In this document: one piece after another, positions 1-63,848 of the stretch | Layout: each line of letters starts with the position of its first letter | How positions within the stretch are numbered: the first letter of the stretch is position 1 | Assembly (NCBI GenBank): GCA_030527285.1 | Contig: JAUNBC010000009.1 | Span: forward strand, 1-63,848 | DNA length: 63,848 bases | Origin: Bacillota bacterium | GTDB taxonomy: Bacteria > Bacillota > Dehalobacteriia > UBA4068 | Direction: 5' to 3' | Notes under the pieces: generated by a model | What the model saw: only the letters and a program-made list of their open reading frames with translations | Told to the model about the DNA's origin: nothing | The model's database searches: none | Made by a program: the position numbers and the translations under genes

Positions 1-699
1 GTCAAGCATATCGTCGTCGAAGATATCGTCAAAGCGGTCGTCGCCGTAAATATCGTCCAGATCGTCGAGCATATCGTCGAGCACCGGCAGCGGTATATTA
101 TTGGCGGTAGCATAGGCGATTATATCGGAGATGCGCATCGTGGTCAATTCGTCAATGCTGAGGGTGGGGTCGCCGTTCAACAGGCGGCGTATCAGCTCCA
201 TTTTACCGGCGGATACCTGATAGCCAGCCGCTAATTCCTGAAGCTTATCATTGCCGGTGAATTGCTGCGCATACAGCTGTACCTGCATCTGACGCTGTTC
301 CACATAGTCGGCGATCGAGGTATTGACCTTATCCAGTACATGTTCGGAGCTGTTGGTATCGCGAACGGTGATCAGAATATCGTTTTGCAGCCCGGGGGCG
401 ATATAGCCCTTGAAGATCATCCGGTCGACCAGATCTTCGATCACTTCGTCCAGATCGCGGTCGCGGGGCGTATAGCCGGCCAGCAGCTCTTCGCCGTCGG
501 CATTGAGAGCGTTGATGCTGACCACGCGGTCGATGCGGTTGGTTTCCAGCTCGATGCTGGGGTTGATGTCCAGCGAGATCACGTTGCAGGGGGTGAGCAG
601 CAGATAGGCCACCGAGCTGAAGAATATCAGCAGCGCAAGCAGCGCAAAGAGCAGCGATCTGCCGATGGGCTTGCTGGTGAAGGGATGCGAGTTACTCAT
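1..699 (-). CDS. RsgI-like membrane anti-sigma-type protein (partial, C-terminus outside window)
   Basis: The start is ATG at 699, behind a GGAGG Shine-Dalgarno; 233 codons are open to the window edge. Residues 1-14 are a short cytoplasmic tail and about 15-36 one membrane helix. Directly outside comes DINPSIE (about 44-50) inside a stretch typical of RsgI-family anti-sigma factors, where autoproteolysis occurs at the Asn-Pro bond. The visible end is very rich in Asp. RsgI proteins normally carry an N-terminal cytoplasmic domain that binds SigI; this one is too short to have it, and no sigma gene lies next to it. It may sense an extracellular signal, or be a reduced paralogue that has lost sigma binding. 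Family assignment is from motif recognition; function is inferred. Confidence 0.7.
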   Translation of the reverse strand, partial: MSNSHPFTSKPIGRSLLFALLALLIFFSSVAYLLLTPCNVISLDINPSIELETNRIDRVVSINALNADGEELLAGYTPRDRDLDEVIEDLVDRMIFKGYIAPGLQNDILITVRDTNSSEHVLDKVNTSIADYVEQRQMQVQLYAQQFTGNDKLQELAAGYQVSAGKMELIRRLLNGDPTLSIDELTTMRISDIIAYATANNIPLPVLDDMLDDLDDIYGDDRFDDIFDDDMLD

Positions 700-787
700 G
701 GTTATATCCTCCGTTTTTTGATTTGTGTTTTGTTTTACGTCTGTATAACGCAGCGGCGGCTTATTTTATTGCATGCCCGGCAAAAAA

Positions 788-820
788 AATTTTACGGCCC
801 GCGTAGCAGGCCGTAAAATT
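788..820 (-). terminator. Rho-independent terminator, minus strand
   Basis: A perfect 12-bp stem (788-799 with 809-820) has a 9-nt loop. Read on the minus strand it is followed by a T-run (complement of the A-run at 782-789). It ends transcription coming from the YheO-like regulator and the tiny ORF downstream of it. Confidence 0.85.
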
Positions 821-824
821 GCGT

Positions 825-893
825 TTATAAGATAATGGAAGCTTCGCGGGGCAACGGATAGCCCATTTCCGTCTCCTTGTTCAGGGCGCTCAT
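825..893 (-). CDS. Possible tiny ORF (22 or 13 codons)
   Basis: On the minus strand an ATG at 893 opens 22 codons. An internal ATG at 866 gives 13 codons and is the one preceded by a good AAGGAG at ideal spacing. It lies between the YheO-like regulator and its terminator, so it would be co-transcribed. The peptide is polar, with a PLPREASIIL end. I do not recognise it. A chance ORF is quite possible. Confidence 0.25.
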   Translation of the reverse strand: MSALNKETEMGYPLPREASIIL

Positions 894-962
894 GTAACGG
901 CGCGATAATAAAATACCTTATTGATAGCTACCTGGCTCCGCGTTTTTGCGGCGCTATAGCGA

Positions 963-1598
963 TTATTTGGGCAAATAGCGGTATATGGTCGGCTCGGATA
1001 CGCCCATCGCTTCCGCGACCCGCGCCACCGAGCCCTTGAGATTGAAAACGCCGTTTTGATGCAGCTTGGCGATCAGCTGCTGCTTTTCCTGCGCGGTCAG
1101 GCGGTTGAGCGGCACTTTGGCGTCCATTGAGGTCAATATTTCGCGGATGTTGTTTTGTATCACGGCAGCGGCGGAGGTCAAAAAGACGCTGCTGTCCTCG
1201 CCGGCGCCGGCGGCGGGCGGCGCGTCGAGCGCCGCTAACTCGCGCATACGCTCGGCCATTTCCGCGTAGGCGGAAATATCGGCGTTGACGCAGATCATGC
1301 CCAGCAGCGTATTGTCATCGTCGCGGATGAAATAGCTGCAAGTACGCAGCGTGCGGCCATCGGCGGCGATAGTGGCATAATTGGGTCTGATCAGCGTGTC
1401 GCTTTTATCGCCCAGCATCTGTTGGGCGAATGCGGATAAGGGCGCGTCTATATCGCGGCCGCTGACATGGCGGTTGTGGATAAAGACGATGCTCGGCTTT
1501 TTGCCGCTCATATCATGAAGCACCAGCTCGGTGTTTTTATCCACCGTCATGCTCCAGAACTCCAGCAGCTTCAGGTAAGGCTCTAAGCTTTTATGCAT
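963..1598 (-). CDS. YheO/DauR-type PAS-HTH transcriptional regulator
   Basis: About the first 115 residues match the YheO-like PAS domain, with the typical stretch ending in LLGMICVNADIS. The last 60 residues form a helix-turn-helix of the DauR/HTH_22 type, including GVSEPTIYRYL. Regulators of this family control amino-acid or small-metabolite genes through the PAS-like sensor. I chose ATG 1598 because GGAG lies 6 nt before it; an in-frame ATG at 1610 has no Shine-Dalgarno. The gene is divergent from the RACo-like gene at 1887 and may regulate it. The ligand is unknown. Confidence 0.85.
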   Translation of the reverse strand: MHKSLEPYLKLLEFWSMTVDKNTELVLHDMSGKKPSIVFIHNRHVSGRDIDAPLSAFAQQMLGDKSDTLIRPNYATIAADGRTLRTCSYFIRDDDNTLLGMICVNADISAYAEMAERMRELAALDAPPAAGAGEDSSVFLTSAAAVIQNNIREILTSMDAKVPLNRLTAQEKQQLIAKLHQNGVFNLKGSVARVAEAMGVSEPTIYRYLPK

Positions 1599-1886
1599 TT
1601 GCGGCTCCATATCATTATTGCCGCGGCCTTGTTGCCAAAGACCGGCGCGGTATGCTTATCCGCCGGCCGGTAGCCGCCTGCATGATCATTTTAGCAGACA
1701 TACGGCAGGCTGACAAGAGAGAAAAAATAAATTATTCTCTGGATGAAAAAAATATTACGACGCGCAGGAATACTATCAGCGTTAAACGGGCAGGAGTTAG
1801 CGGCATATTTGTATAATTAGCAACTGATAGCCGCTATCCAAGGCGGCGAGCAGCAAGGCGGAGCATAACGGAGGTCGTTTGCGATC

Positions 1887-3527
1887 ATGCGCATAACCGT
1901 GTTACCGAACGGAGCATCTATTGAGGCCGCGCCCGAAAGCCTGCTTTTGCCGGCGCTGCGTCAGGCCGGGCTGGGCATAGCCGCCGATTGCGGCGGCGCG
2001 GGCAGCTGCGGCAGCTGCCGCGTCCGCGTCATATCCGGGCGGGCAGCGCCGCCGCAGCCGGAGGAGTTGGCCATACTCAGCGCCGAAGAGCTGGCCGCGG
2101 GCTGGCGGCTGGCCTGCCGGCTCAGCGTCACGGATGACCTGTGCGTCAGCCTGCCCGTAGCTGCCGCCGCCGATGAGCGCAAGACGCGGCTTTTGCCTTT
2201 ACCGGCTGATTTTCAGGCTGAATCGAGCGGCGAACAGCAATACGGGCTGGCCTTTGATATCGGCACTACCACGGTGGCGGCGCTGCTTTGGGATCTGCGC
2301 GAGGCGGCTCTGCTCGGTAGCGAGGCGCGCACCAATCCGCAGGCCGCCTATGGCGCGGACGTGATAACGCGCATTAATTTCAGCGAGCGGCAGCCCGATA
2401 ATCTGCGCCTACTGCATCAGGCGATCATCGACTGTCTGAATGAGATGAGCGCCGAGCTGTGCGCGCGCCAGCATCTGAGCCGGGAGCTGCTCACACGGGC
2501 TACCGTGGTCGGCAATACCACGATGAGCCATTTATTCCTCGGCCTGTCGCCGTCGACGTTGGCGCGCATACCGTTTGCGCCGTTGTTCAGCGGCGCGGTC
2601 GAAATGAGCGCCGCCGATAGCGGCTTGCAGATCGCCGCCGGCGGGCGGGTGCATCTGCTGCCGAATATTGCCGGCCACGTCGGCTCCGATCTGACCGGCG
2701 GCATCCTCGCCTCGCGGCTGCTGGATATGTCGGGGGTGCATCTGCTGCTCGATCTCGGTACCAACGGCGAGATCATCCTCAACGCTAACGGCCGCGTCTG
2801 GGCCTGTTCCACCGCCGCCGGTCCGGCCTTTGAGGGCGCGTGCATCTATCACGGTATGCGCGCCGCCGCCGGCGCTATCGAGAAGGCGAGCATCGACGAA
2901 CAGGGCGAGCTGCATATCGCCGTCATCGGCGGCGCGCCGCCGCGCGGCATTTGCGGCTCCGGCCTGATCGACGCGGCGGCGGCTTTGCTGGAGGCGGGCG
3001 TGATCGACGCCTCGGGGCGGCTGCTGACGGCGGACAAGGCGGGCGCGCTGCCGCCGTCCCTGGCGCGGCGTTTGCTGCGCGATCACGGCGTAGACGCGTT
3101 CATACTGGCCGGGGATGAAGGCGGGCGGCCGGTGATGCTCGACCAGAAGGATATCCGTCAAATACAGCTGGCCAAGGCCGCGATCGCCGCCGGTATCCGG
3201 CTGTTGCTGCATCAGGCGGGCATGGATATACGGCATATCGACAGCCTGCTGCTGGCCGGCGCTTTTGGCAGCTATATCGACGTTGCCAGCGCGCAGCGCA
3301 TCGGCCTGCTGCCGCCGCTGTCCAAAGGCGCGGTCGTGCCGCTGGGCAACGCCGCCGGCGTCGGCGCGTCGATGGCGCTGCTGTCGGCGGCGGAGCGCGA
3401 GCGCATTTACCGCCGCCTGCCGGAGATCGCGCATGTGGAGCTGGCGGAGCTGCCGGAATTCCAGCGCGTGTACGTCGGCGAAATGAACTTTCCCGACAAG
3501 CTTGATCGCGGACAAGCAAAACCGTGA
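1887..3527 (+). CDS. ASKHA/DUF4445 protein, RACo-like reductive activator of corrinoid proteins
   Basis: The N-terminal ~90 residues are a plant-type [2Fe-2S] domain with the cysteine pattern C-x5-C-x2-C plus a distal Cys (DCGGAGSCGSC). Then comes a middle domain and a large ASKHA-fold ATPase domain (about 115-530) with AFDIGTTTVAAL and DLGTNGEI phosphate loops. RACo proteins use ATP to drive reductive reactivation of Co(II) corrinoid methyltransferases, for example in acetogenesis or methylamine and O-demethylation systems. No corrinoid protein or methyltransferase gene lies in this window, so the partner is elsewhere. The start has GGAGGT 11 nt upstream. The TGA stop lies inside the stem of the following terminator. 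Confidence 0.85.
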   Translation: MRITVLPNGASIEAAPESLLLPALRQAGLGIAADCGGAGSCGSCRVRVISGRAAPPQPEELAILSAEELAAGWRLACRLSVTDDLCVSLPVAAAADERKTRLLPLPADFQAESSGEQQYGLAFDIGTTTVAALLWDLREAALLGSEARTNPQAAYGADVITRINFSERQPDNLRLLHQAIIDCLNEMSAELCARQHLSRELLTRATVVGNTTMSHLFLGLSPSTLARIPFAPLFSGAVEMSAADSGLQIAAGGRVHLLPNIAGHVGSDLTGGILASRLLDMSGVHLLLDLGTNGEIILNANGRVWACSTAAGPAFEGACIYHGMRAAAGAIEKASIDEQGELHIAVIGGAPPRGICGSGLIDAAAALLEAGVIDASGRLLTADKAGALPPSLARRLLRDHGVDAFILAGDEGGRPVMLDQKDIRQIQLAKAAIAAGIRLLLHQAGMDIRHIDSLLLAGAFGSYIDVASAQRIGLLPPLSKGAVVPLGNAAGVGASMALLSAAERERIYRRLPEIAHVELAELPEFQRVYVGEMNFPDKLDRGQAKP

Positions 3528-3547
3528 GCTATGGCTCACGGTTTTTT
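3518..3547. terminator. Bidirectional Rho-independent terminator
   Basis: A 10-bp perfect stem (3520-3529 with 3534-3543) with a TATG loop is flanked by an A-run on one side and a T-run on the other. It therefore works for the RACo-like gene (+) and the convergent flavodoxin/ferredoxin gene (-). Confidence 0.85.
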
Positions 3548-3573
3548 GCTGCGTATGCGCGGGACGGCGCGCT

Positions 3574-4392
3574 TCATTCGCCGTCGCGGGGCGCGGGCTG
3601 CTGCAACGGCGAGCTGTGCGCCGGAGCTGCCGCCGGCGTGGGCGGGGCAAAGTCGGGATGCAGATAGCGGCCGCGCTTGGCCGTGCCTTTGCCGTATTGG
3701 ATGGCCTGCTTGGGGCAGCGATTGATACAGCCCAGACATAGCTCGCAGCTCTCGGATTTCCAGCGCGGGCGCTGCTGCTGCAGCTCGATGGCGCTGACCG
3801 GACAGACCTTGACGCATAGGCCGCAGCCGTCGCATTTTTCATCGGCGGCGAATTTATCGGTCTTGCGGCCCCTGACGTAGAAGGGATAGAGCAGGCGCGT
3901 TTGCAGCAGCGCCAGCGGTCCGGGCGTTTCCTCCTTCTCCGGTATATAGCGGTGGCGGATCAGGCGGCTGATCTCCGTCAGCTTTTGATCGGCCTGTAGC
4001 AGTTTTTGCTTATTGTCGTCGGGATGGCGTACGTCGTACATGACGATATAGTTATCGGGCATCACCAGCTCCCGATAATAGTCCAGCGGCAAATACCGCC
4101 GCACCAGCGAGGCCGCGTTGCAGGCGGAGCCGCCGCAGGTCAGCACCAGCCACGTATAGGGGCGCGGCTGATTTTCGATTTGCAGCTGCTCGAGAAAATA
4201 CCCGGCGATGCGCGGTATGCCCCAAAAATACACCGGCATTACCAGCCCCAGCGTTTCCTGCTCATCCAGCTTGTACTGAAAACGCCGCTCGCGTACCGCC
4301 TCGGCTATCGATTTGAGACGGTCGCCGTTGCGCGCAGCGATAAAATTGGCCGCGTGCAGCGAATTTCCGGTACCAGAGAACCAAAATATCAT
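3574..4392 (-). CDS. EFR1-type flavodoxin/ferredoxin fusion protein
   Basis: The N-terminus has a flavodoxin FMN loop (FSGTGNS at residues 4-10). The C-terminal third has two [4Fe-4S] motifs, CDGCGLCVKVCP and CELCLGCINRCP. The fusion fits the EFR1-family ferrodoxins common in anaerobic Bacillota, which shuttle low-potential electrons in the cytosol. The start is placed at ATG 4392 (GAGGT at good spacing, MIFWFSGTG); an upstream in-frame ATG at 4527 would add 45 residues of poor quality. A Pro/Ala-rich tail of about 35 residues follows the clusters. The redox partner is unknown. Confidence 0.85.
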   Translation of the reverse strand: MIFWFSGTGNSLHAANFIAARNGDRLKSIAEAVRERRFQYKLDEQETLGLVMPVYFWGIPRIAGYFLEQLQIENQPRPYTWLVLTCGGSACNAASLVRRYLPLDYYRELVMPDNYIVMYDVRHPDDNKQKLLQADQKLTEISRLIRHRYIPEKEETPGPLALLQTRLLYPFYVRGRKTDKFAADEKCDGCGLCVKVCPVSAIELQQQRPRWKSESCELCLGCINRCPKQAIQYGKGTAKRGRYLHPDFAPPTPAAAPAHSSPLQQPAPRDGE

Positions 4393-4513
4393 CGTTTGCA
4401 CCTCTTTTTCCTGACGAATTTGTAATAGCCGCTTGCTTTTATTATCGTTTAGGTATATATTACTAAATGATTTATGCTTTGAAAAGCAAATTCTGTAAAA
4501 AGCTGGTCGCCAG

Positions 4514-5422
4514 ATGAAAAACAACACTAATCTCGCCTATGTTTGCCTGCTGCTGACCTTTTTTCTTTGGGGCAGCGTCTATGTGGCGAGCAAATTGATG
4601 ATGGATAGCGTGCCGATATTCGTTATCGCCTGCATCCGGCCGGTCATTGCCGTGTTGATGCTGGGTTTCATTTCGCGCAGGCATCTGCGCGTCGCCATCG
4701 ACCGCGCCGACCTTAAATACCTGTTCATCATCGGCTTTCTCGGCTATTACGCCACGCCGCTGCTCAACTTCGTCGGTATCAAGCTGTCCGGCGCGGCCAT
4801 GGCCTCGCTGATCAATTCGCTCAACCCGGTAATGATCACGATCGTGGCGATGCTGATACTGCGCGAGAAGATGACGCGGCTCAAGCTGCTCTGTCTAATC
4901 TTGGCGCTGGGCGGCGCGCTGATCGTCAGCTCCGGCGCGGGCAGCCGCGGCGCGGCCGTCGGCATCCTGTTCGTGCTCGCCTCCGTCATTTCATGGAGCT
5001 TTGCCTCCACCTTCCTGCGCAAGCTCACGCCCAAATACGGGGCGATGATCATTACCCTCTACGGTATGCTGATCAGCCTGATCTTCCATATCCCCTCGGC
5101 GGCTATCACCATCATCAGCGCCGGCGGCATACAGATATCGCCGCTCAACTGGGCGCTGCTGATCTATCTCGGCCTGTTCGGTACGGCGGCGGCGCATACG
5201 CTGTGGTCCAAGAGCCTGTCGCTGCTGCCGGCCAGCACCTGCTCGCTGTTCTATCCGCTGCAGGCGGTATTCGCGGTGATACTCGGCTTTTTCCTGCTCG
5301 ACGAGCATATCGGGCTCAGCTTCGCCTTCGGCGCGCTGCTGATCGTCGCCGATATCGTGCTCAATTTTGTCGATATGCGGCGGCAGCAGCGGGCGAACCT
5401 GACTCTCCATGCTCCTCATTGA
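4514..5422 (+). CDS. EamA-family (DMT) transporter
   Basis: This is a 302-residue, highly hydrophobic protein with about ten membrane helices in two EamA repeats (roughly 10-140 and 150-290). Members export or import metabolites such as amino acids, nucleosides or drugs; the substrate cannot be read from sequence. The Shine-Dalgarno is weak. The gene is divergent from the flavodoxin/ferredoxin gene, with start regions about 120 bp apart, so they may share control sequences. Confidence 0.85.
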   Translation: MKNNTNLAYVCLLLTFFLWGSVYVASKLMMDSVPIFVIACIRPVIAVLMLGFISRRHLRVAIDRADLKYLFIIGFLGYYATPLLNFVGIKLSGAAMASLINSLNPVMITIVAMLILREKMTRLKLLCLILALGGALIVSSGAGSRGAAVGILFVLASVISWSFASTFLRKLTPKYGAMIITLYGMLISLIFHIPSAAITIISAGGIQISPLNWALLIYLGLFGTAAAHTLWSKSLSLLPASTCSLFYPLQAVFAVILGFFLLDEHIGLSFAFGALLIVADIVLNFVDMRRQQRANLTLHAPH

Positions 5423-5474
5423 TTATACCATCAGCCCCCCAGGCGCAGCGCCCAAGGGGGCTTTACTCTATCTT

Positions 5475-5606
5475 GCGGCGCGAACGGCGGGAGCGGCAAG
5501 CAAAACGGGCGCGGGAAACGGAGCTGTAAACTGCGAAGCGGCGGGCAGAATAAACTGCCCGCCGTTGTGCGTATTCGGGAGCTGTCAAAGCTAATCAGTT
5601 CGATAA
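5475..5606 (+). repeat. Dispersed repeat family 1, copy A
   Basis: This stretch is alignable by eye over about 130 bp with 56047-56180 in the same orientation. It contains a perfect 10-bp hairpin (5539-5548 with 5555-5564, loop AATAAA). The other copy preserves the hairpin by compensatory changes. Both copies also read, in one frame, a similar peptide containing KTGAGNG. Confidence 0.65.
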
Positions 5607-5623
5607 ACGCTGAACGAAATATA

Positions 5624-5652
5624 TTGCCCTGCGCGGGTCGATATGATATTAT
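5624..5652 (+). promoter_or_regulatory. Sigma-A-type promoter of radical SAM gene
   Basis: TTGCCC at 5624-5629 and TATTAT at 5647-5652 are separated by 17 bp, about 70 bp ahead of the radical SAM start. Confidence 0.55.
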
Positions 5653-5721
5653 TCTAAATGCAGGATAACAAAGCGGAAAGTCCGTTGACCAATACTATTG
5701 ATCGGAGGTTGAAATTACAAA

Positions 5722-6732
5722 ATGAACAAGGATATCATCAGAATATTCGAGCGGGCTTATGCCGGTCAAAGCATTACAAAAAAGGAATGTATCCAGCTTC
5801 TTGCTCTTGATGAGTCGTCAAAAGAGGCGGCGGTGATGAGAGGGCTGGCCTCAGCCATCGTCCGGGAAAGAACAGATAATACCGGGGTCATATTTGCGCA
5901 GATCGGCCTGCAATGCTATCCCTGCAAAGGTAATTGCAGCTTTTGTTCCTTCGCCGAAAACTACACGCAGATGCCTGAAATAAAAATGGACGACGCCGCT
6001 ATCGCCTCCGCTACCAAGGCTTTTACCGGCTCTGATGAGCTGTTTGGCCTGTGGCTTATGTCGATGGCGGATTATGACCTTGAGGAATATCTGCAAATGG
6101 TGCAGGTGGTCAGGCGGAATAAGACCGGCTCCGCCAATCTCTACACAAATATAGGGGATACCTCATACGAGGCATTCTTGGAAATCAAGGCGGCGGGGCT
6201 AAACGGCGTATACCACTGCTGGCGTTTGGGCGAGGGCAGGGATACCCGGTTTTCCTCCGAACAGCGCCAGCAGACGATGATAAACGCAAAGAAGGCGGGC
6301 TTGGATATTCTTGACGCGCTTGAACCCATTGGCATTGAACACACGCCTGAAGAAATGGCGGAGCATATATTCTTCAGCATAGAGATGGAGACGATTCAAT
6401 ATGGGGCGATGAAGCGCATTTCCGTACCGGGGACGCCGTTTGCAAGCACGCCTGAAGTTTCAAATTATACTCTTTCTAAATATACCGCCGCCGTTGTCCT
6501 CGCCATGGCGGGCATGAAAAAGCTGCCCTGGATCGGTATTCATGAGCCAAGCCTGCAAGGCTATATGTCCGGAGCCAATCTCATAACGGCAGAGACCGGC
6601 GTAAACCCCAGAGATACTGTTGCCGACACGCTCAAAAACAGAGGTATGGATATCGCTGATTGCCGCCGGATGCTCAAAGAAGCCGGCTATCAATACGGCG
6701 CGCGCGGCGATGGAAGCAGATTCGCGCTATAA
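5722..6732 (+). CDS. BioB-like radical SAM protein
   Basis: This is a 336-residue radical SAM enzyme with the CxxxCxxC [4Fe-4S]-SAM motif (CKGNCSFC, about residues 73-80) in a BioB/HydE-like context. The rest is consistent with a TIM barrel; the substrate is not evident. It is not a normal BioB, since the adjoining motifs differ. Base composition is clearly lower in G+C than the flanking genes, with more AAA, ATT and TTT codons, so recent transfer is plausible. GGAGGT precedes the ATG. It appears to be a single-gene unit. Confidence 0.8.
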   Translation: MNKDIIRIFERAYAGQSITKKECIQLLALDESSKEAAVMRGLASAIVRERTDNTGVIFAQIGLQCYPCKGNCSFCSFAENYTQMPEIKMDDAAIASATKAFTGSDELFGLWLMSMADYDLEEYLQMVQVVRRNKTGSANLYTNIGDTSYEAFLEIKAAGLNGVYHCWRLGEGRDTRFSSEQRQQTMINAKKAGLDILDALEPIGIEHTPEEMAEHIFFSIEMETIQYGAMKRISVPGTPFASTPEVSNYTLSKYTAAVVLAMAGMKKLPWIGIHEPSLQGYMSGANLITAETGVNPRDTVADTLKNRGMDIADCRRMLKEAGYQYGARGDGSRFAL

Positions 6733-6881
6733 GAGAAAGGCTCTCGCAATTTTTATAAATGCACGTTTGCCGCTTGCGGCGTAAAGATCATACCGGATTT
6801 GCCCATAAAGAACAACGCGCCATTCCCCGACCGTTCCGCCTATCCAGACCGGCAAGGGGATGGCAGTTTTTTTGCGCCGTT

Positions 6882-7760
6882 TCAGCGGGCGCCGTTAAGC
6901 ACGAATTCGCGGAAGCGCAGCGCCGAGGGCGGCAGATAGTGCCCCTTCGGCCATAGCAGGCTGATCTGCCGGCGCAGGGAATTATCCCTGACCTTCAGTA
7001 CCTTGACCTTGTAGCTGTCCAGCGAGGGGATAAGCGGCGTGATCGCGATACCCATATTCGAGCTGACGAAGGCGGCCATGGCGTTGCATTCCGCCACCTC
7101 AAAGGCGATGTTAGGCTTGACGTTGATCTCGGCGAAGATGCTGTCCATATGCGAGCGCATACTGCTGTGCCGGTTGATGGCGATCAGCGGCTCGTCTTTG
7201 ATCTGCTCCAGAGTTACCTCCTGCGCATCGGCGAAGCGATGATTATGCGGCACGATCACGAACAGCTCCTGCTCGAAGATCGGCACGGCCTCGATATTGT
7301 CATGCTGCGGATCGACGGCAAAAACCAGGTCGAGACTGTTATCCAGCAGCTTTTCGATCAGCATATCATTCATGCCTTGAAAAAAGCTGAAGGTGATGCT
7401 GGAATTATCGGTGTCGAGAAAGAATTCCTCCAGTATCGTGGGGATAAAGCTGAAGCCGACGCTGTAAATATAACCGAGATTGACCTTGCCCAGCGCCGGG
7501 TCGAGCATATTGAACAGCTTGTTCTGCCCTTTCTCGATCTCTTGCAGGGCGGTCTTGATATGCGGCAAAAAGGCCTCGCCATAGGGGGTGAGCCGCGTTT
7601 GTTTGCCATGACGCTCGAACAGCGGCACGCCCAATTCCTTTTCCAGCTCGGCTATCGCATAGCTGAGGCTGGGCTGGGAAATGAATAGCTGATTGGCGGC
7701 GCGGGTATAATGCAATACCTCCGCCATGACGGTAAAATATTTGAGCTGTTGCAGGGTCAT
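6882..7760 (-). CDS. LysR-family transcriptional regulator
   Basis: The 292-residue protein begins with a classic LysR winged helix-turn-helix (FTVMAEVLHYTRAANQLF, then SQPSLSYAIAELEKELGVPLFERH), followed by a two-lobe LysR substrate domain. GGAGGT precedes the ATG. It is divergent from the catabolic cluster starting at 8092, across about 330 bp of AT-rich, palindrome-bearing DNA. Together these suggest it activates that cluster in response to the substrate or an intermediate, as is usual for divergent LysR regulators. The co-inducer is unknown. Confidence 0.9.
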   Translation of the reverse strand: MTLQQLKYFTVMAEVLHYTRAANQLFISQPSLSYAIAELEKELGVPLFERHGKQTRLTPYGEAFLPHIKTALQEIEKGQNKLFNMLDPALGKVNLGYIYSVGFSFIPTILEEFFLDTDNSSITFSFFQGMNDMLIEKLLDNSLDLVFAVDPQHDNIEAVPIFEQELFVIVPHNHRFADAQEVTLEQIKDEPLIAINRHSSMRSHMDSIFAEINVKPNIAFEVAECNAMAAFVSSNMGIAITPLIPSLDSYKVKVLKVRDNSLRRQISLLWPKGHYLPPSALRFREFVLNGAR

Positions 7761-8091
7761 GGTTACACCTCCGTGCGCAGTATCATATAATGATTCTATT
7801 TATCGGCGAATACTTCGATATAAAAATATTATATAAAAGCATTATAGCACAGTTTAGGCAGTTTGTCACATGACGCCAGTTATAGGGCGTTTCTTAAACG
7901 CCGTATATAGATTTTATATCGTTTATATAGACAATATCTATCATAGAAATTTGCTATGGAAACGATATAATAAATGTATTGGACTTTTACCCTGCCCTTG
8001 ACTCATAATGTAATTATGATAATAGCACCTTATCGCCGTGGTGATAAGGTGAAGAGATAATATAACAAAATATAGCGTGGAGGGTTGGCGT
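7761..8091. promoter_or_regulatory. Divergent regulatory region between LysR gene and catabolic cluster
   Basis: This AT-rich region contains an inverted repeat GGCGTTT-CTT-AAACGCC (7886-7902), several ATA-rich dyads of LysR-box character, a TATAAT at about 7965, and a 9-bp inverted repeat CACCTTATC / GATAAGGTG (8026-8034 with 8043-8051) 40 bp ahead of the first enzyme gene. The last could be an operator or a leader hairpin. No ORF is supported here. Confidence 0.5.
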
Positions 8092-9033
8092 ATGAATCTA
8101 CCGCAACAGATCACCTTATGCGAGGTCGTGCTGCGCGACGGTCTGCAAAACGAGCCGAAGGTATTGGCTACCGGGTTCAAGCGGCAGCTGCTGGAGGATA
8201 TACAGGACGCCGGCGTCAAGCTGATCGAGGTCGGCTCTTTCGTCAATCCCCGCGCCGTGCCGCAAGTCGCCGATACCGACTTGCTGTTTGCCAACGCCGT
8301 CCGGCGCGAGGGCGTGGAATACCGCGCTTTGGTGCTCAATTTCAAGGGCTTACAGCGCGCCGCCGCCTGCGGCGTCACTAAAGCCAAGCTGACCGTATCG
8401 GCCAGCCTCTCGCATCAGCGCGCCAACGCCAATACTACGCATGAGGAGATATTCGCCGGCTTCGAGGAGATGGCGGCCTTTGCCGCCGCGCAGCGGATCA
8501 CGCTGTCCGGCGCTATATCCACGGCCTTTGGCTGCCCCTTCGAGGGCGCGGTGTCCGCCGAGACGCTCAAGGCCATCGTGCGCCAGTATCTGCGCATCGG
8601 CGTGACAGAGCTGTCCTTGTCCGACACCACCGGTATGGGCGACCCGCTGTTGGTATACCGGCTGGTCAGCGAGATGAAGGATACCTTCCCGCAGGTGATG
8701 TGGAACCTGCATTTTCATAATACGCGCGGCATGGGTCTGGCCAATGTGTTCGCCGCCATGCAGGCCGGCGCGGACCGCTTCGACGCCAGCATCGGCGGCA
8801 TGGGCGGCTGCCCCTTCGCCCCCGGCGCGGACGGCAATATCGCCAGCGAGGACGTGCTGCATATGTGCGAGCTGATGGGCGTCGACACCGGCGTCGATCT
8901 GGATAAGGTCATCGCGATGGCGCGGCGCTTGCAGGACGAGGTAGGGCATCCGCTGTCCAGCTCGCTGCTCAAGGCGGGCAAGAATAGCGAGCTGGCCGAT
9001 CTGGCCACCGCTAAAATGTCCGGCTCCAAATAG
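8092..9033 (+). CDS. HMG-CoA lyase-like DRE-TIM acyl-CoA lyase
   Basis: The 313-residue protein carries the HMGL hallmarks: LRDGLQNE near residues 14-21, the metal-binding HFHNTRG near 207, and the catalytic-cysteine loop GGMGGCPFAPGADGNIASED (about 234-253). Enzymes of this family cleave 3-hydroxy-3-substituted acyl-CoAs, classically HMG-CoA to acetyl-CoA and acetoacetate. ATG 8092 is chosen with GGAGG 8 nt upstream; a GTG at 8077 overlaps that Shine-Dalgarno. As the first gene of the TRAP/ThDP cluster, its natural substrate may be a tertiary-hydroxy acyl-CoA made by the neighbouring acylating dehydrogenase. The substrate is inferred, not shown. Confidence 0.85.
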   Translation: MNLPQQITLCEVVLRDGLQNEPKVLATGFKRQLLEDIQDAGVKLIEVGSFVNPRAVPQVADTDLLFANAVRREGVEYRALVLNFKGLQRAAACGVTKAKLTVSASLSHQRANANTTHEEIFAGFEEMAAFAAAQRITLSGAISTAFGCPFEGAVSAETLKAIVRQYLRIGVTELSLSDTTGMGDPLLVYRLVSEMKDTFPQVMWNLHFHNTRGMGLANVFAAMQAGADRFDASIGGMGGCPFAPGADGNIASEDVLHMCELMGVDTGVDLDKVIAMARRLQDEVGHPLSSSLLKAGKNSELADLATAKMSGSK

Positions 9034-9079
9034 GTCTCAGCTATACTGATATAAATTTTATGAAAGGCTGGTAATCTTT

Positions 9080-10498
9080 ATGGCTAAGGAAATGACTGCC
9101 GAACAGGTGCAGGAGCTGCAACAGCTGTTTGAAAAGGCGCGCGCCGCGCAGAAGGTGCTCGAAACATACGACCAGGCGCGTATCGACCGTCTCTGTCAGG
9201 CGGTGTGCTGGGCGATCTCCAATAAAAAGACCTTTGAGCGACTGGTTGCCATGGGTATTGAGGAAAGCGGCCTCGGCGACCCGGTATCGCGGCTGAATAA
9301 ACGCAATAAGATCCGTCTGATACTGCGCGAGGCGCTGCGTCATCCCAGCGTCGGCATCGTTGAGGAAATACCGGAGAAGGGCATCGTCAAATATGCCAAG
9401 CCGGTCGGCGTGATCGCCTCGCTGGTGCCCACCACCAATCCCGATCTCACCCCCGGCGGACAGGCGGTATACGCGATCAAAGCGCGCGACGCGGTGATCT
9501 TTTCGCCGCATCCCCGCTCCAAGAAGACTACCTTCGAAAGCGTGGAGATCATGCGCCGCGCTTTGGCGGCCGAGGGCGCGCCGGCGGATATACTGCAATG
9601 CATCACCCTGCCCTCGATACCGATGACCGAGGCGCTGATGGCGGAAGCCGATCTGACTATCGCCACCGGCGGCAAGCCGATGGTCAAGGCCGCCTACAGC
9701 TCCGGCAAGCCGGCCTATGGCTCCGGCGCGGGCAACGCGACGATGATCTTTGACGAAACGGCCGACGTGGTCGAGGCCTGCCATAATACCATGCTTTCCA
9801 AGACCTCCGATTATGGCTCCGGCTGCTCCGCCGACGGCAATATCGTCGTCCATGAGAGCATTTATGACGCGGTGCTCGAGCAGCTCCAGGTCGAGGGCGG
9901 CTATTTTGCCAAGGGCGAGGAAAAAGAGATGCTGCGCCGCGGCATGTGGGATGAAGAATGTCACCGCAAATCCGACACCGTAGCCATCGCGCCGCAGGAG
10001 CTGGCGCGTCGTTGCGGCTTTGAGATCCCCGCCGACCGCAAATTCATCTTCGTCCTGGGCGACGGCTATGGCAGCGATTATCAGCATCTGTTCTGCTCGG
10101 AGAAGCTCACCACCTTATTGGCGGTGCATAAATACGAGGGCGAGTTTGAAAACGCGCTCGACGCGATGCGCGCCATCTATGAAGTAGGCGGCAAGGGTCA
10201 TTCCGTCGGTATCTATTCCTTTGACGACGAGCATATACACCGCCTCGGCTTGGCCGCGCCGGTGTCGCGGATCATGGTGCGTCAGCCGCAGTCCAAAGCC
10301 AATGCCGGCGCCGCGACCAACGGTATGCCGCCGACCTCGTCGATGTCTTGCGGCACTTGGGGCGGCAATATCGTCTCCGAGAATATCTGGCTCAAGCATT
10401 ACATGAATTATACCTGGGTTTCGCGTCCCATACCGGCGGATATGCCTTCGCCCGAGGAATTGTTCGGCGATTTCTATGACCCGGCTATGGATGAATAA
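9080..10498 (+). CDS. CoA-acylating aldehyde dehydrogenase family protein
   Basis: The 472-residue ALDH-superfamily protein has the N-terminal helical and Rossmann features of the acylating branch (EutE/SauS-like): TNPDLTPGGQAVYAIKARDA with FSPHPRSKK, and the catalytic Cys near residue 250 in SDYGSGCSADGN. Such enzymes convert an aldehyde plus CoA and NAD(P)+ to acyl-CoA. SauS (sulfoacetaldehyde) and EutE (acetaldehyde) are the nearest described types I can name. It sits between the HMGL-like lyase and the ThDP enzyme, so it probably handles an aldehyde released by ring or C-C cleavage. The exact substrate is unknown. Confidence 0.85.
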   Translation: MAKEMTAEQVQELQQLFEKARAAQKVLETYDQARIDRLCQAVCWAISNKKTFERLVAMGIEESGLGDPVSRLNKRNKIRLILREALRHPSVGIVEEIPEKGIVKYAKPVGVIASLVPTTNPDLTPGGQAVYAIKARDAVIFSPHPRSKKTTFESVEIMRRALAAEGAPADILQCITLPSIPMTEALMAEADLTIATGGKPMVKAAYSSGKPAYGSGAGNATMIFDETADVVEACHNTMLSKTSDYGSGCSADGNIVVHESIYDAVLEQLQVEGGYFAKGEEKEMLRRGMWDEECHRKSDTVAIAPQELARRCGFEIPADRKFIFVLGDGYGSDYQHLFCSEKLTTLLAVHKYEGEFENALDAMRAIYEVGGKGHSVGIYSFDDEHIHRLGLAAPVSRIMVRQPQSKANAGAATNGMPPTSSMSCGTWGGNIVSENIWLKHYMNYTWVSRPIPADMPSPEELFGDFYDPAMDE

Positions 10499-10530
10499 GC
10501 AATACCGATAACAGCGAAAGGAGCCAGCCA

Positions 10531-12351
10531 ATGAAAAAACTTGTTTCCGAGCAGGTAGTGGATTATTTGGAGCGGCGCGGCGTGGAGTATATTTTCGGCT
10601 TATGCGGCCATACGCTGATCGGCCTGCTCGACGCGCTGTCGCGCAGCGAGAAGATCAAATATATCTCCTTCCGCCATGAGCAGATCGCCACCACCGCCGC
10701 CGACGGCTATGCCCGTCTGACGAAAAAGGCCGGCGTTGTGATCTGTCATCTCGGCCCCGGTATCACCAATGTCGTGACCGGCGTGGCCAACGCCGCCTTC
10801 GACTCGATACCGCTGGTGGTGATCGCCGGCGACGTGCCCAGCTATTACTTTGGCCGCCATCCGCATCAGGAGGTCAATATGCATGCCGACGCTTCGCAGT
10901 ATGAGCTGCTGCGTCCGGTGGTCAAGCGCGCCTGGCGCATCGACGATCCCGAGGCGCTGCCGGCCATACTCGACAAAGCCTTCCGTCTGGCCGAGAGCGG
11001 CCGCCCGGGGCCGGTGCTGATCGACGTGCCGATGGATATGTTCTCGCGTGAGATCGACGACGACCTGTTCGCCCGCACCTATATGGATAGTGATGAGACG
11101 ATACGGCCGGCTTTGGCGCCGCGCGCCGCGCGTGAGATCGCGCGCCGTCTGGTCGAGGCCGAGCGTCCGCTGATCCATGCCGGCGGCGGCGTATTGCTGG
11201 CCGAGGCCAGCGCCGAGCTGGCGGAGCTGGTCGATTTTCTCGATATACCGGTATCGCGCACGCTGATGGGGCAGGGCTGCCTCTCCGACACGCATCCGCT
11301 GATGGCCGGACAGACCGGCTTCTGGGGGCTGCAATTCACGCATCAGCTCACCGTCAATGCCGACGTGATACTGGGCCTGGGTACGCGCTTTGCCGAGGCG
11401 GACAGCTCCAGCTGGTATCCGGGCGTGACCTTTGATATGGAAAAGACCAAGTTCCTGCAAATAGATATCGACCCCATGGAGATCGGCCGTAATTATCCGG
11501 TGGAGATCGGCGCCGTCGCCGATATCAAAGAAGCGCTGCGGCAGATATTGGCCGAGGTCAAGTCCATCTGCCCGCAGGGCATAGACCGCCCGCAGCTGCG
11601 CCGCTTGATCGCCGAGAACAAGGCCGCCTTCAAGGCCGCTAATGTCGATATCGCTAATGACGACCGCTTCCCGATGACTCCGCAGCGCATACTCAAGGAC
11701 GTCAAGGAGATCATCCCCGAGGACGCGATCATTTTCACCGACGTCGGCTGGAACAAGAACGGCGTGGCGCAGCAATTCGACGTCACCATCCCCGGCACTA
11801 TCCATCACAGCTCCGGTCTGGCGACCATGGGCTTCGGCGCTTTCGCGCTGCTCGGCGGCAAGCTGGCCGCGCCCGACAAGGTAGTGCTGACCTTGGTCGG
11901 CGACGGCGGCTTCGGCAATAATCCCAGCGCGCTGGCCACAGCGGTGGAGCAGAATATCCCGGTGATCTGGGTGGTGATGAACAATTCCGCTTTCGGTACC
12001 ATCGCCGGCCTGGAATACGCCAATTACGCAACGCGCTTCGGCACGGTATTCACCACGCCCGACGGGCAGGCTTATTCGCCGAACTGGGCCGAGGTGGCCA
12101 AGGGCTACGGCGTGCGCGGCAAGCGCATCACTTCCGCCGCCGAGTTTGCGCCGGCGCTGCGCGAGGCCATCGCCGCCAACTGCCCGTATGTGCTGGACGT
12201 GCCGATGGAGAATATCGCCGTGCCTACGCCCGGCTGCTGGAATATCAACGACATCTATACGCCCAAGCCCAATGTTGCGGAGGGCAAGGTCAGACGCGAC
12301 GCCGACGGCAACTTTTATCCGCCGTCTCATAGCGGCTCGCATAAGGCATAG
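10531..12351 (+). CDS. ThDP-dependent enzyme (acetolactate synthase / IolD / Xsc superfamily)
   Basis: The 606-residue protein has the three-domain architecture of the acetohydroxyacid synthase superfamily: a PYR domain with catalytic Glu at residue 50 (FRHEQ), a central domain, and a PP domain with the ThDP/Mg2+ motif GDGGFGNN...NN near 457-485. Members include acetolactate synthase, sulfoacetaldehyde acetyltransferase and the ring-opening hydrolases IolD and cyclohexane-1,2-dione hydrolase. No small regulatory subunit follows, and the neighbours are catabolic, so valine biosynthesis is unlikely. I infer C-C bond cleavage of a diketone or 2-oxo compound. AAGGAG precedes the ATG. Confidence 0.8.
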   Translation: MKKLVSEQVVDYLERRGVEYIFGLCGHTLIGLLDALSRSEKIKYISFRHEQIATTAADGYARLTKKAGVVICHLGPGITNVVTGVANAAFDSIPLVVIAGDVPSYYFGRHPHQEVNMHADASQYELLRPVVKRAWRIDDPEALPAILDKAFRLAESGRPGPVLIDVPMDMFSREIDDDLFARTYMDSDETIRPALAPRAAREIARRLVEAERPLIHAGGGVLLAEASAELAELVDFLDIPVSRTLMGQGCLSDTHPLMAGQTGFWGLQFTHQLTVNADVILGLGTRFAEADSSSWYPGVTFDMEKTKFLQIDIDPMEIGRNYPVEIGAVADIKEALRQILAEVKSICPQGIDRPQLRRLIAENKAAFKAANVDIANDDRFPMTPQRILKDVKEIIPEDAIIFTDVGWNKNGVAQQFDVTIPGTIHHSSGLATMGFGAFALLGGKLAAPDKVVLTLVGDGGFGNNPSALATAVEQNIPVIWVVMNNSAFGTIAGLEYANYATRFGTVFTTPDGQAYSPNWAEVAKGYGVRGKRITSAAEFAPALREAIAANCPYVLDVPMENIAVPTPGCWNINDIYTPKPNVAEGKVRRDADGNFYPPSHSGSHKA

Positions 12352-12356
12352 CTTCA

Positions 12357-12380
12357 GCACGACGATAAACGGCGCGATAC
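12357..12380 (+). repeat. 24-bp direct repeat, left copy
   Basis: This 24-bp sequence is identical to 12506-12529 (period 149 bp) and brackets the repeat family 2 element. It begins five bases after the ThDP gene stop. Confidence 0.8.
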
Positions 12381-12487
12381 GACGTTACGGCTTTCAGCCA
12401 GCGTCGTCACATACGTTTTAGTATGCTCCTTGCTGTCTGAAATCCGCGCCTTGTCTCGCTTGTTTCTCGCCGCGCTGATAGATGTGC
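12381..12487 (-). repeat. Dispersed repeat family 2, copy C
   Basis: Read on the minus strand, this segment aligns with 49367-49460 on the plus strand. Both share AGAAACAAGCG-GACAAGGCGCG and then a TAAAAC-loop hairpin whose stem differs by compensatory changes. It lies between the ThDP and TIM-barrel genes and is bracketed by exact 24-bp direct repeats, as if inserted with a target duplication or created by a tandem duplication. Confidence 0.65.
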
Positions 12488-12505
12488 GAGTTTTCGGATA
12501 ACCTC

Positions 12506-12529
12506 GCACGACGATAAACGGCGCGATAC
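12506..12529 (+). repeat. 24-bp direct repeat, right copy
   Basis: The exact copy of 12357-12380. It is followed by the Shine-Dalgarno of the TIM-barrel gene. Confidence 0.8.
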
Positions 12530-12556
12530 TTCTAACCACACTTATTGGAGGACATT

Positions 12557-13378
12557 ATGAGCAGAAAGTTCTCTCTCGCTTATTTAACTATTCCCGGCAC
12601 CGGCGTGGTCGAGCATATCCGCATTGCCGCCGAGGCCGGCTACGACATGGTCAGCCTGCGCACCATTCCCATGCATTTGCCCAATGAGCCGTTGTTCATC
12701 ATGGAAAAGGACGCGGCGCTGTTCAATGCGACCAAGGCCGCGCTCAGGGAGTACGGCCTGGGGCTCAATGATATCGAGCTGGCGCGGGTGCGCGGCGATC
12801 TGCATATCGAGGAATACAAGCCGGCCTTTGAAAAGGGCGCGGAGCTGGGCGCGAGGAACGTCCTGTCCAGCATCTGGTGCAAGGATAAGCCGTATATCTA
12901 CGAGCAGTTTGGCCGTATCTGCGATATGGCGGCCGAGTATGATATGACTGTCAATCTCGAGTTCGTCACCTTCGCCGGCGTTACCGACGTGCGCGAGGCG
13001 CTGGATGTGCTGCATACCGTGGCGCGCCCCAATGCGCGGCTGATGGTCGATACGCTGCATGCGCATCGCTCCCGCGTCACCGCCGCCGAGCTGGCCGCCG
13101 TCCCGCGCGAGCTGTTCGGCTTCATCCATCTCTGCGACGGCCCCGGCCCGATACCGGCGCTCGACGACCCGTCGATGATCGGCGTGGCGCGCGAGGGGCG
13201 GCTGTATATCGGCGCGGGCGGCGTGGATATAGCCGGCATGCTCAAGGCGATGCCGGCCAACGACGTCTCCATCGAGCTGCCCAATTCCGCCGAGATGAGC
13301 GCGCGCGGCGCAGCCGGCCATGCCGCCGAATGCCTGCGCAGCGCCAAGGCCTATTTCGCCGCGCATAATATCGACTGA
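12557..13378 (+). CDS. Xylose-isomerase-like TIM-barrel protein (sugar phosphate isomerase/epimerase family)
   Basis: The 273-residue protein has the AP-endonuclease-2/xylose-isomerase-like fold. The expected metal ligands are visible in order: NLEF (Glu), MVDTLHAHRS (Asp/His), FIHLCDG (His) and SIELPN (Glu). The family includes inosose dehydratase IolE, IolI, hydroxypyruvate isomerase and 3-dehydroshikimate dehydratase. GGAGG lies 5 nt before ATG 12557; a TTG at 12545 overlaps it and is rejected. In this cluster a dehydratase or epimerase acting on a cyclic keto-polyol fits, by analogy with IolE. The reaction is inferred. Confidence 0.8.
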   Translation: MSRKFSLAYLTIPGTGVVEHIRIAAEAGYDMVSLRTIPMHLPNEPLFIMEKDAALFNATKAALREYGLGLNDIELARVRGDLHIEEYKPAFEKGAELGARNVLSSIWCKDKPYIYEQFGRICDMAAEYDMTVNLEFVTFAGVTDVREALDVLHTVARPNARLMVDTLHAHRSRVTAAELAAVPRELFGFIHLCDGPGPIPALDDPSMIGVAREGRLYIGAGGVDIAGMLKAMPANDVSIELPNSAEMSARGAAGHAAECLRSAKAYFAAHNID

Positions 13379-13407
13379 CGGCTAACCGTCTTTAAGGAGG
13401 TAGTGAT

Positions 13408-14586
13408 ATGTATACTGAACCTCAGGTAGTGACTGTCGGCACGGTGGGCGGCGGCTATGCCGCGTATCTGCACGGCAACGGCTATGCCAAGGTCAGCGGC
13501 GTCACGGTGCGCTTAAAGGGCGTCTGCGATATCGACGCGGCCAAGGCCGAGGCGGTGCGCGACGCTTACGGCTATGAATACGCCTGCAGCGAATTCGACG
13601 AGCTGCTGGCCGATGCGGATATCGACGTTATTGATATCGTCACCCCGCCTTTTTTACATATCTCGATGGTGAAAAAGGCTTTGCAGGCCGGCAAGCATGT
13701 GATCTGCGAGAAGCCGCTGACCGGTTATTTCGGCGCTCCGGGCGAGCAGAACGTCGGCGCTACGCCCAAATCGCTGATGTATAAGCAGGTGATGGCCGAA
13801 TTGGACGATCTGCGGCAGGTGATAGCAAGCAGCGGTAAGAAGTTCCTCTTTGCCGAGAACTTTGTCTATGCCACCCCGGTGCAAAAGGCGGCGGAGATCG
13901 TGCGCGCCAAAAAAAGCAAGATCCTGTTCCTCAAGGGCGAGGAGAGCCTCAAGGGCTCCAGCTCGCCGGTGGCGGGCAAATGGAATTGCAGCGGCGGCGG
14001 TACGCTGTCGCGCACCGGCTGCCATCCGCTGGGCGGCATGCTGTGGCTGAAGCAGCAGGAGGCGGCGGCGCGCGGCGAGCGCATCACGATCAGGAGCGTG
14101 GTCGCCGACATTGGCGTGGCCACGGCCTGCTTGAACGAAGACGAGCACCGCCATATCGCGGCGCGTCCCGAGGACGTCGAGGACTTCGGCGTCTGCACCG
14201 TCACCTTTTCCGACGGCACCAAGTCCGTGACCATGGCTACCGACACGGTGCTGGGCGGCACTAAGAATTACATCGAGGTCTATTGCAACGACGCGGCGCT
14301 GATCTGCAATATCACCCCTACCGATATACTCAATACTTATTTCCTCGACCAGCGCGATCTCGACGACGTGTATATCGCGGAGATGCTGCCGGCCAAGCTG
14401 GGCTGGAACAAGGCCTTTGTCAATGACGAGATCATTCGCGGCTATGTGGGGGAGATGCAGGACTTTGTCGAGACTATCGCCTATGACCGCGAGCCGACCA
14501 GCGGCTTCGAGCTGGCCTATCAGGTGACGCAGGTCTTGCACGCCGCCTATGTGTCGGCGGAAGAGGGTCGCCGCGTCGAGTTGTAG
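13408..14586 (+). CDS. Gfo/Idh/MocA-family NAD(P)-dependent oxidoreductase
   Basis: The 392-residue protein has an N-terminal Rossmann domain (GTVGGGYAAYLHG; ADIDVIDIVTPP) and the family motif EKP at residues 101-103, with Lys102 the expected catalytic lysine. A C-terminal alpha/beta substrate domain follows. Members oxidise hydroxyls of sugars or cyclitols; IolG (inositol 2-dehydrogenase) is the best known. The glycine loop GTVGGGYAA is somewhat unusual for the family. The strong AGGAGGT and tight spacing place it in one operon with the TIM-barrel protein and the shikimate-dehydrogenase-like protein. Confidence 0.85.
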   Translation: MYTEPQVVTVGTVGGGYAAYLHGNGYAKVSGVTVRLKGVCDIDAAKAEAVRDAYGYEYACSEFDELLADADIDVIDIVTPPFLHISMVKKALQAGKHVICEKPLTGYFGAPGEQNVGATPKSLMYKQVMAELDDLRQVIASSGKKFLFAENFVYATPVQKAAEIVRAKKSKILFLKGEESLKGSSSPVAGKWNCSGGGTLSRTGCHPLGGMLWLKQQEAAARGERITIRSVVADIGVATACLNEDEHRHIAARPEDVEDFGVCTVTFSDGTKSVTMATDTVLGGTKNYIEVYCNDAALICNITPTDILNTYFLDQRDLDDVYIAEMLPAKLGWNKAFVNDEIIRGYVGEMQDFVETIAYDREPTSGFELAYQVTQVLHAAYVSAEEGRRVEL

Positions 14587-14627
14587 AATATATATTGTTT
14601 CAAGTATATTGCAAAGGAGCAAAAACC

Positions 14628-15494
14628 ATGCAGGTAGATATCAATACCAAGATGATCGCATTACTGGGCAAGCCGCTGGGTCAGAGCTTTGCCGCGCGTA
14701 TGCAAAACGCCGCTTATCGGGCGGCGGGTCTGAATATGCTCTATTTCTATGTCGAGGTGGAAAACGAGCATTTGCCCGATGTGATCAACGGCATCCGCAA
14801 TATGAATTTTGCCGGCTTTGCCGTGACCAAGCCGAATAAGGTGGCGGTGCTGCAATACCTTGACGAGCTGGACCCGCTGTGCGCCAAGATGGGCGCCAGC
14901 AATACCGTGCTGATCAAGGACGGGCGGTTGATCGGCTATAATACCGACGGCGTCGGCTTCCTCAGGTCCATGCAGGAGGAGACCGAGCTAAAAGTCGAGC
15001 AAAGCAGCTTCTTCTGCGCCGGCGCGGGCGGCGCGGGGCGCGCCGTATGCAGCGTGCTCGCTTATCACGGAGCTAGGCATATCTATATCATGGACGCGAA
15101 CCCCGAGGCGGCGCGGGCCTTGGTTGACGATATCAACAACAATTTCGCGCCGGTGGCGGAGTACGTTGATTTTGCCGATAAGACGGCCGCCTATCAAAAG
15201 GCCGCGCTCGCCGATATGGTGATGAACAATACCGGCCTCGGTATGCACAGCAGCGCCGACAAAACGCCGCTGCCCAAGGAGATACTGCGTCCCGGGCAGA
15301 TCTGCTTCGACGCTACCTACAATCCCAGCGAGACGCTGTTCCTCAAGCAGGCCAGGGAAGCCGGCTGCCAGACGATGAACGGCCTCGGCATGTCCCTGTA
15401 TCAAGGAGCAGCGCAAATAGAGATCTGGAGCGGGGCGGAGGCTCCGGTGCAGGTGATGCGCGATGAATTGATGGATATACTCGCGGGCAAATAG
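14628..15494 (+). CDS. Shikimate/quinate dehydrogenase-like protein with altered substrate site
   Basis: The 288-residue AroE-family protein has Lys71 (VTKPNK), Asp107 (GYNTDG) and the NADP loop GAGGAGRAV. The N-terminal carboxylate-binding motif, normally HSxSPxxHN, reads QSFAARMQN at residues 19-27: the His and the second Ser (now Ala22) are gone. In AroE these serines hold the shikimate carboxylate, so a different substrate is likely. ATG 14628 has AAAGGAG upstream; the in-frame ATG at 14595 is in the linker. Location between the Gfo/Idh enzyme and TRAP genes makes it catabolic rather than aromatic-biosynthetic. Confidence 0.85.
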   Translation: MQVDINTKMIALLGKPLGQSFAARMQNAAYRAAGLNMLYFYVEVENEHLPDVINGIRNMNFAGFAVTKPNKVAVLQYLDELDPLCAKMGASNTVLIKDGRLIGYNTDGVGFLRSMQEETELKVEQSSFFCAGAGGAGRAVCSVLAYHGARHIYIMDANPEAARALVDDINNNFAPVAEYVDFADKTAAYQKAALADMVMNNTGLGMHSSADKTPLPKEILRPGQICFDATYNPSETLFLKQAREAGCQTMNGLGMSLYQGAAQIEIWSGAEAPVQVMRDELMDILAGK

Positions 15495-15549
15495 CGCTGT
15501 TTTCGCGGCGTTAAACTCGCGATAATATAAAAGAAGAAGGAGGAGGGTC

Positions 15550-16134
15550 ATGAAAGTCATAAAATGGATAGACGATCACCTTGAAGAAACGCTCCTGGTT
15601 ATCCTCTTAGTGACTATTTGCTTCGTAATGATGGCGCAGATCATTTTGCGTAAGCTGCCCGTCGACAATCTCATTTGGGCGGAGGAGTTCTGTCGCTATT
15701 GCTACATTTGGTCGGTATTCCTCTCTTTGGGCTACACGATCAAGAAAGGCAATATGCTGCGCGTCAACGTGGTGATGGATTTACTGCCGCATAAGCTGCA
15801 TAATGCCGTGAAGCTATTCACCGACGTAGTGATGCTGGTGTTGTTTGTGATCTTTTTCCTGCACGCCATCGAATACACGCTGTTTCTCAAGGGCGTGGAG
15901 CAGATCTCCCCGGCCATGCAGATACCGATGTGGCTGATGTATTGCGCGACCATCGCCGGCTTCGGGCTGGCGGTGATACGCATGATACAGGTGATCGTCT
16001 ATGGCGTCCGGCATTTCAACGACAAGGCCGAGACTACGCTCGAAGCCGTGCTCAAGGAAGCCAAGGAAGAAGCGGCCGTAGTGCTGGGCGAGGACAATGC
16101 CGTCCTCGATACGCTGCAAGGGGGTGAAGCCTAA
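15550..16134 (+). CDS. dctQ: TRAP transporter small membrane subunit (DctQ type)
   Basis: The 194-residue protein has four predicted helices and the DctQ signature region around WAEEFCRYCYIWSVFLSLGY. It forms the membrane complex with the DctM subunit and imports an organic anion with Na+ or H+. A strong AGGAGG precedes the start. The stop overlaps the next start (TAATG), so it is translationally coupled. A charged tail of about 35 residues follows the last helix. Confidence 0.9.
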   Translation: MKVIKWIDDHLEETLLVILLVTICFVMMAQIILRKLPVDNLIWAEEFCRYCYIWSVFLSLGYTIKKGNMLRVNVVMDLLPHKLHNAVKLFTDVVMLVLFVIFFLHAIEYTLFLKGVEQISPAMQIPMWLMYCATIAGFGLAVIRMIQVIVYGVRHFNDKAETTLEAVLKEAKEEAAVVLGEDNAVLDTLQGGEA

Positions 16135-17417
16135 TGGCATTGTGGATATTTGTCGTATTCGCCATCGCCCTGGTTCTGGCTATCCCGATCAGCATGAGCA
16201 TGGTGCTGGGCGCGGTCACGCCGCTGGTTTTGGGCGGAGCCGGCTCCTCGATCAATCAGATCATCGCTAACGCTTTTTCCGGCTCCGATACTACGCCGAT
16301 CTTGGCGGTGCCGCTGTTCATTCTGGCCGGCATCATCATGGCCGAGGGCGGTATCTCGCGCCGGCTGTTCAACGTCTTTGCCTATTTCGTCGGCAATCTG
16401 CCCGGCGGCCTGCCCTGCGCGGTGATCATCACCTGCCTGTTCTATGGCGCGATCTCCGGCTCCGGCCCCGCCACCACCGCAGCCGTCGGCGCGATGGCCA
16501 TTCCTTTTCTCGTCGATCTGGGCTATGACAAGACCTTCGCCGCCGGCATGATCGCTACCGCGGGCGGCTTGGGCGTGATCATCCCGCCCTCGATACCGTT
16601 TGTGCTGTATTCGCTGGCTACCGGCATATCGACTGGCGCGCTGTTCCTGGGCGGCATCCTGCCCGGCATCTTCATCGGCATATGCCTGATGGCCTATGCC
16701 GTGTATTACAGCCGCAAGCATGGCGAGGATAAGGAATGCATCCGCGCCAAGATGCGCGAGCTGCGCGGCAAGGGCCTGGGCAGGCTGTTCCTCGATAGCT
16801 TCTGGGCGCTGCTGTCGCCGCTGATCGTTTTGGGCGGCATCTATACCGGCTACTTCACGCCTACCGAGGCGGCCTGCGTATCGGTGTTCTATTCGCTGAT
16901 CATCTCGATGTTCGTCTACAAGTCGATCACCGTGCATGACGTGCTGCCTTTCCTCAAGACCGCGGTCAAGACCTATGCGCCGCTGATCTTCGTCATCGCT
17001 TTTGCTATCGCCTTTGGCCGCGTACTGGCTCTGGCTCGTGCGCCGGTACTGATAGAGAACTTCGTCGTCAATAATTTCACCAGCTCCGCAGCGGTGCTGG
17101 CCGGCGTGGTGATACTGTTCCTTCTGCTGGGTATGGTCATGGATACCGGCCCGGCGATCATCATCCTTGCGCCGATACTGCTGCCGGCGGTCATGGCTCT
17201 GGGCGTGGATCCGGTGCATTTCGGCGTGATCATGGTCTGCTGCCTGTCTATCGGCCTGGCGACCCCGCCGTTCGGCCTCGACCTGTTCGTTGCTGGCACG
17301 CTGTCCAATCTCCAGCCAATGACCGTGGCGCGCAAGGCCATACCCTTCATTTTGGCCTTTGGCGTGGCGCTGGTCGGCATCACCTATATACCGTGGCTCA
17401 GTCTTGCTTTCCTGTAA
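16134..17417 (+). CDS. dctM: TRAP transporter large membrane subunit (DctM type)
   Basis: The 427-residue protein has about twelve membrane helices, with family motifs such as ISGSGPATTAAVG and the second-half counterpart around MGPAII-like sequence (MDTGPAIIILAPILLP) and TPPFGLDLFV. It is the ion-coupled translocation subunit and overlaps dctQ by one base. As in most TRAP loci it sits with the enzymes that metabolise its cargo, so the substrate is probably an organic acid entering the upstream pathway. Confidence 0.92.
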   Translation: MALWIFVVFAIALVLAIPISMSMVLGAVTPLVLGGAGSSINQIIANAFSGSDTTPILAVPLFILAGIIMAEGGISRRLFNVFAYFVGNLPGGLPCAVIITCLFYGAISGSGPATTAAVGAMAIPFLVDLGYDKTFAAGMIATAGGLGVIIPPSIPFVLYSLATGISTGALFLGGILPGIFIGICLMAYAVYYSRKHGEDKECIRAKMRELRGKGLGRLFLDSFWALLSPLIVLGGIYTGYFTPTEAACVSVFYSLIISMFVYKSITVHDVLPFLKTAVKTYAPLIFVIAFAIAFGRVLALARAPVLIENFVVNNFTSSAAVLAGVVILFLLLGMVMDTGPAIIILAPILLPAVMALGVDPVHFGVIMVCCLSIGLATPPFGLDLFVAGTLSNLQPMTVARKAIPFILAFGVALVGITYIPWLSLAFL

Positions 17418-17473
17418 ACCGGCGAGCAAGCGAGTAATAGAACAAGAGAATTAAGAAAAGAGGAGGAAACGAA

Positions 17474-18535
17474 ATGAAAAAACTGTTATTGGTTTTACTG
17501 GCTCTGGCGATGGTCTTTGCTTTTGTCGCCTGCGCCGCTCCCGCCGAGGAAGAACCCGTTGCTGGAGAAGAACCCGTTGCTGATGATAATCCCTATGCCG
17601 CTCTTGATCCGGTCGTGCTCAAGGGCGCGGATAACGCCTCTGTCGGCGCTGCCGCTCAGTTGTTCGGCGAATTGGTGGCCGAAAAGGTCGCCGCGATCAC
17701 CGGCGATCAGCTGACCGTCGAGTATTATCCGAACAGCGTTCTCGGCAATGACCAGGAATTGCAGGGTCAGATGCTGGCCGGCGATATTGATTTCGTCATC
17801 TGCCAGACCGCGCAGACCGTAAACTTCGTTCCCGAAGTCGCGATCTTCGACCTGCCGATGGTATTCGCCAAGTATGACGCCGCCACCATCGACCAGGCGC
17901 TGAACAAGAGCGCTTTCACCGACGCTATCAACGAAGCTTATGGCGCTCAGGGCATGTACTGCCTGCATTATCTGCAAGCCGCTACCTTCCGTGAAACGAC
18001 CTCCAACAGGGCCATCCATTCTATCGACGACTTCAATGGCCTGATGATCCGTACCATGGAGAATGCCAATCATATGGCGTTCTGGCAGGCGATGGGCGCC
18101 CAGCCCACTCCGCTGCCCTGGTCAGAAGTTTATATGTCCCTGCAGCAGGGTCTGATCGAAGCTCAGGAGAATGCTACCGATACCTGCGCCGGCAACAATT
18201 TGCAGGAAGTTCAGGATTACCTGATCCTCACCCACCATATCCTTTACTGCAATCAGTTCCTGATCTCCTCCGCGCTGTTTGATTCGCTGGATCCCGCTTA
18301 TCAGGAAGCCCTGCAGCAAGCCATCGACGAAGCCGCCGCTGAGATCGAAGCTCAGCTGGTGACCATCAATGATGAGAACCTGCAGATCCTCGTTGACGGC
18401 GGCATGGAAGTCATCGAATTCGAGGCCAGCTTCATCGACGAAGTTTTGGCTATGGCTGAAGGCGTTTATGCGTCCATCGGCGAGCAAGTCGGCACCGACC
18501 TCGTTGAGCTGCTGCAAACCGAGCTGGCTAAATAA
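17474..18535 (+). CDS. dctP: TRAP transporter solute-binding lipoprotein (DctP type)
   Basis: The 353-residue protein has a lipoprotein signal peptide and Cys at residue 20 (AFVAC), an acidic Glu/Pro linker, then a DctP domain. Residues such as the conserved Arg in GLMIRTMEN are typical for binding a substrate carboxylate, which supports an acidic ligand. AGGAGG precedes the start. Synonymous codon choice here (for example GCT, GTT) looks more expression-biased than the upstream enzymes, fitting a binding protein made in excess. A strong terminator follows. Confidence 0.92.
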   Translation: MKKLLLVLLALAMVFAFVACAAPAEEEPVAGEEPVADDNPYAALDPVVLKGADNASVGAAAQLFGELVAEKVAAITGDQLTVEYYPNSVLGNDQELQGQMLAGDIDFVICQTAQTVNFVPEVAIFDLPMVFAKYDAATIDQALNKSAFTDAINEAYGAQGMYCLHYLQAATFRETTSNRAIHSIDDFNGLMIRTMENANHMAFWQAMGAQPTPLPWSEVYMSLQQGLIEAQENATDTCAGNNLQEVQDYLILTHHILYCNQFLISSALFDSLDPAYQEALQQAIDEAAAEIEAQLVTINDENLQILVDGGMEVIEFEASFIDEVLAMAEGVYASIGEQVGTDLVELLQTELAK

Positions 18536-18561
18536 GCTCAGTTAAGCCGCGTTACATCAGT

Positions 18562-18595
18562 AAAAAAGAGAGAGCCGATAGGCTCTCTCTTTTTT
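18562..18595 (+). terminator. Rho-independent terminator of the TRAP/catabolic operon
   Basis: AGAGAGAGCC and GGCTCTCTCT form the stem around a short loop, with A-run and T-run flanks. It lies 26 bp after dctP. Confidence 0.9.
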
Positions 18596-18730
18596 GCCGC
18601 GGCGAAGCGATCTGCGATCAGGCGGCCAGCTTTGCCGCAGGCTGCCGGCATACGCCGTCCGGTCTATTGACGAAATCAGGCCGATGCTGTAAAATTAGGC
18701 GGTAAAATACATAGACCGAGGTTTTGTGTG

Positions 18731-19159
18731 ATGAACAGCTTTAGCTCGGCGCTCAGAAACGGCGGTAAAAGCGGTTGGCAGACGATGTGGACGGTGGTGA
18801 AGATCGTCGTGCCCATCTATTTTGCCACGCGCCTGCTCGACGCCTTGGGCTGGCTGGCGGTATTCGCCGGCTGGCTGGAGCCGCTGATGGGTCTGCTCGG
18901 CCTGCCCGGCGAGGCGGCGCTGCCGCTGGTGCTGGGCGCGGCGATCAATATTTACTCGCTGCTCGGCGCTTTGGCGGCGATAGAGATGACGGTGCGGCAG
19001 ATCACTATTTTGTCGGCGATCACGCTGGTCGCTCATTCGCTGTTCCTCGAGGGCGCGATCTGCGCCAAATCCAATGTCAATATCGTGATGATCACCGTGC
19101 TGCGTATCGGTTTGGCGTTGCTATTGGGTATGGCGCTGAACTGGCTGCTGCCGGTATAG
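18731..19159 (+). CDS. Nucleoside-recognition (Gate) domain membrane protein, first of a pair
   Basis: The 142-residue hydrophobic protein has four or five helices and resembles YjiH/SpmA-type Gate domains, with a conserved LGAAINIYSLLGALAAIEMT stretch. Such proteins usually occur as two adjacent half-size subunits, as here, and probably form a heteromeric transporter or a spore-maturation-type complex. ATG 18731 is chosen with GAGGT upstream; a GTG immediately before it is possible. The substrate is unknown. Confidence 0.75.
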   Translation: MNSFSSALRNGGKSGWQTMWTVVKIVVPIYFATRLLDALGWLAVFAGWLEPLMGLLGLPGEAALPLVLGAAINIYSLLGALAAIEMTVRQITILSAITLVAHSLFLEGAICAKSNVNIVMITVLRIGLALLLGMALNWLLPV

Positions 19160-19169
19160 GGGGCTGGAT

Positions 19170-19655
19170 ATGGACTGGGCGTTATGGTTTACGGATACCG
19201 GCCTCGGCTGCCTGAAATTCCTGCTCAAGCTGGCCGCGATCATTTTCCCGCTGATGATCGGCATCGAGCTGCTCAAGCAGTACAAGCTGCTGGAAAAGCT
19301 CACGCATCCGCTGGAGCCGCTGATGCGTCTGATCGGCCTGCCCGCCGATGCGGCCTATCCGATGTTCGCCGGGCTGGTGTTCGGCTTTTTCTACGGCGGC
19401 GGCCTGATCATCGACTTCGCCAAGCAGGGCATACTGACGCATAAACAAATGGTGCTGACCTGCGTATTCCTTGCCATCTGCCATTCGGTGCTCGAGGATC
19501 ATGCGCTGATCATCGCCATCGGCGGGCAGGGGCTGATGCTGCTCGCGGTACGTTTCGTCATCGCGGTGCTGGTGACGATGGCGTTGTCGCGTATCTTAAA
19601 AGACAAACCTCCGCTATCCGCCGCGACCCCAATAATTGAAAAATCTTCCAATTAA
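19170..19655 (+). CDS. Nucleoside-recognition (Gate) domain membrane protein, second of a pair
   Basis: The 161-residue protein has five helices and a Gate-type core (LVFGFFYGGGLIIDFAK). It starts ten bases after its partner and is certainly co-transcribed. It resembles YjiG/SpmB. Together the two halves would make one transporter; a role in spore maturation or export is possible but not shown. Confidence 0.75.
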   Translation: MDWALWFTDTGLGCLKFLLKLAAIIFPLMIGIELLKQYKLLEKLTHPLEPLMRLIGLPADAAYPMFAGLVFGFFYGGGLIIDFAKQGILTHKQMVLTCVFLAICHSVLEDHALIIAIGGQGLMLLAVRFVIAVLVTMALSRILKDKPPLSAATPIIEKSSN

Positions 19656-19802
19656 AAAAGAGCCGGGGCGGGGCAACTTAGGGAGGCGCCGGTTTTCCGC
19701 AACTAAATCAAAAAGCCCTGTGTAAACAGGGCTTTTTCTTATGCGGAAAACTACGCAGAAACGGCGTAGCCCTAAGGCGCGCCGCCTATGGGCTCTTTTT
19801 TT
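19654..19802. terminator. Nested multi-stem terminator region between convergent genes
   Basis: There are four nested complementary pairs. The outermost A-run/GAGCC (19654-19663) pairs with GGGCTC/T-run (19790-19802). CTTAGGG (19677-19683) pairs with CCCTAAG (19770-19776). TTTTCCGCA (19693-19701) pairs with TGCGGAAAA (19742-19750). The inner stem AAAAGCCCTG pairs with CAGGGCTTTT (19711-19737). It can stop both the Gate operon and murA. Confidence 0.75.
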
Positions 19803-19808
19803 ATTGCG

Positions 19809-21062
19809 TTATACGTCTATGATATCTATCTTCGCGCCCACGCTGCGCAGTTTACCGCATATATCCTCATAGCCGCGCTCGATATGGTGGATATTGCCGA
19901 TCTCGGTCACGCCCTCGGCCATCATCGCGGCGATGATCATCGCCGCGCCGGCGCGCAGATCGGTGGCCTCCACCTGCGCCGGATGCAGTTTCGTCACGCC
20001 GTTGATGATCGCGGTATTGCCGTTGATGCGAATATCCGCGCCCATTTTCTGCAATTCGGTGGCATGCATAAAGCGGTTCTCGAATACCGTCTCCGTGACC
20101 GTGCCGCTGCCGCTGGCTTTAGTGAGCAGCGCCATCATCTGCGCCTGCATATCGGTGGGGAAGCCGGGATAGGGCAGCGTCTTGATATCCACCGGCAATA
20201 CTGACGCGCCGCCGAGTATATGCAGCGCGTCGAGGCTATGCTCGATCTGCGCTCCCGCCTCGGCCAGCTTGACGGTCAGCGAACGCAGATGCTCGGGCAC
20301 GACGTTGTTGAGGATCAGCTCGCCGCCGGTGGCCGCCGCCATTACCATAAAGCTGCCGGCCTCGATGCGGTCGGGGATTACGGTATGCGTGGCCGGAGCA
20401 AGCGCGCCTACGCCCTCGATGCGGATGGTATTGGTGCCCGCGCCCTTGATATTCGCGCCCATCACGCCCAGCAGATTGGAGAGGTCGATGATCTCCGGCT
20501 CATGGGCGGCATTATGTATGGTGGTCAGGCCGTCGGCCAGCGTGGCCGCCATGATCAGATTTTCGGTAGCGCCCACGGAGGGAAAGTTGAGATAGATCTG
20601 CGCGCCGTGCAGACGCTTGGCGCTGGCTTCGATATATCCCTGATCGAGCACGATATCCGCGCCCATCGCCTCAAAGCCCTTGAGATGCAGGTCGATGGGA
20701 CGCGCGCCGATAGCGCAGCCGCCGGGAAGCGAGATACGGATACGGCCAAAGCGCGCCAGCAACGGCCCCATGATCAGGAACGAGGCGCGCATATTGCGCA
20801 CCAGCTCGGAGGGCGGGTCATTATTATTCAGCGTCGCCGTGTCAATGGACAGGCGCGCGCTCTGATAATTGGTCTTGGCGCCCAGATGATCGAGCACGCG
20901 GCACATCGTATCGACGTCGGACAGCCAGGGACTCTCGTCGATAGTCGATACGCCGTCGGCCAGCAGCGTAGCTGCGATCAGCGGCAGTACGGAGTTTTTC
21001 GCACCGCTGACATGGAGCTGCCCATATAGCGGATGACTGCCTTCGACAACGATTTTCTTCAA
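19809..21062 (-). CDS. murA: UDP-N-acetylglucosamine 1-carboxyvinyltransferase
   Basis: The 417-residue protein has the usual family length, with the N-terminal SGAKNSVLP motif and the catalytic cysteine in PGGCAIGARPID near residue 116. It catalyses the first committed step of peptidoglycan synthesis, transferring enolpyruvate from PEP to UDP-GlcNAc in the cytosol, and is the fosfomycin target. The start is TTG with GAAAGGGG upstream. It is divergent from spoIID; murA beside spoIID is a recurring arrangement in Clostridia. Confidence 0.95.
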   Translation of the reverse strand: MKKIVVEGSHPLYGQLHVSGAKNSVLPLIAATLLADGVSTIDESPWLSDVDTMCRVLDHLGAKTNYQSARLSIDTATLNNNDPPSELVRNMRASFLIMGPLLARFGRIRISLPGGCAIGARPIDLHLKGFEAMGADIVLDQGYIEASAKRLHGAQIYLNFPSVGATENLIMAATLADGLTTIHNAAHEPEIIDLSNLLGVMGANIKGAGTNTIRIEGVGALAPATHTVIPDRIEAGSFMVMAAATGGELILNNVVPEHLRSLTVKLAEAGAQIEHSLDALHILGGASVLPVDIKTLPYPGFPTDMQAQMMALLTKASGSGTVTETVFENRFMHATELQKMGADIRINGNTAIINGVTKLHPAQVEATDLRAGAAMIIAAMMAEGVTEIGNIHHIERGYEDICGKLRSVGAKIDIIDV

Positions 21063-21322
21063 ATAGAGACCCCTTTCAACAGCGCGCTGTTTGCGCCAAA
21101 ATGGCCAAAACGCCGGAAATACTTCTGCATTTCGCTATAAATATCCTTTATTTCTCTCATTATTATATGCGGCGTGATGGCATTAAAATACCGGCTGCTC
21201 ATAAAATGAGAACAGGCGCATTGGTTCGAGCCCAATGTGCAGGGAATAACGGTTGACGCTGTTTGGCGGGGCATACGCCGGCCGTTCATCCGGCCGATAC
21301 ATGAGAAAGCGGGGAGGGCATA

Positions 21323-22300
21323 GTGCGCAATTTTCGACCGCGGCTGCATGGCTGGCTGCATGGCCATAGCTCGCAGCTGATACTGCTGCTGGGTATGCTG
21401 GTGATCGTGCTGCTGGTATGGATATTCGAGCCGCGTCTCAATCCCCCGCCCGCGCCGCCGCCGGAATTGCCGATCACCGTGCTCGGCGCAGACGGCGAGC
21501 TGCTGCGGCTGGATATCGAGGAATTCCTGATCGGCGTGGTAGCGGCGGAAATGCCCGCCTCCTTCAAGCGCGAAGCCCTGCAAGCGCAGGCCATCGCCGC
21601 GCGCAGCTATATCGTTGCGCATACGCCGCCCTATGGCGCGGCCAAGCATGGCGAAGCCGTGGTCTGCTGCGATTCGGCCTGCTGTCAGGCTTATTGCGAC
21701 GAGGCGCAGCAGCGCGCCAAATGGGGCGAGGATTATGAGGATTACCGGCAGAAGATCGCGGCGGCGGTGCGCCGTTCCGCCGGACAGATACTCGTCTATC
21801 AGGGGCAGGTGGCGCAAACGCCGTATTGCGCGGTTTGCGGCGGCTCGACCGAAGCGGCCGGCGATTGCTGGAGCGTCGATATCGCCTATCTGCAGGCGGC
21901 GGCTTGCGGCTATTGCGAGCATGCGCCGCGTTATACCTCGGCGCTGGTCTTTGAGCTGGAGCAGGCGGCCGAACTGCTGGATTGCCGCAGCGAGGAGCTG
22001 TATACGATGAGCGTTGACGCGTACAGCGCCGGCGGGCGTGTGGCTGAGCTGACGCTGGGCGGACGCAGCTGGCGCGGCACGGAGCTGCGCGCCGCCTTGG
22101 GTCTGAATTCGGCGGCCTTCGCCTGGCTGATACTCGGCGGCGATATCGTCTTTGTCTGCGTCGGCCACGGGCATGGCGTGGGTCTGTGCCAATACGGAGC
22201 CGACGGCATGGCGGCAGCCGGTTTCAGCGCCGACGAGATCGCGCTCAAATATTATAACAGCTGCACCTTGACGACGATCGAGGCAATGCTTGCGCAATGA
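21323..22300 (+). CDS. spoIID: Stage II sporulation protein D (SpoIID)
   Basis: The 325-residue protein has one N-terminal membrane helix (about 18-37) and a SpoIID amidase/lytic transglycosylase domain. The catalytic Glu lies in AAEMPASF, followed by EALQAQAIAARSY, and the C-terminal HGHGVGLCQYGA motif is intact. Cysteines around 115-125 fit the zinc-linked Cys pair of clostridial SpoIID. It degrades peptidoglycan during engulfment of the forespore, so this genome probably encodes endospore formation. The start is GTG with GGGGAGGG before it; the ATG 22 bp upstream is out of frame and soon closed. Confidence 0.93.
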   Translation: MRNFRPRLHGWLHGHSSQLILLLGMLVIVLLVWIFEPRLNPPPAPPPELPITVLGADGELLRLDIEEFLIGVVAAEMPASFKREALQAQAIAARSYIVAHTPPYGAAKHGEAVVCCDSACCQAYCDEAQQRAKWGEDYEDYRQKIAAAVRRSAGQILVYQGQVAQTPYCAVCGGSTEAAGDCWSVDIAYLQAAACGYCEHAPRYTSALVFELEQAAELLDCRSEELYTMSVDAYSAGGRVAELTLGGRSWRGTELRAALGLNSAAFAWLILGGDIVFVCVGHGHGVGLCQYGADGMAAAGFSADEIALKYYNSCTLTTIEAMLAQ

Positions 22301-22382
22301 GCGGCAGGCGCGGCAGGCAAACCGCGCGGCTCTGGCGAATATATTCCTGTTCGCAATCACATGCTCGCGGAGGTAAGCATAG

Positions 22383-23528
22383 ATGATCAGCAAAAGACAA
22401 AACGGCCGCCTGCCGGAGCAGCTGTCGCGCTTTGGCTTTGGCGTGATGCGCCTGCCGATGCGCGGCGAGGATATCGACCTTGAGCAGACGCAGCAGATGA
22501 TCGACGCGGCGATGGCGGCGGGGGTCAACTATTATGATACCGCCTATGTCTACTATAACGGCCTCAGCGAGCAGACGCTGGCCAAGACGCTGGTAGAACG
22601 CTATCCGCGGCATAGCTTCTATCTGGCGGACAAGCTGCCCGGCTGGAAGCTGGCCAAGGACGCCGGACCGCAGCAGATGCTGGAATTGCTGGATAAGGAG
22701 CTGGAATACCTGCATACCGACTACCTTGATTTCTTCCTCATCCACTCCGTAGACCATCAGGGCTGGCCGTCGCTGTTGAAAAAAGGCGTGCTCGACTTTC
22801 TGCAGCAGCTGCGCGCCGGCGGCAAGGTACGGCATATCGGCTTCTCCTACCATGATACGGCGGAATACCTGCCCACCGTGCTGGCGGATTTCGCCTGGGA
22901 ATTTGTGCAGTTGCAGCTCAATTACTATGACTGGGACGGACAGCAGAACGCGCGCGGCCAGTATCAGGCGGCGGTCGCCGCCGGCCTGCCGGTGATAGTG
23001 ATGGAGCCGGTGCGCGGCGGTATGCTGGCCGAGCTGCCGGCTGCCGCGGCGGCGGCGCTGCGCGCGGCTACCGACGCTACGCCCGCGGCCCTAGCGCTGC
23101 GCTGGGCAGCCTCGCTGGATAATGTGGCGGTGGTGCTGTCCGGGGTCAGCAATATCGAGCAGATGCGGGAGAATATCGCTACCTTCAGCCCGCTGATACC
23201 GCTCGACGCGCGCGAGCGTCAGGCGGTGGACGAGATCATGGCGATCATCAGCGCCATCCCGATCGTGCCCTGCACCGGCTGCAAATACTGCGTTGACGAT
23301 TGCCCGAAGAAGATCGGCATTCCCGCCGCCATCGAGGCGCTCAACGAATACCGGCGGTTCGGCCATGACGACGCGCTGAACAATTACTGGCGGCTGCTCA
23401 AACCCGACCATGCGCCCGACCGCTGCATCGAATGCGGCGAATGCGTCAAATATTGCCCGCAGAAGCTGGCCATACCCGAGCATATGTGGGAGCTGTCGGA
23501 GCTGATAAAAAAAAGACGGCAGGCCTGA
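22383..23528 (+). CDS. Aldo/keto reductase with C-terminal 4Fe-4S domain
   Basis: The first ~285 residues form an aldo/keto reductase barrel (FGFGVMRLPM; YYDTAYVYYNG with the catalytic Asp/Tyr; HSVDH). The C-terminus has a four-cysteine ferredoxin-like region with CTGCKYCVDDCP and CIECGECVKYCP. Such fusions are common in anaerobic Clostridia and are thought to couple carbonyl reduction to ferredoxin-type electron transfer; substrates are generally unknown. GGAGGT precedes the ATG. The TGA lies in the loop of a terminator that serves the opposite strand. Confidence 0.88.
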   Translation: MISKRQNGRLPEQLSRFGFGVMRLPMRGEDIDLEQTQQMIDAAMAAGVNYYDTAYVYYNGLSEQTLAKTLVERYPRHSFYLADKLPGWKLAKDAGPQQMLELLDKELEYLHTDYLDFFLIHSVDHQGWPSLLKKGVLDFLQQLRAGGKVRHIGFSYHDTAEYLPTVLADFAWEFVQLQLNYYDWDGQQNARGQYQAAVAAGLPVIVMEPVRGGMLAELPAAAAAALRAATDATPAALALRWAASLDNVAVVLSGVSNIEQMRENIATFSPLIPLDARERQAVDEIMAIISAIPIVPCTGCKYCVDDCPKKIGIPAAIEALNEYRRFGHDDALNNYWRLLKPDHAPDRCIECGECVKYCPQKLAIPEHMWELSELIKKRRQA

Positions 23529-23537
23529 AGCCTGCCG
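23507..23537 (-). terminator. Terminator of the 28-residue membrane peptide gene
   Basis: An 8-bp perfect stem (23517-23524 with 23530-23537) is followed, on the minus strand, by T8 (complement of the A-run at 23507-23514). It overlaps the 3' end of the aldo/keto reductase gene. Confidence 0.8.
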
Positions 23538-23574
23538 CCGCTACGGTCATGCATACGGCTTTTAGCCGCGATAT

Positions 23575-23661
23575 TTAATGACGGGCCTTTGCCGGACGGG
23601 TAAGCACGAACAGGATTATGCCGCAGATAGCCATGCCGATCAGTATGCCCAAGCTCTCCAT
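23575..23661 (-). CDS. 28-residue single-helix membrane peptide
   Basis: ATG 23661 opens 28 codons. An N-terminal Met-Glu-Ser is followed by a single hydrophobic helix (about residues 4-20, glycine- and isoleucine-rich) and a basic tail (RPAKARH). The gene has its own GGAGGT at 9 nt, a sigma-A-type promoter (TTGACT, 17 bp, TAGTAT at 23730-23702) and a terminator. Real translation is therefore likely despite the size. It could be a small regulatory membrane peptide or a type I toxin-like peptide; no antisense RNA partner was identified. I do not recognise a family. Confidence 0.65.
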   Translation of the reverse strand: MESLGILIGMAICGIILFVLTRPAKARH

Positions 23662-23701
23662 GATATTATGACCTCCGTTTAGTGTTTTACCAACGCTGCA
23701 T

Positions 23702-23730
23702 ATACTACAATCATATATATGAAAAGTCAA
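23702..23730 (-). promoter_or_regulatory. Promoter of the 28-residue peptide gene
   Basis: On the minus strand TTGACT (23730-23725) and TAGTAT (23707-23702) are 17 bp apart, about 40 bp ahead of the start codon. Confidence 0.6.
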
Positions 23731-23833
23731 GCAAAACAGCATATCGGCGGAGTTTTCAGACTAATGCAGTATTTTCATTATTTTCTAATGCTGTTAGCTG
23801 GGTATATGTTACGCGCGCCGCGCGCGCGGCGCA

Positions 23834-23866
23834 CAAATGCGCGAACAAAAGCTGTCCGCGCATTTG
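23834..23866. other. Perfect 10-bp intergenic hairpin
   Basis: CAAATGCGCG (23834-23843) and CGCGCATTTG (23857-23866) pair around a 13-nt loop. A self-complementary GC-only palindrome lies just before. There is no T-run, so it is not a clear terminator. Confidence 0.5.
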
Positions 23867-23918
23867 CCTTGATCGCCGTCGTTATAGTATAATTAAAATA
23901 TCAAGCCGGTCTTTCGCC

Positions 23919-24134
23919 TTATGCGGTGGTGGTGCGATTGCGGAACAGCAGGGTGATCGCCCAAATACCGGCCAGGCCTACTATGGCAAAGACGATGCGT
24001 GAAGCCATCGACAGCTGCCCGCCGAATACGGCCGCAACCAGATCAAAGCCGAAAAAGCCGATCAATCCCCAGTTCAGCGCGCCGATGATGATCAGCGCCA
24101 AGATCAGTTTATCCCAAGCGGTGAAATGATCCAT
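23919..24134 (-). CDS. DUF378 family small membrane protein
   Basis: The 71-residue protein has two membrane helices and the DUF378 signature (ALNWGLIGFFGFDLVAAVFG). B. subtilis YuzA belongs to the family; the function is unknown. ATG 24134 is chosen with AGGAGG in front; an upstream in-frame ATG at 24161 would place the Shine-Dalgarno inside the gene. It is divergent from the phosphoesterase gene. Confidence 0.88.
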   Translation of the reverse strand: MDHFTAWDKLILALIIIGALNWGLIGFFGFDLVAAVFGGQLSMASRIVFAIVGLAGIWAITLLFRNRTTTA

Positions 24135-24200
24135 CTTATCCTCCTTTTGTTCCAGAGTCATATGCCCTATTATCGCCCGGCGGAAGGATAATTATACGCC

Positions 24201-24923
24201 ATGAGCATTTTCGCCATCTCCGACCTGCATTTATCGCTTACCGAGCCGCCCGATCTGCTGCATCCCGAGCGGATGCGGCTGGCCAAGCCGATGGACGTTT
24301 TCGGCGCGCGCTGGGCTGATTTCCTGCCGCGGCTGATCGACGGCTGGCGGCAGACGGTGGGCGAGCAGGATACGGTGCTGCTGCCCGGCGACCTGTCATG
24401 GGCGCTGACCCTGTCTGAGGCGCGCTATGATCTGCAATTCCTCGCCGCGCTGCCCGGGCGCAAGGTGCTGATCAAAGGCAATCACGACTACTGGTGGAGC
24501 TCGCTCAGGCAATTGCGCGCCCTGCTCGACCCCAGCATCATCGCCTTGCAGCATAGCGCCGTGGCGGTGGAGGGCTGGGCGGTATGCGGCGTGCGCGGCT
24601 GGCTGCTGCCGCAGCACGGCAATTATCAGCCCGCCGCCGACGACAAGGTGTTTGCCCGCGAGCTGCTGCGTTTGCGCATGGCGCTGGACGAGGCGGCGGC
24701 GCTAAAGCTGCCGATACTGCTGCTGATGCATTATCCGCCGCTGGATAAGGACGCCGTTTTCGAGCAGATCGCCGCGATCATCGAGCAATACGGCGTGCGC
24801 TATTGCTTATACGGACATGTGCATGGCGACCGCGCGCCGGCCTTTGAGGGCGAGCTGCGCGGCGTGCAATATCTGAATTGCAGCTGCGACCGGCTGGGTC
24901 TGCGCCCGCGCCGCATCGTGTAG
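24201..24923 (+). CDS. Calcineurin-like metallophosphoesterase
   Basis: The 240-residue protein has all metal-binding blocks of the family: ISDLHL (4-9), LLPGDLSW, IKGNHDYWW, a mid-domain His (LLLMHYPP) and YGHVHGD. It is similar in length to the uncharacterised serine/threonine-phosphatase-like phosphohydrolases widespread in Clostridia. The substrate is unknown. It lies 16 bp upstream of thyA and probably forms an operon with thyA-folA. Confidence 0.88.
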   Translation: MSIFAISDLHLSLTEPPDLLHPERMRLAKPMDVFGARWADFLPRLIDGWRQTVGEQDTVLLPGDLSWALTLSEARYDLQFLAALPGRKVLIKGNHDYWWSSLRQLRALLDPSIIALQHSAVAVEGWAVCGVRGWLLPQHGNYQPAADDKVFARELLRLRMALDEAAALKLPILLLMHYPPLDKDAVFEQIAAIIEQYGVRYCLYGHVHGDRAPAFEGELRGVQYLNCSCDRLGLRPRRIV

Positions 24924-24939
24924 CGGATAAGGAGGAAGT

Positions 24940-25770
24940 ATGGCCTACGCGGATCAGCTTTTTATCGAAAATTGCCGGCAGATCATCGACCACGGCTATT
25001 GGGACAGCGACGCCGAAGTGCGCCCGCGCTGGGACGACGGCAGTCCCGCGCATAGCGTCAAGAGCTTTGCCATCGTCAACCGCTATGATCTGACCGCCGA
25101 GTTTCCGATACTTACGCTGCGGCGCACCAATTTTCGCGCCGCTTTTGACGAGATACTGTGGATCTGGCAGAAGAAGTCTAATAACGTCCATGACCTGAAC
25201 AGCCATATCTGGGACGCCTGGGCGGATGAGAGCGGTTCCATCGGCAAAGCCTATGGCTATCAGCTGGGCGTTAAATACGATTATCCGGAGGGCCGCTTCG
25301 ACCAGGTGGATATGCTGCGCTATAATCTGCGCCATAATCCGGCCTCGCGGCGCATGGTCAGCAATATTTTCGTGCACAGCGACCTCAAGCAGATGCATCT
25401 TTACCCCTGCGCGTACAGCTTCACGCTCAACGCCTCGGGCAATGTCTTGAACGGCCTGCTCAATCAGCGCTCGCAGGATATGCTGGTGGCGAATAACTGG
25501 AACGTCGTGCAGTACGCGCTGCTGCTGCAAATGTTCGCCGACGACGCGGGCATGCAGGCCGGCGAGCTGGTGCATATGATAGCCGACGCGCATATCTACG
25601 ACCGCCACGTGCCGATAGTCGAGCAGCTGCTGCAGCGTCAGCCGCTGCCCGCGCCGCGCCTGCTGCGTAACGGCGAGCCGCGCGGTTTTTACGAGGTAGA
25701 CGTCGACAGCTTTTACCTTGAGGATTACCGGTATCATAAATTAGAAGGCAAAATACCGGTTGCAGTATGA
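24940..25770 (+). CDS. thyA: Thymidylate synthase, divergent active site
   Basis: The 276-residue protein aligns with ThyA: QRSQDM for phosphate binding, NVVQYALL with the nucleobase Asn, DAHIYDRH, and a final catalytic-fold region. It makes dTMP from dUMP with methylene-tetrahydrofolate. Unlike canonical enzymes (PPCH), the catalytic-cysteine motif reads YPCAYSF, so the His after the Cys is Ala. Immediate coupling to a dihydrofolate reductase gene fits the ThyA (not ThyX) cycle, since ThyA yields dihydrofolate. AAGGAGG precedes the ATG. Confidence 0.88.
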   Translation: MAYADQLFIENCRQIIDHGYWDSDAEVRPRWDDGSPAHSVKSFAIVNRYDLTAEFPILTLRRTNFRAAFDEILWIWQKKSNNVHDLNSHIWDAWADESGSIGKAYGYQLGVKYDYPEGRFDQVDMLRYNLRHNPASRRMVSNIFVHSDLKQMHLYPCAYSFTLNASGNVLNGLLNQRSQDMLVANNWNVVQYALLLQMFADDAGMQAGELVHMIADAHIYDRHVPIVEQLLQRQPLPAPRLLRNGEPRGFYEVDVDSFYLEDYRYHKLEGKIPVAV

Positions 25771-25785
25771 GCGTAAGGAGCGATC

Positions 25786-26295
25786 ATGAATTTTATCGTA
25801 TCGGTAGATGATAACTGGGCGATCGGGCGCGGCGGGCAATTATTGGCGCGCATCCCCGAGGATATGCGCTTTTTCCGCTACACCACCGGCGGCGGCGCGG
25901 TGGTGATGGGCGACGTTACCTGGGCCAGCCTGCCCGAGCAGGCGCGCCCGCTCCCTGAGCGGCTGAACATCGTGCTCTCCGACCGGCCGGAGTTTGCGGC
26001 GGAGGGCGCTGTCACCGTGCACAGCTTCGAGGAGCTGCGCGCGCTGCTGCGCGAGATCGCCGAGCGGCAGGAGATCTTCGTCATCGGCGGGGCGGCCGTG
26101 TACCGGCTGCTGATGGACTATTGCCAATACGCCTATATCACGCGTCTCTATCATGCTTTCGACGCGGATAAGCATATACCGTCGCTGGACGACGACGCGC
26201 GCTGGCGGCTGTTGCTGCAAACGCCGCGCCGCGAGCATAATGGCCTGGAGTACAGCTATTGCCTGTATCATAACAGCGCCGCGCTCAGCTTATAG
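25786..26295 (+). CDS. folA: Dihydrofolate reductase
   Basis: The 169-residue protein starts with MNFIVSVDDNWAIGRGGQLL, the DHFR substrate loop, with MRFFRYTTGGGAVVMG and FVIGGAAVYRLL as NADPH-binding blocks. It regenerates tetrahydrofolate from the dihydrofolate made by the adjacent ThyA. TAAGGAG precedes the start, 15 bp after thyA. The length and motif order are normal for bacterial FolA. Confidence 0.93.
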   Translation: MNFIVSVDDNWAIGRGGQLLARIPEDMRFFRYTTGGGAVVMGDVTWASLPEQARPLPERLNIVLSDRPEFAAEGAVTVHSFEELRALLREIAERQEIFVIGGAAVYRLLMDYCQYAYITRLYHAFDADKHIPSLDDDARWRLLLQTPRREHNGLEYSYCLYHNSAALSL

Positions 26296-26320
26296 CCGCC
26301 CGGCGCGGCTTGGCTTTTTT
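26294..26320 (+). terminator. Terminator of the thyA-folA operon
   Basis: AGCCGC and GCGGCT form a stem directly overlapping the folA stop region, followed by TTGGC and T6. Confidence 0.75.
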
Positions 26321-26330
26321 CGCAAAACTA

Positions 26331-26359
26331 TTGCCGTTACAGCGCAAATGTGGTAGAAT
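26331..26359 (+). promoter_or_regulatory. Promoter upstream of hairpin element and ilvE
   Basis: TTGCCG (26331-26336) and TAGAAT (26354-26359) have 17-bp spacing. The -10 region is duplicated 110 bp downstream (TGGTAGAAT at 26461-26469). Confidence 0.5.
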
Positions 26360-26460
26360 AGCTGCACAGCCCGAAATCTTTGATTTCGCGGCTGAGCGCC
26401 TATTTTATAGCTGTGACTTTCCCGTCAGGGAAAGGCCAGCAATAACCGCGTCAGCGGTTA
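26360..26460 (+). repeat. Triple-hairpin element between duplicated TGGTAGAAT
   Basis: Three consecutive stem-loops are visible: CGAAATC/GATTTCG near 26382-26397, CTTTCCC/GGAAAG near 26417-26434, and TAACCGC/GCGGTTA at 26443-26460. They sit between two exact TGGTAGAAT copies (26351-26359, 26461-26469). The arrangement resembles a small inserted element with a 9-bp target duplication, or a small structured RNA under the upstream promoter. Confidence 0.5.
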
Positions 26461-26526
26461 TGGTAGAATTATAAATACTTTTTGTATCATTATCTACGCG
26501 GTTTTGCGCAATAAGGAGGGTTTGTT

Positions 26527-27591
26527 ATGCAGTTTTCGGTAAGCAGGACCACAGCGCCCAAGGCCAAGCCTGATTGGGATAAGCTGGGCTTCGGCGCGAT
26601 CTTTACCGACCATATGCTGATCGTTGATTATACGGAAGGCCGCGGCTGGCATGACGGGCGCATCGTGCCCTATGTCGGGCTCAGCCTTGACCCGGCGGCC
26701 TGCGTTTTACATTACGGCGTGGAGATATTCGAGGGCATGAAGGCTTATGCCGCGCCCGACGGCCGCATTTTGCTGTTCCGCCCCGACGCCAATGCCCGCC
26801 GGCTCAACAGCTCCGGCGCGCGCCTGTGCATACCCGAGTTCCCGGTAGAGGACTTCATCGCCGGTATCAAGCAATTAGTCGCTCTTGATGAAGCATGGGT
26901 ACCGCGCCAGCCGGAAACGTCCTTATATATCCGTCCTTTCATCATCGCCACCGAGCCGCATCTGGGCGTGTCGCGTTCCAAGACTTTTCAGTTCATCGTC
27001 ATCTGCTCGCCGGTCGGCGCCTATTATCCCGAGGGCTTGGACCCGGTCGGCATCTTTGTCGAGGATGAATTCGTGCGCGCGGTCAAAGGCGGCACCGGCT
27101 ATATCAAATGCGGCGGTAATTACGCGGCTTCGCTGGCGGCGCAGTATAAGGCCAAGCAGCTCGGCTATTCGCAGGTATTGTGGCTGGATGGCGCCGAGCA
27201 TAAGTATATCGACGAGGTCGGCACGATGAACGTGATGTTCAAGCTGCGCGGCAAGGTCGTTACCCCCGAGTTGTCCGGCTCGATATTGCCCGGCATCACC
27301 CGCGACAGCGTGATCAAGCTGCTCAAGTCCTGGGATTATCCGGTCGAGGAGCGCAAGATATCGCTGGAGGAAGTGCTGCAAGCGGCCAAGGACGGCGGCT
27401 TGGAGGAGGCCTTTGGCGTAGGTACGGCGGCGGTGATCTCGCCGATCGGCCATTTCAATATCATGGGCGCGGATTATACGGTCGGCGACGGCGGCATCGG
27501 CCCGCTCAGTCAAAAGATCTATGACGCGCTGACCGCCATCCAATGGGGTCGCGCCGAGGATAAATTCGGCTGGACGGTGCGCGTGCTGTAA
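26527..27591 (+). CDS. ilvE: Branched-chain amino acid aminotransferase
   Basis: The 354-residue fold-type IV PLP enzyme has FEGMKAYAAPDGRI, the lysine-bearing GGTGYIKCGGNYAAS, and EVGTMNVMF, all typical of the eukaryote-like/BCAT2 branch of about 350 residues. It interconverts Leu, Ile and Val with their 2-oxo acids using glutamate/2-oxoglutarate. It stands alone, apart from other ilv genes. AAGGAGGG precedes the ATG. Confidence 0.92.
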   Translation: MQFSVSRTTAPKAKPDWDKLGFGAIFTDHMLIVDYTEGRGWHDGRIVPYVGLSLDPAACVLHYGVEIFEGMKAYAAPDGRILLFRPDANARRLNSSGARLCIPEFPVEDFIAGIKQLVALDEAWVPRQPETSLYIRPFIIATEPHLGVSRSKTFQFIVICSPVGAYYPEGLDPVGIFVEDEFVRAVKGGTGYIKCGGNYAASLAAQYKAKQLGYSQVLWLDGAEHKYIDEVGTMNVMFKLRGKVVTPELSGSILPGITRDSVIKLLKSWDYPVEERKISLEEVLQAAKDGGLEEAFGVGTAAVISPIGHFNIMGADYTVGDGGIGPLSQKIYDALTAIQWGRAEDKFGWTVRVL

Positions 27592-27670
27592 AGCGGCGCT
27601 TTCCGTCACCGCGCCGGCGGCGTTTTTCGGGCGCGCGGCTATGCTTAGCGAACAACTATCATATATCGGT

Positions 27671-27700
27671 AAAAAGGGCGGCCTTATAGCTGCCCTTTTT
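27671..27700 (+). terminator. Terminator of ilvE
   Basis: A 12-bp stem (AAAAAGGGC... with ...GCCCTTTTT, one G-T pair) has a 6-nt loop and ends in a T-run. Confidence 0.85.
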
Positions 27701-27737
27701 GTTTGTATATTTATAGAAGAAAAGCCAATATTTTTTT

Positions 27738-27766
27738 TTGACAAAAGCCGATATTTGTGCTACATT
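27738..27766 (+). promoter_or_regulatory. Promoter of the hydrogenase operon
   Basis: TTGACA (27738-27743), a 17-bp spacer and TACATT (27761-27766), with an upstream TG making an extended -10. Transcription would start near 27773. Confidence 0.7.
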
Positions 27767-27998
27767 ATAGGAGCCGAAAACTGGGTAATTTGGGCTGAAT
27801 TTGTACGCTTATTGCAATATTCTGAATGCTGCGCCAATAGCCATAAGACGCAAGCCGCATACCCCTGCCCATAAGACTGCGCCGTTTACGAACAGCCTTT
27901 CGGTCAACCGTTCGGTTGTGTTTAGTGTCGGCGGCGGTTCCGCAAAGCCGCTGCCGGTAGCTTTTCAATAGTACTACAACTGGATAAGGAGGTTTATA

Positions 27999-28517
27999 AT
28001 GAGCGAAAACAAGGAACAATGCTGCTGCTGTGAGCAGTCGGCAGAGGACAAGGCCAAGTACGAGCAGATCGCCAAGGTCATTGAGACCTACAAGGACAAA
28101 GAAGGCTGTCTGATCATGGTCTTGCACGCGGCTCAGCAGATCTACGGTTATTTACCGCTGGAGCTGCAACAGTTTATCGCCGACGGTTTAGGACTGCCGT
28201 TGAGCGAGGTTTACGGAGTAGTGAGCTTTTATTCATTCTTCTCGACCACGGAGCGGGGAAAGCATACGTTGCGGGTATGCCTGGGAACCGCCTGCTATGT
28301 GCGCGGTGGGAAGAAGCTGGTCGATGCGTTGGAGGATAAACTGCATCTGAAGGTCGGAGGGACGACTGAAGACAAGCTGTTTACCTTCGAGATCGCCCGC
28401 TGCATCGGCGCCTGCGGACTGGCGCCCGCCCTGATGATCGACGACGATGTGTTTAAGCAGATGTCGCCGGCCAAGCTGGACGGATTGCTGGCGCAGTATA
28501 AGGAGGTGGCCGAATAA
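27999..28517 (+). CDS. hydC: NuoE-like [2Fe-2S] subunit of bifurcating hydrogenase
   Basis: The 172-residue thioredoxin-like ferredoxin subunit has cysteines in CLGTAC (C-x4-C) and CIGAC (C-x3-C), the NuoE/HndA pattern. An extra Cys-rich start (EQCCCCEQ) precedes the helical domain. It relays electrons between the flavin subunit and hydrogenase in the cytosolic HydABC/HndABCD-type complex. Its stop overlaps the next start by one base (TAATG). AGGAGGT precedes the ATG. Confidence 0.9.
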   Translation: MSENKEQCCCCEQSAEDKAKYEQIAKVIETYKDKEGCLIMVLHAAQQIYGYLPLELQQFIADGLGLPLSEVYGVVSFYSFFSTTERGKHTLRVCLGTACYVRGGKKLVDALEDKLHLKVGGTTEDKLFTFEIARCIGACGLAPALMIDDDVFKQMSPAKLDGLLAQYKEVAE

Positions 28518-31500
28518 TGGAGATAAAAATCAATTCTATCCAGGATCTTGACCATGTCAAGCAGACCTATCAGGCCGAGATGGCTAAATACCATCATCAA
28601 GTGCTGGTATGCGCGGGCGCGGGCTGCATCAGCTCCAATTGCTACGCGGTACGCGACGCGGTGGCGGATGAGCTGGCCAAGATGGGCATGAGCGACAGCG
28701 TCAAGATGTTTGAGACCGGATGCATGGGCACCTGCGCCGTGGGTCCGGTGATATTGATACTGCCGGAGCGCATCTTCTATACCGACCTGAATCCGGATAA
28801 TGTGCGCAAGGTATTGCGCGCGCATTTGCAGGAGAACAAGGTGCTTGAAGAACATACCTTCTATGATAGCGCGCTGGGTAAGCATATACCCAAGATCGAC
28901 GATATCCCCTTCTTCAAGGAGCAGGTGCGTATCGCGCTGCGCAACTGCGGCGTGATCGAGTATGCGAATATCGACAGCTATATCGCCAACGACGGCTATT
29001 ATGCCGCCTGCAAGGCGATCACCGGCATGGAAGCCGGCGCGGTGGTCGAGGAGATGAAAGCCTCGGGTCTGCGCGGCCGTGGCGGCGGCGGTTTCCCCAC
29101 CGGCGTTAAATGGGAAGCCGGCTACAAAGCGCCGGGTCAAGAGAAATACATCGTCTGCAACGCCGACGAGGGCGACCCCGGCGCGTTCATGGATCGTTCC
29201 GTGATCGAGGGCGACCCGCATAATCTGATCGAGGGCATGATGCTGGGCGGCTACGCCATCGGCGCTACCAAGGGTTACGTCTATATCCGCGCCGAGTACC
29301 CGATCGCCGTTGACCGCTTGGGCGACGCGATCGCCGAGGCGCGCAAGTACGGCCTGCTCGGCTGCAAGCTGTTCGGCAGCGACTTTGAGTTCGATCTGGA
29401 GATCCGCATCGGCGCGGGCGCTTTCGTCTGCGGCGAGGAAACCTCTCTGATGGCTTCGATCGAAGGCCAGCGCGGCGAGCCGCGGCAAAAGCCGCCGTTC
29501 CCCTTCCAGCGCGGCCTGTTCGGCAAGCCGACTATCATCAATAACGTCGAGACCTTCGCCAATGTGCCGGCTATCATCTTAAACGGCGCAGCCGAGTTCG
29601 CCAAGATCGGTACGGAGAAGGCCAAGGGCACCAAGGTATTCGCGCTGGCCGGCGATATCGTCAATTCCGGCATCATCGAGGTTCCTATCGGTACGTCGAT
29701 GGGTCATATCATCTTCAATATCGGCGGCGGTCTGATCGGCGGCAAGAAGTTCAAGAGCGCGCAGGTCGGCGGCCCCTCCGGCGGTTGTATCACCGCGGAT
29801 AACCTCAACGTGCCGATGGAATACGACGCATTGCTCGCCCTGGGCGCGATGATGGGCTCCGGCGGTCTGATCGCGATGAACGAAGATACCTGCATGGTCG
29901 ATACCGCGCGTTTCTTCATGGACTTCATTCAGGACGAGAGCTGCGGTAAATGTACGGCCTGCCGTATCGGTACCAAGAGAATGTTAGAGATATTGGAGCG
30001 CATCACTCAGGGTCACGGCGAGCCCGGCGATATCGACCTCTTATTGGAGATCGGTACCGTCGTCAAGGACAGCGCCATGTGCGGCCTGGGTCAGACGGCT
30101 CCCAACCCCATCCTCTCCACCATCCGCTATTTCCGCGATGAGTATGAGGAGCATATCAACAAGAAATACTGCCGCGCCGGCGTTTGCTCGGATCTGTATT
30201 CCAGCCCTTGCGAGAACACCTGTCCGGCCGGTATCCGCATCCCCGGTTATATGAGCCTTATCGCTACCAATAACTTCATCGACGCTTATCGCGTGATGAT
30301 GCGCGACAACCCCTTCTCCGGCATCTGCGGCCGTATCTGCACGCATCCGTGCGAGAACCGCTGCCGCCGCGCCACGGTGGACGAGGCGCTGGCTATTTGC
30401 GAGCTCAAGCGTTTTGTCACCGATCAGGCCTACGCGCAGGGCTATCCGCATGATGACGAGCTGCTGCCGCTGGGCAAGAAGGATAAGAAGGTCGCGATCA
30501 TCGGCGCCGGCCCCGCCGGTTTGACCTGCGGTTATTATCTGGCTCGACTGGGCTATGAGGTCGACGCTTTCGAAGCCGAGAAGGTGGCGGGCGGCGTGCT
30601 GTTGTACGGCATCCCCGAATACCGCCTGCCGAAGAAGATCGTCGCGCATGAGATCTCGATCATCGAGCGCGCCGGCGTCAAGATCCATCTCAATACCAAG
30701 GTCGGCCGCGATATCAGCTTTGCCCAGCTGCGTGAGCAGTATGATGCCATCTTCATCGGCGTGGGCGCGCAGACGGCGAGCAAGCTGCGCATCGAGGGCG
30801 AGGATCTGGAAGGCGTATATCATGGTCTGGACTTCCTCAAGCGCAATGCTCTGGTCGGCGATCTGGACTTCACCGGCAAGAAGGTGGCGGTGATCGGCGG
30901 CGGTAATACCGCTATCGACTCGGCGCGCACCTCGCTGCGGCTGGGAGCCAAGGAAGTCAAGATCATCTACCGCCGCGATTTCGGCGCCATGCCGGCCGCG
31001 GAGGAGGAGATCGAGGACGCATTGGCCGAGGGCGTGAAGATCGAGACGCTGATCAACCCGGTGAGATTTATCGGCGAGGGCGGCAAGCTCAAGGCGATCG
31101 AGATCGCCAAGCAGGCGCTGCATGAATTCGACAGCTCCGGCCGCCGTAAGGCCAGGCCGATCGAGGGCAGCGAATACGTCGAGGAATTCGATATTGCCAT
31201 ACCGGCCGTGTCTCAGGCGCCGGATACCGGCTTTGTTGCCGATTCGGGCGTCGAGGTCAGCAAATGGCAGAGCATCGTTGCCAATGCCGACACCATGGCG
31301 ACCAGCGCGGACGGCATTTTCACCGGCGGCGACGCTTACCGCGGTCCGGAAGACGTTGTCCACGCTATCCATGACGCTAAGCTGGCTGCCGCCAGCATCG
31401 ACAAGTATCTGGGCGGTGAGGGCGTGCTGTATAAGGGCGCCGAGGTCGAGATCACCGATTACCATGAAGAAGGCGATATCGTCGAGCATATGCGCTTCCC

Positions 31501-31618
31501 GAAAACGCATCTGCCGGCGGAAAAGGCCAAGGAAAGCTTCAGCGAATGCAACCTCGGTATGCATAAGCTGAACGCTATCGCTGAATCCATGCGCTGCCTG
31601 CGCTGTGATAGGAGGTAG
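28517..31618 (+). CDS. hydB: NuoF-like flavin subunit fused to GltD-like NAD(P)H oxidoreductase
   Basis: A 1033-residue fusion. Residues ~25-110 are a thioredoxin-like [2Fe-2S] domain. Residues ~125-545 are the NuoF/HydB core with FMN/NADH loops (LRGRGGGGFPTG, NADEGDPGAFMDR) and the [4Fe-4S] motif CGKCTACRIG near 476. Residues ~555-1033 are a GltD/NfnB-like module with Cys clusters (CENTCPAG; CGRICTHPCENRC), FAD loop GAGPAG near 662 and NAD loop GGGNTA near 795. HydB normally ends with a two-cluster ferredoxin domain; here the GltD part replaces it. The complex may confurcate NAD(P)H and ferredoxin with H2, with NADPH entry at the second flavin. Confidence 0.9.
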   Translation: MEIKINSIQDLDHVKQTYQAEMAKYHHQVLVCAGAGCISSNCYAVRDAVADELAKMGMSDSVKMFETGCMGTCAVGPVILILPERIFYTDLNPDNVRKVLRAHLQENKVLEEHTFYDSALGKHIPKIDDIPFFKEQVRIALRNCGVIEYANIDSYIANDGYYAACKAITGMEAGAVVEEMKASGLRGRGGGGFPTGVKWEAGYKAPGQEKYIVCNADEGDPGAFMDRSVIEGDPHNLIEGMMLGGYAIGATKGYVYIRAEYPIAVDRLGDAIAEARKYGLLGCKLFGSDFEFDLEIRIGAGAFVCGEETSLMASIEGQRGEPRQKPPFPFQRGLFGKPTIINNVETFANVPAIILNGAAEFAKIGTEKAKGTKVFALAGDIVNSGIIEVPIGTSMGHIIFNIGGGLIGGKKFKSAQVGGPSGGCITADNLNVPMEYDALLALGAMMGSGGLIAMNEDTCMVDTARFFMDFIQDESCGKCTACRIGTKRMLEILERITQGHGEPGDIDLLLEIGTVVKDSAMCGLGQTAPNPILSTIRYFRDEYEEHINKKYCRAGVCSDLYSSPCENTCPAGIRIPGYMSLIATNNFIDAYRVMMRDNPFSGICGRICTHPCENRCRRATVDEALAICELKRFVTDQAYAQGYPHDDELLPLGKKDKKVAIIGAGPAGLTCGYYLARLGYEVDAFEAEKVAGGVLLYGIPEYRLPKKIVAHEISIIERAGVKIHLNTKVGRDISFAQLREQYDAIFIGVGAQTASKLRIEGEDLEGVYHGLDFLKRNALVGDLDFTGKKVAVIGGGNTAIDSARTSLRLGAKEVKIIYRRDFGAMPAAEEEIEDALAEGVKIETLINPVRFIGEGGKLKAIEIAKQALHEFDSSGRRKARPIEGSEYVEEFDIAIPAVSQAPDTGFVADSGVEVSKWQSIVANADTMATSADGIFTGGDAYRGPEDVVHAIHDAKLAAASIDKYLGGEGVLYKGAEVEITDYHEEGDIVEHMRFPKTHLPAEKAKESFSECNLGMHKLNAIAESMRCLRCDRR

Positions 31619-31623
31619 GATAG

Positions 31624-33432
31624 ATGACAATGATCAATATTACCATTAACGGCAAGGAATGTCAGGCGCCTAAAGGCAGCACCATCCTCAAGGCCGCCGA
31701 ATACAACGGCATCCATATCCCCAAGCTTTGCTATCTTGACAAGATACATCAGTTTGGCGCTTGCCGCATCTGCGTGGTCGAGGTGGAAGGAGCCAAAACC
31801 CTTCAGGCCTCCTGCATGGTGGAAGCGAGCGAAGGGATGAAGATCCACACCAACTCCAAGCGGGTGCGTGACGCGCGCAAATTGCTCTATCAGCTGCTGA
31901 TCTCCGATCATAACCAGGACTGCCTGGCCTGCGACCGTTCCGGCAGCTGCGAGCTGCAAGACCTTGGCCGTGAGCTGGGAGTGGATGAAAACCGCTTCGA
32001 CGGCGAGAAGAACCTTTCGCCGATCGACGCCTGCGAATCTCTGACCCGCGACCCCAGCAAATGCATCCTCTGCCGCCGTTGCGTTTCGATCTGCGACCGC
32101 GTGCAGGAGGTGTCGGCGATCGGCTCCACCAACCGCGGCTTTAAGACCGTGATCGGCCCCGCCTTTGAGCTGCCGCTGGGCGATACGGACTGCGCTTTCT
32201 GCGGTCAGTGCTCCGTGGTCTGCCCGGTGGGCGCGATTCAGGAGACCAGCCATAAGGAACGGGTCTGGGATGCGATCAACGACCCCGGCAAATATGTGAT
32301 CGTACAGCCGGCTCCGGCGGTGCGCGTCGGCATTGCCGAGTGCTTCGGTATCCCTGCCGGCACCAGCCAAACCGGTCGTTTGGTCGCGGCGCTGCGCCGG
32401 ATGGGCTTCGACAATGTATTCGATACCAACTGGGCTGCCGATTTGACGATCATGGAAGAAGGCACCGAGTTCCTGGGCCGTGTCAAAGCTGTGCTTACCG
32501 GCCAACAGGCAGTGCTGCCGATGATGACTTCCTGCTCTCCGGGCTGGATCAAGTACATTGAGAACCATTACCCGACCGAGCTCGACCATCTTTCCTCCTG
32601 CAAATCGCCGCATATGATGTTCGGCGCGGTGCTCAAATCCTATTATGCCAAGAAGATCAACCGCGACCCCAAGGATATTTATGTGGTCTCGATAATGCCC
32701 TGCACCGCCAAGAAGACCGAAATCGCCCGTCCGGAAATGGTCAATGACGGCGTGCCCAATGTAGACGCGGTGTTGACCGTACGCGAATTAGGCGATATGA
32801 TCAAATCGGCCGGCCTCAACTTCATGGCCTTGCCGGAAGAGCAATTCGATGATCCGCTGGGCTTCTCCACCGGCGCGGCTGATATTTTCGGCCTCACCGG
32901 CGGCGTGATGGAAGCGGCGCTGCGTACCGTCTATGAGATCATCACCGGTCGCGAGCTGCCTTGGCCGGATCTTCATGTTCCGCCGATCGCCGGTCTGGAG
33001 CAGATCATGGAAGCAACGATCAAGCTGGAGAATGTGTTGCCGGAATGGCAGGCGGCGGAGGGTCTGGAGGTCAAGATCGCCGTTACCAGCGGTTTGGCTG
33101 GAGCGCGCAAGATCATGGATCAGATCAAGGCCGGCACCTCGCCCTATCATTTCGTCGAAGTGATGGGCTGCCCGGGCGGCTGCATCACCGGCGGCGGCCA
33201 GCCGCGTACCGCTGATGTTGCGGAAACGCGCAAGCTGCGGATGAAGGCGCTTTATGCCGAGGACGAGGGCAAAGAGCTGCGTAAATCGCATCAGAACCCC
33301 TATCTGCTCGAGTTCTACAAGGAATGGGGCGAACCCTGCGGTCATGCTTCGCATGAGTATCTGCATACCCACTATGTGCCGCGCGGCACCAATAACTGCC
33401 TGACCGACGAGCATTTTGTGCTCAAGAAATAG
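31624..33432 (+). CDS. hydA: [FeFe]-hydrogenase catalytic subunit
   Basis: The 602-residue protein has an N-terminal [2Fe-2S] ferredoxin (CYLDKIHQFGACRIC), the His-ligated cluster region (HNQDCLACDRSGSC), a two-cluster ferredoxin (CILCRRCVSICD; CAFCGQCSVVCP), and the H-cluster motifs TSCSPGW (L1, near 301), MPCTAKKTE (L2, near 358) and EVMGCPGGCITGGGQP (L3, near 510). All ligands are present, so it should be active. It needs HydEFG maturases, which are not in this window. GGAGGT lies before ATG 31624. The hydC-hydB-hydA order matches trimeric bifurcating hydrogenases. Confidence 0.95.
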   Translation: MTMINITINGKECQAPKGSTILKAAEYNGIHIPKLCYLDKIHQFGACRICVVEVEGAKTLQASCMVEASEGMKIHTNSKRVRDARKLLYQLLISDHNQDCLACDRSGSCELQDLGRELGVDENRFDGEKNLSPIDACESLTRDPSKCILCRRCVSICDRVQEVSAIGSTNRGFKTVIGPAFELPLGDTDCAFCGQCSVVCPVGAIQETSHKERVWDAINDPGKYVIVQPAPAVRVGIAECFGIPAGTSQTGRLVAALRRMGFDNVFDTNWAADLTIMEEGTEFLGRVKAVLTGQQAVLPMMTSCSPGWIKYIENHYPTELDHLSSCKSPHMMFGAVLKSYYAKKINRDPKDIYVVSIMPCTAKKTEIARPEMVNDGVPNVDAVLTVRELGDMIKSAGLNFMALPEEQFDDPLGFSTGAADIFGLTGGVMEAALRTVYEIITGRELPWPDLHVPPIAGLEQIMEATIKLENVLPEWQAAEGLEVKIAVTSGLAGARKIMDQIKAGTSPYHFVEVMGCPGGCITGGGQPRTADVAETRKLRMKALYAEDEGKELRKSHQNPYLLEFYKEWGEPCGHASHEYLHTHYVPRGTNNCLTDEHFVLKK

Positions 33433-33461
33433 CTTAATTTCCGGCCAAGCAAAAACAAAAC

Positions 33462-33495
33462 GCTCAAAGGCTCCGCAAGGAGCCTTTGAGCTTTT
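33462..33495 (+). terminator. Terminator of the hydrogenase operon
   Basis: A 13-bp perfect stem (33462-33474 with 33479-33491), GCAA loop and T4. Confidence 0.88.
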
Positions 33496-33517
33496 GGGTG
33501 AAAAATATCGCGGGCTA

Positions 33518-33546
33518 TTGATAAATGTTCTCGATAGTATTATAAT
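33518..33546 (+). promoter_or_regulatory. Strong promoter of the ABC transporter operon
   Basis: TTGATA (33518-33523), 17-bp spacer, perfect TATAAT (33541-33546). The transcript would have a ~105-nt leader with two hairpins, including a 9-bp stem at about 33614-33635. Confidence 0.75.
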
Positions 33547-33658
33547 AGGTTTGCCGCGGAACATAATATACAGGTAGTGTTTTCGGAGCGGCGAGCAAAC
33601 ACCATCAACGGTCAGGCGTATCGAGCCCGATGCGCCAACAAAAGAAAGGAAGCGGAAA

Positions 33659-34690
33659 ATGAAACAGATACAGAAGCAGAAACTATGGGTAGTGTTGCTA
33701 TTGGCAGTCGCGCTGCTGGCGTTGGGCGCTTGTCAGAGCCCGTCCACGGCGGAACCGGCGGAGGAAAGCGAAGCCGCGGAGCCGGCGCAAGAGCCGGCGA
33801 TCCCGGAAAGCGAGGTCGCGCCTAATGTGCTTGCCCTGAAGGGTCCGACCGGCGTGGGGATGGCGAAGATGGCGGCTGACGGCGCTTATTCCTTGCGCGT
33901 GGTCGGCAGCCCCGATGAGGTAGTGGCGGCCTTGACCTCCGGCGAGGCCGATATCGCGGCTATGCCCTCCAATTTAGCGGCCAAGCTTTATCATAAAACC
34001 GAAGGGCAGATCGTGATGCTGGCGATCACTACTTACGGCAGCCTCTATTTGCTGGAAAACGGCGACAGCGTTGACAGCATCGAGGATCTGCGCGGACAAA
34101 CTGTTTACGCCACCGGGCAGGGAGCCAATCCCCAGTATATATTGGAGTATTTGCTGCGTGCCGCCGGACTGTATCCGGGCGAGGATGTGGAGATCGTATA
34201 TAAAAGCGAGCATAGTGAGTTAGCGGCGCTGATGGCCGAGGGCGAAGTGGTTTTGGGGATGCTGCCGGAGCCTAATGTCACCGTGGCTATGAGCAAAAAT
34301 CCGGATCTGCGCATCGCGCTCGATCTGAATCAGGAATGGCAAAACGCCGCCGGCGGTCAGCTGACCATGAGCTGCGTGGCGGTGCGTCGCGCCTATCTGG
34401 AGGCTAACCCCGTTTCCGTGCAGGCCTTTTTGACGGATTTGCAGGTATCCATCGAGTATGCGCAGAATAATATAGCGGAAACAGCGGAATTATGCGCCGC
34501 TTTGGAGATCATCCCCAGCGCGTCGCTGGCCGAGCAGGCGATCCCCAACTGCGCTCTGACCTATCTCAGCGGCGCGGAGATGGAACCGGCTATGCGCGAT
34601 TATTATCAGGTGCTGCTGGACGCCGACCCCAGCGCGATCGGCGGCGCTTTGCCTGCCGCGGATTTCTATTATCAGCCGGCGCAGGAATAA
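33659..34690 (+). CDS. ABC importer substrate-binding lipoprotein (NMT1/SsuA type)
   Basis: The 343-residue protein has a lipoprotein signal with Cys at residue 25 (LALGAC), a Glu/Ala/Pro-rich linker to about 55, then a periplasmic-binding fold of the NMT1/TauA/SsuA class (GEADIAAMPSNLAAKL; DLRGQTVYATGQGANP). Members bind sulfonates, pyrimidine precursors, nitrate or other small ligands; this one is not assignable. It is the first gene of an operon with a permease, an ATPase and probably the FNT channel. AAAGGAAG precedes the start. Confidence 0.88.
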   Translation: MKQIQKQKLWVVLLLAVALLALGACQSPSTAEPAEESEAAEPAQEPAIPESEVAPNVLALKGPTGVGMAKMAADGAYSLRVVGSPDEVVAALTSGEADIAAMPSNLAAKLYHKTEGQIVMLAITTYGSLYLLENGDSVDSIEDLRGQTVYATGQGANPQYILEYLLRAAGLYPGEDVEIVYKSEHSELAALMAEGEVVLGMLPEPNVTVAMSKNPDLRIALDLNQEWQNAAGGQLTMSCVAVRRAYLEANPVSVQAFLTDLQVSIEYAQNNIAETAELCAALEIIPSASLAEQAIPNCALTYLSGAEMEPAMRDYYQVLLDADPSAIGGALPAADFYYQPAQE

Positions 34691-34753
34691 GCGGCGGGAA
34701 GGCGACCGGCGCAGCGGGAGGAAAAGCCTTCCGCCTGCCGCCGAGGAGCAAGG

Positions 34754-35512
34754 ATGGATTTGAACAACAAGCCCTCTGTGATGAAAAAATGCGCCCAAAC
34801 GCTGGCCGTACTGATTTTTTGGCTGGCGCTTTGGGCGTTGTTGGCTTATCTGGTGGATAAGCAATATGTGCTGCCCCGACCGCGCGTCGTGGCGGAGCGC
34901 GCGCTGGTATTGCTGTGTTCCGCGCATTTTTGGCTCAGCACCGCCGCCTCCCTGCTGCGCATTCTGGCCGGGTTTGCGCTGGGCAGCCTGAGCGGGATAG
35001 CGCTGGCGGTGCTGGTCACCCAATGCCGGCCGGCCGCTTTGCTGCTTACGCCGGCGATCAAGACGGTGCGCGCCGCGCCGGTGGTCTCCTTTATCATTCT
35101 CGCCTTGGTTTGGCTCGATTCCGCGCAGCTGCCGCTGTTTATTTCCTCGCTGATGGTGCTGCCGCTGATCTGGGCCAATACCGTGAGCGGTATCGAGAAT
35201 ACCGCGCCGGAGCTGCTGGAGATGGCGCGGATATTCCATGTGCGGCGGCTGACGGTGTGGCGGCAGATCTACTGGCCGTCGGTGAAGCCTTATTTGCTGG
35301 CCGCCGCGACCACCGCTTTGGGGCTGGCTTGGAAATCGGGGATCACCGCCGAGGTGATCGCCGCGCCGCGTCTGGCGATGGGCAGCGAGATGCAAAACGC
35401 CAAGGTCGCTTTGGAGCCGGCTGATACTTTTGTCTGGACGATAGCGGTGATCGCCCTGTCGTTATTGCTGGAAGCGCTGCTCAAGCGGCTGTTGCAAAGG
35501 GGGCGCGTATGA
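34754..35512 (+). CDS. ABC importer permease (SsuC/TauC type)
   Basis: The 252-residue protein has six predicted helices and the BPD-transporter inner-membrane motif region (ELLEMARIFHVRRLTVWRQIYWPSVKPYLLAA), the EAA loop that contacts the ATPase. GAGGAG precedes ATG 34754. It overlaps the ATPase gene by 4 bases (ATGA), which shows translational coupling. It completes a single-permease importer of the nitrate/sulfonate/taurine family. Confidence 0.9.
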   Translation: MDLNNKPSVMKKCAQTLAVLIFWLALWALLAYLVDKQYVLPRPRVVAERALVLLCSAHFWLSTAASLLRILAGFALGSLSGIALAVLVTQCRPAALLLTPAIKTVRAAPVVSFIILALVWLDSAQLPLFISSLMVLPLIWANTVSGIENTAPELLEMARIFHVRRLTVWRQIYWPSVKPYLLAAATTALGLAWKSGITAEVIAAPRLAMGSEMQNAKVALEPADTFVWTIAVIALSLLLEALLKRLLQRGRV

Positions 35513-36102
35513 GTATCGTGGTCGAAAACCTGTCGCTTAGCTTTAACGGCCAGCCGGTGTTGAAGCAGCTTTCCCTGACCCTGCCCGAGCGCGGCGTGGT
35601 ATGCCTGTTCGGACCCTCCGGCTGTGGTAAGACCAGCTTGTTTCGTTGCCTGCTGGGATTGCAAAAGCCGGATCATGGCACGATCAGCGGTTTGAACGGC
35701 TTCCGTCCGGCCGTGGTGTTTCAGGAGGATCGCCTGCTGCCTTGGCTGAGCGCGGTGGATAATGTCGCTTTGGTGCGGGAAGGCGATACGGCGCGGGCGC
35801 GGGCGGCGCTGGCGCTGGTGGAGCTGGATGCGGCGGCGGATAAGCTTCCGGCCGAGCTTTCCGGCGGTATGCGGCGGCGTGTGGCGATCGCCCGGGCTTT
35901 GGCTTATGACGGCGACCCGTTGTTTTTGGATGAGCCGACCAATGGCTTAGACGCGGACTTGGCGGCGCGAGTGATGCAGGTGTTGACGGCAAAGCGCGCG
36001 CGGCAGCTGATATTGCTGATCACGCATGAGCGGGCTTTGGCGGAGCGTTACGCCCAGCAGATAATCGAGCTGCCGGTCAACGCCGCCGCGCCGCCGGCGT
36101 AG
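35509..36102 (+). CDS. ABC importer ATP-binding protein
   Basis: The 197-residue protein is short for the class (about 240-260). Walker A is GPSGCGKTS (Lys41), Q-loop VVFQEDRLLPW, signature ELSGGMRRRVAIARAL, Walker B LFLDEPTNGLDAD and H-loop LLITHE. All catalytic elements are present, so the shortness is a trimmed C-terminus rather than a loss of function. It energises the adjacent permease. Confidence 0.92.
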   Translation: MSIVVENLSLSFNGQPVLKQLSLTLPERGVVCLFGPSGCGKTSLFRCLLGLQKPDHGTISGLNGFRPAVVFQEDRLLPWLSAVDNVALVREGDTARARAALALVELDAAADKLPAELSGGMRRRVAIARALAYDGDPLFLDEPTNGLDADLAARVMQVLTAKRARQLILLITHERALAERYAQQIIELPVNAAAPPA

Positions 36103-36148
36103 CGCCACGCGGCTTTGCTTCGCAATTATATTTAAGGAGCGTTTTACC

Positions 36149-36985
36149 ATGAATTCACCCAAAGAAGTTGCCGCTAATTATGTCGGCGTCGGCAAGGGCA
36201 AGGTAGCCCTGCCCGTTTCCAAAATGCTCGTCTTGAGCATTTTAGCCGGTATGTTTATCGCCTGCGCGGCTGTCGGCGCCAATACCGCCAGCTGCACCAT
36301 CGCTTCCGCCTCCGCTTCCAAGCTGATCGGGGCCTTGGTCTTCCCCTGCGGTCTGGCTATGGTGCTGGTCGCCGGTTCCGAGCTGTTCACCGGTAATACC
36401 TTGTTGGTCATCCCGCTGGCGCAAAAAGAGATCACCGTTGGCGGTATGCTCAATAACTGGTTGTGGGTCTACATCGGCAACTTCATCGGTTCAATGATCG
36501 TTGTTGGCATCGCTTGCTTTGGTACGCAATGGAACTTATTCGGCGGCGCATTGGCCGTCACCACCATCAAGGTCGCGGCAACCAAGGTCAGCTATAGCTT
36601 TTTAGCTGCCACCTGCCTCGGCATTGGTTGTAACTTCCTCGTCTGCATCGCGGTTTGGATCAGCTTCTGCGCCAAGACCGTCGTTGGCAAGATCGTTGGC
36701 CTGTTCATGCCGATCATGCTGTTCGTTTTGTCCGGCTTCGAGCATAGCGTAGCTAATATGTACTATATTCCCGCCGGCCTCGTCGCCGCCGCCAATCCTA
36801 CATATGCCGCCGCCGCCGTTGAAGCCGGCGTCAACCTGGACGTTTTGACCTGGGGCAGCTTCTTCCTCAACAATCTGCTGCCCGTCACCATCGGCAACAT
36901 CATCGGCGGCTCGCTGCTCGTCGGTATGTTCTATTGGTTCGCTTATCTGCGCGGTACCGCCAAGCCCGAGGACGCTGCCAAATAA
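36149..36985 (+). CDS. Formate/nitrite transporter (FNT) family channel
   Basis: The 278-residue protein has six helices and the FNT repeats, including AGSELFTGNTL in the first half and the matching FLVCIAVWISFCAKTVVGKI region. FNT pentamers move formate, nitrite, hydrosulfide or lactate/acetate anions. It lies just after the ABC operon and a few kb from the hydrogenase, so formate is a reasonable but unproven substrate. The expression-biased codon use (many GTT, GCT, GGT) suggests high expression. TAAGGAG precedes the ATG. Confidence 0.9.
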   Translation: MNSPKEVAANYVGVGKGKVALPVSKMLVLSILAGMFIACAAVGANTASCTIASASASKLIGALVFPCGLAMVLVAGSELFTGNTLLVIPLAQKEITVGGMLNNWLWVYIGNFIGSMIVVGIACFGTQWNLFGGALAVTTIKVAATKVSYSFLAATCLGIGCNFLVCIAVWISFCAKTVVGKIVGLFMPIMLFVLSGFEHSVANMYYIPAGLVAAANPTYAAAAVEAGVNLDVLTWGSFFLNNLLPVTIGNIIGGSLLVGMFYWFAYLRGTAKPEDAAK

Positions 36986-37008
36986 GCTATCATTACCGCC
37001 TGATACCG

Positions 37009-37042
37009 GGAAAGCCCAAACATACTTGGGCTTTCCTTTTTT
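37009..37042 (+). terminator. Terminator of the FNT gene
   Basis: A 10-bp perfect stem (37009-37018 with 37027-37036), 8-nt loop and T6. Confidence 0.9.
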
Positions 37043-37117
37043 ATTGCACATGGTATGGGCTTTGTTATATAATGAAATAAGAAAAGCAGCGTATGCGAGA
37101 AGTTTGGAGGTAATCAT

Positions 37118-38513
<1,396 letters not shown>

Positions 38514-38524
<11 letters not shown>

Positions 38525-40421
38525 CAGTCATATCATCGTCGGCACCGCCGGACATGTCGATCACGGCAAGACGGAGCTGGTAGCCCGACTGACCGGTATC
38601 AATACCGACCGCTTGCCCGAGGAGAAGAAGCGGGGCATGACCATCGTACCCGGCTTTGTGCCGCTGATCTTGCCCGACGGCCAGCGTCTGGGGCTGATCG
38701 ACGTGCCGGGGCATGAGCGCTTTGTCAAGAATATGCTGGCCGGAGTGGCCGGCATTGATATGGTGATGCTGGTGATCGCCGCCGATGAGGGCGTGATGCC
38801 GCAAACGCGCGAGCATTTGCATATATTGCATCTGCTCGACGTCAGCCGCGGCGTGGTGGTGATCACCAAGTCCGATTTAGTGGACGGGGAATGGCTGGAT
38901 ATGGTGCGCGAGCAGGCGGCGGAATTGATCGCTGCCACCTCGCTCAAGGACGCGCCGATCATTGCCGTATCCTCGATCAGCGGGCAGGGCATAGAGGAAT
39001 TGCGGCAAATATTACAGCAGTTAGCGGCGCAGGTCGAGCAAAAACCGGCCAGCGGCCATTTTCGCTTGCCCATCGACCGCGTGTTCACCAAGTCCGGCTT
39101 TGGCACGGTGATCACCGGCACGCTGTGGACCGGCGTGATCACGGACGGCGAGCGCGTGCAGCTATGGCCGAGCGGCGCGGAAGCGCGCGTGCGCGGCTTG
39201 CAGGTGCATGGGGATAAGGTCGGGCAGGCTTATGCCGGACAGCGGACGGCGGTCAATCTCAGCGGCACCGAGGCCGAGCTTGCGCCGCGCGGCGGCTGGC
39301 TGGCCGCGCCCGGCCTGCTCAAGGAAAGCTACCGTCTGGACGTAGCGCTGCGGCTGCTGGCGGAGGGCAAGCCGCTGCAGCAGCGGGCGCGACTCCGCGT
39401 GCATCATGGTACTGCCGAGGCATTGGCGCGCGTCAATTTGCTGGATCGCGAGGAATTGGCGGGCGGAGAAAGCTGCTTCGCCCAGCTGGAGCTCGAAGCC
39501 CCGCTGCCGCCGCTGCGCGGCGACCGGCTGGTGCTGCGCTCCTATTCGCCGATGCTGACCATCGGCGGCGCTACCGTGATCGACGCCAATCCGCGCAAGC
39601 ATCGCCGCTTCGATAAGGGCGAGCTGGAGACGCTGGCGGCGCTGGCCGGCGCCGATCGCGGCGGGCAGCTCTTGGCGGTGGCGCTCAGGCAAAAAGCGCC
39701 GCTTAATGCGGCGGCCTTAGCGGAGCAGGCGCAATTGCCGCTGGCGGAGATCAGCGGCGCGTTGCCGGGCTTATGCGCGGACGGCAGCCTGCTTAGTCTG
39801 GAGGTTGACGGCGTAAGCTATTATTTCAGCGCCGAGAAAGCGGAGCAGCGCCTGGCGGCGGTGCAAAGGCTGTTGGCTGATTATCATCGCAAATATCCGC
39901 TGCGCAGCGGCGTTACTACGGCGGAATTGCGCAGCCGCGCCCTGGACGGCTGGTCGGTCAAGCAGCTGAACGCGCTGCTTGCGCTATGGCAGCAGCGCGG
40001 CTGTATCCGCGTCAACGGACAAACGGCGGCGGCGGCGGACTTCATCCCGCAGCCGGATGCGGCGCAGCGGCAGCTGCTGGATAAGCTGCTGGCCGCCTAT
40101 CAGCAGTCGCCCTTCGCCCCGCCGGAGACGGCGGAAGTGGTGGCGGCGCTGCGTTTGCCGGCGGAGCAATTATCCGAGCTGCTGGGCTGGCTGGTGGAGC
40201 AGGAGCAGCTGGTCAAAACGGGCGAACTGTATTTTGCGGCCACGGCGGTGCAGCGGGCGCTGGAGCTGCTGCGCGCGCGCGAGGATGATAGCTTTACGCT
40301 GGCCGAATTCCGCGACGCTCTCGATTCCAGCCGTAAATACGTGCTGCCGCTGCTCGAATACTTTGACGCTGCCGGTATCACCCGCCGCGTCGGCGACAAG
40401 CGCATCATCAGCGGGAAATAG
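38514..40421 (+). CDS. selB: Selenocysteine-specific elongation factor
   Basis: The 635-residue protein has an EF-Tu-like GTPase with GHVDHGKT (G1), DVPGHERF (G3) and TKSD (G4), beta-barrel domains II-III, then a C-terminal series of winged helices (about 390-635) that bind the SECIS hairpin. I place the start at ATG 38514 (GGAGG 6 nt upstream, overlapping selA by 11 bp); the ATG at 38508 abuts the Shine-Dalgarno. It delivers Sec-tRNA(Sec) to in-frame UGA codons. Confidence 0.95.
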
Positions 40422-40484
40422 CAGGAAAACGCCGTTATACGGCGAATAAACGTATACGCCGTCTGCAATGCGGGCGGCGCTCAT

Positions 40485-40581
40485 GGGGGTGGATTTAGCC
40501 TGGTGGCTGACCCGGACTTCAAATCCGGCGTGAGGCAGCGATCCTGTCTCAGGTGTGTTCGATTCGCACACACTCCCGCCA
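40485..40581 (+). tRNA. selC: tRNA-Sec (anticodon TCA)
   Basis: This 97-nt tRNA has the bacterial tRNA(Sec) hallmarks: an 8-position acceptor stem, a 6-bp D-stem with a 4-nt TGGT loop, anticodon arm CCGGA-CTTCAAA-TCCGG with TCA, a long variable arm (about 40532-40553), T-loop TTCGATT, discriminator G and an encoded CCA. It lies 63 bp after selB and directly before a terminator. Confidence 0.95.
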
Positions 40582-40606
40582 AAAAGGATGCCAAGCATCC
40601 TTTTTT
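40581..40606 (+). terminator. Terminator of the selAB-tRNA(Sec) unit
   Basis: An 11-bp perfect stem (40581-40591 with 40595-40605), CAA loop, T-run. It starts at the last base of the tRNA. Confidence 0.9.
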
Positions 40607-40734
40607 ATTTATATTCAGCGTAAATATAGCTGTTTATCAGCGTTTATTCATGCGCTTTTCAAGCCGCGTTCAAATAATATTCACATAGACCCTTTATGAT
40701 GGCATTGTCAGATCAAACGAGGAGAATAAAGAAT

Positions 40735-42174
40735 ATGGACGAGGAAAAATCCATAACCAACAACAATGATTTTTCTAATGAACAGCAGCCCGCCTCCGCG
40801 GGTGCTGAGACCGCCGCCGCGCCGGCCGCCGAGTCCGCTCCCATTGACGATTATGGCATTGACAATTCCGCTATTGAGCAGACTGTGAACGACGCGCAGC
40901 CGCCAGCGGCCGCATCATTCAGCGAAAACGCGCAAGCAGATGCGCAGCCGCAAGCCGCAAGCAATACGCCCGCCGCTCAGCCCACCTATGTTCAGGGCCC
41001 CAAGCCCAAGAAGCAGTACCGCCTGTCCGGCGGCGGCATATTTGGCCTGTTGCTGTTATGCGCGCTGCTCGCGGCGGCGGTCGGTTTCGGCGGCGGTATG
41101 CTGGCCGCCGACAACGCCTATGACGACGTGCAGGCGGAGATGCAGCGGCTGATGGAAGAGTCCGGCAGCGCCGTCATCTATCGCTCGGTGCAGACCAGCG
41201 GCGGCACTTACAGCGAGCAGCAGGGCTTGACCGTTTCCGAGATCACCGACCTGACCGCCGACGCGGTGGTCGAGATCGTTACCGAGGTCGTCTCCGACAG
41301 CCTGTGGTTCGGACAGCAGATCATTCCCGGCGCCGGCTCCGGCATCATCATCAGCGAGGACGGCTATGTGCTGACCAGCAATCATCTGATCGCCGACGCC
41401 AGCACCATCACCATCAGCCTGCGTAACGGCGAGAGCTATGAGGCGCAGCTGGTGGCCGCCGACGAGACCAGCGACGTGGCGATACTGAAGATCGAAGCCA
41501 CCGGCCTGACCGCCGTAGTATTCGGCGATTCCGACGCGCTGAAGGTCGGCGACCGCGCCGTGGCTATCGGCAATCCGCTCGGGCAGCTGGGCGGCAGCGT
41601 CACCGTAGGTTATATTTCGGCCCTGGAACGCCAGGTGGTGATCGACGGCGTAGAGTACTCGGTGCTGCAAACGGACGCCGCGATCAATCAGGGCAATTCC
41701 GGCGGCGGCCTGTTCAACGCACAGGGCGAGCTGATCGGTTTGGTGATGGCCAAGAGCAGCGGTTTTTCCGTCGAGGGTCTGGGTTTTGCTATCCCGATCA
41801 ATGACATCACCGATATTGTGGATGATCTGATCACCTATGGCTACGTTACCTCCCGCGTCACCCTGGGCGTACAGCTGATAAATATTTCGGATCAACGCAC
41901 CGCTCTTTATTACCGCGTAGATGAAGTCGGCGTGTATATTCTGGAGATACAGAGCGGCTCCAATGCCGAATATGCCGGTTTGCAGGTCGGCGACCGTATC
42001 ATCTCCATCGACGATACGCCGATCGACAGCGCCGAAACGGTGATCGAGATCATCGGCTCGCATAGCGTGGATGAGGAGATAACGGTGCTCGTCGACCGCG
42101 GCGGGCAGGAGATCAGTATTCCGGTCACGCTGTACGGTATCATACCCGAAGAGACGATGCTCACCTCCTACTAA
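40735..42174 (+). CDS. HtrA/DegP-like S1C serine protease with PDZ domain
   Basis: The 479-residue protein has a long Ala/Gln/Pro-rich cytoplasmic region (1-~95), one membrane helix (about 100-122) and a trypsin-like domain with His near 216 (TSNHLIADA), Asp near 246 (ETSDVAILK) and Ser near 321 (QGNSGGGLF). One PDZ domain (about 375-470) follows. The oxyanion motif reads GNSGGG instead of GNSGGP. It is membrane-anchored and likely acts outside the cell in protein quality control. ATG 40735 has AGGAG upstream; the ATG at 40696 does not. The two-component genes downstream may control it. Confidence 0.92.
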   Translation: MDEEKSITNNNDFSNEQQPASAGAETAAAPAAESAPIDDYGIDNSAIEQTVNDAQPPAAASFSENAQADAQPQAASNTPAAQPTYVQGPKPKKQYRLSGGGIFGLLLLCALLAAAVGFGGGMLAADNAYDDVQAEMQRLMEESGSAVIYRSVQTSGGTYSEQQGLTVSEITDLTADAVVEIVTEVVSDSLWFGQQIIPGAGSGIIISEDGYVLTSNHLIADASTITISLRNGESYEAQLVAADETSDVAILKIEATGLTAVVFGDSDALKVGDRAVAIGNPLGQLGGSVTVGYISALERQVVIDGVEYSVLQTDAAINQGNSGGGLFNAQGELIGLVMAKSSGFSVEGLGFAIPINDITDIVDDLITYGYVTSRVTLGVQLINISDQRTALYYRVDEVGVYILEIQSGSNAEYAGLQVGDRIISIDDTPIDSAETVIEIIGSHSVDEEITVLVDRGGQEISIPVTLYGIIPEETMLTSY

Positions 42175-42203
42175 TTTCGACAATACCTCCCCTTCTTAAT
42201 ATA

Positions 42204-42251
42204 TTTAGCATAGGACCTGTCTGGATAACACCGGGCAGGTTCTATGCTAAA
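42204..42251. other. 16-bp hairpin between protease and response regulator genes
   Basis: 42204-42219 pairs with 42236-42251 over 16 bp (one G-T) around a 16-nt loop. No T-run follows, so it may be a weak terminator, an mRNA stabiliser or a repeat remnant. Confidence 0.5.
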
Positions 42252-42300
42252 TAAGATAAATGTGTTATAATAATAATGATAAAAGCATGGAGATGATATT

Positions 42301-43002
42301 ATGGAGACGACAGAGTATTCCTCCGCCGGCAAACGCATACTGATCGCCGATGACGAGGCCAAGATCCGTACGCTGATCCGCAAATACGGCGAATTCGAGG
42401 GCTATGAGGTAACCGAGGCCGCCGACGGCATGGAGGCGGTGGAATTATGCCGCAACAGCCATTTCGATCTGGTGATACTGGATATCATGATGCCGGAATT
42501 AGACGGCTTCTCCGCCTGCCGCGAAATACTCAAGCATCAGAGCGTGCCGGTGCTGATGCTGAGCGCGCGCGGCGAGGAGTATGATAAGATACACGGCTTT
42601 GAGATCGGTATCGACGATTACGTGGTCAAGCCCTTCTCGCCCAAGGAGCTGATGATGCGCGTCAACGTGATCATCAGCCGCCATCTCAAAGCCGCCGAAA
42701 CGCCGCACAGCGCCGCCGACAGCTTTGGCGGATTGACTATCGACTACGGCGCGCATCTGGTGTATGTGGACGGCAAGCGCGTGGAGCTGTCGCCCAAGGT
42801 CTATGACCTCCTGGTCTATCTGGTGAAGAATAAAGGTATGGCCTTGACGCGCGAGCAGCTGCTGAACAAGGTTTGGGGCTATGACTTTTACGGTGATGAC
42901 CGCACGCTGGATACGCATATCAAGCTGCTGCGGCTCAATCTCGGCCCCTACCGTGATTATATCGTTACCATCAGAGGGGTGGGCTATCGCTTTGAAGTAT
43001 GA
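42301..43002 (+). CDS. OmpR-family response regulator
   Basis: The 233-residue protein has a receiver domain with acidic pocket (IADDEA), phosphoacceptor Asp (LVILDIMMPE), conserved Thr/Ser position (MLSARG) and Lys (VVKPFSP). A winged-helix OmpR/PhoB DNA-binding domain follows (LTREQLLNKVWG; GVGYRFEV end). It is paired and translationally overlapped with the next histidine kinase. Target genes are not evident; the upstream protease is a candidate. Confidence 0.93.
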   Translation: METTEYSSAGKRILIADDEAKIRTLIRKYGEFEGYEVTEAADGMEAVELCRNSHFDLVILDIMMPELDGFSACREILKHQSVPVLMLSARGEEYDKIHGFEIGIDDYVVKPFSPKELMMRVNVIISRHLKAAETPHSAADSFGGLTIDYGAHLVYVDGKRVELSPKVYDLLVYLVKNKGMALTREQLLNKVWGYDFYGDDRTLDTHIKLLRLNLGPYRDYIVTIRGVGYRFEV

Positions 43003-44536
43003 GCATTCCGCCGCGGGCGCTGCGCCCAAGACCGGCGAACGCAGCAGACGGCGGCCGATATCGCTGCGCGCGCGGCTGCTGGTCACCTTTATCTGCTTCA
43101 TGCTGCTGCTGCTGGCGCTGCTGTGGGTGGTGCAGAGCTATTATCTGGATGAGTTCTATCATCGTATCAAGATACAGCAGATCGAGGACGCCGCCGCCGA
43201 TATCGCGCAGAATATCGACCTGCCGCCCGAGCAGCTGCAATCGTATATCGAGGATATCGCTATTCTCCGCGAGATCTGCGTTTCCGTGGGCAAGATCAGC
43301 TCGGTGAGCATCTTTGCCATGCGCGTCAGCGAGCGCTATGACGCTGACGTGCTGGGCGATTGCGTGATCCATCATCTCACCGCCAATGAATATCTCAACT
43401 ACTATCAGCGGGCGCTGGCGAACGGCGGCGCATATTTTGATACCATTTCGCGCGCGCAATTTGCCGCCGCGCATCAAAACGCCGGCGTGCAGGCTTCCTT
43501 TGGCGAGCCGGTCACGCCGCTCAACGGTCTGGCTGATTCGATGATCTACGCGGTGGCGGTCAGCGACGCGGCAGGCGGCGATTATTTGCTGCTGTTCAAC
43601 GCTACAGTCTCGCCGCTGCAATCGGTCAAGGATACGCTGCGCACGCTGCTGCTGTACGTCACGGCGCTGGCGCTGGCGTTGGCGCTGATATTATCCTTTG
43701 TACTGGCGCGGCGGTTGGCGCAGCCTTTGAGCCGTATCAACAGCTCCGCCGCCGCTTTGGCTGCCGGCGATTATCAGGCCGGCTTCGATGGGCGCGGTTA
43801 TCGCGAGGTCGCCGAGCTGGCGGATACGCTCAATTATGCGGCGCATGAGCTGTCGCGCACCGATCAGCTGCAAAAGGAGCTGATCGCCAATATCACCCAT
43901 GACCTGCGCACGCCGCTGACGATGATCGGCGGTTACGCCGAGGCGATGCGCGATCTGCCGGGCGAAAACAATGCCGAGAACGCGCAGGTGATCATCGACG
44001 AGAGCCATCGTCTGACGGCGCTGGTCGCCGATACGCTGTCGCTGTCCAAGCTCAATGCCGGCGTCGAGGAGTTAGAGCAGGAGCGCTTCAATTTCACGGC
44101 GGCGGTGGAGGGTTTGGTCGGCAATTACCGGCAAATGCTCGGCTTCGAGGGCTATGATATCGAGTTCGTCTATCAGCAGCAGGTATTCGTCGAGGGCGAT
44201 GAGTCGCAATTGCTGCGCGTGGTCGGTAATCTGCTGAATAATGCCGTGACTTTTGCCGGAGCCGATAAGCGGATACGCGTCGAGCAAAGCGTCAACCAGC
44301 AATGGCTGCGCCTGCAAGTGATCGATCACGGCGTGGGCATCGAGCCGGAGCAGCTGCCCTATATCTGGGAGCGCTATCGCAAGGACGTGTCCCGCCAGAG
44401 CCGCAATCATAGCGGCTCCGGTCTGGGCCTGGCGATCGTCAAGGGCATACTGGAGCTGTATGGCGCGCGCTACGGCGTGGAAAGCGAACTCGATCAAGGG
44501 AGCGTCTTTTGGTTTGAATTACCAATAGCAGAATAA
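42992..44536 (+). CDS. Sensor histidine kinase
   Basis: An intramembrane-type sensor with two helices (about 30-50 and 210-235) flanking a ~160-residue extracellular domain, then HAMP, HisKA (NITHDLRTPLT, His phosphoacceptor) and HATPase (N-box NLLNNAV; G-boxes VGIEP and GSGLGLAIVKG). I place the start at TTG 42992, overlapping the regulator by 11 bases with GAGGGG upstream, because no ATG in frame is close to a Shine-Dalgarno. The first membrane helix starts about 25 residues later. The signal is unknown; envelope stress is plausible given the neighbouring HtrA. Confidence 0.88.
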   Translation: MKYEHSAAGAAPKTGERSRRRPISLRARLLVTFICFMLLLLALLWVVQSYYLDEFYHRIKIQQIEDAAADIAQNIDLPPEQLQSYIEDIAILREICVSVGKISSVSIFAMRVSERYDADVLGDCVIHHLTANEYLNYYQRALANGGAYFDTISRAQFAAAHQNAGVQASFGEPVTPLNGLADSMIYAVAVSDAAGGDYLLLFNATVSPLQSVKDTLRTLLLYVTALALALALILSFVLARRLAQPLSRINSSAAALAAGDYQAGFDGRGYREVAELADTLNYAAHELSRTDQLQKELIANITHDLRTPLTMIGGYAEAMRDLPGENNAENAQVIIDESHRLTALVADTLSLSKLNAGVEELEQERFNFTAAVEGLVGNYRQMLGFEGYDIEFVYQQQVFVEGDESQLLRVVGNLLNNAVTFAGADKRIRVEQSVNQQWLRLQVIDHGVGIEPEQLPYIWERYRKDVSRQSRNHSGSGLGLAIVKGILELYGARYGVESELDQGSVFWFELPIAE

Positions 44537-44549
44537 ATTTGTGGCAAAG

Positions 44550-44577
44550 AAAATGCCCTGTTTGCACAGGGCTTTTT
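44550..44577. terminator. Bidirectional terminator between kinase and heptad-repeat genes
   Basis: GCCCTGT (44555-44561) and ACAGGGC (44566-44572), with A-rich and T-rich flanks. The sequence, including the trailing CTTATGCG, closely matches the inner stem at 19711-19745. Confidence 0.82.
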
Positions 44578-44590
44578 CTTATGCGAGGAA

Positions 44591-46524
44591 TTAGATCTTT
44601 TTGCCGAACAGGCCGCCGACGGTGGCGACGATCTGCTGCCAGACTTTTAGTACGCGCTGCCAGAAGGTAGTGGGTTCTTCATCTACCTGCGGCTCGACTT
44701 CATCCTCCGGCTGCTCGATAGCCGCCGTTTGCAGCAGGAATTGTACCGCTTGCGGCGGGGGATTTTTCGCCGAGGTGAAGGAGACGAGCTCAAAGTCGCG
44801 GCCGCCGTATTTGGCGAGCATCTTGTCGATCTCCGCGTCCATCTGCTCATCCATATCGCCTGTCTCATCGCGCAGCTCGGCGGTGCCATCGGAAAGCTCG
44901 GCCGTACCGTCGGCCAGCTCGGCTACGCCGTCGCGCAGCTCGGGCATATTCTCATTCAGCTCGCTGGAAGCGTCGGCCGCCTCTAAAACGCCGTCCGCCA
45001 GCTCCTCTATGCCCTCGCCGTATTCGTTGAGCCCCTCGCTGAAGTCATATGCGCCGTCCTTGATCTCCAATGCGCCGTCGCGCAATTCAAAGGCGGCGTT
45101 TTTCAGCGCGGCCAGGCCGTCGCGGAATTGGCTGAGTCCGTCGGACGCGCCGTTCAGCTGCAGCGTCAACAGCCATGAGCTGGTGTAGCCGAGCGCTGCC
45201 TGCCCATAGGCGTAGGCGGGAGCGACGGCGGCGGCATAAGCGCCGCTGGCGTAGCTTTGCAGCAGCGCGTTGCCCTCGTTAAGAGCGGCGGTGATGGCCG
45301 CGTATTCCGCAGACTCGTCGGCGCCGTCATAGGCGGCTGCGGCCGCGCCGTAGGCGGCGGCGGCATCGGAGCAGGCCGCGGCAGCGGTTGCGTCGGCCGC
45401 GTCAAGCTGCTGCGCGGCGGCGGCCGCGGCGGCGGCGGCTCCGGCAAAGCTTTGCGCCGCGCCGCGCAGCGTGGCGGCGTCGGCGCTATCGCTGAGCGCG
45501 TCTTGCAGCGAGGAGCTGCTGCGGTATAATTCGAGCAGGCCGTCGGCGAATTCGTCTATGCCGTCATAATACTCCTTGAGCCCGTCGAACAGCTCCTTGC
45601 CGCCTTCGATCAGCTCCTTGGTCCCGTCTTTCAGCTCGGGCATTTCCTCAGCCATCTCGCGCAGGCCGTCGTCAAATTCACCGATGCCGTCCGCCAGCTC
45701 GTTCACCGCGTCATGCAGCTCGAGCACGCCGTCGCGCAGCTCGATCTTTTTTTCTCGCAGTAGATGGTGGCCTCCAGCTCGATCACGCCGTCCTGCAGCC
45801 GGCGTATATCGTCCATGAAGTCGCCGCTGTCCACGTCGTCGATGCTCAAGGCCAGCGAGATGCCGGCGAATTGCCAGCCGCTGAAGGCGAAGTCTGTGAC
45901 CGTGGCGCTGCATTCGAGCGTCGTCTCCTCGCCGGCCAGCACGATGAAGGATACGCTTTTATCCGCGCCGGCAGCGGCGATGGTCGCGTCCTCGGCCGTG
46001 ATACCGGCGCATTTTTCGCCGTCAAAGGTACCGCTGATCTGCAAGGCGTAGTTATCAAAATACAGCGCGTTGACGCCGGCATTGCGCTTGATCTCGAGCT
46101 GCATCGTCAGCTGGCCGCTTTGCCCGCCTAACTGCGCCGCCTCTATCGGCTGTCCATCAAGATAATAGCGCACGGCGATCAGCCACGGCAGCTGCGCCGC
46201 GCCCAGATCGCCCTGATAATAGAGTTTGCCCGCCGGCTTATGCAGGCTGACCGTATCGCCGGTAAGCGTCAGCGGCTCGCTGCCGCTGAGATTGACCACG
46301 CTGTGATAAGCGCCGTAGTCGATGATATCCAGCGCTTGTTCGCTATCGAACATATTGACAACGTAAACGTCGTTCACAGCGCCGTCCGCGGCGAGGTTGG
46401 CGTAGATGATCTCCTCCTTGACATAGGCGGCGGCAGCCTCGGCGGCGGCCGGCGGGGTAAAGCCGGCCGCGAGCAGGGCGGCGATCATTATTATGTATAG
46501 CGGCTTGGCGCGCCGTTTATTCAT
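44591..46524 (-). pseudogene. Exported xxxLxxG heptad-repeat protein interrupted by a frameshift
   Basis: Two overlapping minus-strand frames make one protein. Frame one (46524 to stop at 45703) has a signal peptide and a beta-rich domain. Frame two (open from upstream of the join down to 44591) continues with LxxG-type heptad repeats (ELRDG, ELADG, EFDDG), a central Ala-rich segment, more heptads and a C-terminal hydrophobic stretch. They join at an A7 run on the coding strand (45747-45753), and one extra A would fuse them into about 640 residues. Partners of MMPL proteins in Bacillota often look like this. Either a true mutation, slippage-dependent expression or an assembly error. AGGAGG precedes the start; the gene overlaps the MMPL gene by 8 bp. 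Confidence 0.75.
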
Positions 46525-48610
46525 GGCTTTCCTCCTGTTTTGCGGGTGTATAAAAGCGGGCGCGGAACGTGGTATGGCGCAGCGGCCGGTCGAATATCAT
46601 CAGCACCGCCGGCAGCGCCAGCAGCACCAGCAGCATCGACAGCAGCGCGCCGCGGCCGATCAGCAGGCCGATATCCTGTATCGCCTCCAGCTCCGACAGC
46701 AGGTACTCGCAGAAACCGGCCGTGGCCAGTATCAGCCCCGAGGTCAGCACCGACAGCCCTGAGCGATGCAGCGCCGCGATCGCCGAGCCGAGCGGCGGCA
46801 GCGAGCGCCGCTGCTCCATATAGCGGTTGGCCATCAGTATCGCGTAGTCGATGGTCGCGCCTAATTGCAGCGATGATACCACTAAATAGCCGATAAATAC
46901 CAGCGGCTGATCGAGATAGTAGGGGATGCACATATTGATGAATACCGCGCCCTGTATCACCATCACCAGCAGCACCGGCATCAGCAGGCTGCGGAAGGTC
47001 AGCAGGATGATCAGCGCCACCGCCAGCATCGAGAAATAGCTGACTGTGCGATAATCGGCATTCACCGACAGACGAATATCATTGATGCTCACCGCGTTGC
47101 CCGCCAGATAGTAGTCGTCGCCGTAAAAGGCGGCGGCGCTGTCCTTGATATACTCCACCGTATCATACATATACTGGTTTTCATCCACCGTCAGTATATT
47201 CAGGATCATGCGCCCGTAGCGTTCGCTCTGGAAACTATCCAGCAAATAAGCGGGCAGGAATTCTCGCGGTATCGAGGGATCGGCCAGCGTTACCAGCCCC
47301 TGCACCGAGTCGATATAGGGGTTGGCGGTCAAGGTATCGGCCAGCTGCTGCTCGGCGGCGATATCGCCGCTTGGGAACATCAGCACGCATTGCGCGGATA
47401 CGCCGAAACGCTCCTCGATACGCTGCTTTTGCTCGGCGATGACGCCGTCGCTGCTGGCTCCGGAGCTGTCGCCATAGAGGAATTCGGTGTTGAGCTGGCC
47501 GAAATAGGCGGGGATGATCGCCGCCAGCGCCAACAGCAGGAACAGATAACGCCCGCGGACGATGCGGCGCGCCAGGGACTGCGGGAAAACGAAAAAGCTG
47601 CGATGGCGCGTTTTTTCGATCAGCGGGTACAAGCTTTTGATCAGCGGCGGCAGGAACAGCACCACCGAGATAAAGCTGAATACCACGCCGCGCGCCAGCA
47701 CCAGACCGATATCGCGGCCGATCGTATAATCCATGAACGCCATCGCCGAGAAGCCGGCCACCGTGGTCAGCGCCGAGGCCGCCACCGCCGGCCAGGATTT
47801 GCGCGCCGCGATGTTGATCGCCTCATCCAGCGGCAGGCCGCGCGCCTTTTCCTCCTCAAAGCGATGCGTGAGGAACAGCGAATAGTCTATCGACACCGCC
47901 AACTGGATGGCGGCGGTCATGGCAAAGGTGATGAAAGACACCTGGCCAAAGAAAACGCCCGTACCCATATTGATGATCACGGCGGCGACGATCACTAATA
48001 TATACAGCAGCGGCTCGACCCAGGAGCTGGAGATCAGCGTCAGTATCAGCAGGCAGATCGGCACGATCACCAGCATGATGTTGATCATCTCGTCCGCCAG
48101 CACGCCGCGCACGGTCAGGCTTTGCTCCGCCGGGCCGAAGATCGCCGGGTCATAGGCGGCGGCCAGCTCGCGCGCCTCTTTGAGCGCGGCGCCGGTGCGC
48201 AGCGAATAGTCGTCCTCGTCAAAGTTGAGCGTATATAGAGCGCAGCCGTCGGCGTAGTATAGCTCGCTTACGCTTTTATCTATATACTGTATGGGCTGGG
48301 TGATATCGCAGACGTCGTCCAGCCATAATACCGAGGATACGCCGTCTATTTGCTCTAACTGCTGCTTGAGCTGCATCGCTTCGGCCACGCTGATCTGCTC
48401 GGCCATCAGCTGCGAGCTGCCGGTATAGCCGAATTCCTGCTCCAGCATCGCGATCGAGCGGCTGCCCAGCGTCTGCTGCGGCAAATAGGCGGTCAGGTCG
48501 TAGTTGATGCTGACGAAGGGTATCATCAGCGCCGTGACCAGCGTCACCAGCGCAAATCCGGCTATCACCTGCTTGCGCCGTTTGAGCAGCATCTGATAGA
48601 AGCGCTCCAT
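46517..48610 (-). CDS. MMPL/RND-family membrane transporter
   Basis: The 697-residue protein has twelve predicted helices in two repeats, each with a large extracellular loop (about 40-180 and 370-510). It shows the RND-type helix features AVSIDYSLFLTHRFEEE and GATIDYAILMANRYMEQ, whose Asp residues are expected in proton relay. Proteins of this group export lipids, peptides or drugs, or assist envelope assembly. It is the second gene of a TetR-controlled operon, followed by the heptad-repeat exported protein that probably works with it. Confidence 0.9.
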   Translation of the reverse strand: MERFYQMLLKRRKQVIAGFALVTLVTALMIPFVSINYDLTAYLPQQTLGSRSIAMLEQEFGYTGSSQLMAEQISVAEAMQLKQQLEQIDGVSSVLWLDDVCDITQPIQYIDKSVSELYYADGCALYTLNFDEDDYSLRTGAALKEARELAAAYDPAIFGPAEQSLTVRGVLADEMINIMLVIVPICLLILTLISSSWVEPLLYILVIVAAVIINMGTGVFFGQVSFITFAMTAAIQLAVSIDYSLFLTHRFEEEKARGLPLDEAINIAARKSWPAVAASALTTVAGFSAMAFMDYTIGRDIGLVLARGVVFSFISVVLFLPPLIKSLYPLIEKTRHRSFFVFPQSLARRIVRGRYLFLLLALAAIIPAYFGQLNTEFLYGDSSGASSDGVIAEQKQRIEERFGVSAQCVLMFPSGDIAAEQQLADTLTANPYIDSVQGLVTLADPSIPREFLPAYLLDSFQSERYGRMILNILTVDENQYMYDTVEYIKDSAAAFYGDDYYLAGNAVSINDIRLSVNADYRTVSYFSMLAVALIILLTFRSLLMPVLLVMVIQGAVFINMCIPYYLDQPLVFIGYLVVSSLQLGATIDYAILMANRYMEQRRSLPPLGSAIAALHRSGLSVLTSGLILATAGFCEYLLSELEAIQDIGLLIGRGALLSMLLVLLALPAVLMIFDRPLRHTTFRARFYTPAKQEESHE

Positions 48611-49192
48611 CTATACCGTACCTCGAGGGGAGACCGGCAGGCCGCTGAACAGCAGGCGCATAAATTCGCTCACCAGTCCGTGCAGCCGCTGTATATCGCC
48701 GCCGCTGTCTTTGATGATAGTTTGCAGCCCTTGCAGCATCGCCTCGGCCAGAGCATAGGCGAACAGCGGGTCATGCTGCGCTGACGGCGCGTCGGTATGC
48801 AAATGCTCGGCGATGCGCTGGCTGACCACGGCGCATAGCTCCTGCCGCGTCTGCATCGAGTAGGGATTGCTATCGTCATTGATCAGCAGCAGAAATTCGC
48901 CGCTATGGCGCAGGAATACGTCGAGCATTTCATTGATCGCGCTATCCAGGGTGACGGCCGCGCCGGAGGGGAAATCGAGCGCGCATAAGCGCCGCACCTC
49001 GTCGCTAAGCGGCTGGATCAGCGTATGGAACAGCAGCTCCTTGCTCGGGAAATAGGCGTAGATATTGCCCGGCGTGATTTGCGCGGCGCGGGCGATGGCG
49101 CGCATCGAGGTGCGCTTGTAACCGCCGGCGGAGAATTGCTCCAGCGCGGCGGCTAATATGGCTTCCCTGACCTGTTCTTTGAGCACCTGCAT
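48611..49192 (-). CDS. TetR-family repressor of the MMPL operon
   Basis: The 193-residue protein has an N-terminal helix-turn-helix typical of TetR (AALEQFSAGGYKRTSMRAIARAA, then GNIYAYFPSKELLF) and a helical ligand domain. It is first in the operon with the MMPL gene and is overlaid by inverted repeats at its own promoter, so autoregulation is likely. ATG 49192 is chosen; a GTG at 49210 lies only 8 nt inside the predicted transcript start. The ligand is unknown, perhaps the transporter's cargo. Confidence 0.9.
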   Translation of the reverse strand: MQVLKEQVREAILAAALEQFSAGGYKRTSMRAIARAAQITPGNIYAYFPSKELLFHTLIQPLSDEVRRLCALDFPSGAAVTLDSAINEMLDVFLRHSGEFLLLINDDSNPYSMQTRQELCAVVSQRIAEHLHTDAPSAQHDPLFAYALAEAMLQGLQTIIKDSGGDIQRLHGLVSEFMRLLFSGLPVSPRGTV

Positions 49193-49205
49193 AATTAAAC
49201 ACCCG

Positions 49206-49259
49206 TTCACTATTGATAATTAATAGTATATCACAAGCGCGGCTTTTGTCAATAGTGAA
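49206..49259 (-). promoter_or_regulatory. TetR-operon promoter with flanking operator half-sites
   Basis: On the minus strand TTGACA (49252-49247), 16 bp, TATACT (49230-49225). The inverted pair TTCACTATTGA (49206-49216) and TCAATAGTGAA (49249-49259) brackets it, one half over the -35 and one just past the start. A second dyad ACTATT/AATAGT overlaps the -10 side. Confidence 0.75.
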
Positions 49260-49275
49260 TTGCTGTTTAATATTG

Positions 49276-49306
49276 CGCGCAAACAAAACCCCGCCGGTCA
49301 GGGGCC
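49276..49306 (+). other. GC-rich hairpin
   Basis: Imperfect CCCCGCCGG and its complement around 49279-49303, just beside the TetR promoter. There is no T-run on the plus strand; on the minus strand it is preceded by other sequence. Its role is unclear. Confidence 0.3.
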
Positions 49307-49366
49307 GACGGGGCTATATCTGGAGTATGTCGCTCATGTGGCGCGGCTTCACACCTTCAAGACCGT

Positions 49367-49460
49367 TCAGAAACAAGCGCGACAAGGCGCGCTCAAGGCG
49401 GAGAACGCAGGCGTATTAAAACATACGCTGAGGAGACGCCGCAGAGTGCAACGCCGTGCC
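49367..49460 (+). repeat. Dispersed repeat family 2, copy D
   Basis: This segment aligns with the minus strand of 12381-12487. It shares AGAAACAAGCG-GACAAGGCGCG and the TAAAAC-loop hairpin (stem GCGTAT/ATACGC here, GCATAC/GTATGT there). Confidence 0.65.
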
Positions 49461-49536
49461 AAGGGGCCCCCGCACGGCACAAAGCGCAGCAACTGCCGGG
49501 TGGGGTATGGCTAACGCGCAGTTTATCAACAGTCTG

Positions 49537-51432
49537 TTAAGGCAGCAGCGATAATAGCTGCGCCATCTCCGCGCGCGTGCAAACGCCTTGCGGATCGAAG
49601 CGGCTGTCGCTGTCGAGCCGCATATAGCCGTTATTTACCAGCAGCGGCACCGCCTCCGCCGCCCATTCGGAGACTGCGGCGAAATCGGTGATCACGGCCA
49701 GCGTACTGTGTCCCGGCCGCGTCAGAGAAAGGCCGTTATTCTGCGCATAGCGATAGACCATGGCCGCCACCTGCTCATGCGTCAGCGGCAGATCGGGGCC
49801 GAAGCTGGTCGCGGATACGCCGTTTGTCACGCCGCCGGCCGCCGCCCAGTTGATATAGCCCTTGCTCCATAGCTGCACGGTATGCGTCTCGTCGTCGGGG
49901 AAGGGCGTAGCGTCGAGGTAAGCGGCGGGGTCGATACCGGCATAGCGGCCGAGAAAGACCACGAATTGCGCGCGCGTCAGTCCGTCCTCCGGCGAGAAGG
50001 TGGTGGCGGTGGTGCCGGTGGTGATGCCCTTGTCCACGATGTCGCTGATATAGTCGTAAGCCCAGTGATTTTTCAGCACGTCGGTAAAGCGCAGCGTCGA
50101 GAGCAGCGCTACGCTGGCGGAGCCGCTGACCGTCACGCCGTCGCCGCTGAGCGCCGCCGCGCCGTAATTGACGGCATAGGTGGCATAGCCGCCCGGCAGC
50201 GTGTAAACGTCGCCGCCTGTGGCGGCCTTGAGCTCGCTGCTGATCACGCCGTAGGCGGCAATGGCCGCGTCGCTGCCGCTGGCCAGCAGCTCGCCGCCGC
50301 TGATATCTATACCGCCCTCGACTATATCGCTGATATAGCGTCCGTCGGCGTAAACGCCGATCGTGGACGGGCCGCTGCCCGCGGCCTCGACCGTTGACTG
50401 GCAATCGCCGATACTGATCAAAGCGGCCGTCAGGCCATAGCATTTACCGGCCTTGGCGGCGGCGTTGACCTCGACCAGCCCGTCGGACAATTGCAGCCTG
50501 CGGGCGGCATAAACGCCCGTGCTGAGATAATCGCCGCTTTGCTCGTCGGCGGGCTGTGTGTTCAGCGAGTCAGCCGCGGCGGCGAGGGTCACGCGGGAAA
50601 AGCTGATATTGCCCAGACAGCGTATGCCGTAGGCGTTATCCTGGGCCTGGGCGCTGACATTGAGCGTTGTGCCGGCGGCGGTGAGATCCTTGCTGCAAAA
50701 GATCGCGGTCGCGTCATCGAGCGCGGCTTGCGCTTTGACCGCCGTCCGGCCGTTCAGCATCAGAGCGTCGCGCGCCATCACGCCCACGGCCTGCGCCGCG
50801 CCGTTGTTGATCGCCTCGACCGTGAGCGCGCTTGCGGCGGCGCTGCTGATAGCGCCGTCGCAATAGAGGCCAAAGCTCTGAAAGCCGTTGCCCTGAACTT
50901 TGATATGCATTTCGCCGCCGGTCAGGCTGACGCTGTTTTTAGCCCACAGGCCATGCGCGCCGGAGCCGTCGGAGCTGACGTCGATATTGACGATAGCGGC
51001 GCTTTGCACGATGCTGCCGCCCGCGGCCTCCATCGCGACTATCGAACCGCGATGATTGCAGCCGTTGATATTGAGCGTGCCGGAGCCGCTGACGCCGATA
51101 TTGCCGTTTAGCGACCGTATCACTCTGACTCCCGCCGCTGTGGTATCGAGGCTGATGTTGTTCTCGCCGTTGACGACGATCTTGCACGACATACTGGGCA
51201 AGAGCAGCGCGTAGTCGCCGCTGCTGATAGCGAAATCAACGCCGTTCAGGGTCAGGGTGCGGGTGACGGCGTTCCAGCTCCAGCCCTGTATCTCCTGCAC
51301 CGCCTCGGTGGGTATGACGCCGGTCAGGTCCAGCGGCTGGGTGCGGGTCTCGGCGGCTATGGCCGGTGCGGCGCAGCATAATGCCAGCAATAATGCCAGT
51401 ATCAGCGTCGCCAGCAGAGTTTTGTTGCGCAT
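49537..51432 (-). CDS. Surface protein with three SLH domains
   Basis: The ~631-residue protein has a signal peptide (cleavage near AIAAETR), an extended beta-rich, repeat-like region with many short Ser/Gly/Ala strands resembling a right-handed beta-helix or carbohydrate-binding scaffold, and three C-terminal SLH modules (about 445-630) with motifs such as WAYDYI, FSPEDGLTRAQF and FDPQGVCTRAEM. SLH modules bind secondary cell-wall polymers, so it is displayed on the envelope. ATG 51432 has GGAGG at 7 nt; an ATG two codons earlier abuts the Shine-Dalgarno. The role of the middle region is unknown. Confidence 0.85.
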   Translation of the reverse strand: MRNKTLLATLILALLLALCCAAPAIAAETRTQPLDLTGVIPTEAVQEIQGWSWNAVTRTLTLNGVDFAISSGDYALLLPSMSCKIVVNGENNISLDTTAAGVRVIRSLNGNIGVSGSGTLNINGCNHRGSIVAMEAAGGSIVQSAAIVNIDVSSDGSGAHGLWAKNSVSLTGGEMHIKVQGNGFQSFGLYCDGAISSAAASALTVEAINNGAAQAVGVMARDALMLNGRTAVKAQAALDDATAIFCSKDLTAAGTTLNVSAQAQDNAYGIRCLGNISFSRVTLAAAADSLNTQPADEQSGDYLSTGVYAARRLQLSDGLVEVNAAAKAGKCYGLTAALISIGDCQSTVEAAGSGPSTIGVYADGRYISDIVEGGIDISGGELLASGSDAAIAAYGVISSELKAATGGDVYTLPGGYATYAVNYGAAALSGDGVTVSGSASVALLSTLRFTDVLKNHWAYDYISDIVDKGITTGTTATTFSPEDGLTRAQFVVFLGRYAGIDPAAYLDATPFPDDETHTVQLWSKGYINWAAAGGVTNGVSATSFGPDLPLTHEQVAAMVYRYAQNNGLSLTRPGHSTLAVITDFAAVSEWAAEAVPLLVNNGYMRLDSDSRFDPQGVCTRAEMAQLLSLLP

Positions 51433-51465
51433 GGTCATTCCTCCTTCATTCAGATAGGCGCGTCT

Positions 51466-51741
51466 TTAGCGAATATCGCTGAGCACGCGCAGTTCGCGGT
51501 TTTTATCAGTAACTACGAGCCGCTCGATGTTGACGAATTGCTCGCGGAAAGCCTGCAGCAGTTGCGCCTGATTGTCGAATTCGCGGAATTCGGGGCCGCC
51601 GGCTGCCATATAGCGGCCGCAATCGCCCTGACTCCAGATCTCTTTATGCCCGTCGGTGAATTCGATATTCCATGCCGCGCCGGACTCGATATCGCGCAGC
51701 AGCGTCGGGTATTTCATCAGCAATATGCTTTGTATGGACAT
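51466..51741 (-). CDS. Small conserved-looking cytosolic protein, unknown function
   Basis: The 91-residue protein starts at ATG 51741 behind GGAGG. It has no signal peptide or helix long enough for a membrane, a mixed charge pattern, and no motif that I recognise. It sits between the SLH gene and the hydantoinase, 19 bp from the latter's stop, so it is probably the last gene of the hydantoinase operon. Confidence 0.65.
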   Translation of the reverse strand: MSIQSILLMKYPTLLRDIESGAAWNIEFTDGHKEIWSQGDCGRYMAAGGPEFREFDNQAQLLQAFREQFVNIERLVVTDKNRELRVLSDIR

Positions 51742-51760
51742 TTTATCCTCCTTTAGCTGT

Positions 51761-53128
51761 TTACAGCGAGCGCGGCAGATAATGGCCGCCGCATTCACGC
51801 AGGCGGAATTCGCCGCCGCGATAGGCGATCACGCCGCCCTTGATCACGGTGTTGATCGCGCATTTCAAGGCCATGCCCTGATAAGCGTTATAATCATTAT
51901 TCCCGTGGCAGGCTTTGCTATCCACGGTTTGCTTGATCGCGGGGTTGATCAGCAGCAGATCCGCGTCCGCGCCGAGCATCAGCGAGCCTTTGCGCGGGTA
52001 GAGGCCGAACAGCTGCGCCGGACGGCGGCAGCAGCTGTTGACCAGCGTATTGACGTCGATCAGACCGTCCGCTACGCCGTAGCTGAACATCAGCGCCATC
52101 CGCTCCTCTACGCCGCCGATGCCGCAGGGCGCGTTGCGGTAATCCGCCGCGCCTGCCGCCTTTTGCGCCAGCGTGAACGGGCAATGATCGGTGGCGATAA
52201 CGTCGATGCTGCCGTCGGCCAGCGCCTGCCACAGCGCGGCGTTATCAGCTAATTGGCGCAGCGGCGGAGTGAGCAGATATTTGAGCCCTTCTGTGGCGTC
52301 CGCGTATTTATCCTCGCTGAACAGCAGGTATTGCGGGCAGCTTTCCACGTATATATGCCGCTGGCCGGCGGCGCGGGCGGCGCGTATCGCCTCCAGTCCG
52401 GCCTTGGTCGATAGATGCGCGATATACAGCGGCGCGTCGCCGCATTCGCGGGCGATAGTCAGCAGACGGCGAATAGCGTCAGCCTCGACCTCCGCCGGAC
52501 GCGAGGCGGCATGCCAGCGCGGTTCGGTCTTGCCCTCGGCGGCGAATTTGTCGCGCAGGCGCGTCAGCTGCGCGTCGTCCTCGGCATGGACCACGGTCAG
52601 CATACCGAGCGCGGCTGCCTGCCTGAGCACGCGGCGCAGCGCCGCGTCGTCCAGCGCATGCTCATAAGTCATATAGACCTTGATGCTGGGTATGCCGCGT
52701 TCCTTGAGCGTCGCCATATCGGCCAGCGACGGCTCGTCCGCCTGCTGTATCAGGCCGTGGAAGGCGTAGTCGCAATAGCAGTTGTTGTCGGCCAGCTGAT
52801 GATAGGCCTTGATCTGCTGATGCGGCAGCGTGCCGGGCGGGGCAAAGGCTACGTGGTCGATGATGGTGGTGGTGCCGCCGCAAACAGCGGCGCGAGTGCC
52901 GCTGCGAAAATCGTCCGCCGTGCGGAAAGCGCCTGCTTGCAGGTCGAAATGCGTATGCGCGTCGACCGCTCCCGGCAGCAGGTATTTGCCCGATGCGTCG
53001 ATGACCTTGGCCGCCTCGGCGGAGATGGTGCCGCGCGCGGCGATCACGCCGCCTTCGACGGCGATATCGCCGACGCCGCAGTTATAGCCGTCAGCGATGA
53101 TGGCGTTCTTGATCAGCAGCTCATACAT
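51761..53128 (-). CDS. Dihydropyrimidinase/hydantoinase-family amidohydrolase
   Basis: The 455-residue protein has the binuclear zinc site: His58/His60 (DAHTHFD), the carboxylated Lys150 (SIKVYMTY), His in VVHAE, His in IAHLS and Asp in ATDHCPF. It hydrolyses cyclic ureides such as dihydropyrimidines or 5-substituted hydantoins to N-carbamoyl amino acids. No carbamoylase or dihydropyrimidine dehydrogenase is nearby; instead it follows two PLP enzymes in one operon. The in vivo substrate may be an unusual cyclic ureide. AAGGAG precedes the ATG. Confidence 0.88.
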   Translation of the reverse strand: MYELLIKNAIIADGYNCGVGDIAVEGGVIAARGTISAEAAKVIDASGKYLLPGAVDAHTHFDLQAGAFRTADDFRSGTRAAVCGGTTTIIDHVAFAPPGTLPHQQIKAYHQLADNNCYCDYAFHGLIQQADEPSLADMATLKERGIPSIKVYMTYEHALDDAALRRVLRQAAALGMLTVVHAEDDAQLTRLRDKFAAEGKTEPRWHAASRPAEVEADAIRRLLTIARECGDAPLYIAHLSTKAGLEAIRAARAAGQRHIYVESCPQYLLFSEDKYADATEGLKYLLTPPLRQLADNAALWQALADGSIDVIATDHCPFTLAQKAAGAADYRNAPCGIGGVEERMALMFSYGVADGLIDVNTLVNSCCRRPAQLFGLYPRKGSLMLGADADLLLINPAIKQTVDSKACHGNNDYNAYQGMALKCAINTVIKGGVIAYRGGEFRLRECGGHYLPRSL

Positions 53129-53164
53129 GGTTTCTCCTTCGCCTTGCCGTATTTGTCAATGACG

Positions 53165-54397
53165 TTAAGTGTCAATACTATCCAGTATATCCTGTACTGC
53201 CTTCAGCTTCGGCTCTACGTAATGCGGCTGACCCACGGCCTTGATCCCGTTGGCGATATCCTTTAGCCCATTGCCGGTGACGATATGCACCACCGTAGCA
53301 TCGGCGGGGATCAGCTGCTGCTGCCGCGCCTTGACCAGTCCGGCCAGAGCCGCCACGCCGGCCGGCTCGCCGAAAATGCCGCAGCTGCGCCCCAGCAGCC
53401 GCATCGCCGCCAAGATCTGCTCGTCGCTGACCTCGATGGTCAAGCCGCGGCTGTCGCGTATCGCCGCCAGCGCTTTGTCGGGATTGCGCGGCCAGCCGAC
53501 GGCAATGCTGTCGGCCAGCGTGTTTTCCGGCTGCGCTTCGAGCGGACGCTGCTCGCGGTAGGCGGTATTGATCGGGCAGCAGCCCTCGGCCTGCACCGCC
53601 AGCAGACGCGGTATGCGGTCGATGATGCCGACAGCCAGCAGATCGGCAAAGCCCTTATATACGCCGGCGATGGTGCAGCCGTCGCCCACCGCTACCGCCA
53701 CGTAATCGGGAACCTGCCATTGCAGCTGCTCGGCGATCTCCAGCGCCACCGTTTTTTTGCCCTCCAGCAAATAGGGGTTGATGGCGGCGTTGCGGTTATA
53801 CCAGCCGTATTGCTCGATCGCCTCAGCGGAAAGGCGGAAGGTCTGCTGGTAATCGCCGCGCACGGCAAACACCCGCGCTCCGTAGAGCAAAAGCTGCGTC
53901 AGCTTGCCCTGCGGCGCGCGCTCCGGTACGAAAATATACGTTTTCAGTCCGGCGGCGGCGGCATTACCGGCCAGCGAGGACGCGGCGTTGCCGGTGGAGG
54001 AGCAGGCGATAACGTCATAGCCGCCCTCCAGCGCCTTGACCACGGCCATCGCCGAGGCGCGATCCTTCATGCTGGCGGTGGGATTTAGCCCCTCGTCCTT
54101 GATATACAGCTTGGCGATACCGATCTCCTCGGCCAGCCGCGGCATATCGTAGAGCGGCGTATCGCCGACGGCCAGCCCGCCGGCAGGCGCTTGCTCCACC
54201 GGCAGCAGCTCGGCATAGCGCCACATATCCCGCCGGACGCGGTTGGCCAGCACCCCGCGATTGAAGCGCGCCGAGATGCGCGGATAGTCGTAGACGACGT
54301 CGAGCAGGCCGCCGCAATGCGGGCACAGCGTGAGCTGCGGCAGCGCTTCGATCTCCTGCCCACAGCTGATGCAGCGGGCGCAATTGATATAGGACAT
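53165..54397 (-). CDS. Threonine synthase-like PLP enzyme with zinc ribbon
   Basis: The 410-residue fold-type II PLP enzyme has an N-terminal zinc-ribbon-like Cys set (C6, C9, C12 and CPHC at 25-28), PLP lysine K111 (TASMKDRAS) and the phosphate loop SSTGNAASS. The family includes ThrC, which makes threonine from phosphohomoserine. Here it is flanked by a hydantoinase and another PLP enzyme rather than thrB or hom, so it may act as a beta/gamma-replacement or elimination enzyme. GGAG precedes the start. Confidence 0.82.
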   Translation of the reverse strand: MSYINCARCISCGQEIEALPQLTLCPHCGGLLDVVYDYPRISARFNRGVLANRVRRDMWRYAELLPVEQAPAGGLAVGDTPLYDMPRLAEEIGIAKLYIKDEGLNPTASMKDRASAMAVVKALEGGYDVIACSSTGNAASSLAGNAAAAGLKTYIFVPERAPQGKLTQLLLYGARVFAVRGDYQQTFRLSAEAIEQYGWYNRNAAINPYLLEGKKTVALEIAEQLQWQVPDYVAVAVGDGCTIAGVYKGFADLLAVGIIDRIPRLLAVQAEGCCPINTAYREQRPLEAQPENTLADSIAVGWPRNPDKALAAIRDSRGLTIEVSDEQILAAMRLLGRSCGIFGEPAGVAALAGLVKARQQQLIPADATVVHIVTGNGLKDIANGIKAVGQPHYVEPKLKAVQDILDSIDT

Positions 54398-54412
54398 AGA
54401 ACGCTCCTTTGC

Positions 54413-55882
54413 TTATAGAGCCTGCAGCAGGCCGGTGCGTTGGTTGAATTCCTCGATCAGCCGGTCGATATCCGCTGCCTGCGCATGGATGCCGCCCCAG
54501 TAATTGTCGTAATCGTACCATTGCGCGTTCAGCTCGTCTAATTCGCGCCCCTGCTGCTCGATCCACGTATAGTATTTGAGATTATGCACGCGGCGGCGTT
54601 CGGTATAGCTGAGTTCGAGCATATTGTCGGTGCGCAGACCGGCGATATGGCAGCCGTAATCAAAGGCGGCGGCGCTGGCGGTGTAGGGGCCGTCGGCCTG
54701 CTCCAGCTCGGCCAGACGGCTGCCGTACATCTCCATGCTGTCGGTGAGCACGGTGGCGACGATATCGTTGGCGCCCAGCTCATAATACTTGGCCAGCTTG
54801 ATCGCCGACAAAATATTCGCTACGCCGGAAATGCCTATCCATTCCAGCTTGTCGATCACGTGCTGCTCCACGCCCAATTCCTCGCGCAGATACCGATGAC
54901 CGGCCTTGTCGTTGAACAGGCGGATCAGCCTCTGGCTGTCCTCGTCGTCAATGGCGATCACCATATCGGTGTTCTTGACATTGTGTATCCACGGCACGTG
55001 CTTATCGCCGATGCCCTCGATGCGATGGTCGCCGTAGCCGTTCATCAGCAGCGTCGGGCATTGCAGCGCCTCGCCCACCGCCAGCTTGGATTGCGGGAAT
55101 ACCTCCTTGAGATAATCGCCCGCCGCCAGCGTACCGGCGGAACCGGAGGCGAATACCGCCGCCGCAAATTTACCGCCCGCCGCTCGCGCCGCTTCCTCGA
55201 TCGCCGGGCCGGTGACGGCATAATGCCACAGATGATTGCCCATCTCCTCGAATTGATTGAAGATCATCACGTTATCGCGGGTGGCCTTGAGCTCCCATAC
55301 TTTGTCAAATATCTCCTTGACGTTGGACTCGCAGCCGGGCGTGGCGATGATCTCGCCGGCCACCGTTTCCAGCCACTCAAAGCGCTCGCGGCTCATGCCC
55401 TCGGGCAGAATGGCTATCGACTGGCAGCCTAACAGATTGGAGTTATAGGCGCCGCCGCGGCAGTAATTGCCGGTGGACGGCCATACCGCCTTATGGAAGG
55501 TGGGGTCGAACTGGCCGGTGACCATGCGCGGAGCCAGGCAGCCAAAGGACGCGCCGACTTTATGACAGCCGGTGGGGAACCATTTGCCGGCCAGCGCGAT
55601 GATCTTTGCCGGTACGCCGGTCAGCGCCGGCGGCAGCTCGATATAATTGACCGCGCCAAAGCCGGGGCCTTCGACCCGCGGCTGATTATGCCAGGTGATG
55701 CGGAACAGATTGAGCGGATCGACGCACCACAGCCCCACCTCGCGCAGCCTAGCGCGTATCGGCTCCGGCACTTCCTCGGGATGCGCCATCTGCCTGAGCG
55801 TGGGGATAATGATATTGCGTTCGCGCGCCAGCTGCACCGTCTTAGCCAGATTGGCTTCATTGATGCTCAGATCTATCATCAT
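54413..55882 (-). CDS. Large PLP-dependent cysteine synthase-like protein
   Basis: The 489-residue fold-type II PLP protein is longer than cysteine synthase (about 310). PLP lysine is K108 (TGCHKVGAS), with substrate/phosphate segments STGNYCRGGAYN and ASGSAGTLAAGDYL. It resembles uncharacterised clostridial beta-family enzymes that often sit beside threonine-synthase-like genes. The reaction is unknown; elimination or beta-replacement on an amino acid is likely from the fold. AAGGAG precedes two adjacent ATGs (55882 and 55879), either of which could be used. Confidence 0.75.
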   Translation of the reverse strand: MMIDLSINEANLAKTVQLARERNIIIPTLRQMAHPEEVPEPIRARLREVGLWCVDPLNLFRITWHNQPRVEGPGFGAVNYIELPPALTGVPAKIIALAGKWFPTGCHKVGASFGCLAPRMVTGQFDPTFHKAVWPSTGNYCRGGAYNSNLLGCQSIAILPEGMSRERFEWLETVAGEIIATPGCESNVKEIFDKVWELKATRDNVMIFNQFEEMGNHLWHYAVTGPAIEEAARAAGGKFAAAVFASGSAGTLAAGDYLKEVFPQSKLAVGEALQCPTLLMNGYGDHRIEGIGDKHVPWIHNVKNTDMVIAIDDEDSQRLIRLFNDKAGHRYLREELGVEQHVIDKLEWIGISGVANILSAIKLAKYYELGANDIVATVLTDSMEMYGSRLAELEQADGPYTASAAAFDYGCHIAGLRTDNMLELSYTERRRVHNLKYYTWIEQQGRELDELNAQWYDYDNYWGGIHAQAADIDRLIEEFNQRTGLLQAL

Positions 55883-56046
55883 ATCACTCCTTTATTGGTG
55901 GATAGAGCCCGATGCGTCTTAATAACTCTATTATTCTATTATAGCTATTTTGCCGCGCAAAAACAAGTGCGCCTGAATATTGGCCCAACGGTCTGTATCA
56001 TAAAGGAACGGGGACGCCCCGAATGACACAGGCGACAGCGCCATTT

Positions 56047-56180
56047 GCGGCGCGAGCAGCGGGAACAGCAACCAAGACGGGCGCAGGAAACGGAGTTGTA
56101 AAAAGAAATCGGCGGGTAGGAAAAACTACCCGCCGATGTTCGAATTTGAGCAGTCTGTCAAGACCAATCAGTTCGACAGA
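56047..56180 (+). repeat. Dispersed repeat family 1, copy B
   Basis: This copy matches 5475-5606. The hairpin here has a 12-bp perfect stem (56108-56119 with 56126-56137), and the compensatory change relative to copy A keeps pairing. It abuts the stop of the anti-sigma-like gene at 56182, where it may serve as its terminator. Confidence 0.65.
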
Positions 56181-56181
56181 G

Positions 56182-56760
56182 TTAAGGTTCCACAAATCTG
56201 TTGGAACTGGTAGACCAACCATCTTGATACTTTGCTGTCATATACAAGGTTTCATCACCATGTACAAGCTTAATGTAACAAAGACCATCTTCGAACTTGT
56301 CGGTGATATCAATCTTTTGATCGTACCAGTAAACCCACACAGAACCATCATCAGAATAATAAACCTCGGGAGAGTTCATTTCTTCCATCAGTTCTTCCTC
56401 TGTCAGCGGACGCTCATTTCCCCAAGCATCATATGCTATGCCGCCTCCGCCTCGGTGTTGCGTGTTTCCTTCTCCATCAACATAGTCCATCTCGTAATTC
56501 CCGCTGCCATCAAATTCAATGGTCACATCGGTTTGCTCACCGTGAAGCCAAAGTTGAATAGTACGTTGAATCCCTCCAACATCTAAGGCATATGTCGTAG
56601 TTGCACTACCAATAACCAATACACAGATAGCGACAACGGCTACTAATTTGTTAAGTTTAATTTTTTTGCTTGCGTTCGTCATTTGATTTACCTCCAAAGA
56701 TAAATTGTCGGAGATATGAATGGCAGAAAACGCCTGCTTATACTTTTCCTTATTATTCAT
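56182..56760 (-). CDS. Putative membrane anti-sigma-like protein
   Basis: The 192-residue protein has a ~37-residue cytoplasmic N-terminus, one membrane helix (about 38-60) and an extracellular, acidic, aromatic-rich domain. It overlaps the ECF sigma gene by 8 bp, the usual sigma/anti-sigma layout. I do not recognise the extracellular domain. AGGAGGT precedes the ATG. The lower G+C content (frequent AAA, GAA, ATT, TTT) sets it apart from neighbours. Confidence 0.65.
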   Translation of the reverse strand: MNNKEKYKQAFSAIHISDNLSLEVNQMTNASKKIKLNKLVAVVAICVLVIGSATTTYALDVGGIQRTIQLWLHGEQTDVTIEFDGSGNYEMDYVDGEGNTQHRGGGGIAYDAWGNERPLTEEELMEEMNSPEVYYSDDGSVWVYWYDQKIDITDKFEDGLCYIKLVHGDETLYMTAKYQDGWSTSSNRFVEP

Positions 56761-57232
56761 CTTCCCATACCTCCTGTAATGTGTTTTTGAGCATCATTCG
56801 CCCTCGTGATAGTCTGACCTTGACACAGCTTTCAGATAACTTTAGAATATCTGATATTTCTTTCACCGAGTAATCCTCATAGTAAAATAGATGAATAATC
56901 ACACGATATTTTTCCGGCAGATTCATAACGGTTTCAAACAAATCAGACGCTTCGGCTGATTCAAAGCTCAAGCTTTCCATATAGTCCCCCAAGGGTACCG
57001 TACTTCGCCGGAAAAAGACACTATTTTTGTTTTTTGCTTTATTGATAGCCACCCTGATCAGCCATGCACGAATATGTACCTCGCTTTCAAAATCTTTTTC
57101 TTTAGTTATGTACTGAATGAAAGTATCCTGGACAACATCTTCTGCATCTTGCGCATTTTGACACACATTGAATGCGATCGTGAATAAGCTGTTTTTATAC
57201 TTATCAATCAGCGCTTCAACCAATTCCCTCAT
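56753..57232 (-). CDS. ECF-type RNA polymerase sigma factor
   Basis: The 159-residue protein has region 2 (AEDVVQDTFIQYIT) and region 4 (LSESCVKVRLSRGRMML helix-turn-helix). ATG 57232 has AAAGGAG at 6 nt; in-frame ATGs at 57250 and 57310 are less well placed. It pairs with the downstream membrane anti-sigma-like gene and likely responds to an extracellular signal. Like its partner it is AT-richer than the flanks, so the pair may be imported. Confidence 0.88.
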   Translation of the reverse strand: MRELVEALIDKYKNSLFTIAFNVCQNAQDAEDVVQDTFIQYITKEKDFESEVHIRAWLIRVAINKAKNKNSVFFRRSTVPLGDYMESLSFESAEASDLFETVMNLPEKYRVIIHLFYYEDYSVKEISDILKLSESCVKVRLSRGRMMLKNTLQEVWEDE

Positions 57233-57299
57233 AGGATTCTCCTTTGCCATTGAAAAGCTTTTCACTAATAGTACAAACGAGAGTGGCAGAAGGTTACAT

Positions 57300-57365
57300 A
57301 TGATCAGCAATATTTATAATTTGAATGCGCCGCCGTACAGCCAAGGGCTGCCGGTCTATGGATAA
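57300..57365 (+). CDS. Possible 21-codon ORF
   Basis: The ATG at 57300 opens 21 codons to TAA; the peptide contains NAPPYSQGLPVYG. A weak GAAGG-like sequence precedes it. It lies between the sigma gene and a conserved small gene, and does not resemble a known family. Confidence 0.2.
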   Translation: MISNIYNLNAPPYSQGLPVYG

Positions 57366-57497
57366 ACCCGTGGTTTTGTGCAGTATTTCCAAAAAGTAAC
57401 CCTATATGTAACCGTATTTGTGATATTATAGACATATATAGGGCAAATAACGCTATCGCTATGATGCGTAGTCAAAATAATGAAAGAGGTGGATAGT

Positions 57498-57686
57498 GTG
57501 ACGAATAAGCCAGCGGCTAAAGAAAAGGCGACGTTTATCATTCAGCTCAATAGCCGTCAGAATTCCACTTGGCAAGGCAGCTTGGTGTGGAGCGACAGAA
57601 ACGTCAGCAAACGCTTCCGTTCCGCTTTGGAAATGCTCAAGCTGATCGACAGCGCTTTGAATGAGCAGGGTATGCCGGAGGAATAG
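57498..57686 (+). CDS. Small conserved cytosolic protein, unknown function
   Basis: The 62-residue protein starts at GTG 57498 with GAGGTGG 5 nt upstream; an in-frame ATG at 57480 has no Shine-Dalgarno. It contains FIIQLNSRQNSTWQGSLVW and SALEMLKLIDSAL, a pattern I have seen as a recurrent small family in Clostridia but with no known role. It is predicted soluble and stands alone. Confidence 0.7.
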   Translation: MTNKPAAKEKATFIIQLNSRQNSTWQGSLVWSDRNVSKRFRSALEMLKLIDSALNEQGMPEE

Positions 57687-57724
57687 TATTCGCCCGCAGC
57701 ATACGCAATTATCAGCGGCATAAA

Positions 57725-57755
57725 AAAGCCCCATTCCATTTGTGAATGGGGCTTT
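57725..57755. terminator. Bidirectional terminator
   Basis: AAAGCCCCATTC pairs with GAATGGGGCTTT around a 7-nt loop, with A6 before and T-rich sequence after. It ends the small gene (+) and rdgB (-). Confidence 0.85.
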
Positions 57756-57767
57756 ATCTTGCGCTTA

Positions 57768-58388
57768 TTACAGCTTCGCCAGTAATACCGCCGCCTGCCT
57801 GATGGCGCGGGCGCGATGGCTGACGCTGTTTTTTATTTGCGGCGGTAGCTCGGCCATAGTCCGGCCGTATTGCGGCATATAGAACAATGAATCGTAGCCA
57901 AAGCCATGCTCGCCTTTCTCCCGCTCGCCGATCACGCCCTCGCAGCGTCCTTGCAGATGATAGAGCCGCGGCGGCGCGTCAGCTTGCGGTACGGCGACGC
58001 ATACGGCGCAGACGAAGGCGGCGCGGCGCTGCTCGGGCGGCAGGCCGGCCAATTCGCGCAGCAGCTTGCGGCGGTTGGCGGCGTTATTATGCTGCGTTTG
58101 CTGATCGTCGGCATAGCGCGCGGACAGCAGACCGGGCGCGCCGCCCAGCGCCTCCACGCACAGGCCGCTGTCATCAGCCAGCGTGATACAGCCGCCGGCC
58201 TTGGCGGCGCTGACCGCCTTGATCTCGGCGTTGGCGGCAAAGCTGTCGCCGTCCTCCGCCGGCTCCGTATAGCCGCTCAGCGAAGACAGGCCGAGCAGCG
58301 GCAGCGTACAGCCGGCGGCGGCGAGTATGGCGGCGATCTCCTCGAGCTTATGCTGATTGGTGGTGGCGATCAACAAGCGTTCGGGCAT
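57768..58388 (-). CDS. rdgB: XTP/dITP pyrophosphatase (RdgB/HAM1)
   Basis: The 206-residue protein begins with LLIATTNQHKLEEI, the HAM1 substrate loop, and contains TLADDSGLCVEALGG and GFGYDSLFY. It hydrolyses non-canonical purine NTPs such as dITP and XTP, keeping them out of DNA and RNA. Its start overlaps the stop of the upstream amidase gene (TAATG), so the two are coupled. Length and motifs are normal. Confidence 0.93.
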   Translation of the reverse strand: MPERLLIATTNQHKLEEIAAILAAAGCTLPLLGLSSLSGYTEPAEDGDSFAANAEIKAVSAAKAGGCITLADDSGLCVEALGGAPGLLSARYADDQQTQHNNAANRRKLLRELAGLPPEQRRAAFVCAVCVAVPQADAPPRLYHLQGRCEGVIGEREKGEHGFGYDSLFYMPQYGRTMAELPPQIKNSVSHRARAIRQAAVLLAKL

Positions 58389-60112
58389 TACAGGCCGGCC
58401 TCCAGAAAGTAGTTGCGCAAGCCGTTGACTATGCCCTCGGCGATGGCGGCGCGGAAGCTGGCCGTGGCCAGCTTGGCCTCGTCGCCGGCATTGGAGATGA
58501 AGCCGACCTCCAGCAGCGCCGCCGGCATATCGGTGAGGCGCAATACGGCAAAGCTGTTCTGGAAAATGCCGTAATTATTCAGGCCACCGGCTGCGAGCAT
58601 GGCGTTTTGCATATGGGTGGCCAGCAGCGTGCGCAGCATGTATTCGCTGGAGGCGGTATCGTAGTCGGTGGGATAGATCCAGGTCGAGCTGCCGTTGGTG
58701 GCGCTGTTATCGGCGGCGTTGCAATGGATGCTGATGAATACCTCCGCGCCGGAGATATTGGCGGCGGCGGCGATCTCGGCCAAGGTCAGGTCGGTGGTAA
58801 CGCCGCGGCTCAGCACTACTGTCGCGCCCTGCGCCCGCAGCAATTCCGCGGCGCGCAGCGCAATATCATAGTTGACGTCTTTTTCCAGCAGGCCGCTGGC
58901 GCCGATCGCGCCCGGATCAAGCGCGCCGTCCGAGGTGGAGGCATGTCCGGGGTCGAGGAAGATGATCCGCCCCACCAGCGGGCTGGTGCCGACTTGTATG
59001 GTCAGCGTGCGGCCGTCGGCTGCCGCCTTGACGCTGTAATAGATCGGCGTATCGCCGCTCACCGTGTAGATATTGCCGAGACTGCCGGAGACGGCGGCGC
59101 TGATACCATAGGCGGTAAATTCGCCGCCGCTGATATGCATATCGGTGTTGACGGTCAGGCGGCGGCTGCCCTCGTCCAGCGTATAGCAGATATAATCGCT
59201 GCTGCTCAGGGTGATCTGATAGCCATAGGCCGTGCTTTGATAGGCGGCGCTGATCTCGCCCATGGCGGCGGAACCGCTGAAGGCCGGACGGGCGGCGGCG
59301 GCGATGGCGGCGCTGGCCACGCGCGCCTCGCTGAAGTCGATGAAGCTGGCATAAACCCAGCCATAGCTGCCATAGTCGGTCATCACATAATACCAGTCGC
59401 CGCTGACGCGGAATATCTTGAGCTTGTCCCCGCGTTTCAGCGAGCCGATGATCTGGCTGCTGCTGTCGCTGCTGGCAGCGTCGCGCAGATTCAGCACCTC
59501 GGTATTGACCACGCCGTCGGCATAAGCGCCGCTCTCCGCCGGCGCGGCTGTATCGGCGGGCGTGGTGGCGGCGCTGCTGCTGTAATCGGCCTCGACCAGC
59601 CATTTAGCCACGTAGCCCTCGCCGCCGTTGAAGCTGATCCGGTACCAGTAGCCGCTTTCGCCGCTGACGGCGAGGTATTGAGCCGAGGTGGCGGTGCCGA
59701 TGATGTTGCCGTCGGCGATCTGCGCCGCGGAGCGCACGTTCAGCACGCTTACCTGCGGGCGCACGCGCCCGGGCAGCGTAGCGGAATTGGCGATACTCAC
59801 GTAGTCGCCGGATATCCAGGCCTCGCTATGATTGCCGATGCGGATGCGATACCAGCCGTTTTGCTCATCGGTCACATAGTAGGTCTCATTGCGCAGCGCC
59901 TCGGCGAGTATGGCGGCGGAGGTGGAGGGCGCGGAGCGGACATTGACCACCGAGCCGCTGACCGTAGCCACGGTCTCGGCGCGCGCTATCGGGCTGCCCA
60001 GCAGCAGCAGCGCGGCTATGACAGCCATGACGGCCAACAGCCGGCGCCGATGCGTTTTATTGATGGCGGTGATAGTATCACTCCCTTTACAATCGAATAT
60101 AACGTTAATCAT
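58388..60112 (-). CDS. N-acetylmuramoyl-L-alanine amidase with SH3b repeats
   Basis: The 574-residue exported protein has a signal helix (about 25-46), three bacterial SH3 repeats (about 48-110, 115-175, 200-265; each with VLNVRSA/VNVRSA-type motif), a beta-rich AMIN-like part (about 285-380) and a C-terminal Amidase_3 domain with zinc ligands in DPGH, Glu after LLEKD and SIHCNA, plus catalytic Glu in LEVGF. It cleaves the peptide-glycan bond of peptidoglycan. No Shine-Dalgarno precedes ATG 60112; AAGGGAG lies further in before an ATC codon, so the true start may be downstream. Confidence 0.9.
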   Translation of the reverse strand: MINVIFDCKGSDTITAINKTHRRRLLAVMAVIAALLLLGSPIARAETVATVSGSVVNVRSAPSTSAAILAEALRNETYYVTDEQNGWYRIRIGNHSEAWISGDYVSIANSATLPGRVRPQVSVLNVRSAAQIADGNIIGTATSAQYLAVSGESGYWYRISFNGGEGYVAKWLVEADYSSSAATTPADTAAPAESGAYADGVVNTEVLNLRDAASSDSSSQIIGSLKRGDKLKIFRVSGDWYYVMTDYGSYGWVYASFIDFSEARVASAAIAAAARPAFSGSAAMGEISAAYQSTAYGYQITLSSSDYICYTLDEGSRRLTVNTDMHISGGEFTAYGISAAVSGSLGNIYTVSGDTPIYYSVKAAADGRTLTIQVGTSPLVGRIIFLDPGHASTSDGALDPGAIGASGLLEKDVNYDIALRAAELLRAQGATVVLSRGVTTDLTLAEIAAAANISGAEVFISIHCNAADNSATNGSSTWIYPTDYDTASSEYMLRTLLATHMQNAMLAAGGLNNYGIFQNSFAVLRLTDMPAALLEVGFISNAGDEAKLATASFRAAIAEGIVNGLRNYFLEAGL

Positions 60113-60147
60113 TCAACAATTATTCGACATATATCGGGATATTTCCT

Positions 60148-60828
60148 CTATTCGCCTACTATATATGGTAGCGGCGGCGTGATGCGCGCCGCGTCGCCGC
60201 TGATATCGAGGTTCAGCTGCACCGTGATCGTATAGCGGTCGTCCTCGTTCAAGGCGGCGCTGATATCGACGCGGCGCAGCTCGCCCGCGCGGCGTTCCAG
60301 ATACAGCGTATAATCGGCCTCGCCGAAAAAGCCGCCCAGCCAACCCGCCGCCGGCGCCGAATAGCTGACGCGGCGCAGCTTGCGTCCGTCTAATTGCTGC
60401 ACGCCGTCATAGCTGAATGCGGCGGGCGCCAGCTCGGGCAGCAAGCCCTGCGGCGACAGCTCGTGGTATAGCTCGATCGCCTTATCCTCCTCCATGGCGC
60501 TGCATACCCAGTCGCCGGAGATGAAGTCGCGCTGATACAGCTGCCCCTCGATCCAGTACATATCCAGCTCGCTGCCGGCGGCGTTGCCGCTGATATGCCG
60601 CGCCTCGCCGGCTTGTTCGCCGCTGACGTCAAACAGCACGACAGAGCCCGTGGGCTGCTGCAGCTCGATATGCAGCGTATAGCGCAGGGCGGCGGCGGAA
60701 TGGGCGGCGGTCAGCGCGTTCGCAATATCGGCGGCTTGCGGCGCGGGGGTATAAGCCAGCGCGCATACGGCGGCGGCCACGGCCAGCAAGGGCATGGCTA
60801 TCAGGATATGGATCAGGGGTTTGCGCAT
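60148..60828 (-). CDS. Exported protein of unknown function
   Basis: The 226-residue protein has an N-terminal signal or anchor helix (about 5-27), then a beta-strand-rich domain reminiscent of LolA-like or DUF4412-type outer-envelope folds, though I cannot assign it. It lacks a lipobox. It is upstream of the amidase gene on the same strand (36 bp gap), suggesting a joint envelope role. The start has no good Shine-Dalgarno. Confidence 0.65.
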   Translation of the reverse strand: MRKPLIHILIAMPLLAVAAAVCALAYTPAPQAADIANALTAAHSAAALRYTLHIELQQPTGSVVLFDVSGEQAGEARHISGNAAGSELDMYWIEGQLYQRDFISGDWVCSAMEEDKAIELYHELSPQGLLPELAPAAFSYDGVQQLDGRKLRRVSYSAPAAGWLGGFFGEADYTLYLERRAGELRRVDISAALNEDDRYTITVQLNLDISGDAARITPPLPYIVGE

Positions 60829-60920
60829 GTTTTTTATTTATGCGTTTTGGCCGGCGCTTATGATATTAAGGCAGGGATTTTTTGTTTTGCCAAGAATAAA
60901 TAAACAGGGGGGTGTCCGGC

Positions 60921-61487
60921 TTGAATCCTTGGCAAAAGCATGTGGATGATATTATGGGCAAGGTGCTGTTTGATCAGCAGACGCTGCAACGACGGGTGCA
61001 GGAGCTGGGGCGGCAGATCACCGCCGATTATCAGGACGCCGATTGCGACGAGCTGGTGATGATCGGCATCTTGCGCGGCTCGGTGCCGTTTATGGCCGAT
61101 CTGATCCGTGTTATCGACCTGCCGGTGACCATAGATTTCATGGCCATGAGCAGCTATGCGCATGGCACGCGCACCTCCGGCTCGGTACGCATACTCAAGG
61201 ATATCAACGACGCGATCACCGATAAGCACGTGCTGGTGGTCGAGGATATCATCGACACCGGACTGACGCTCAAATGCCTGACCGAGCTGCTGGAAGCGCG
61301 CAAGCCGCGCTCGCTGCATATCTGCACGCTGCTCGATAAACCGTCGCGCCGGCTGACGGAAATACCGGTGCGCTATCGCGGCTTTGAGATACCTGACGAA
61401 TTCGTCGTCGGCTACGGTCTGGATTTTGCCGGCCATTATCGTCATCTGCCCTACGTCGGCGTGCTCAAGCCCGAGGCCTACGCCTAA
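60921..61487 (+). CDS. hpt: Hypoxanthine phosphoribosyltransferase
   Basis: The 188-residue protein has the PRPP-binding loop VLVVEDIIDTGLTL and the family order (KVLFDQQTLQRRVQELG; ILRGSVPFMADLIR; SSYAHGTRTSG). It salvages hypoxanthine and guanine to IMP and GMP. I place the start at TTG 60921 with GGGGGG 8 nt upstream; the GTG at 60912 is inside the Shine-Dalgarno, and ATG 60954 would remove the first strand. Confidence 0.92.
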   Translation: MNPWQKHVDDIMGKVLFDQQTLQRRVQELGRQITADYQDADCDELVMIGILRGSVPFMADLIRVIDLPVTIDFMAMSSYAHGTRTSGSVRILKDINDAITDKHVLVVEDIIDTGLTLKCLTELLEARKPRSLHICTLLDKPSRRLTEIPVRYRGFEIPDEFVVGYGLDFAGHYRHLPYVGVLKPEAYA

Positions 61488-61551
61488 ACCTGTACTGTTG
61501 CGGCAGGCATTGCCGCTGGCTATATAATATAAGCAAAGGAGTTGGTCAACC

Positions 61552-62136
61552 TTGAGATCAAGCGAGGAAACGATCACCTGGGATGTGCAAAAGGCCGCTG
61601 CGGAGGAATTATTGGCGCAGCTGGCCGCCGTCAGCGAGCAAGAGCTGGCTAAATTTGATACGGCACGGGGCGTGTATGTTCTGGGCTATGCCGGTACGGA
61701 GCTGCCGGGCAGCGTCTGGGGTTCTGATGATGCGAGGATCATCTATGTCGGTCATGCCGGCCGCGATTCCGTGCGGCATTTCGCCGATGATACGGCGATC
61801 TCTACGGTGCGGCGCTCTTTGGCGGCGCTTTTGGCAACTTCTCTGGAGCTTACCGCCATACCGGGAGTCGATTCGGATGATGACCGCTTCAACAATTACC
61901 GGCTGATCATCGAGGATGAGCGCAAGCTCAGCGCCTGGATGTACGAGCATCTGCGCATCGCCTTTTACGAGGTCGCTCCCGATCTGCTGGAGCCGATGTA
62001 TCATGCGCTGCTCAATTATTGCGCGCCGCTGCTCAATCTCAAGAATAATCCCGGCAATCAATACGGCGGCCAGATCAAGAAATACCGCAAGAAATTAGCC
62101 GAGGACGCGGTGCTCAATAGCGGCCGCCAAGAATAG
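61552..62136 (+). CDS. GIY-YIG-like domain protein
   Basis: The 194-residue protein has GVYVLGY and, after about 20 residues, IIYVGHAGR, with Arg-containing helix VRRSLAAL following. This resembles the GIY-YIG nuclease core, though the second block is IYVGH, not YIG. The C-terminal part (about 115-190) is helical with a PLLNLKNNPGN end. It may be a nuclease-like protein of unknown target. The start is TTG with AAGGAG 9 nt upstream. It is flanked by hpt and gltX. Confidence 0.6.
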   Translation: MRSSEETITWDVQKAAAEELLAQLAAVSEQELAKFDTARGVYVLGYAGTELPGSVWGSDDARIIYVGHAGRDSVRHFADDTAISTVRRSLAALLATSLELTAIPGVDSDDDRFNNYRLIIEDERKLSAWMYEHLRIAFYEVAPDLLEPMYHALLNYCAPLLNLKNNPGNQYGGQIKKYRKKLAEDAVLNSGRQE

Positions 62137-62143
62137 GAAAGCT

Positions 62144-63787
62144 ATGGATCAGATCAGATTAGCCGAGCTGTTATTCCCCGAGATTATCGAGGATATAGAT
62201 CATTATGAGCGTTTTTACCCGCCGCGCGCTTTGCCTGATGAGGCGTGCGTCACGCGTATCGGCCCTTCTCCCACCGGCTTCGTGCATCTGGGCAATCTCT
62301 ATAACGCGCTGATCGGCGAGCGGCTGGCGCATCAAAGCGGCGGCGTGCTGATGCTGCGCATCGAGGATACCGACCAAAAGCGCGAGGTCGCCGGCGCGGT
62401 GGAGGCGGTGATACGCGCCATGGCGTTCTTTGATATAGGTTTCGACGAGGGCGCGACCCTGGACGGGGAGAGGGGAGCCTACGGGCCCTACCGTCAGAGC
62501 CGCCGCCGCGCCGTCTATCATGCGGTAGCGCGGCAGCTGGTGCTGCGCGGGCGCGCCTACCCCTGCTTCGCCACCGAGGACGAGCTGGCGGCGATGCGCG
62601 AGGCGCAGGCTGCGCGCAAGGAGAATTTCGGCGTATATGGCAAGTACGCGCCGGCGCGCGATTTCAGCCTCGAGGAGATAGAGCGGCGTTTGCAGGCAGG
62701 TCAGGCGTATGTGCTGCGCTTTCGCTCGATGGGCGACGGCGAGCATGATATCAGGGTGCTGGACGCTATTCGCGGCGAGCTGACGATGCAGGAGAATTAT
62801 CAGGACTTTGTGCTGCTCAAATCCGACGGCCTGCCGACCTATCACTTTGCCCATGTGGTGGACGATCATTTCATGCGCACCACGCATGTGGTGCGCGGCG
62901 AGGAATGGCTGTCCACGCTGCCGATGCATATCGAGCTGTTTGATACGCTGGGCTGGCCGCGGCCGCTGTATTGCCATACGGCGGTGCTGGAGAAGATCGA
63001 CGGCGAAACGCGGCGCAAGCTGTCCAAGCGCAAGGACCCCGAGCTGGCGCTGGAGTTCTATCAGGCCGAGGGCTACGCGCCGGCGGCGGTATGGGAATAC
63101 CTGCTGACCGTGCTCAATTCCAACTATGAGGAGTGGCGGCGCGATAATCCGCAGCTCGACTGCCGTGAATTTCCCTTTACCACGGACAAAATGAGCAATT
63201 CCGGCGCGCTCTTCGATCTGGATAAGCTCAACGATATAGCGCAGAACGTCATCGCCGCGATGCCGGCGGCGCATGTCTACGATCAGCTGCTCGCCTGGTG
63301 CGAGCTTTATGACGCGCCGTTTGCGGCGCTGCTCAAGCGCGATCGCGCCTATGGCGAGCGCATCGTCGGCGTGGGCAAGCACGGCGACCGCCCGCGCAAG
63401 GATATACGCAGCTGGCGGCAGGCGGCGGGCTTCCTTTCCTTCTACTATGACGAGACCTTCCGCCGCGAGGATGATTACCCGCCCGCCATCACCGGCGAGC
63501 TGCGGCAGCAGATCTTACAGGCGTATCTGGACGGCTATGACGCCGCCGACGAACAGGCGCAATGGTTTGGCAAGATCCGCGCCGTCGCCGAGCGCTACAA
63601 TTTCGCCTTAAAGCCCAAAGAGCATTTGCATAATCCCGGCAAATACCGCGGCAGTATCGTTGACGTCAGCAATGTGATACGCATTGCCCTGACCGGCCGC
63701 CTCAATTCGCCCGATCTGTATGAGATCATCGCTATTATCGGCGAGCGGAGGATGAGGGAGCGTATCAACGCCGCGATGAAAGCATAG
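62144..63787 (+). CDS. gltX: Glutamyl-tRNA synthetase
   Basis: The 547-residue class I synthetase has the HIGH-like motif HLGN in RIGPSPTGFVHLGN, LRIEDTDQKRE, and the KMSKS-like KLSKRK. It charges tRNA(Glu) in the cytosol, and may also charge tRNA(Gln) if a GatCAB pathway exists. It is about 60 residues longer than the usual bacterial enzyme, as in some clostridial members, with an N-terminal extension of ~30 residues before the Rossmann fold. AGGAAAG precedes the ATG. Confidence 0.93.
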   Translation: MDQIRLAELLFPEIIEDIDHYERFYPPRALPDEACVTRIGPSPTGFVHLGNLYNALIGERLAHQSGGVLMLRIEDTDQKREVAGAVEAVIRAMAFFDIGFDEGATLDGERGAYGPYRQSRRRAVYHAVARQLVLRGRAYPCFATEDELAAMREAQAARKENFGVYGKYAPARDFSLEEIERRLQAGQAYVLRFRSMGDGEHDIRVLDAIRGELTMQENYQDFVLLKSDGLPTYHFAHVVDDHFMRTTHVVRGEEWLSTLPMHIELFDTLGWPRPLYCHTAVLEKIDGETRRKLSKRKDPELALEFYQAEGYAPAAVWEYLLTVLNSNYEEWRRDNPQLDCREFPFTTDKMSNSGALFDLDKLNDIAQNVIAAMPAAHVYDQLLAWCELYDAPFAALLKRDRAYGERIVGVGKHGDRPRKDIRSWRQAAGFLSFYYDETFRREDDYPPAITGELRQQILQAYLDGYDAADEQAQWFGKIRAVAERYNFALKPKEHLHNPGKYRGSIVDVSNVIRIALTGRLNSPDLYEIIAIIGERRMRERINAAMKA

Positions 63788-63800
63788 AGGCAGATAATCA

Positions 63801-63827
63801 CAAACCACCCCTGAAAGGGGTGGTTTG
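63801..63827 (+). terminator. Hairpin after gltX, probable terminator or repeat part
   Basis: A 12-bp perfect stem (63801-63812 with 63816-63827) with GAA loop, 14 bp after the gltX stop. There is no T-run beyond the stem's own TTTG. Confidence 0.6.
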
Positions 63828-63829
63828 CA

Positions 63830-63848
63830 CTAAGCCTATAAGGCTTAG
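63830..63848. repeat. Second short hairpin at the window end
   Basis: An 8-bp stem (63830-63837 with 63841-63848) with loop ATA ends exactly at the window edge. Together with the previous hairpin it looks like part of a hairpin-rich repeat that continues outside. Confidence 0.4.

Follow-up and report, generated by a model that had tools for sequence, protein, structure and literature searches.

Described systems closest to the locus

The degradation of myo-inositol (IolG-IolE-IolD-IolA) passes from a ketone, by TIM-barrel β-dehydration, to a 1,2-dione, which is hydrolyzed by a ThDP enzyme and followed by a CoA-acylating dehydrogenase, with a kinase and an aldolase employed for cleavage. Another ThDP enzyme that opens a cyclic 1,2-dione is cyclohexane-1,2-dione hydrolase (CDH) of Azoarcus (PDB 2pgn). 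The aerobic quinate/shikimate pathway proceeds through QuiB/AroE, AroD/AroQ, and QuiC/AsbF to protocatechuate, and the retro-Claisen type of bond is represented by homocitrate synthase, HMG-CoA lyase, and citryl-CoA lyase. Shikimate is widespread in nature, and quinate, which occurs both free and as part of chlorogenic acid, is among the commonest plant acids. To our knowledge, no genes are known for the oxygen-free, nonaromatic degradation of either acid in anaerobes of the gut, the rumen, and sediments. Fermenters specialized in hydroaromatic compounds exist, as indicated for Propionivibrio limicola by the title of a paper (Brune, Ludwig and Schink 2002) cited in PMC11966751 and PMC11881992.

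We compared these systems with a gene cluster on a 63,848-nucleotide stretch of DNA from a Bacillota bacterium (contig JAUNBC010000009.1), the whole of which is referred to as the window. A first-pass annotation had regarded the cluster as an inositol-like enzyme set acting on a carboxylated ring. The quinate/shikimate type of ring, its opening by a ThDP enzyme, acylation to a 3-hydroxy-3-carboxyacyl-CoA, and retro-Claisen cleavage were strongly supported by our analysis, because AroD occurs in some of the clusters, citryl-CoA lyase replaces the HMGL-type lyase in two, and the TIM barrel is akin to QuiC; the gene-by-gene match to inositol catabolism was not supported.

Gene content of the operon

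All genes named in the first-pass annotation were observed directly and are intact, lying in a single direction on the plus strand (positions 8092 to 18535), with the LysR gene divergent. They encode an HMGL-type lyase (8092 to 9033), a CoA-acylating aldehyde dehydrogenase of the SauS/AdhE-N type (9080 to 10498), a ThDP enzyme (10531 to 12351), a xylose-isomerase-like TIM barrel (12557 to 13378; PF01261), a Gfo/Idh/MocA oxidoreductase (13408 to 14586; PF01408), an AroE-type dehydrogenase (14628 to 15494), and the TRAP components DctQ (15550 to 16134; PF04290), DctM (16134 to 17417; TIGR00786, PF06808), and DctP, a solute-binding lipoprotein (17474 to 18535; PF03480). The proteins were assigned to these families with high significance. 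The genes are spaced by about 30 to 60 bp, except for about 205 bp ahead of the TIM barrel, and those of DctQ and DctM overlap. Likely start codons are at 8092 (HMGL), 12557 (TIM barrel, whose listed open reading frame begins with TTG at 12545), and 14628 (AroE type). The LysR-type protein (6882 to 7760, minus strand; PF00126/PF03466) is probably the regulator of the operon, and its homologues stand beside 42 of 82 related loci. The closest solved relatives of DctP include sialic-acid-type and dicarboxylate-type DctP proteins, and the Arg of its GLMIRT motif is retained. The TRAP system is a predicted organic-acid importer.

Conservation of the neighborhood

The 82 loci were collected from public sequences with the ThDP gene as the anchor; many of them are related to each other, so that statistics drawn from them overstate independence. 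The ThDP gene co-occurred with the aldehyde dehydrogenase in 69, the TIM barrel in 55, the HMGL-type lyase in 47, the AroE-type enzyme in 45, and DctQ in 35 of them. In 36 public loci, the ThDP gene is flanked by 6 kb or more on each side; of these, 20 contained all four of the aldehyde dehydrogenase, TIM barrel, HMGL, and AroE-type genes and 27 contained at least three, and this grouping is not due to chance. The core was conserved across Bacillota, Synergistota, and Spirochaetota, and the named hosts, Lutispora thermophila among them, were mostly anaerobes; many bacteria of oxygen-free gut, rumen, and sediment habitats have the cluster in common. The first-pass annotation, which would have been refuted by the lack of a conserved neighborhood in relatives and had called for a search for co-occurrence without iolBC, was not refuted by these directly observed neighborhoods. 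IolA and IolB were absent from all 82 loci, and IolC gave one weak match. No match to the KduI/IolB family was found in the host genome. The inositol pathway proper was rejected on the absence of IolA and IolB from the loci and on the placement of the ThDP enzyme in another clade. Against a single function, the ThDP-aldehyde dehydrogenase pair stands alone in several Synergistota loci, and one branch of loci combines the ThDP gene with a split transketolase and an Asp/Glu-racemase-like gene; the ThDP family may therefore serve more than one role.

Proposed route of quinate degradation

The cluster is probably an anaerobic quinate operon, serving shikimate as well where AroD is present, whose ring would be opened without aromatization; we inferred from sequence and gene neighborhood what the substrate would be, how each reaction would proceed, and in which order the steps would follow. 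The TRAP transporter would bring in the acid, and the AroE-type enzyme would oxidize C3 of quinate, yielding 3-dehydroquinate. For shikimate, the point of entry would be 3-dehydroshikimate, to which AroD would add water. The TIM barrel, as a dehydratase, would remove the C5 hydroxyl, which is β to the ketone, to give 1-hydroxy-3,4-dioxocyclohexane-1-carboxylate, the C3-C4 bond of which the ThDP enzyme would hydrolyze, yielding homocitrate semialdehyde, or 2-hydroxy-2-(2-oxoethyl)glutarate. This semialdehyde would be converted to homocitryl-CoA by the acylating dehydrogenase, and the HMGL-type lyase, or citryl-CoA lyase in some relatives, would cleave the thioester to acetyl-CoA and 2-oxoglutarate. 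The net reaction would be quinate + CoA + 2 NAD(P)+ → acetyl-CoA + 2-oxoglutarate + 2 NAD(P)H, and the proposed route is balanced for atoms and electrons. A host 2-hydroxyglutarate pathway was considered as further support and discarded, as the 2-hydroxyglutaryl-CoA dehydratase (HGD-D) family was not found in the host genome (82% complete).

The predicted steps parallel those of inositol catabolism from the ketone to the CoA-acylating dehydrogenase, whereas the cluster would cleave with a CoA-thioester lyase rather than with a kinase and an aldolase. With the aerobic quinate/shikimate pathway it shares the AroE-type enzyme, AroD in relatives, and a QuiC-related TIM barrel; in contrast, aromatization is predicted to be replaced by ThDP ring opening followed by acylation and retro-Claisen cleavage. 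The lyase resembles homocitrate synthase and its kin in bond type and in its HMGL superfamily, and a true citryl-CoA lyase occurs in two relatives; it differs in its predicted substrate, homocitryl-CoA, in the cleaving direction, and in its catabolic operon.

AroE-type dehydrogenase and its association with AroD

Dehydroquinate dehydratase (AroD) was observed directly in 10 of the 82 loci, no farther than about 10 kb from the ThDP gene, compared with about 1 to 2 loci expected under random placement (binomial P < 1e-5, p assumed to be 0.02, loci not independent). AroD was found together with the cluster again in two further genomes and in a plasmid operon of Azoarcus KH32C, which encodes a CoA-transferase, citryl-CoA lyase, the ThDP enzyme, shikimate dehydrogenase, and aroD. 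Azoarcus, which bears this version of the operon, is presumably placed in the same order as Propionivibrio.

The AroE-type enzyme of the window passed TIGR00507 (211 bits, cutoff of 200) and retains the catalytic K, N, D, and Q site residues, and we propose that it is a quinate 3-dehydrogenase. Its carboxylate-binding SxS motif is changed to SxA (SFAARMQN), as in 26 relatives counted. AroD occurred in 2 of the 27 loci with an SxA-type AroE and in 7 of the 15 with an SxS-type AroE (P = 0.005, loci not independent), a rarity expected if SxA enzymes use quinate, for which no dehydratase is needed. The first-pass annotation had likened the Gfo/Idh/MocA protein to IolG; this was not borne out, since only about 10 of the 82 loci carry Gfo, which makes the AroE-type enzyme the likely ring dehydrogenase and the likely holder of the IolG role. 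Gfo itself passed no equivalog cutoff and is proposed to be an optional accessory or an alternative dehydrogenase. The proposed route assigns it no step, which counts against that route.

AroE-family members with other substrates exist, such as 5-ketofructose reductase, which argues against the quinate assignment. It is possible, if unlikely, that the version in the window acts on another cyclic or sugar-derived acid (e.g., a keto-sugar acid or an epimer of quinate), with the AroE-type enzyme and Gfo both adapted to it and quinate/shikimate not physiological. The altered AroE site, the operon's lack of an adjoining AroD, and the additional Gfo dehydrogenase are consistent with this, but sister loci with the same core have AroD and a canonical AroE, and one locus (L015) has both AroE types, SxA and SxS, around a single ThDP gene.

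Only the cluster's AroE-family gene was found in the host genome (82% complete). The idea that the host lacks shikimate biosynthesis, and hence that this AroE is catabolic, was rejected, as aroC and a stand-alone AroD are present and an AroA-like frame, recognized by eye, adjoins aroC. The cluster AroE may have a double role, or a second AroE gene may be missing from the draft genome.

TIM barrel and ThDP enzyme

The predicted model of the TIM barrel (pLDDT 95) had as its nearest folds in Foldseek 2g0w (Lmo2234), directly followed by 5hmq (a QuiC-type fusion), and IolI. IolE, to which the first-pass annotation had likened the protein, ranked only 43rd, behind QuiC and Lmo2234. The AsbF active center consists of Glu142, Asp172, His198, and Glu253 (PMC9324987). 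The window protein has the corresponding fold and the QuiC/AsbF-type Glu-Asp-(His/Gln)-Glu metal-ligand pattern, as E139, D169, H195, and E244, which are invariant, and it shares R216/R219 with QuiC-type sequences. It had no NCBIfam match and did not pass the dehydroshikimate dehydratase equivalog cutoff; the TIM barrel of a related locus (L010) had QuiC dehydroshikimate dehydratase as its top profile with 44.5 of 1,200 bits, the model spanning a two-domain fusion. We propose that the TIM barrel is a dione-forming 3-dehydroquinate 5-dehydratase.

The ThDP enzyme contains three TPP domains (TPP_enzyme N/M/C), passed no equivalog cutoff, and in the family tree fell into a separate clade (support of 100/100) outside IolD, acetolactate synthase, and Xsc. 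A grouping with either of the last two would have spoken against the first-pass annotation, and none was seen; nor is the enzyme the IolD that this annotation had envisaged. H27, which corresponds to the active-site His in the GH motif of IolD, does not vary among 84 sequences of the family and is shared by both IolD references; Xsc has Ser at this position. CDH was found among the sequence matches and, with the predicted model (pLDDT 87), among the fold matches, where it ranked 25th and its structural alignment showed only about 25% identity. The clade of the window enzyme is uncharacterized and has invariant residues of its own. We propose that the enzyme is a 1,2-dione ring-opening hydrolase, an assignment against which it counts that the nearest folds are AHAS/GCL-type enzymes.

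These carboligase neighbors, together with the epimerases that form the majority of the TIM barrel's structural neighbors, would fit a rather improbable scheme for the same substrate class, in which the TIM barrel is an isomerase or epimerase and the ThDP enzyme splits the C3-keto/C4-hydroxy bond in a transketolase-like, retro-benzoin reaction. The resulting dialdehyde would be acylated before the lyase cleaves it. Oxidation past C3 would be unnecessary in such a scheme. However, both profile and fold place the TIM barrel nearest, among functional relatives, to a dehydratase whose substrate has the same ring scaffold, and no second-aldehyde enzyme is conserved among the loci. The resemblance to QuiC by profile and fold could also point to dehydroshikimate dehydratase forming protocatechuate, with the ThDP enzyme, aldehyde dehydrogenase, and HMGL-type lyase serving something else. 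This is very unlikely: these three proteins, which would have no place there, are among the most conserved members, the named hosts are mostly anaerobes, and the loci show no recurring family of ring-cleaving dioxygenases.

Aldehyde dehydrogenase and lyase

SauS was the best NCBIfam model for the aldehyde dehydrogenase (410 bits, below the equivalog cutoff of 600), and among solved structures it is closest to acylating aldehyde dehydrogenases; we propose that it is a homocitrate-semialdehyde dehydrogenase. A role in the catabolism of sulfonates or linear acids (Xsc/SauS type), or in branched-chain metabolism through an acetolactate-synthase-like enzyme, is hardly credible and was rejected by cutoffs and tree, for although the dehydrogenase is nearest SauS and the best ThDP profile is acetolactate synthase (405 of 538 bits; Xsc, 293 of 620 bits), both proteins score below their cutoffs, the ThDP clade lies apart, and sulfonate routes have no use for AroE or AroD.

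The HMGL-type lyase (PF00682, 2e-46) passed the HMG-CoA-lyase subfamily cutoff (302 bits versus 246), and its catalytic motifs RDGLQNE, IEVGSF, HFHNTRG, and GGCPFAPGADGN align with those of solved HMG-CoA lyases. The related loci directly showed that lyase genes and activation genes interchange. In L010 and Azoarcus, citryl-CoA lyases that pass the equivalog cutoff stand in place of HMGL; thus, unrelated lyases fill one slot, and the chemistry that they share is the retro-Claisen cleavage of a 3-hydroxy-3-carboxyacyl-CoA. We propose that the lyase of the window is a homocitryl-CoA lyase with acetyl-CoA and 2-oxoglutarate as products.

Implications for hydroaromatic metabolism

We lean, with some reserve, toward the view that the cluster represents an undescribed and widespread anaerobic degradation of quinate/shikimate without aromatic intermediates, through a ThDP-opened 3,4-dione and homocitryl-CoA to acetyl-CoA and 2-oxoglutarate. 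No description of such a pathway was found in the literature searched, which is weak evidence of absence because most subscription journals lie outside it. If true, it would comprise three new activities, 3-dehydroquinate 5-dehydratase, hydroxydioxocyclohexanecarboxylate hydrolase, and homocitryl-CoA lyase, and gene labels such as acetolactate synthase or sulfoacetaldehyde dehydrogenase would be corrected. It would also supply genes for the long-known hydroaromatic fermentation and allow quinate use to be traced through marker genes in many genomes from the gut and the rumen.

Gene content and conservation of the cluster

Gene calling, Pfam and NCBIfam bore out the cluster described in the first-pass annotation, with both family databases agreeing on its names: a one-strand gene set with a divergent LysR gene (6882-7760). 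On the plus strand lie genes for an HMGL-type lyase (8092-9033), an acylating aldehyde dehydrogenase (ALDH; 9080-10498), a ThDP enzyme (10531-12351), a xylose-isomerase-like TIM barrel (ending at 13378, with a probable start at 12557), a Gfo/Idh/MocA enzyme (13408-14586), an AroE-type dehydrogenase (14628-15494) and the TRAP components DctQ, DctM and DctP (15550-18535). The best model for ALDH was SauS, with a score below the SauS cut-off, and the ThDP enzyme passed no equivalog cut-off.

Other features were also noted in the window. A DMT-family transporter (4514-5422) has homologues in 13 related loci, some directly adjoining the ThDP cluster, and is possibly a linked transporter. A frame at 1887-3527, by reading, has a 2Fe-2S ferredoxin-like start followed by a RACo/ASKHA-like remainder, which suggests corrinoid-protein activation. 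A selenocysteine tRNA gene at 40485-40581 (ARAGORN, Rfam RF01852) makes it probable that the host synthesizes selenoproteins.

Scanning 84,980 species genomes with the ThDP alignment yielded at least 570 relatives; the best 80 loci were read and, together with two from whole-genome searches, gave a set of 82. By tblastn, these loci, which were selected via the ThDP gene and many of which are closely related, contained ThDP (82), ALDH (69), TIM barrel (55), HMGL (47), AroE-type (45), DctM (37), AroD (10) and Gfo (10), and unsupervised clustering of all their frames returned the same families as its top nine. The neighborhood is conserved, as the core genes recur over the set, and of the 36 loci whose flanks reach at least 6 kb in each direction, ALDH, TIM barrel, HMGL and AroE-type occurred together in 20, and at least three of the four in 27. 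Hosts include Lutispora, Anoxynatronum, Acetoanaerobium, Acidaminobacter, Anaerovirgula, Oscillibacter, Acidaminococcus, [Clostridium] symbiosum and aminophilum, Synergistota and Spirochaetota. The ThDP family is patchily distributed, being found at a strict threshold in 6 of 399 genomes evenly sampled from the window's phylum.

The Gfo/Idh/MocA enzyme, present in 10/82 loci, is an optional member that may allow the use of epimeric substrates or, in loci such as L079 that lack the AroE-type enzyme, take its place.

AroD and two AroE types point to the substrate

Type I 3-dehydroquinate dehydratase (AroD), which interconverts 3-dehydroshikimate and 3-dehydroquinate, was not found in the window but occurs in the 10 related loci counted by tblastn and in both additional genomes whose flanks were long enough (G151 and G323). 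An Azoarcus KH32C plasmid carries, in this order, genes for a CoA-transferase, a citryl-CoA lyase, a ThDP enzyme (57% identical), a shikimate dehydrogenase and AroD. Given the AroD reaction, the pathways encoded there most likely pass via 3-dehydroshikimate or 3-dehydroquinate.

Two AroE types were distinguished, the window type (SFAARMQN) lacking the second Ser of the carboxylate-binding SxS motif. AroD adjoined this SxA type in 2/27 loci versus 7/15 for the SxS type (Fisher p = 0.005), and L015 has both types. The simplest reading is that the SxA enzyme would oxidize quinate directly to dehydroquinate, while the SxS enzyme would oxidize shikimate, AroD then being needed. Two clusters, L031 and L014, adjoin frames that by eye look like AroA or AroC, another putative link to the shikimate pathway.

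The host genome (G000, 82% complete) has chorismate synthase and a stand-alone AroD, and the sole AroE-family gene found in it is that of the operon. Neither the KduI/IolB nor the HGD-D family was found in this 82% complete assembly.

The TIM barrel resembles dehydroshikimate dehydratases

The TIM barrel was predicted confidently (pLDDT 95). Its nearest solved folds were Lmo2234 (2g0w) and 5hmq, a TIM barrel/4-hydroxyphenylpyruvate-dioxygenase fusion of QuiC architecture, followed by IolI, and IolE ranked no higher than 43; QuiC was the top profile for the L010 orthologue. Its R216 and R219 recur in QuiC-type sequences but in neither of the two other TIM barrels compared. Dehydroshikimate dehydratases act on a 3-keto ring acid and eliminate its C5 hydroxyl. 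The window enzyme would carry out this elimination on dehydroquinate, which is without the ring double bond, to give a 3,4-dione, a product of the type that IolE makes from keto-inositol. The invariant metal-site pattern E139-D169-H195-E244 parallels Glu142-Asp172-His198-Glu253 of AsbF (PMC9324987).

TIM-barrel relatives (35-37%) also occur on Sagittula and Paracoccus plasmids (L008, 1140-8825; L009, 3740-9676), beside genes for shikimate dehydrogenase, an FAD-dependent oxidoreductase and a tripartite tricarboxylate transporter, with no ThDP enzyme annotated; these perhaps represent an aerobic hydroaromatic route.

The ThDP enzyme forms its own clade

Grouping with Xsc or acetolactate synthase, which would have spoken against ring opening, was not seen: the ThDP enzyme falls into a clade of its own (100/100), separate from these, glyoxylate carboligase and IolD, with weak deep branches. 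H27 is invariant in 84 sequences and present in IolD, not in Xsc. By profile alignment offset rather than residue-level alignment, it lies one residue off H28 of cyclohexane-1,2-dione hydrolase (CDH), a position substituted in the H28A/N484A variant (PDB 4d5g). Since AHAS and GCL-type enzymes topped the fold search and CDH ranked 25, fold alone leaves the reaction undecided.

At six loci (L024, L050, L061, L068, L071 and L072), split transketolase subunits plus an Asp/Glu-racemase-like protein adjoin the ThDP member in place of the usual core; some of the genomes also have the standard cluster, this member then being a second copy. This branch suggests a second use of the ThDP family.

Part exchange in the proposed acylation and cleavage steps

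If opening of the dione leaves C3 as the aldehyde and C4 as the acid, the product would be 2-hydroxy-2-(2-oxoethyl)glutarate, acylation of which would yield homocitryl-CoA, to be split by retro-Claisen cleavage into acetyl-CoA and 2-oxoglutarate. The reverse polarity would lead to a 4-hydroxyacyl-CoA, which HMGL- or citryl-CoA-type lyases are not expected to cut. In L010, the 20 kb that were read yielded no HMGL gene, and the lyase slot is taken by a citryl-CoA lyase (346 bits against a cut-off of 261); the Azoarcus operon, without ALDH and HMGL, has a class III CoA-transferase and citryl-CoA lyase (461 bits) instead. The unrelated enzymes that fill the same slots at these two loci would have in common the need for a 3-hydroxy-3-carboxyacyl-CoA, and this exchange of parts is the strongest support for the homocitryl-CoA route.

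A more distant ThDP relative (37% identity) lies in genome G126 (L012, contig C17, 4283-16282), with TRAP, SDR, two TIM barrels, an iron alcohol dehydrogenase, a regulator, an ATP-citrate-lyase-like CoA ligase pair and an HpcH/CitE-type lyase. This cluster may follow the same logic in a fourth form and possibly serves to open the ring of a different cyclic acid.

The first-pass annotation had proposed an inositol-like enzyme set acting on a carboxylated ring such as quinate or shikimate. Its main idea held up; the mapping onto inositol genes did not, given the separation from IolD and the low rank of IolE. The cluster, undescribed as far as a literature search covering few subscription journals goes, most likely represents a real and widespread anaerobic ring-opening pathway, predicted from its genes to act on quinate/shikimate-type acids.
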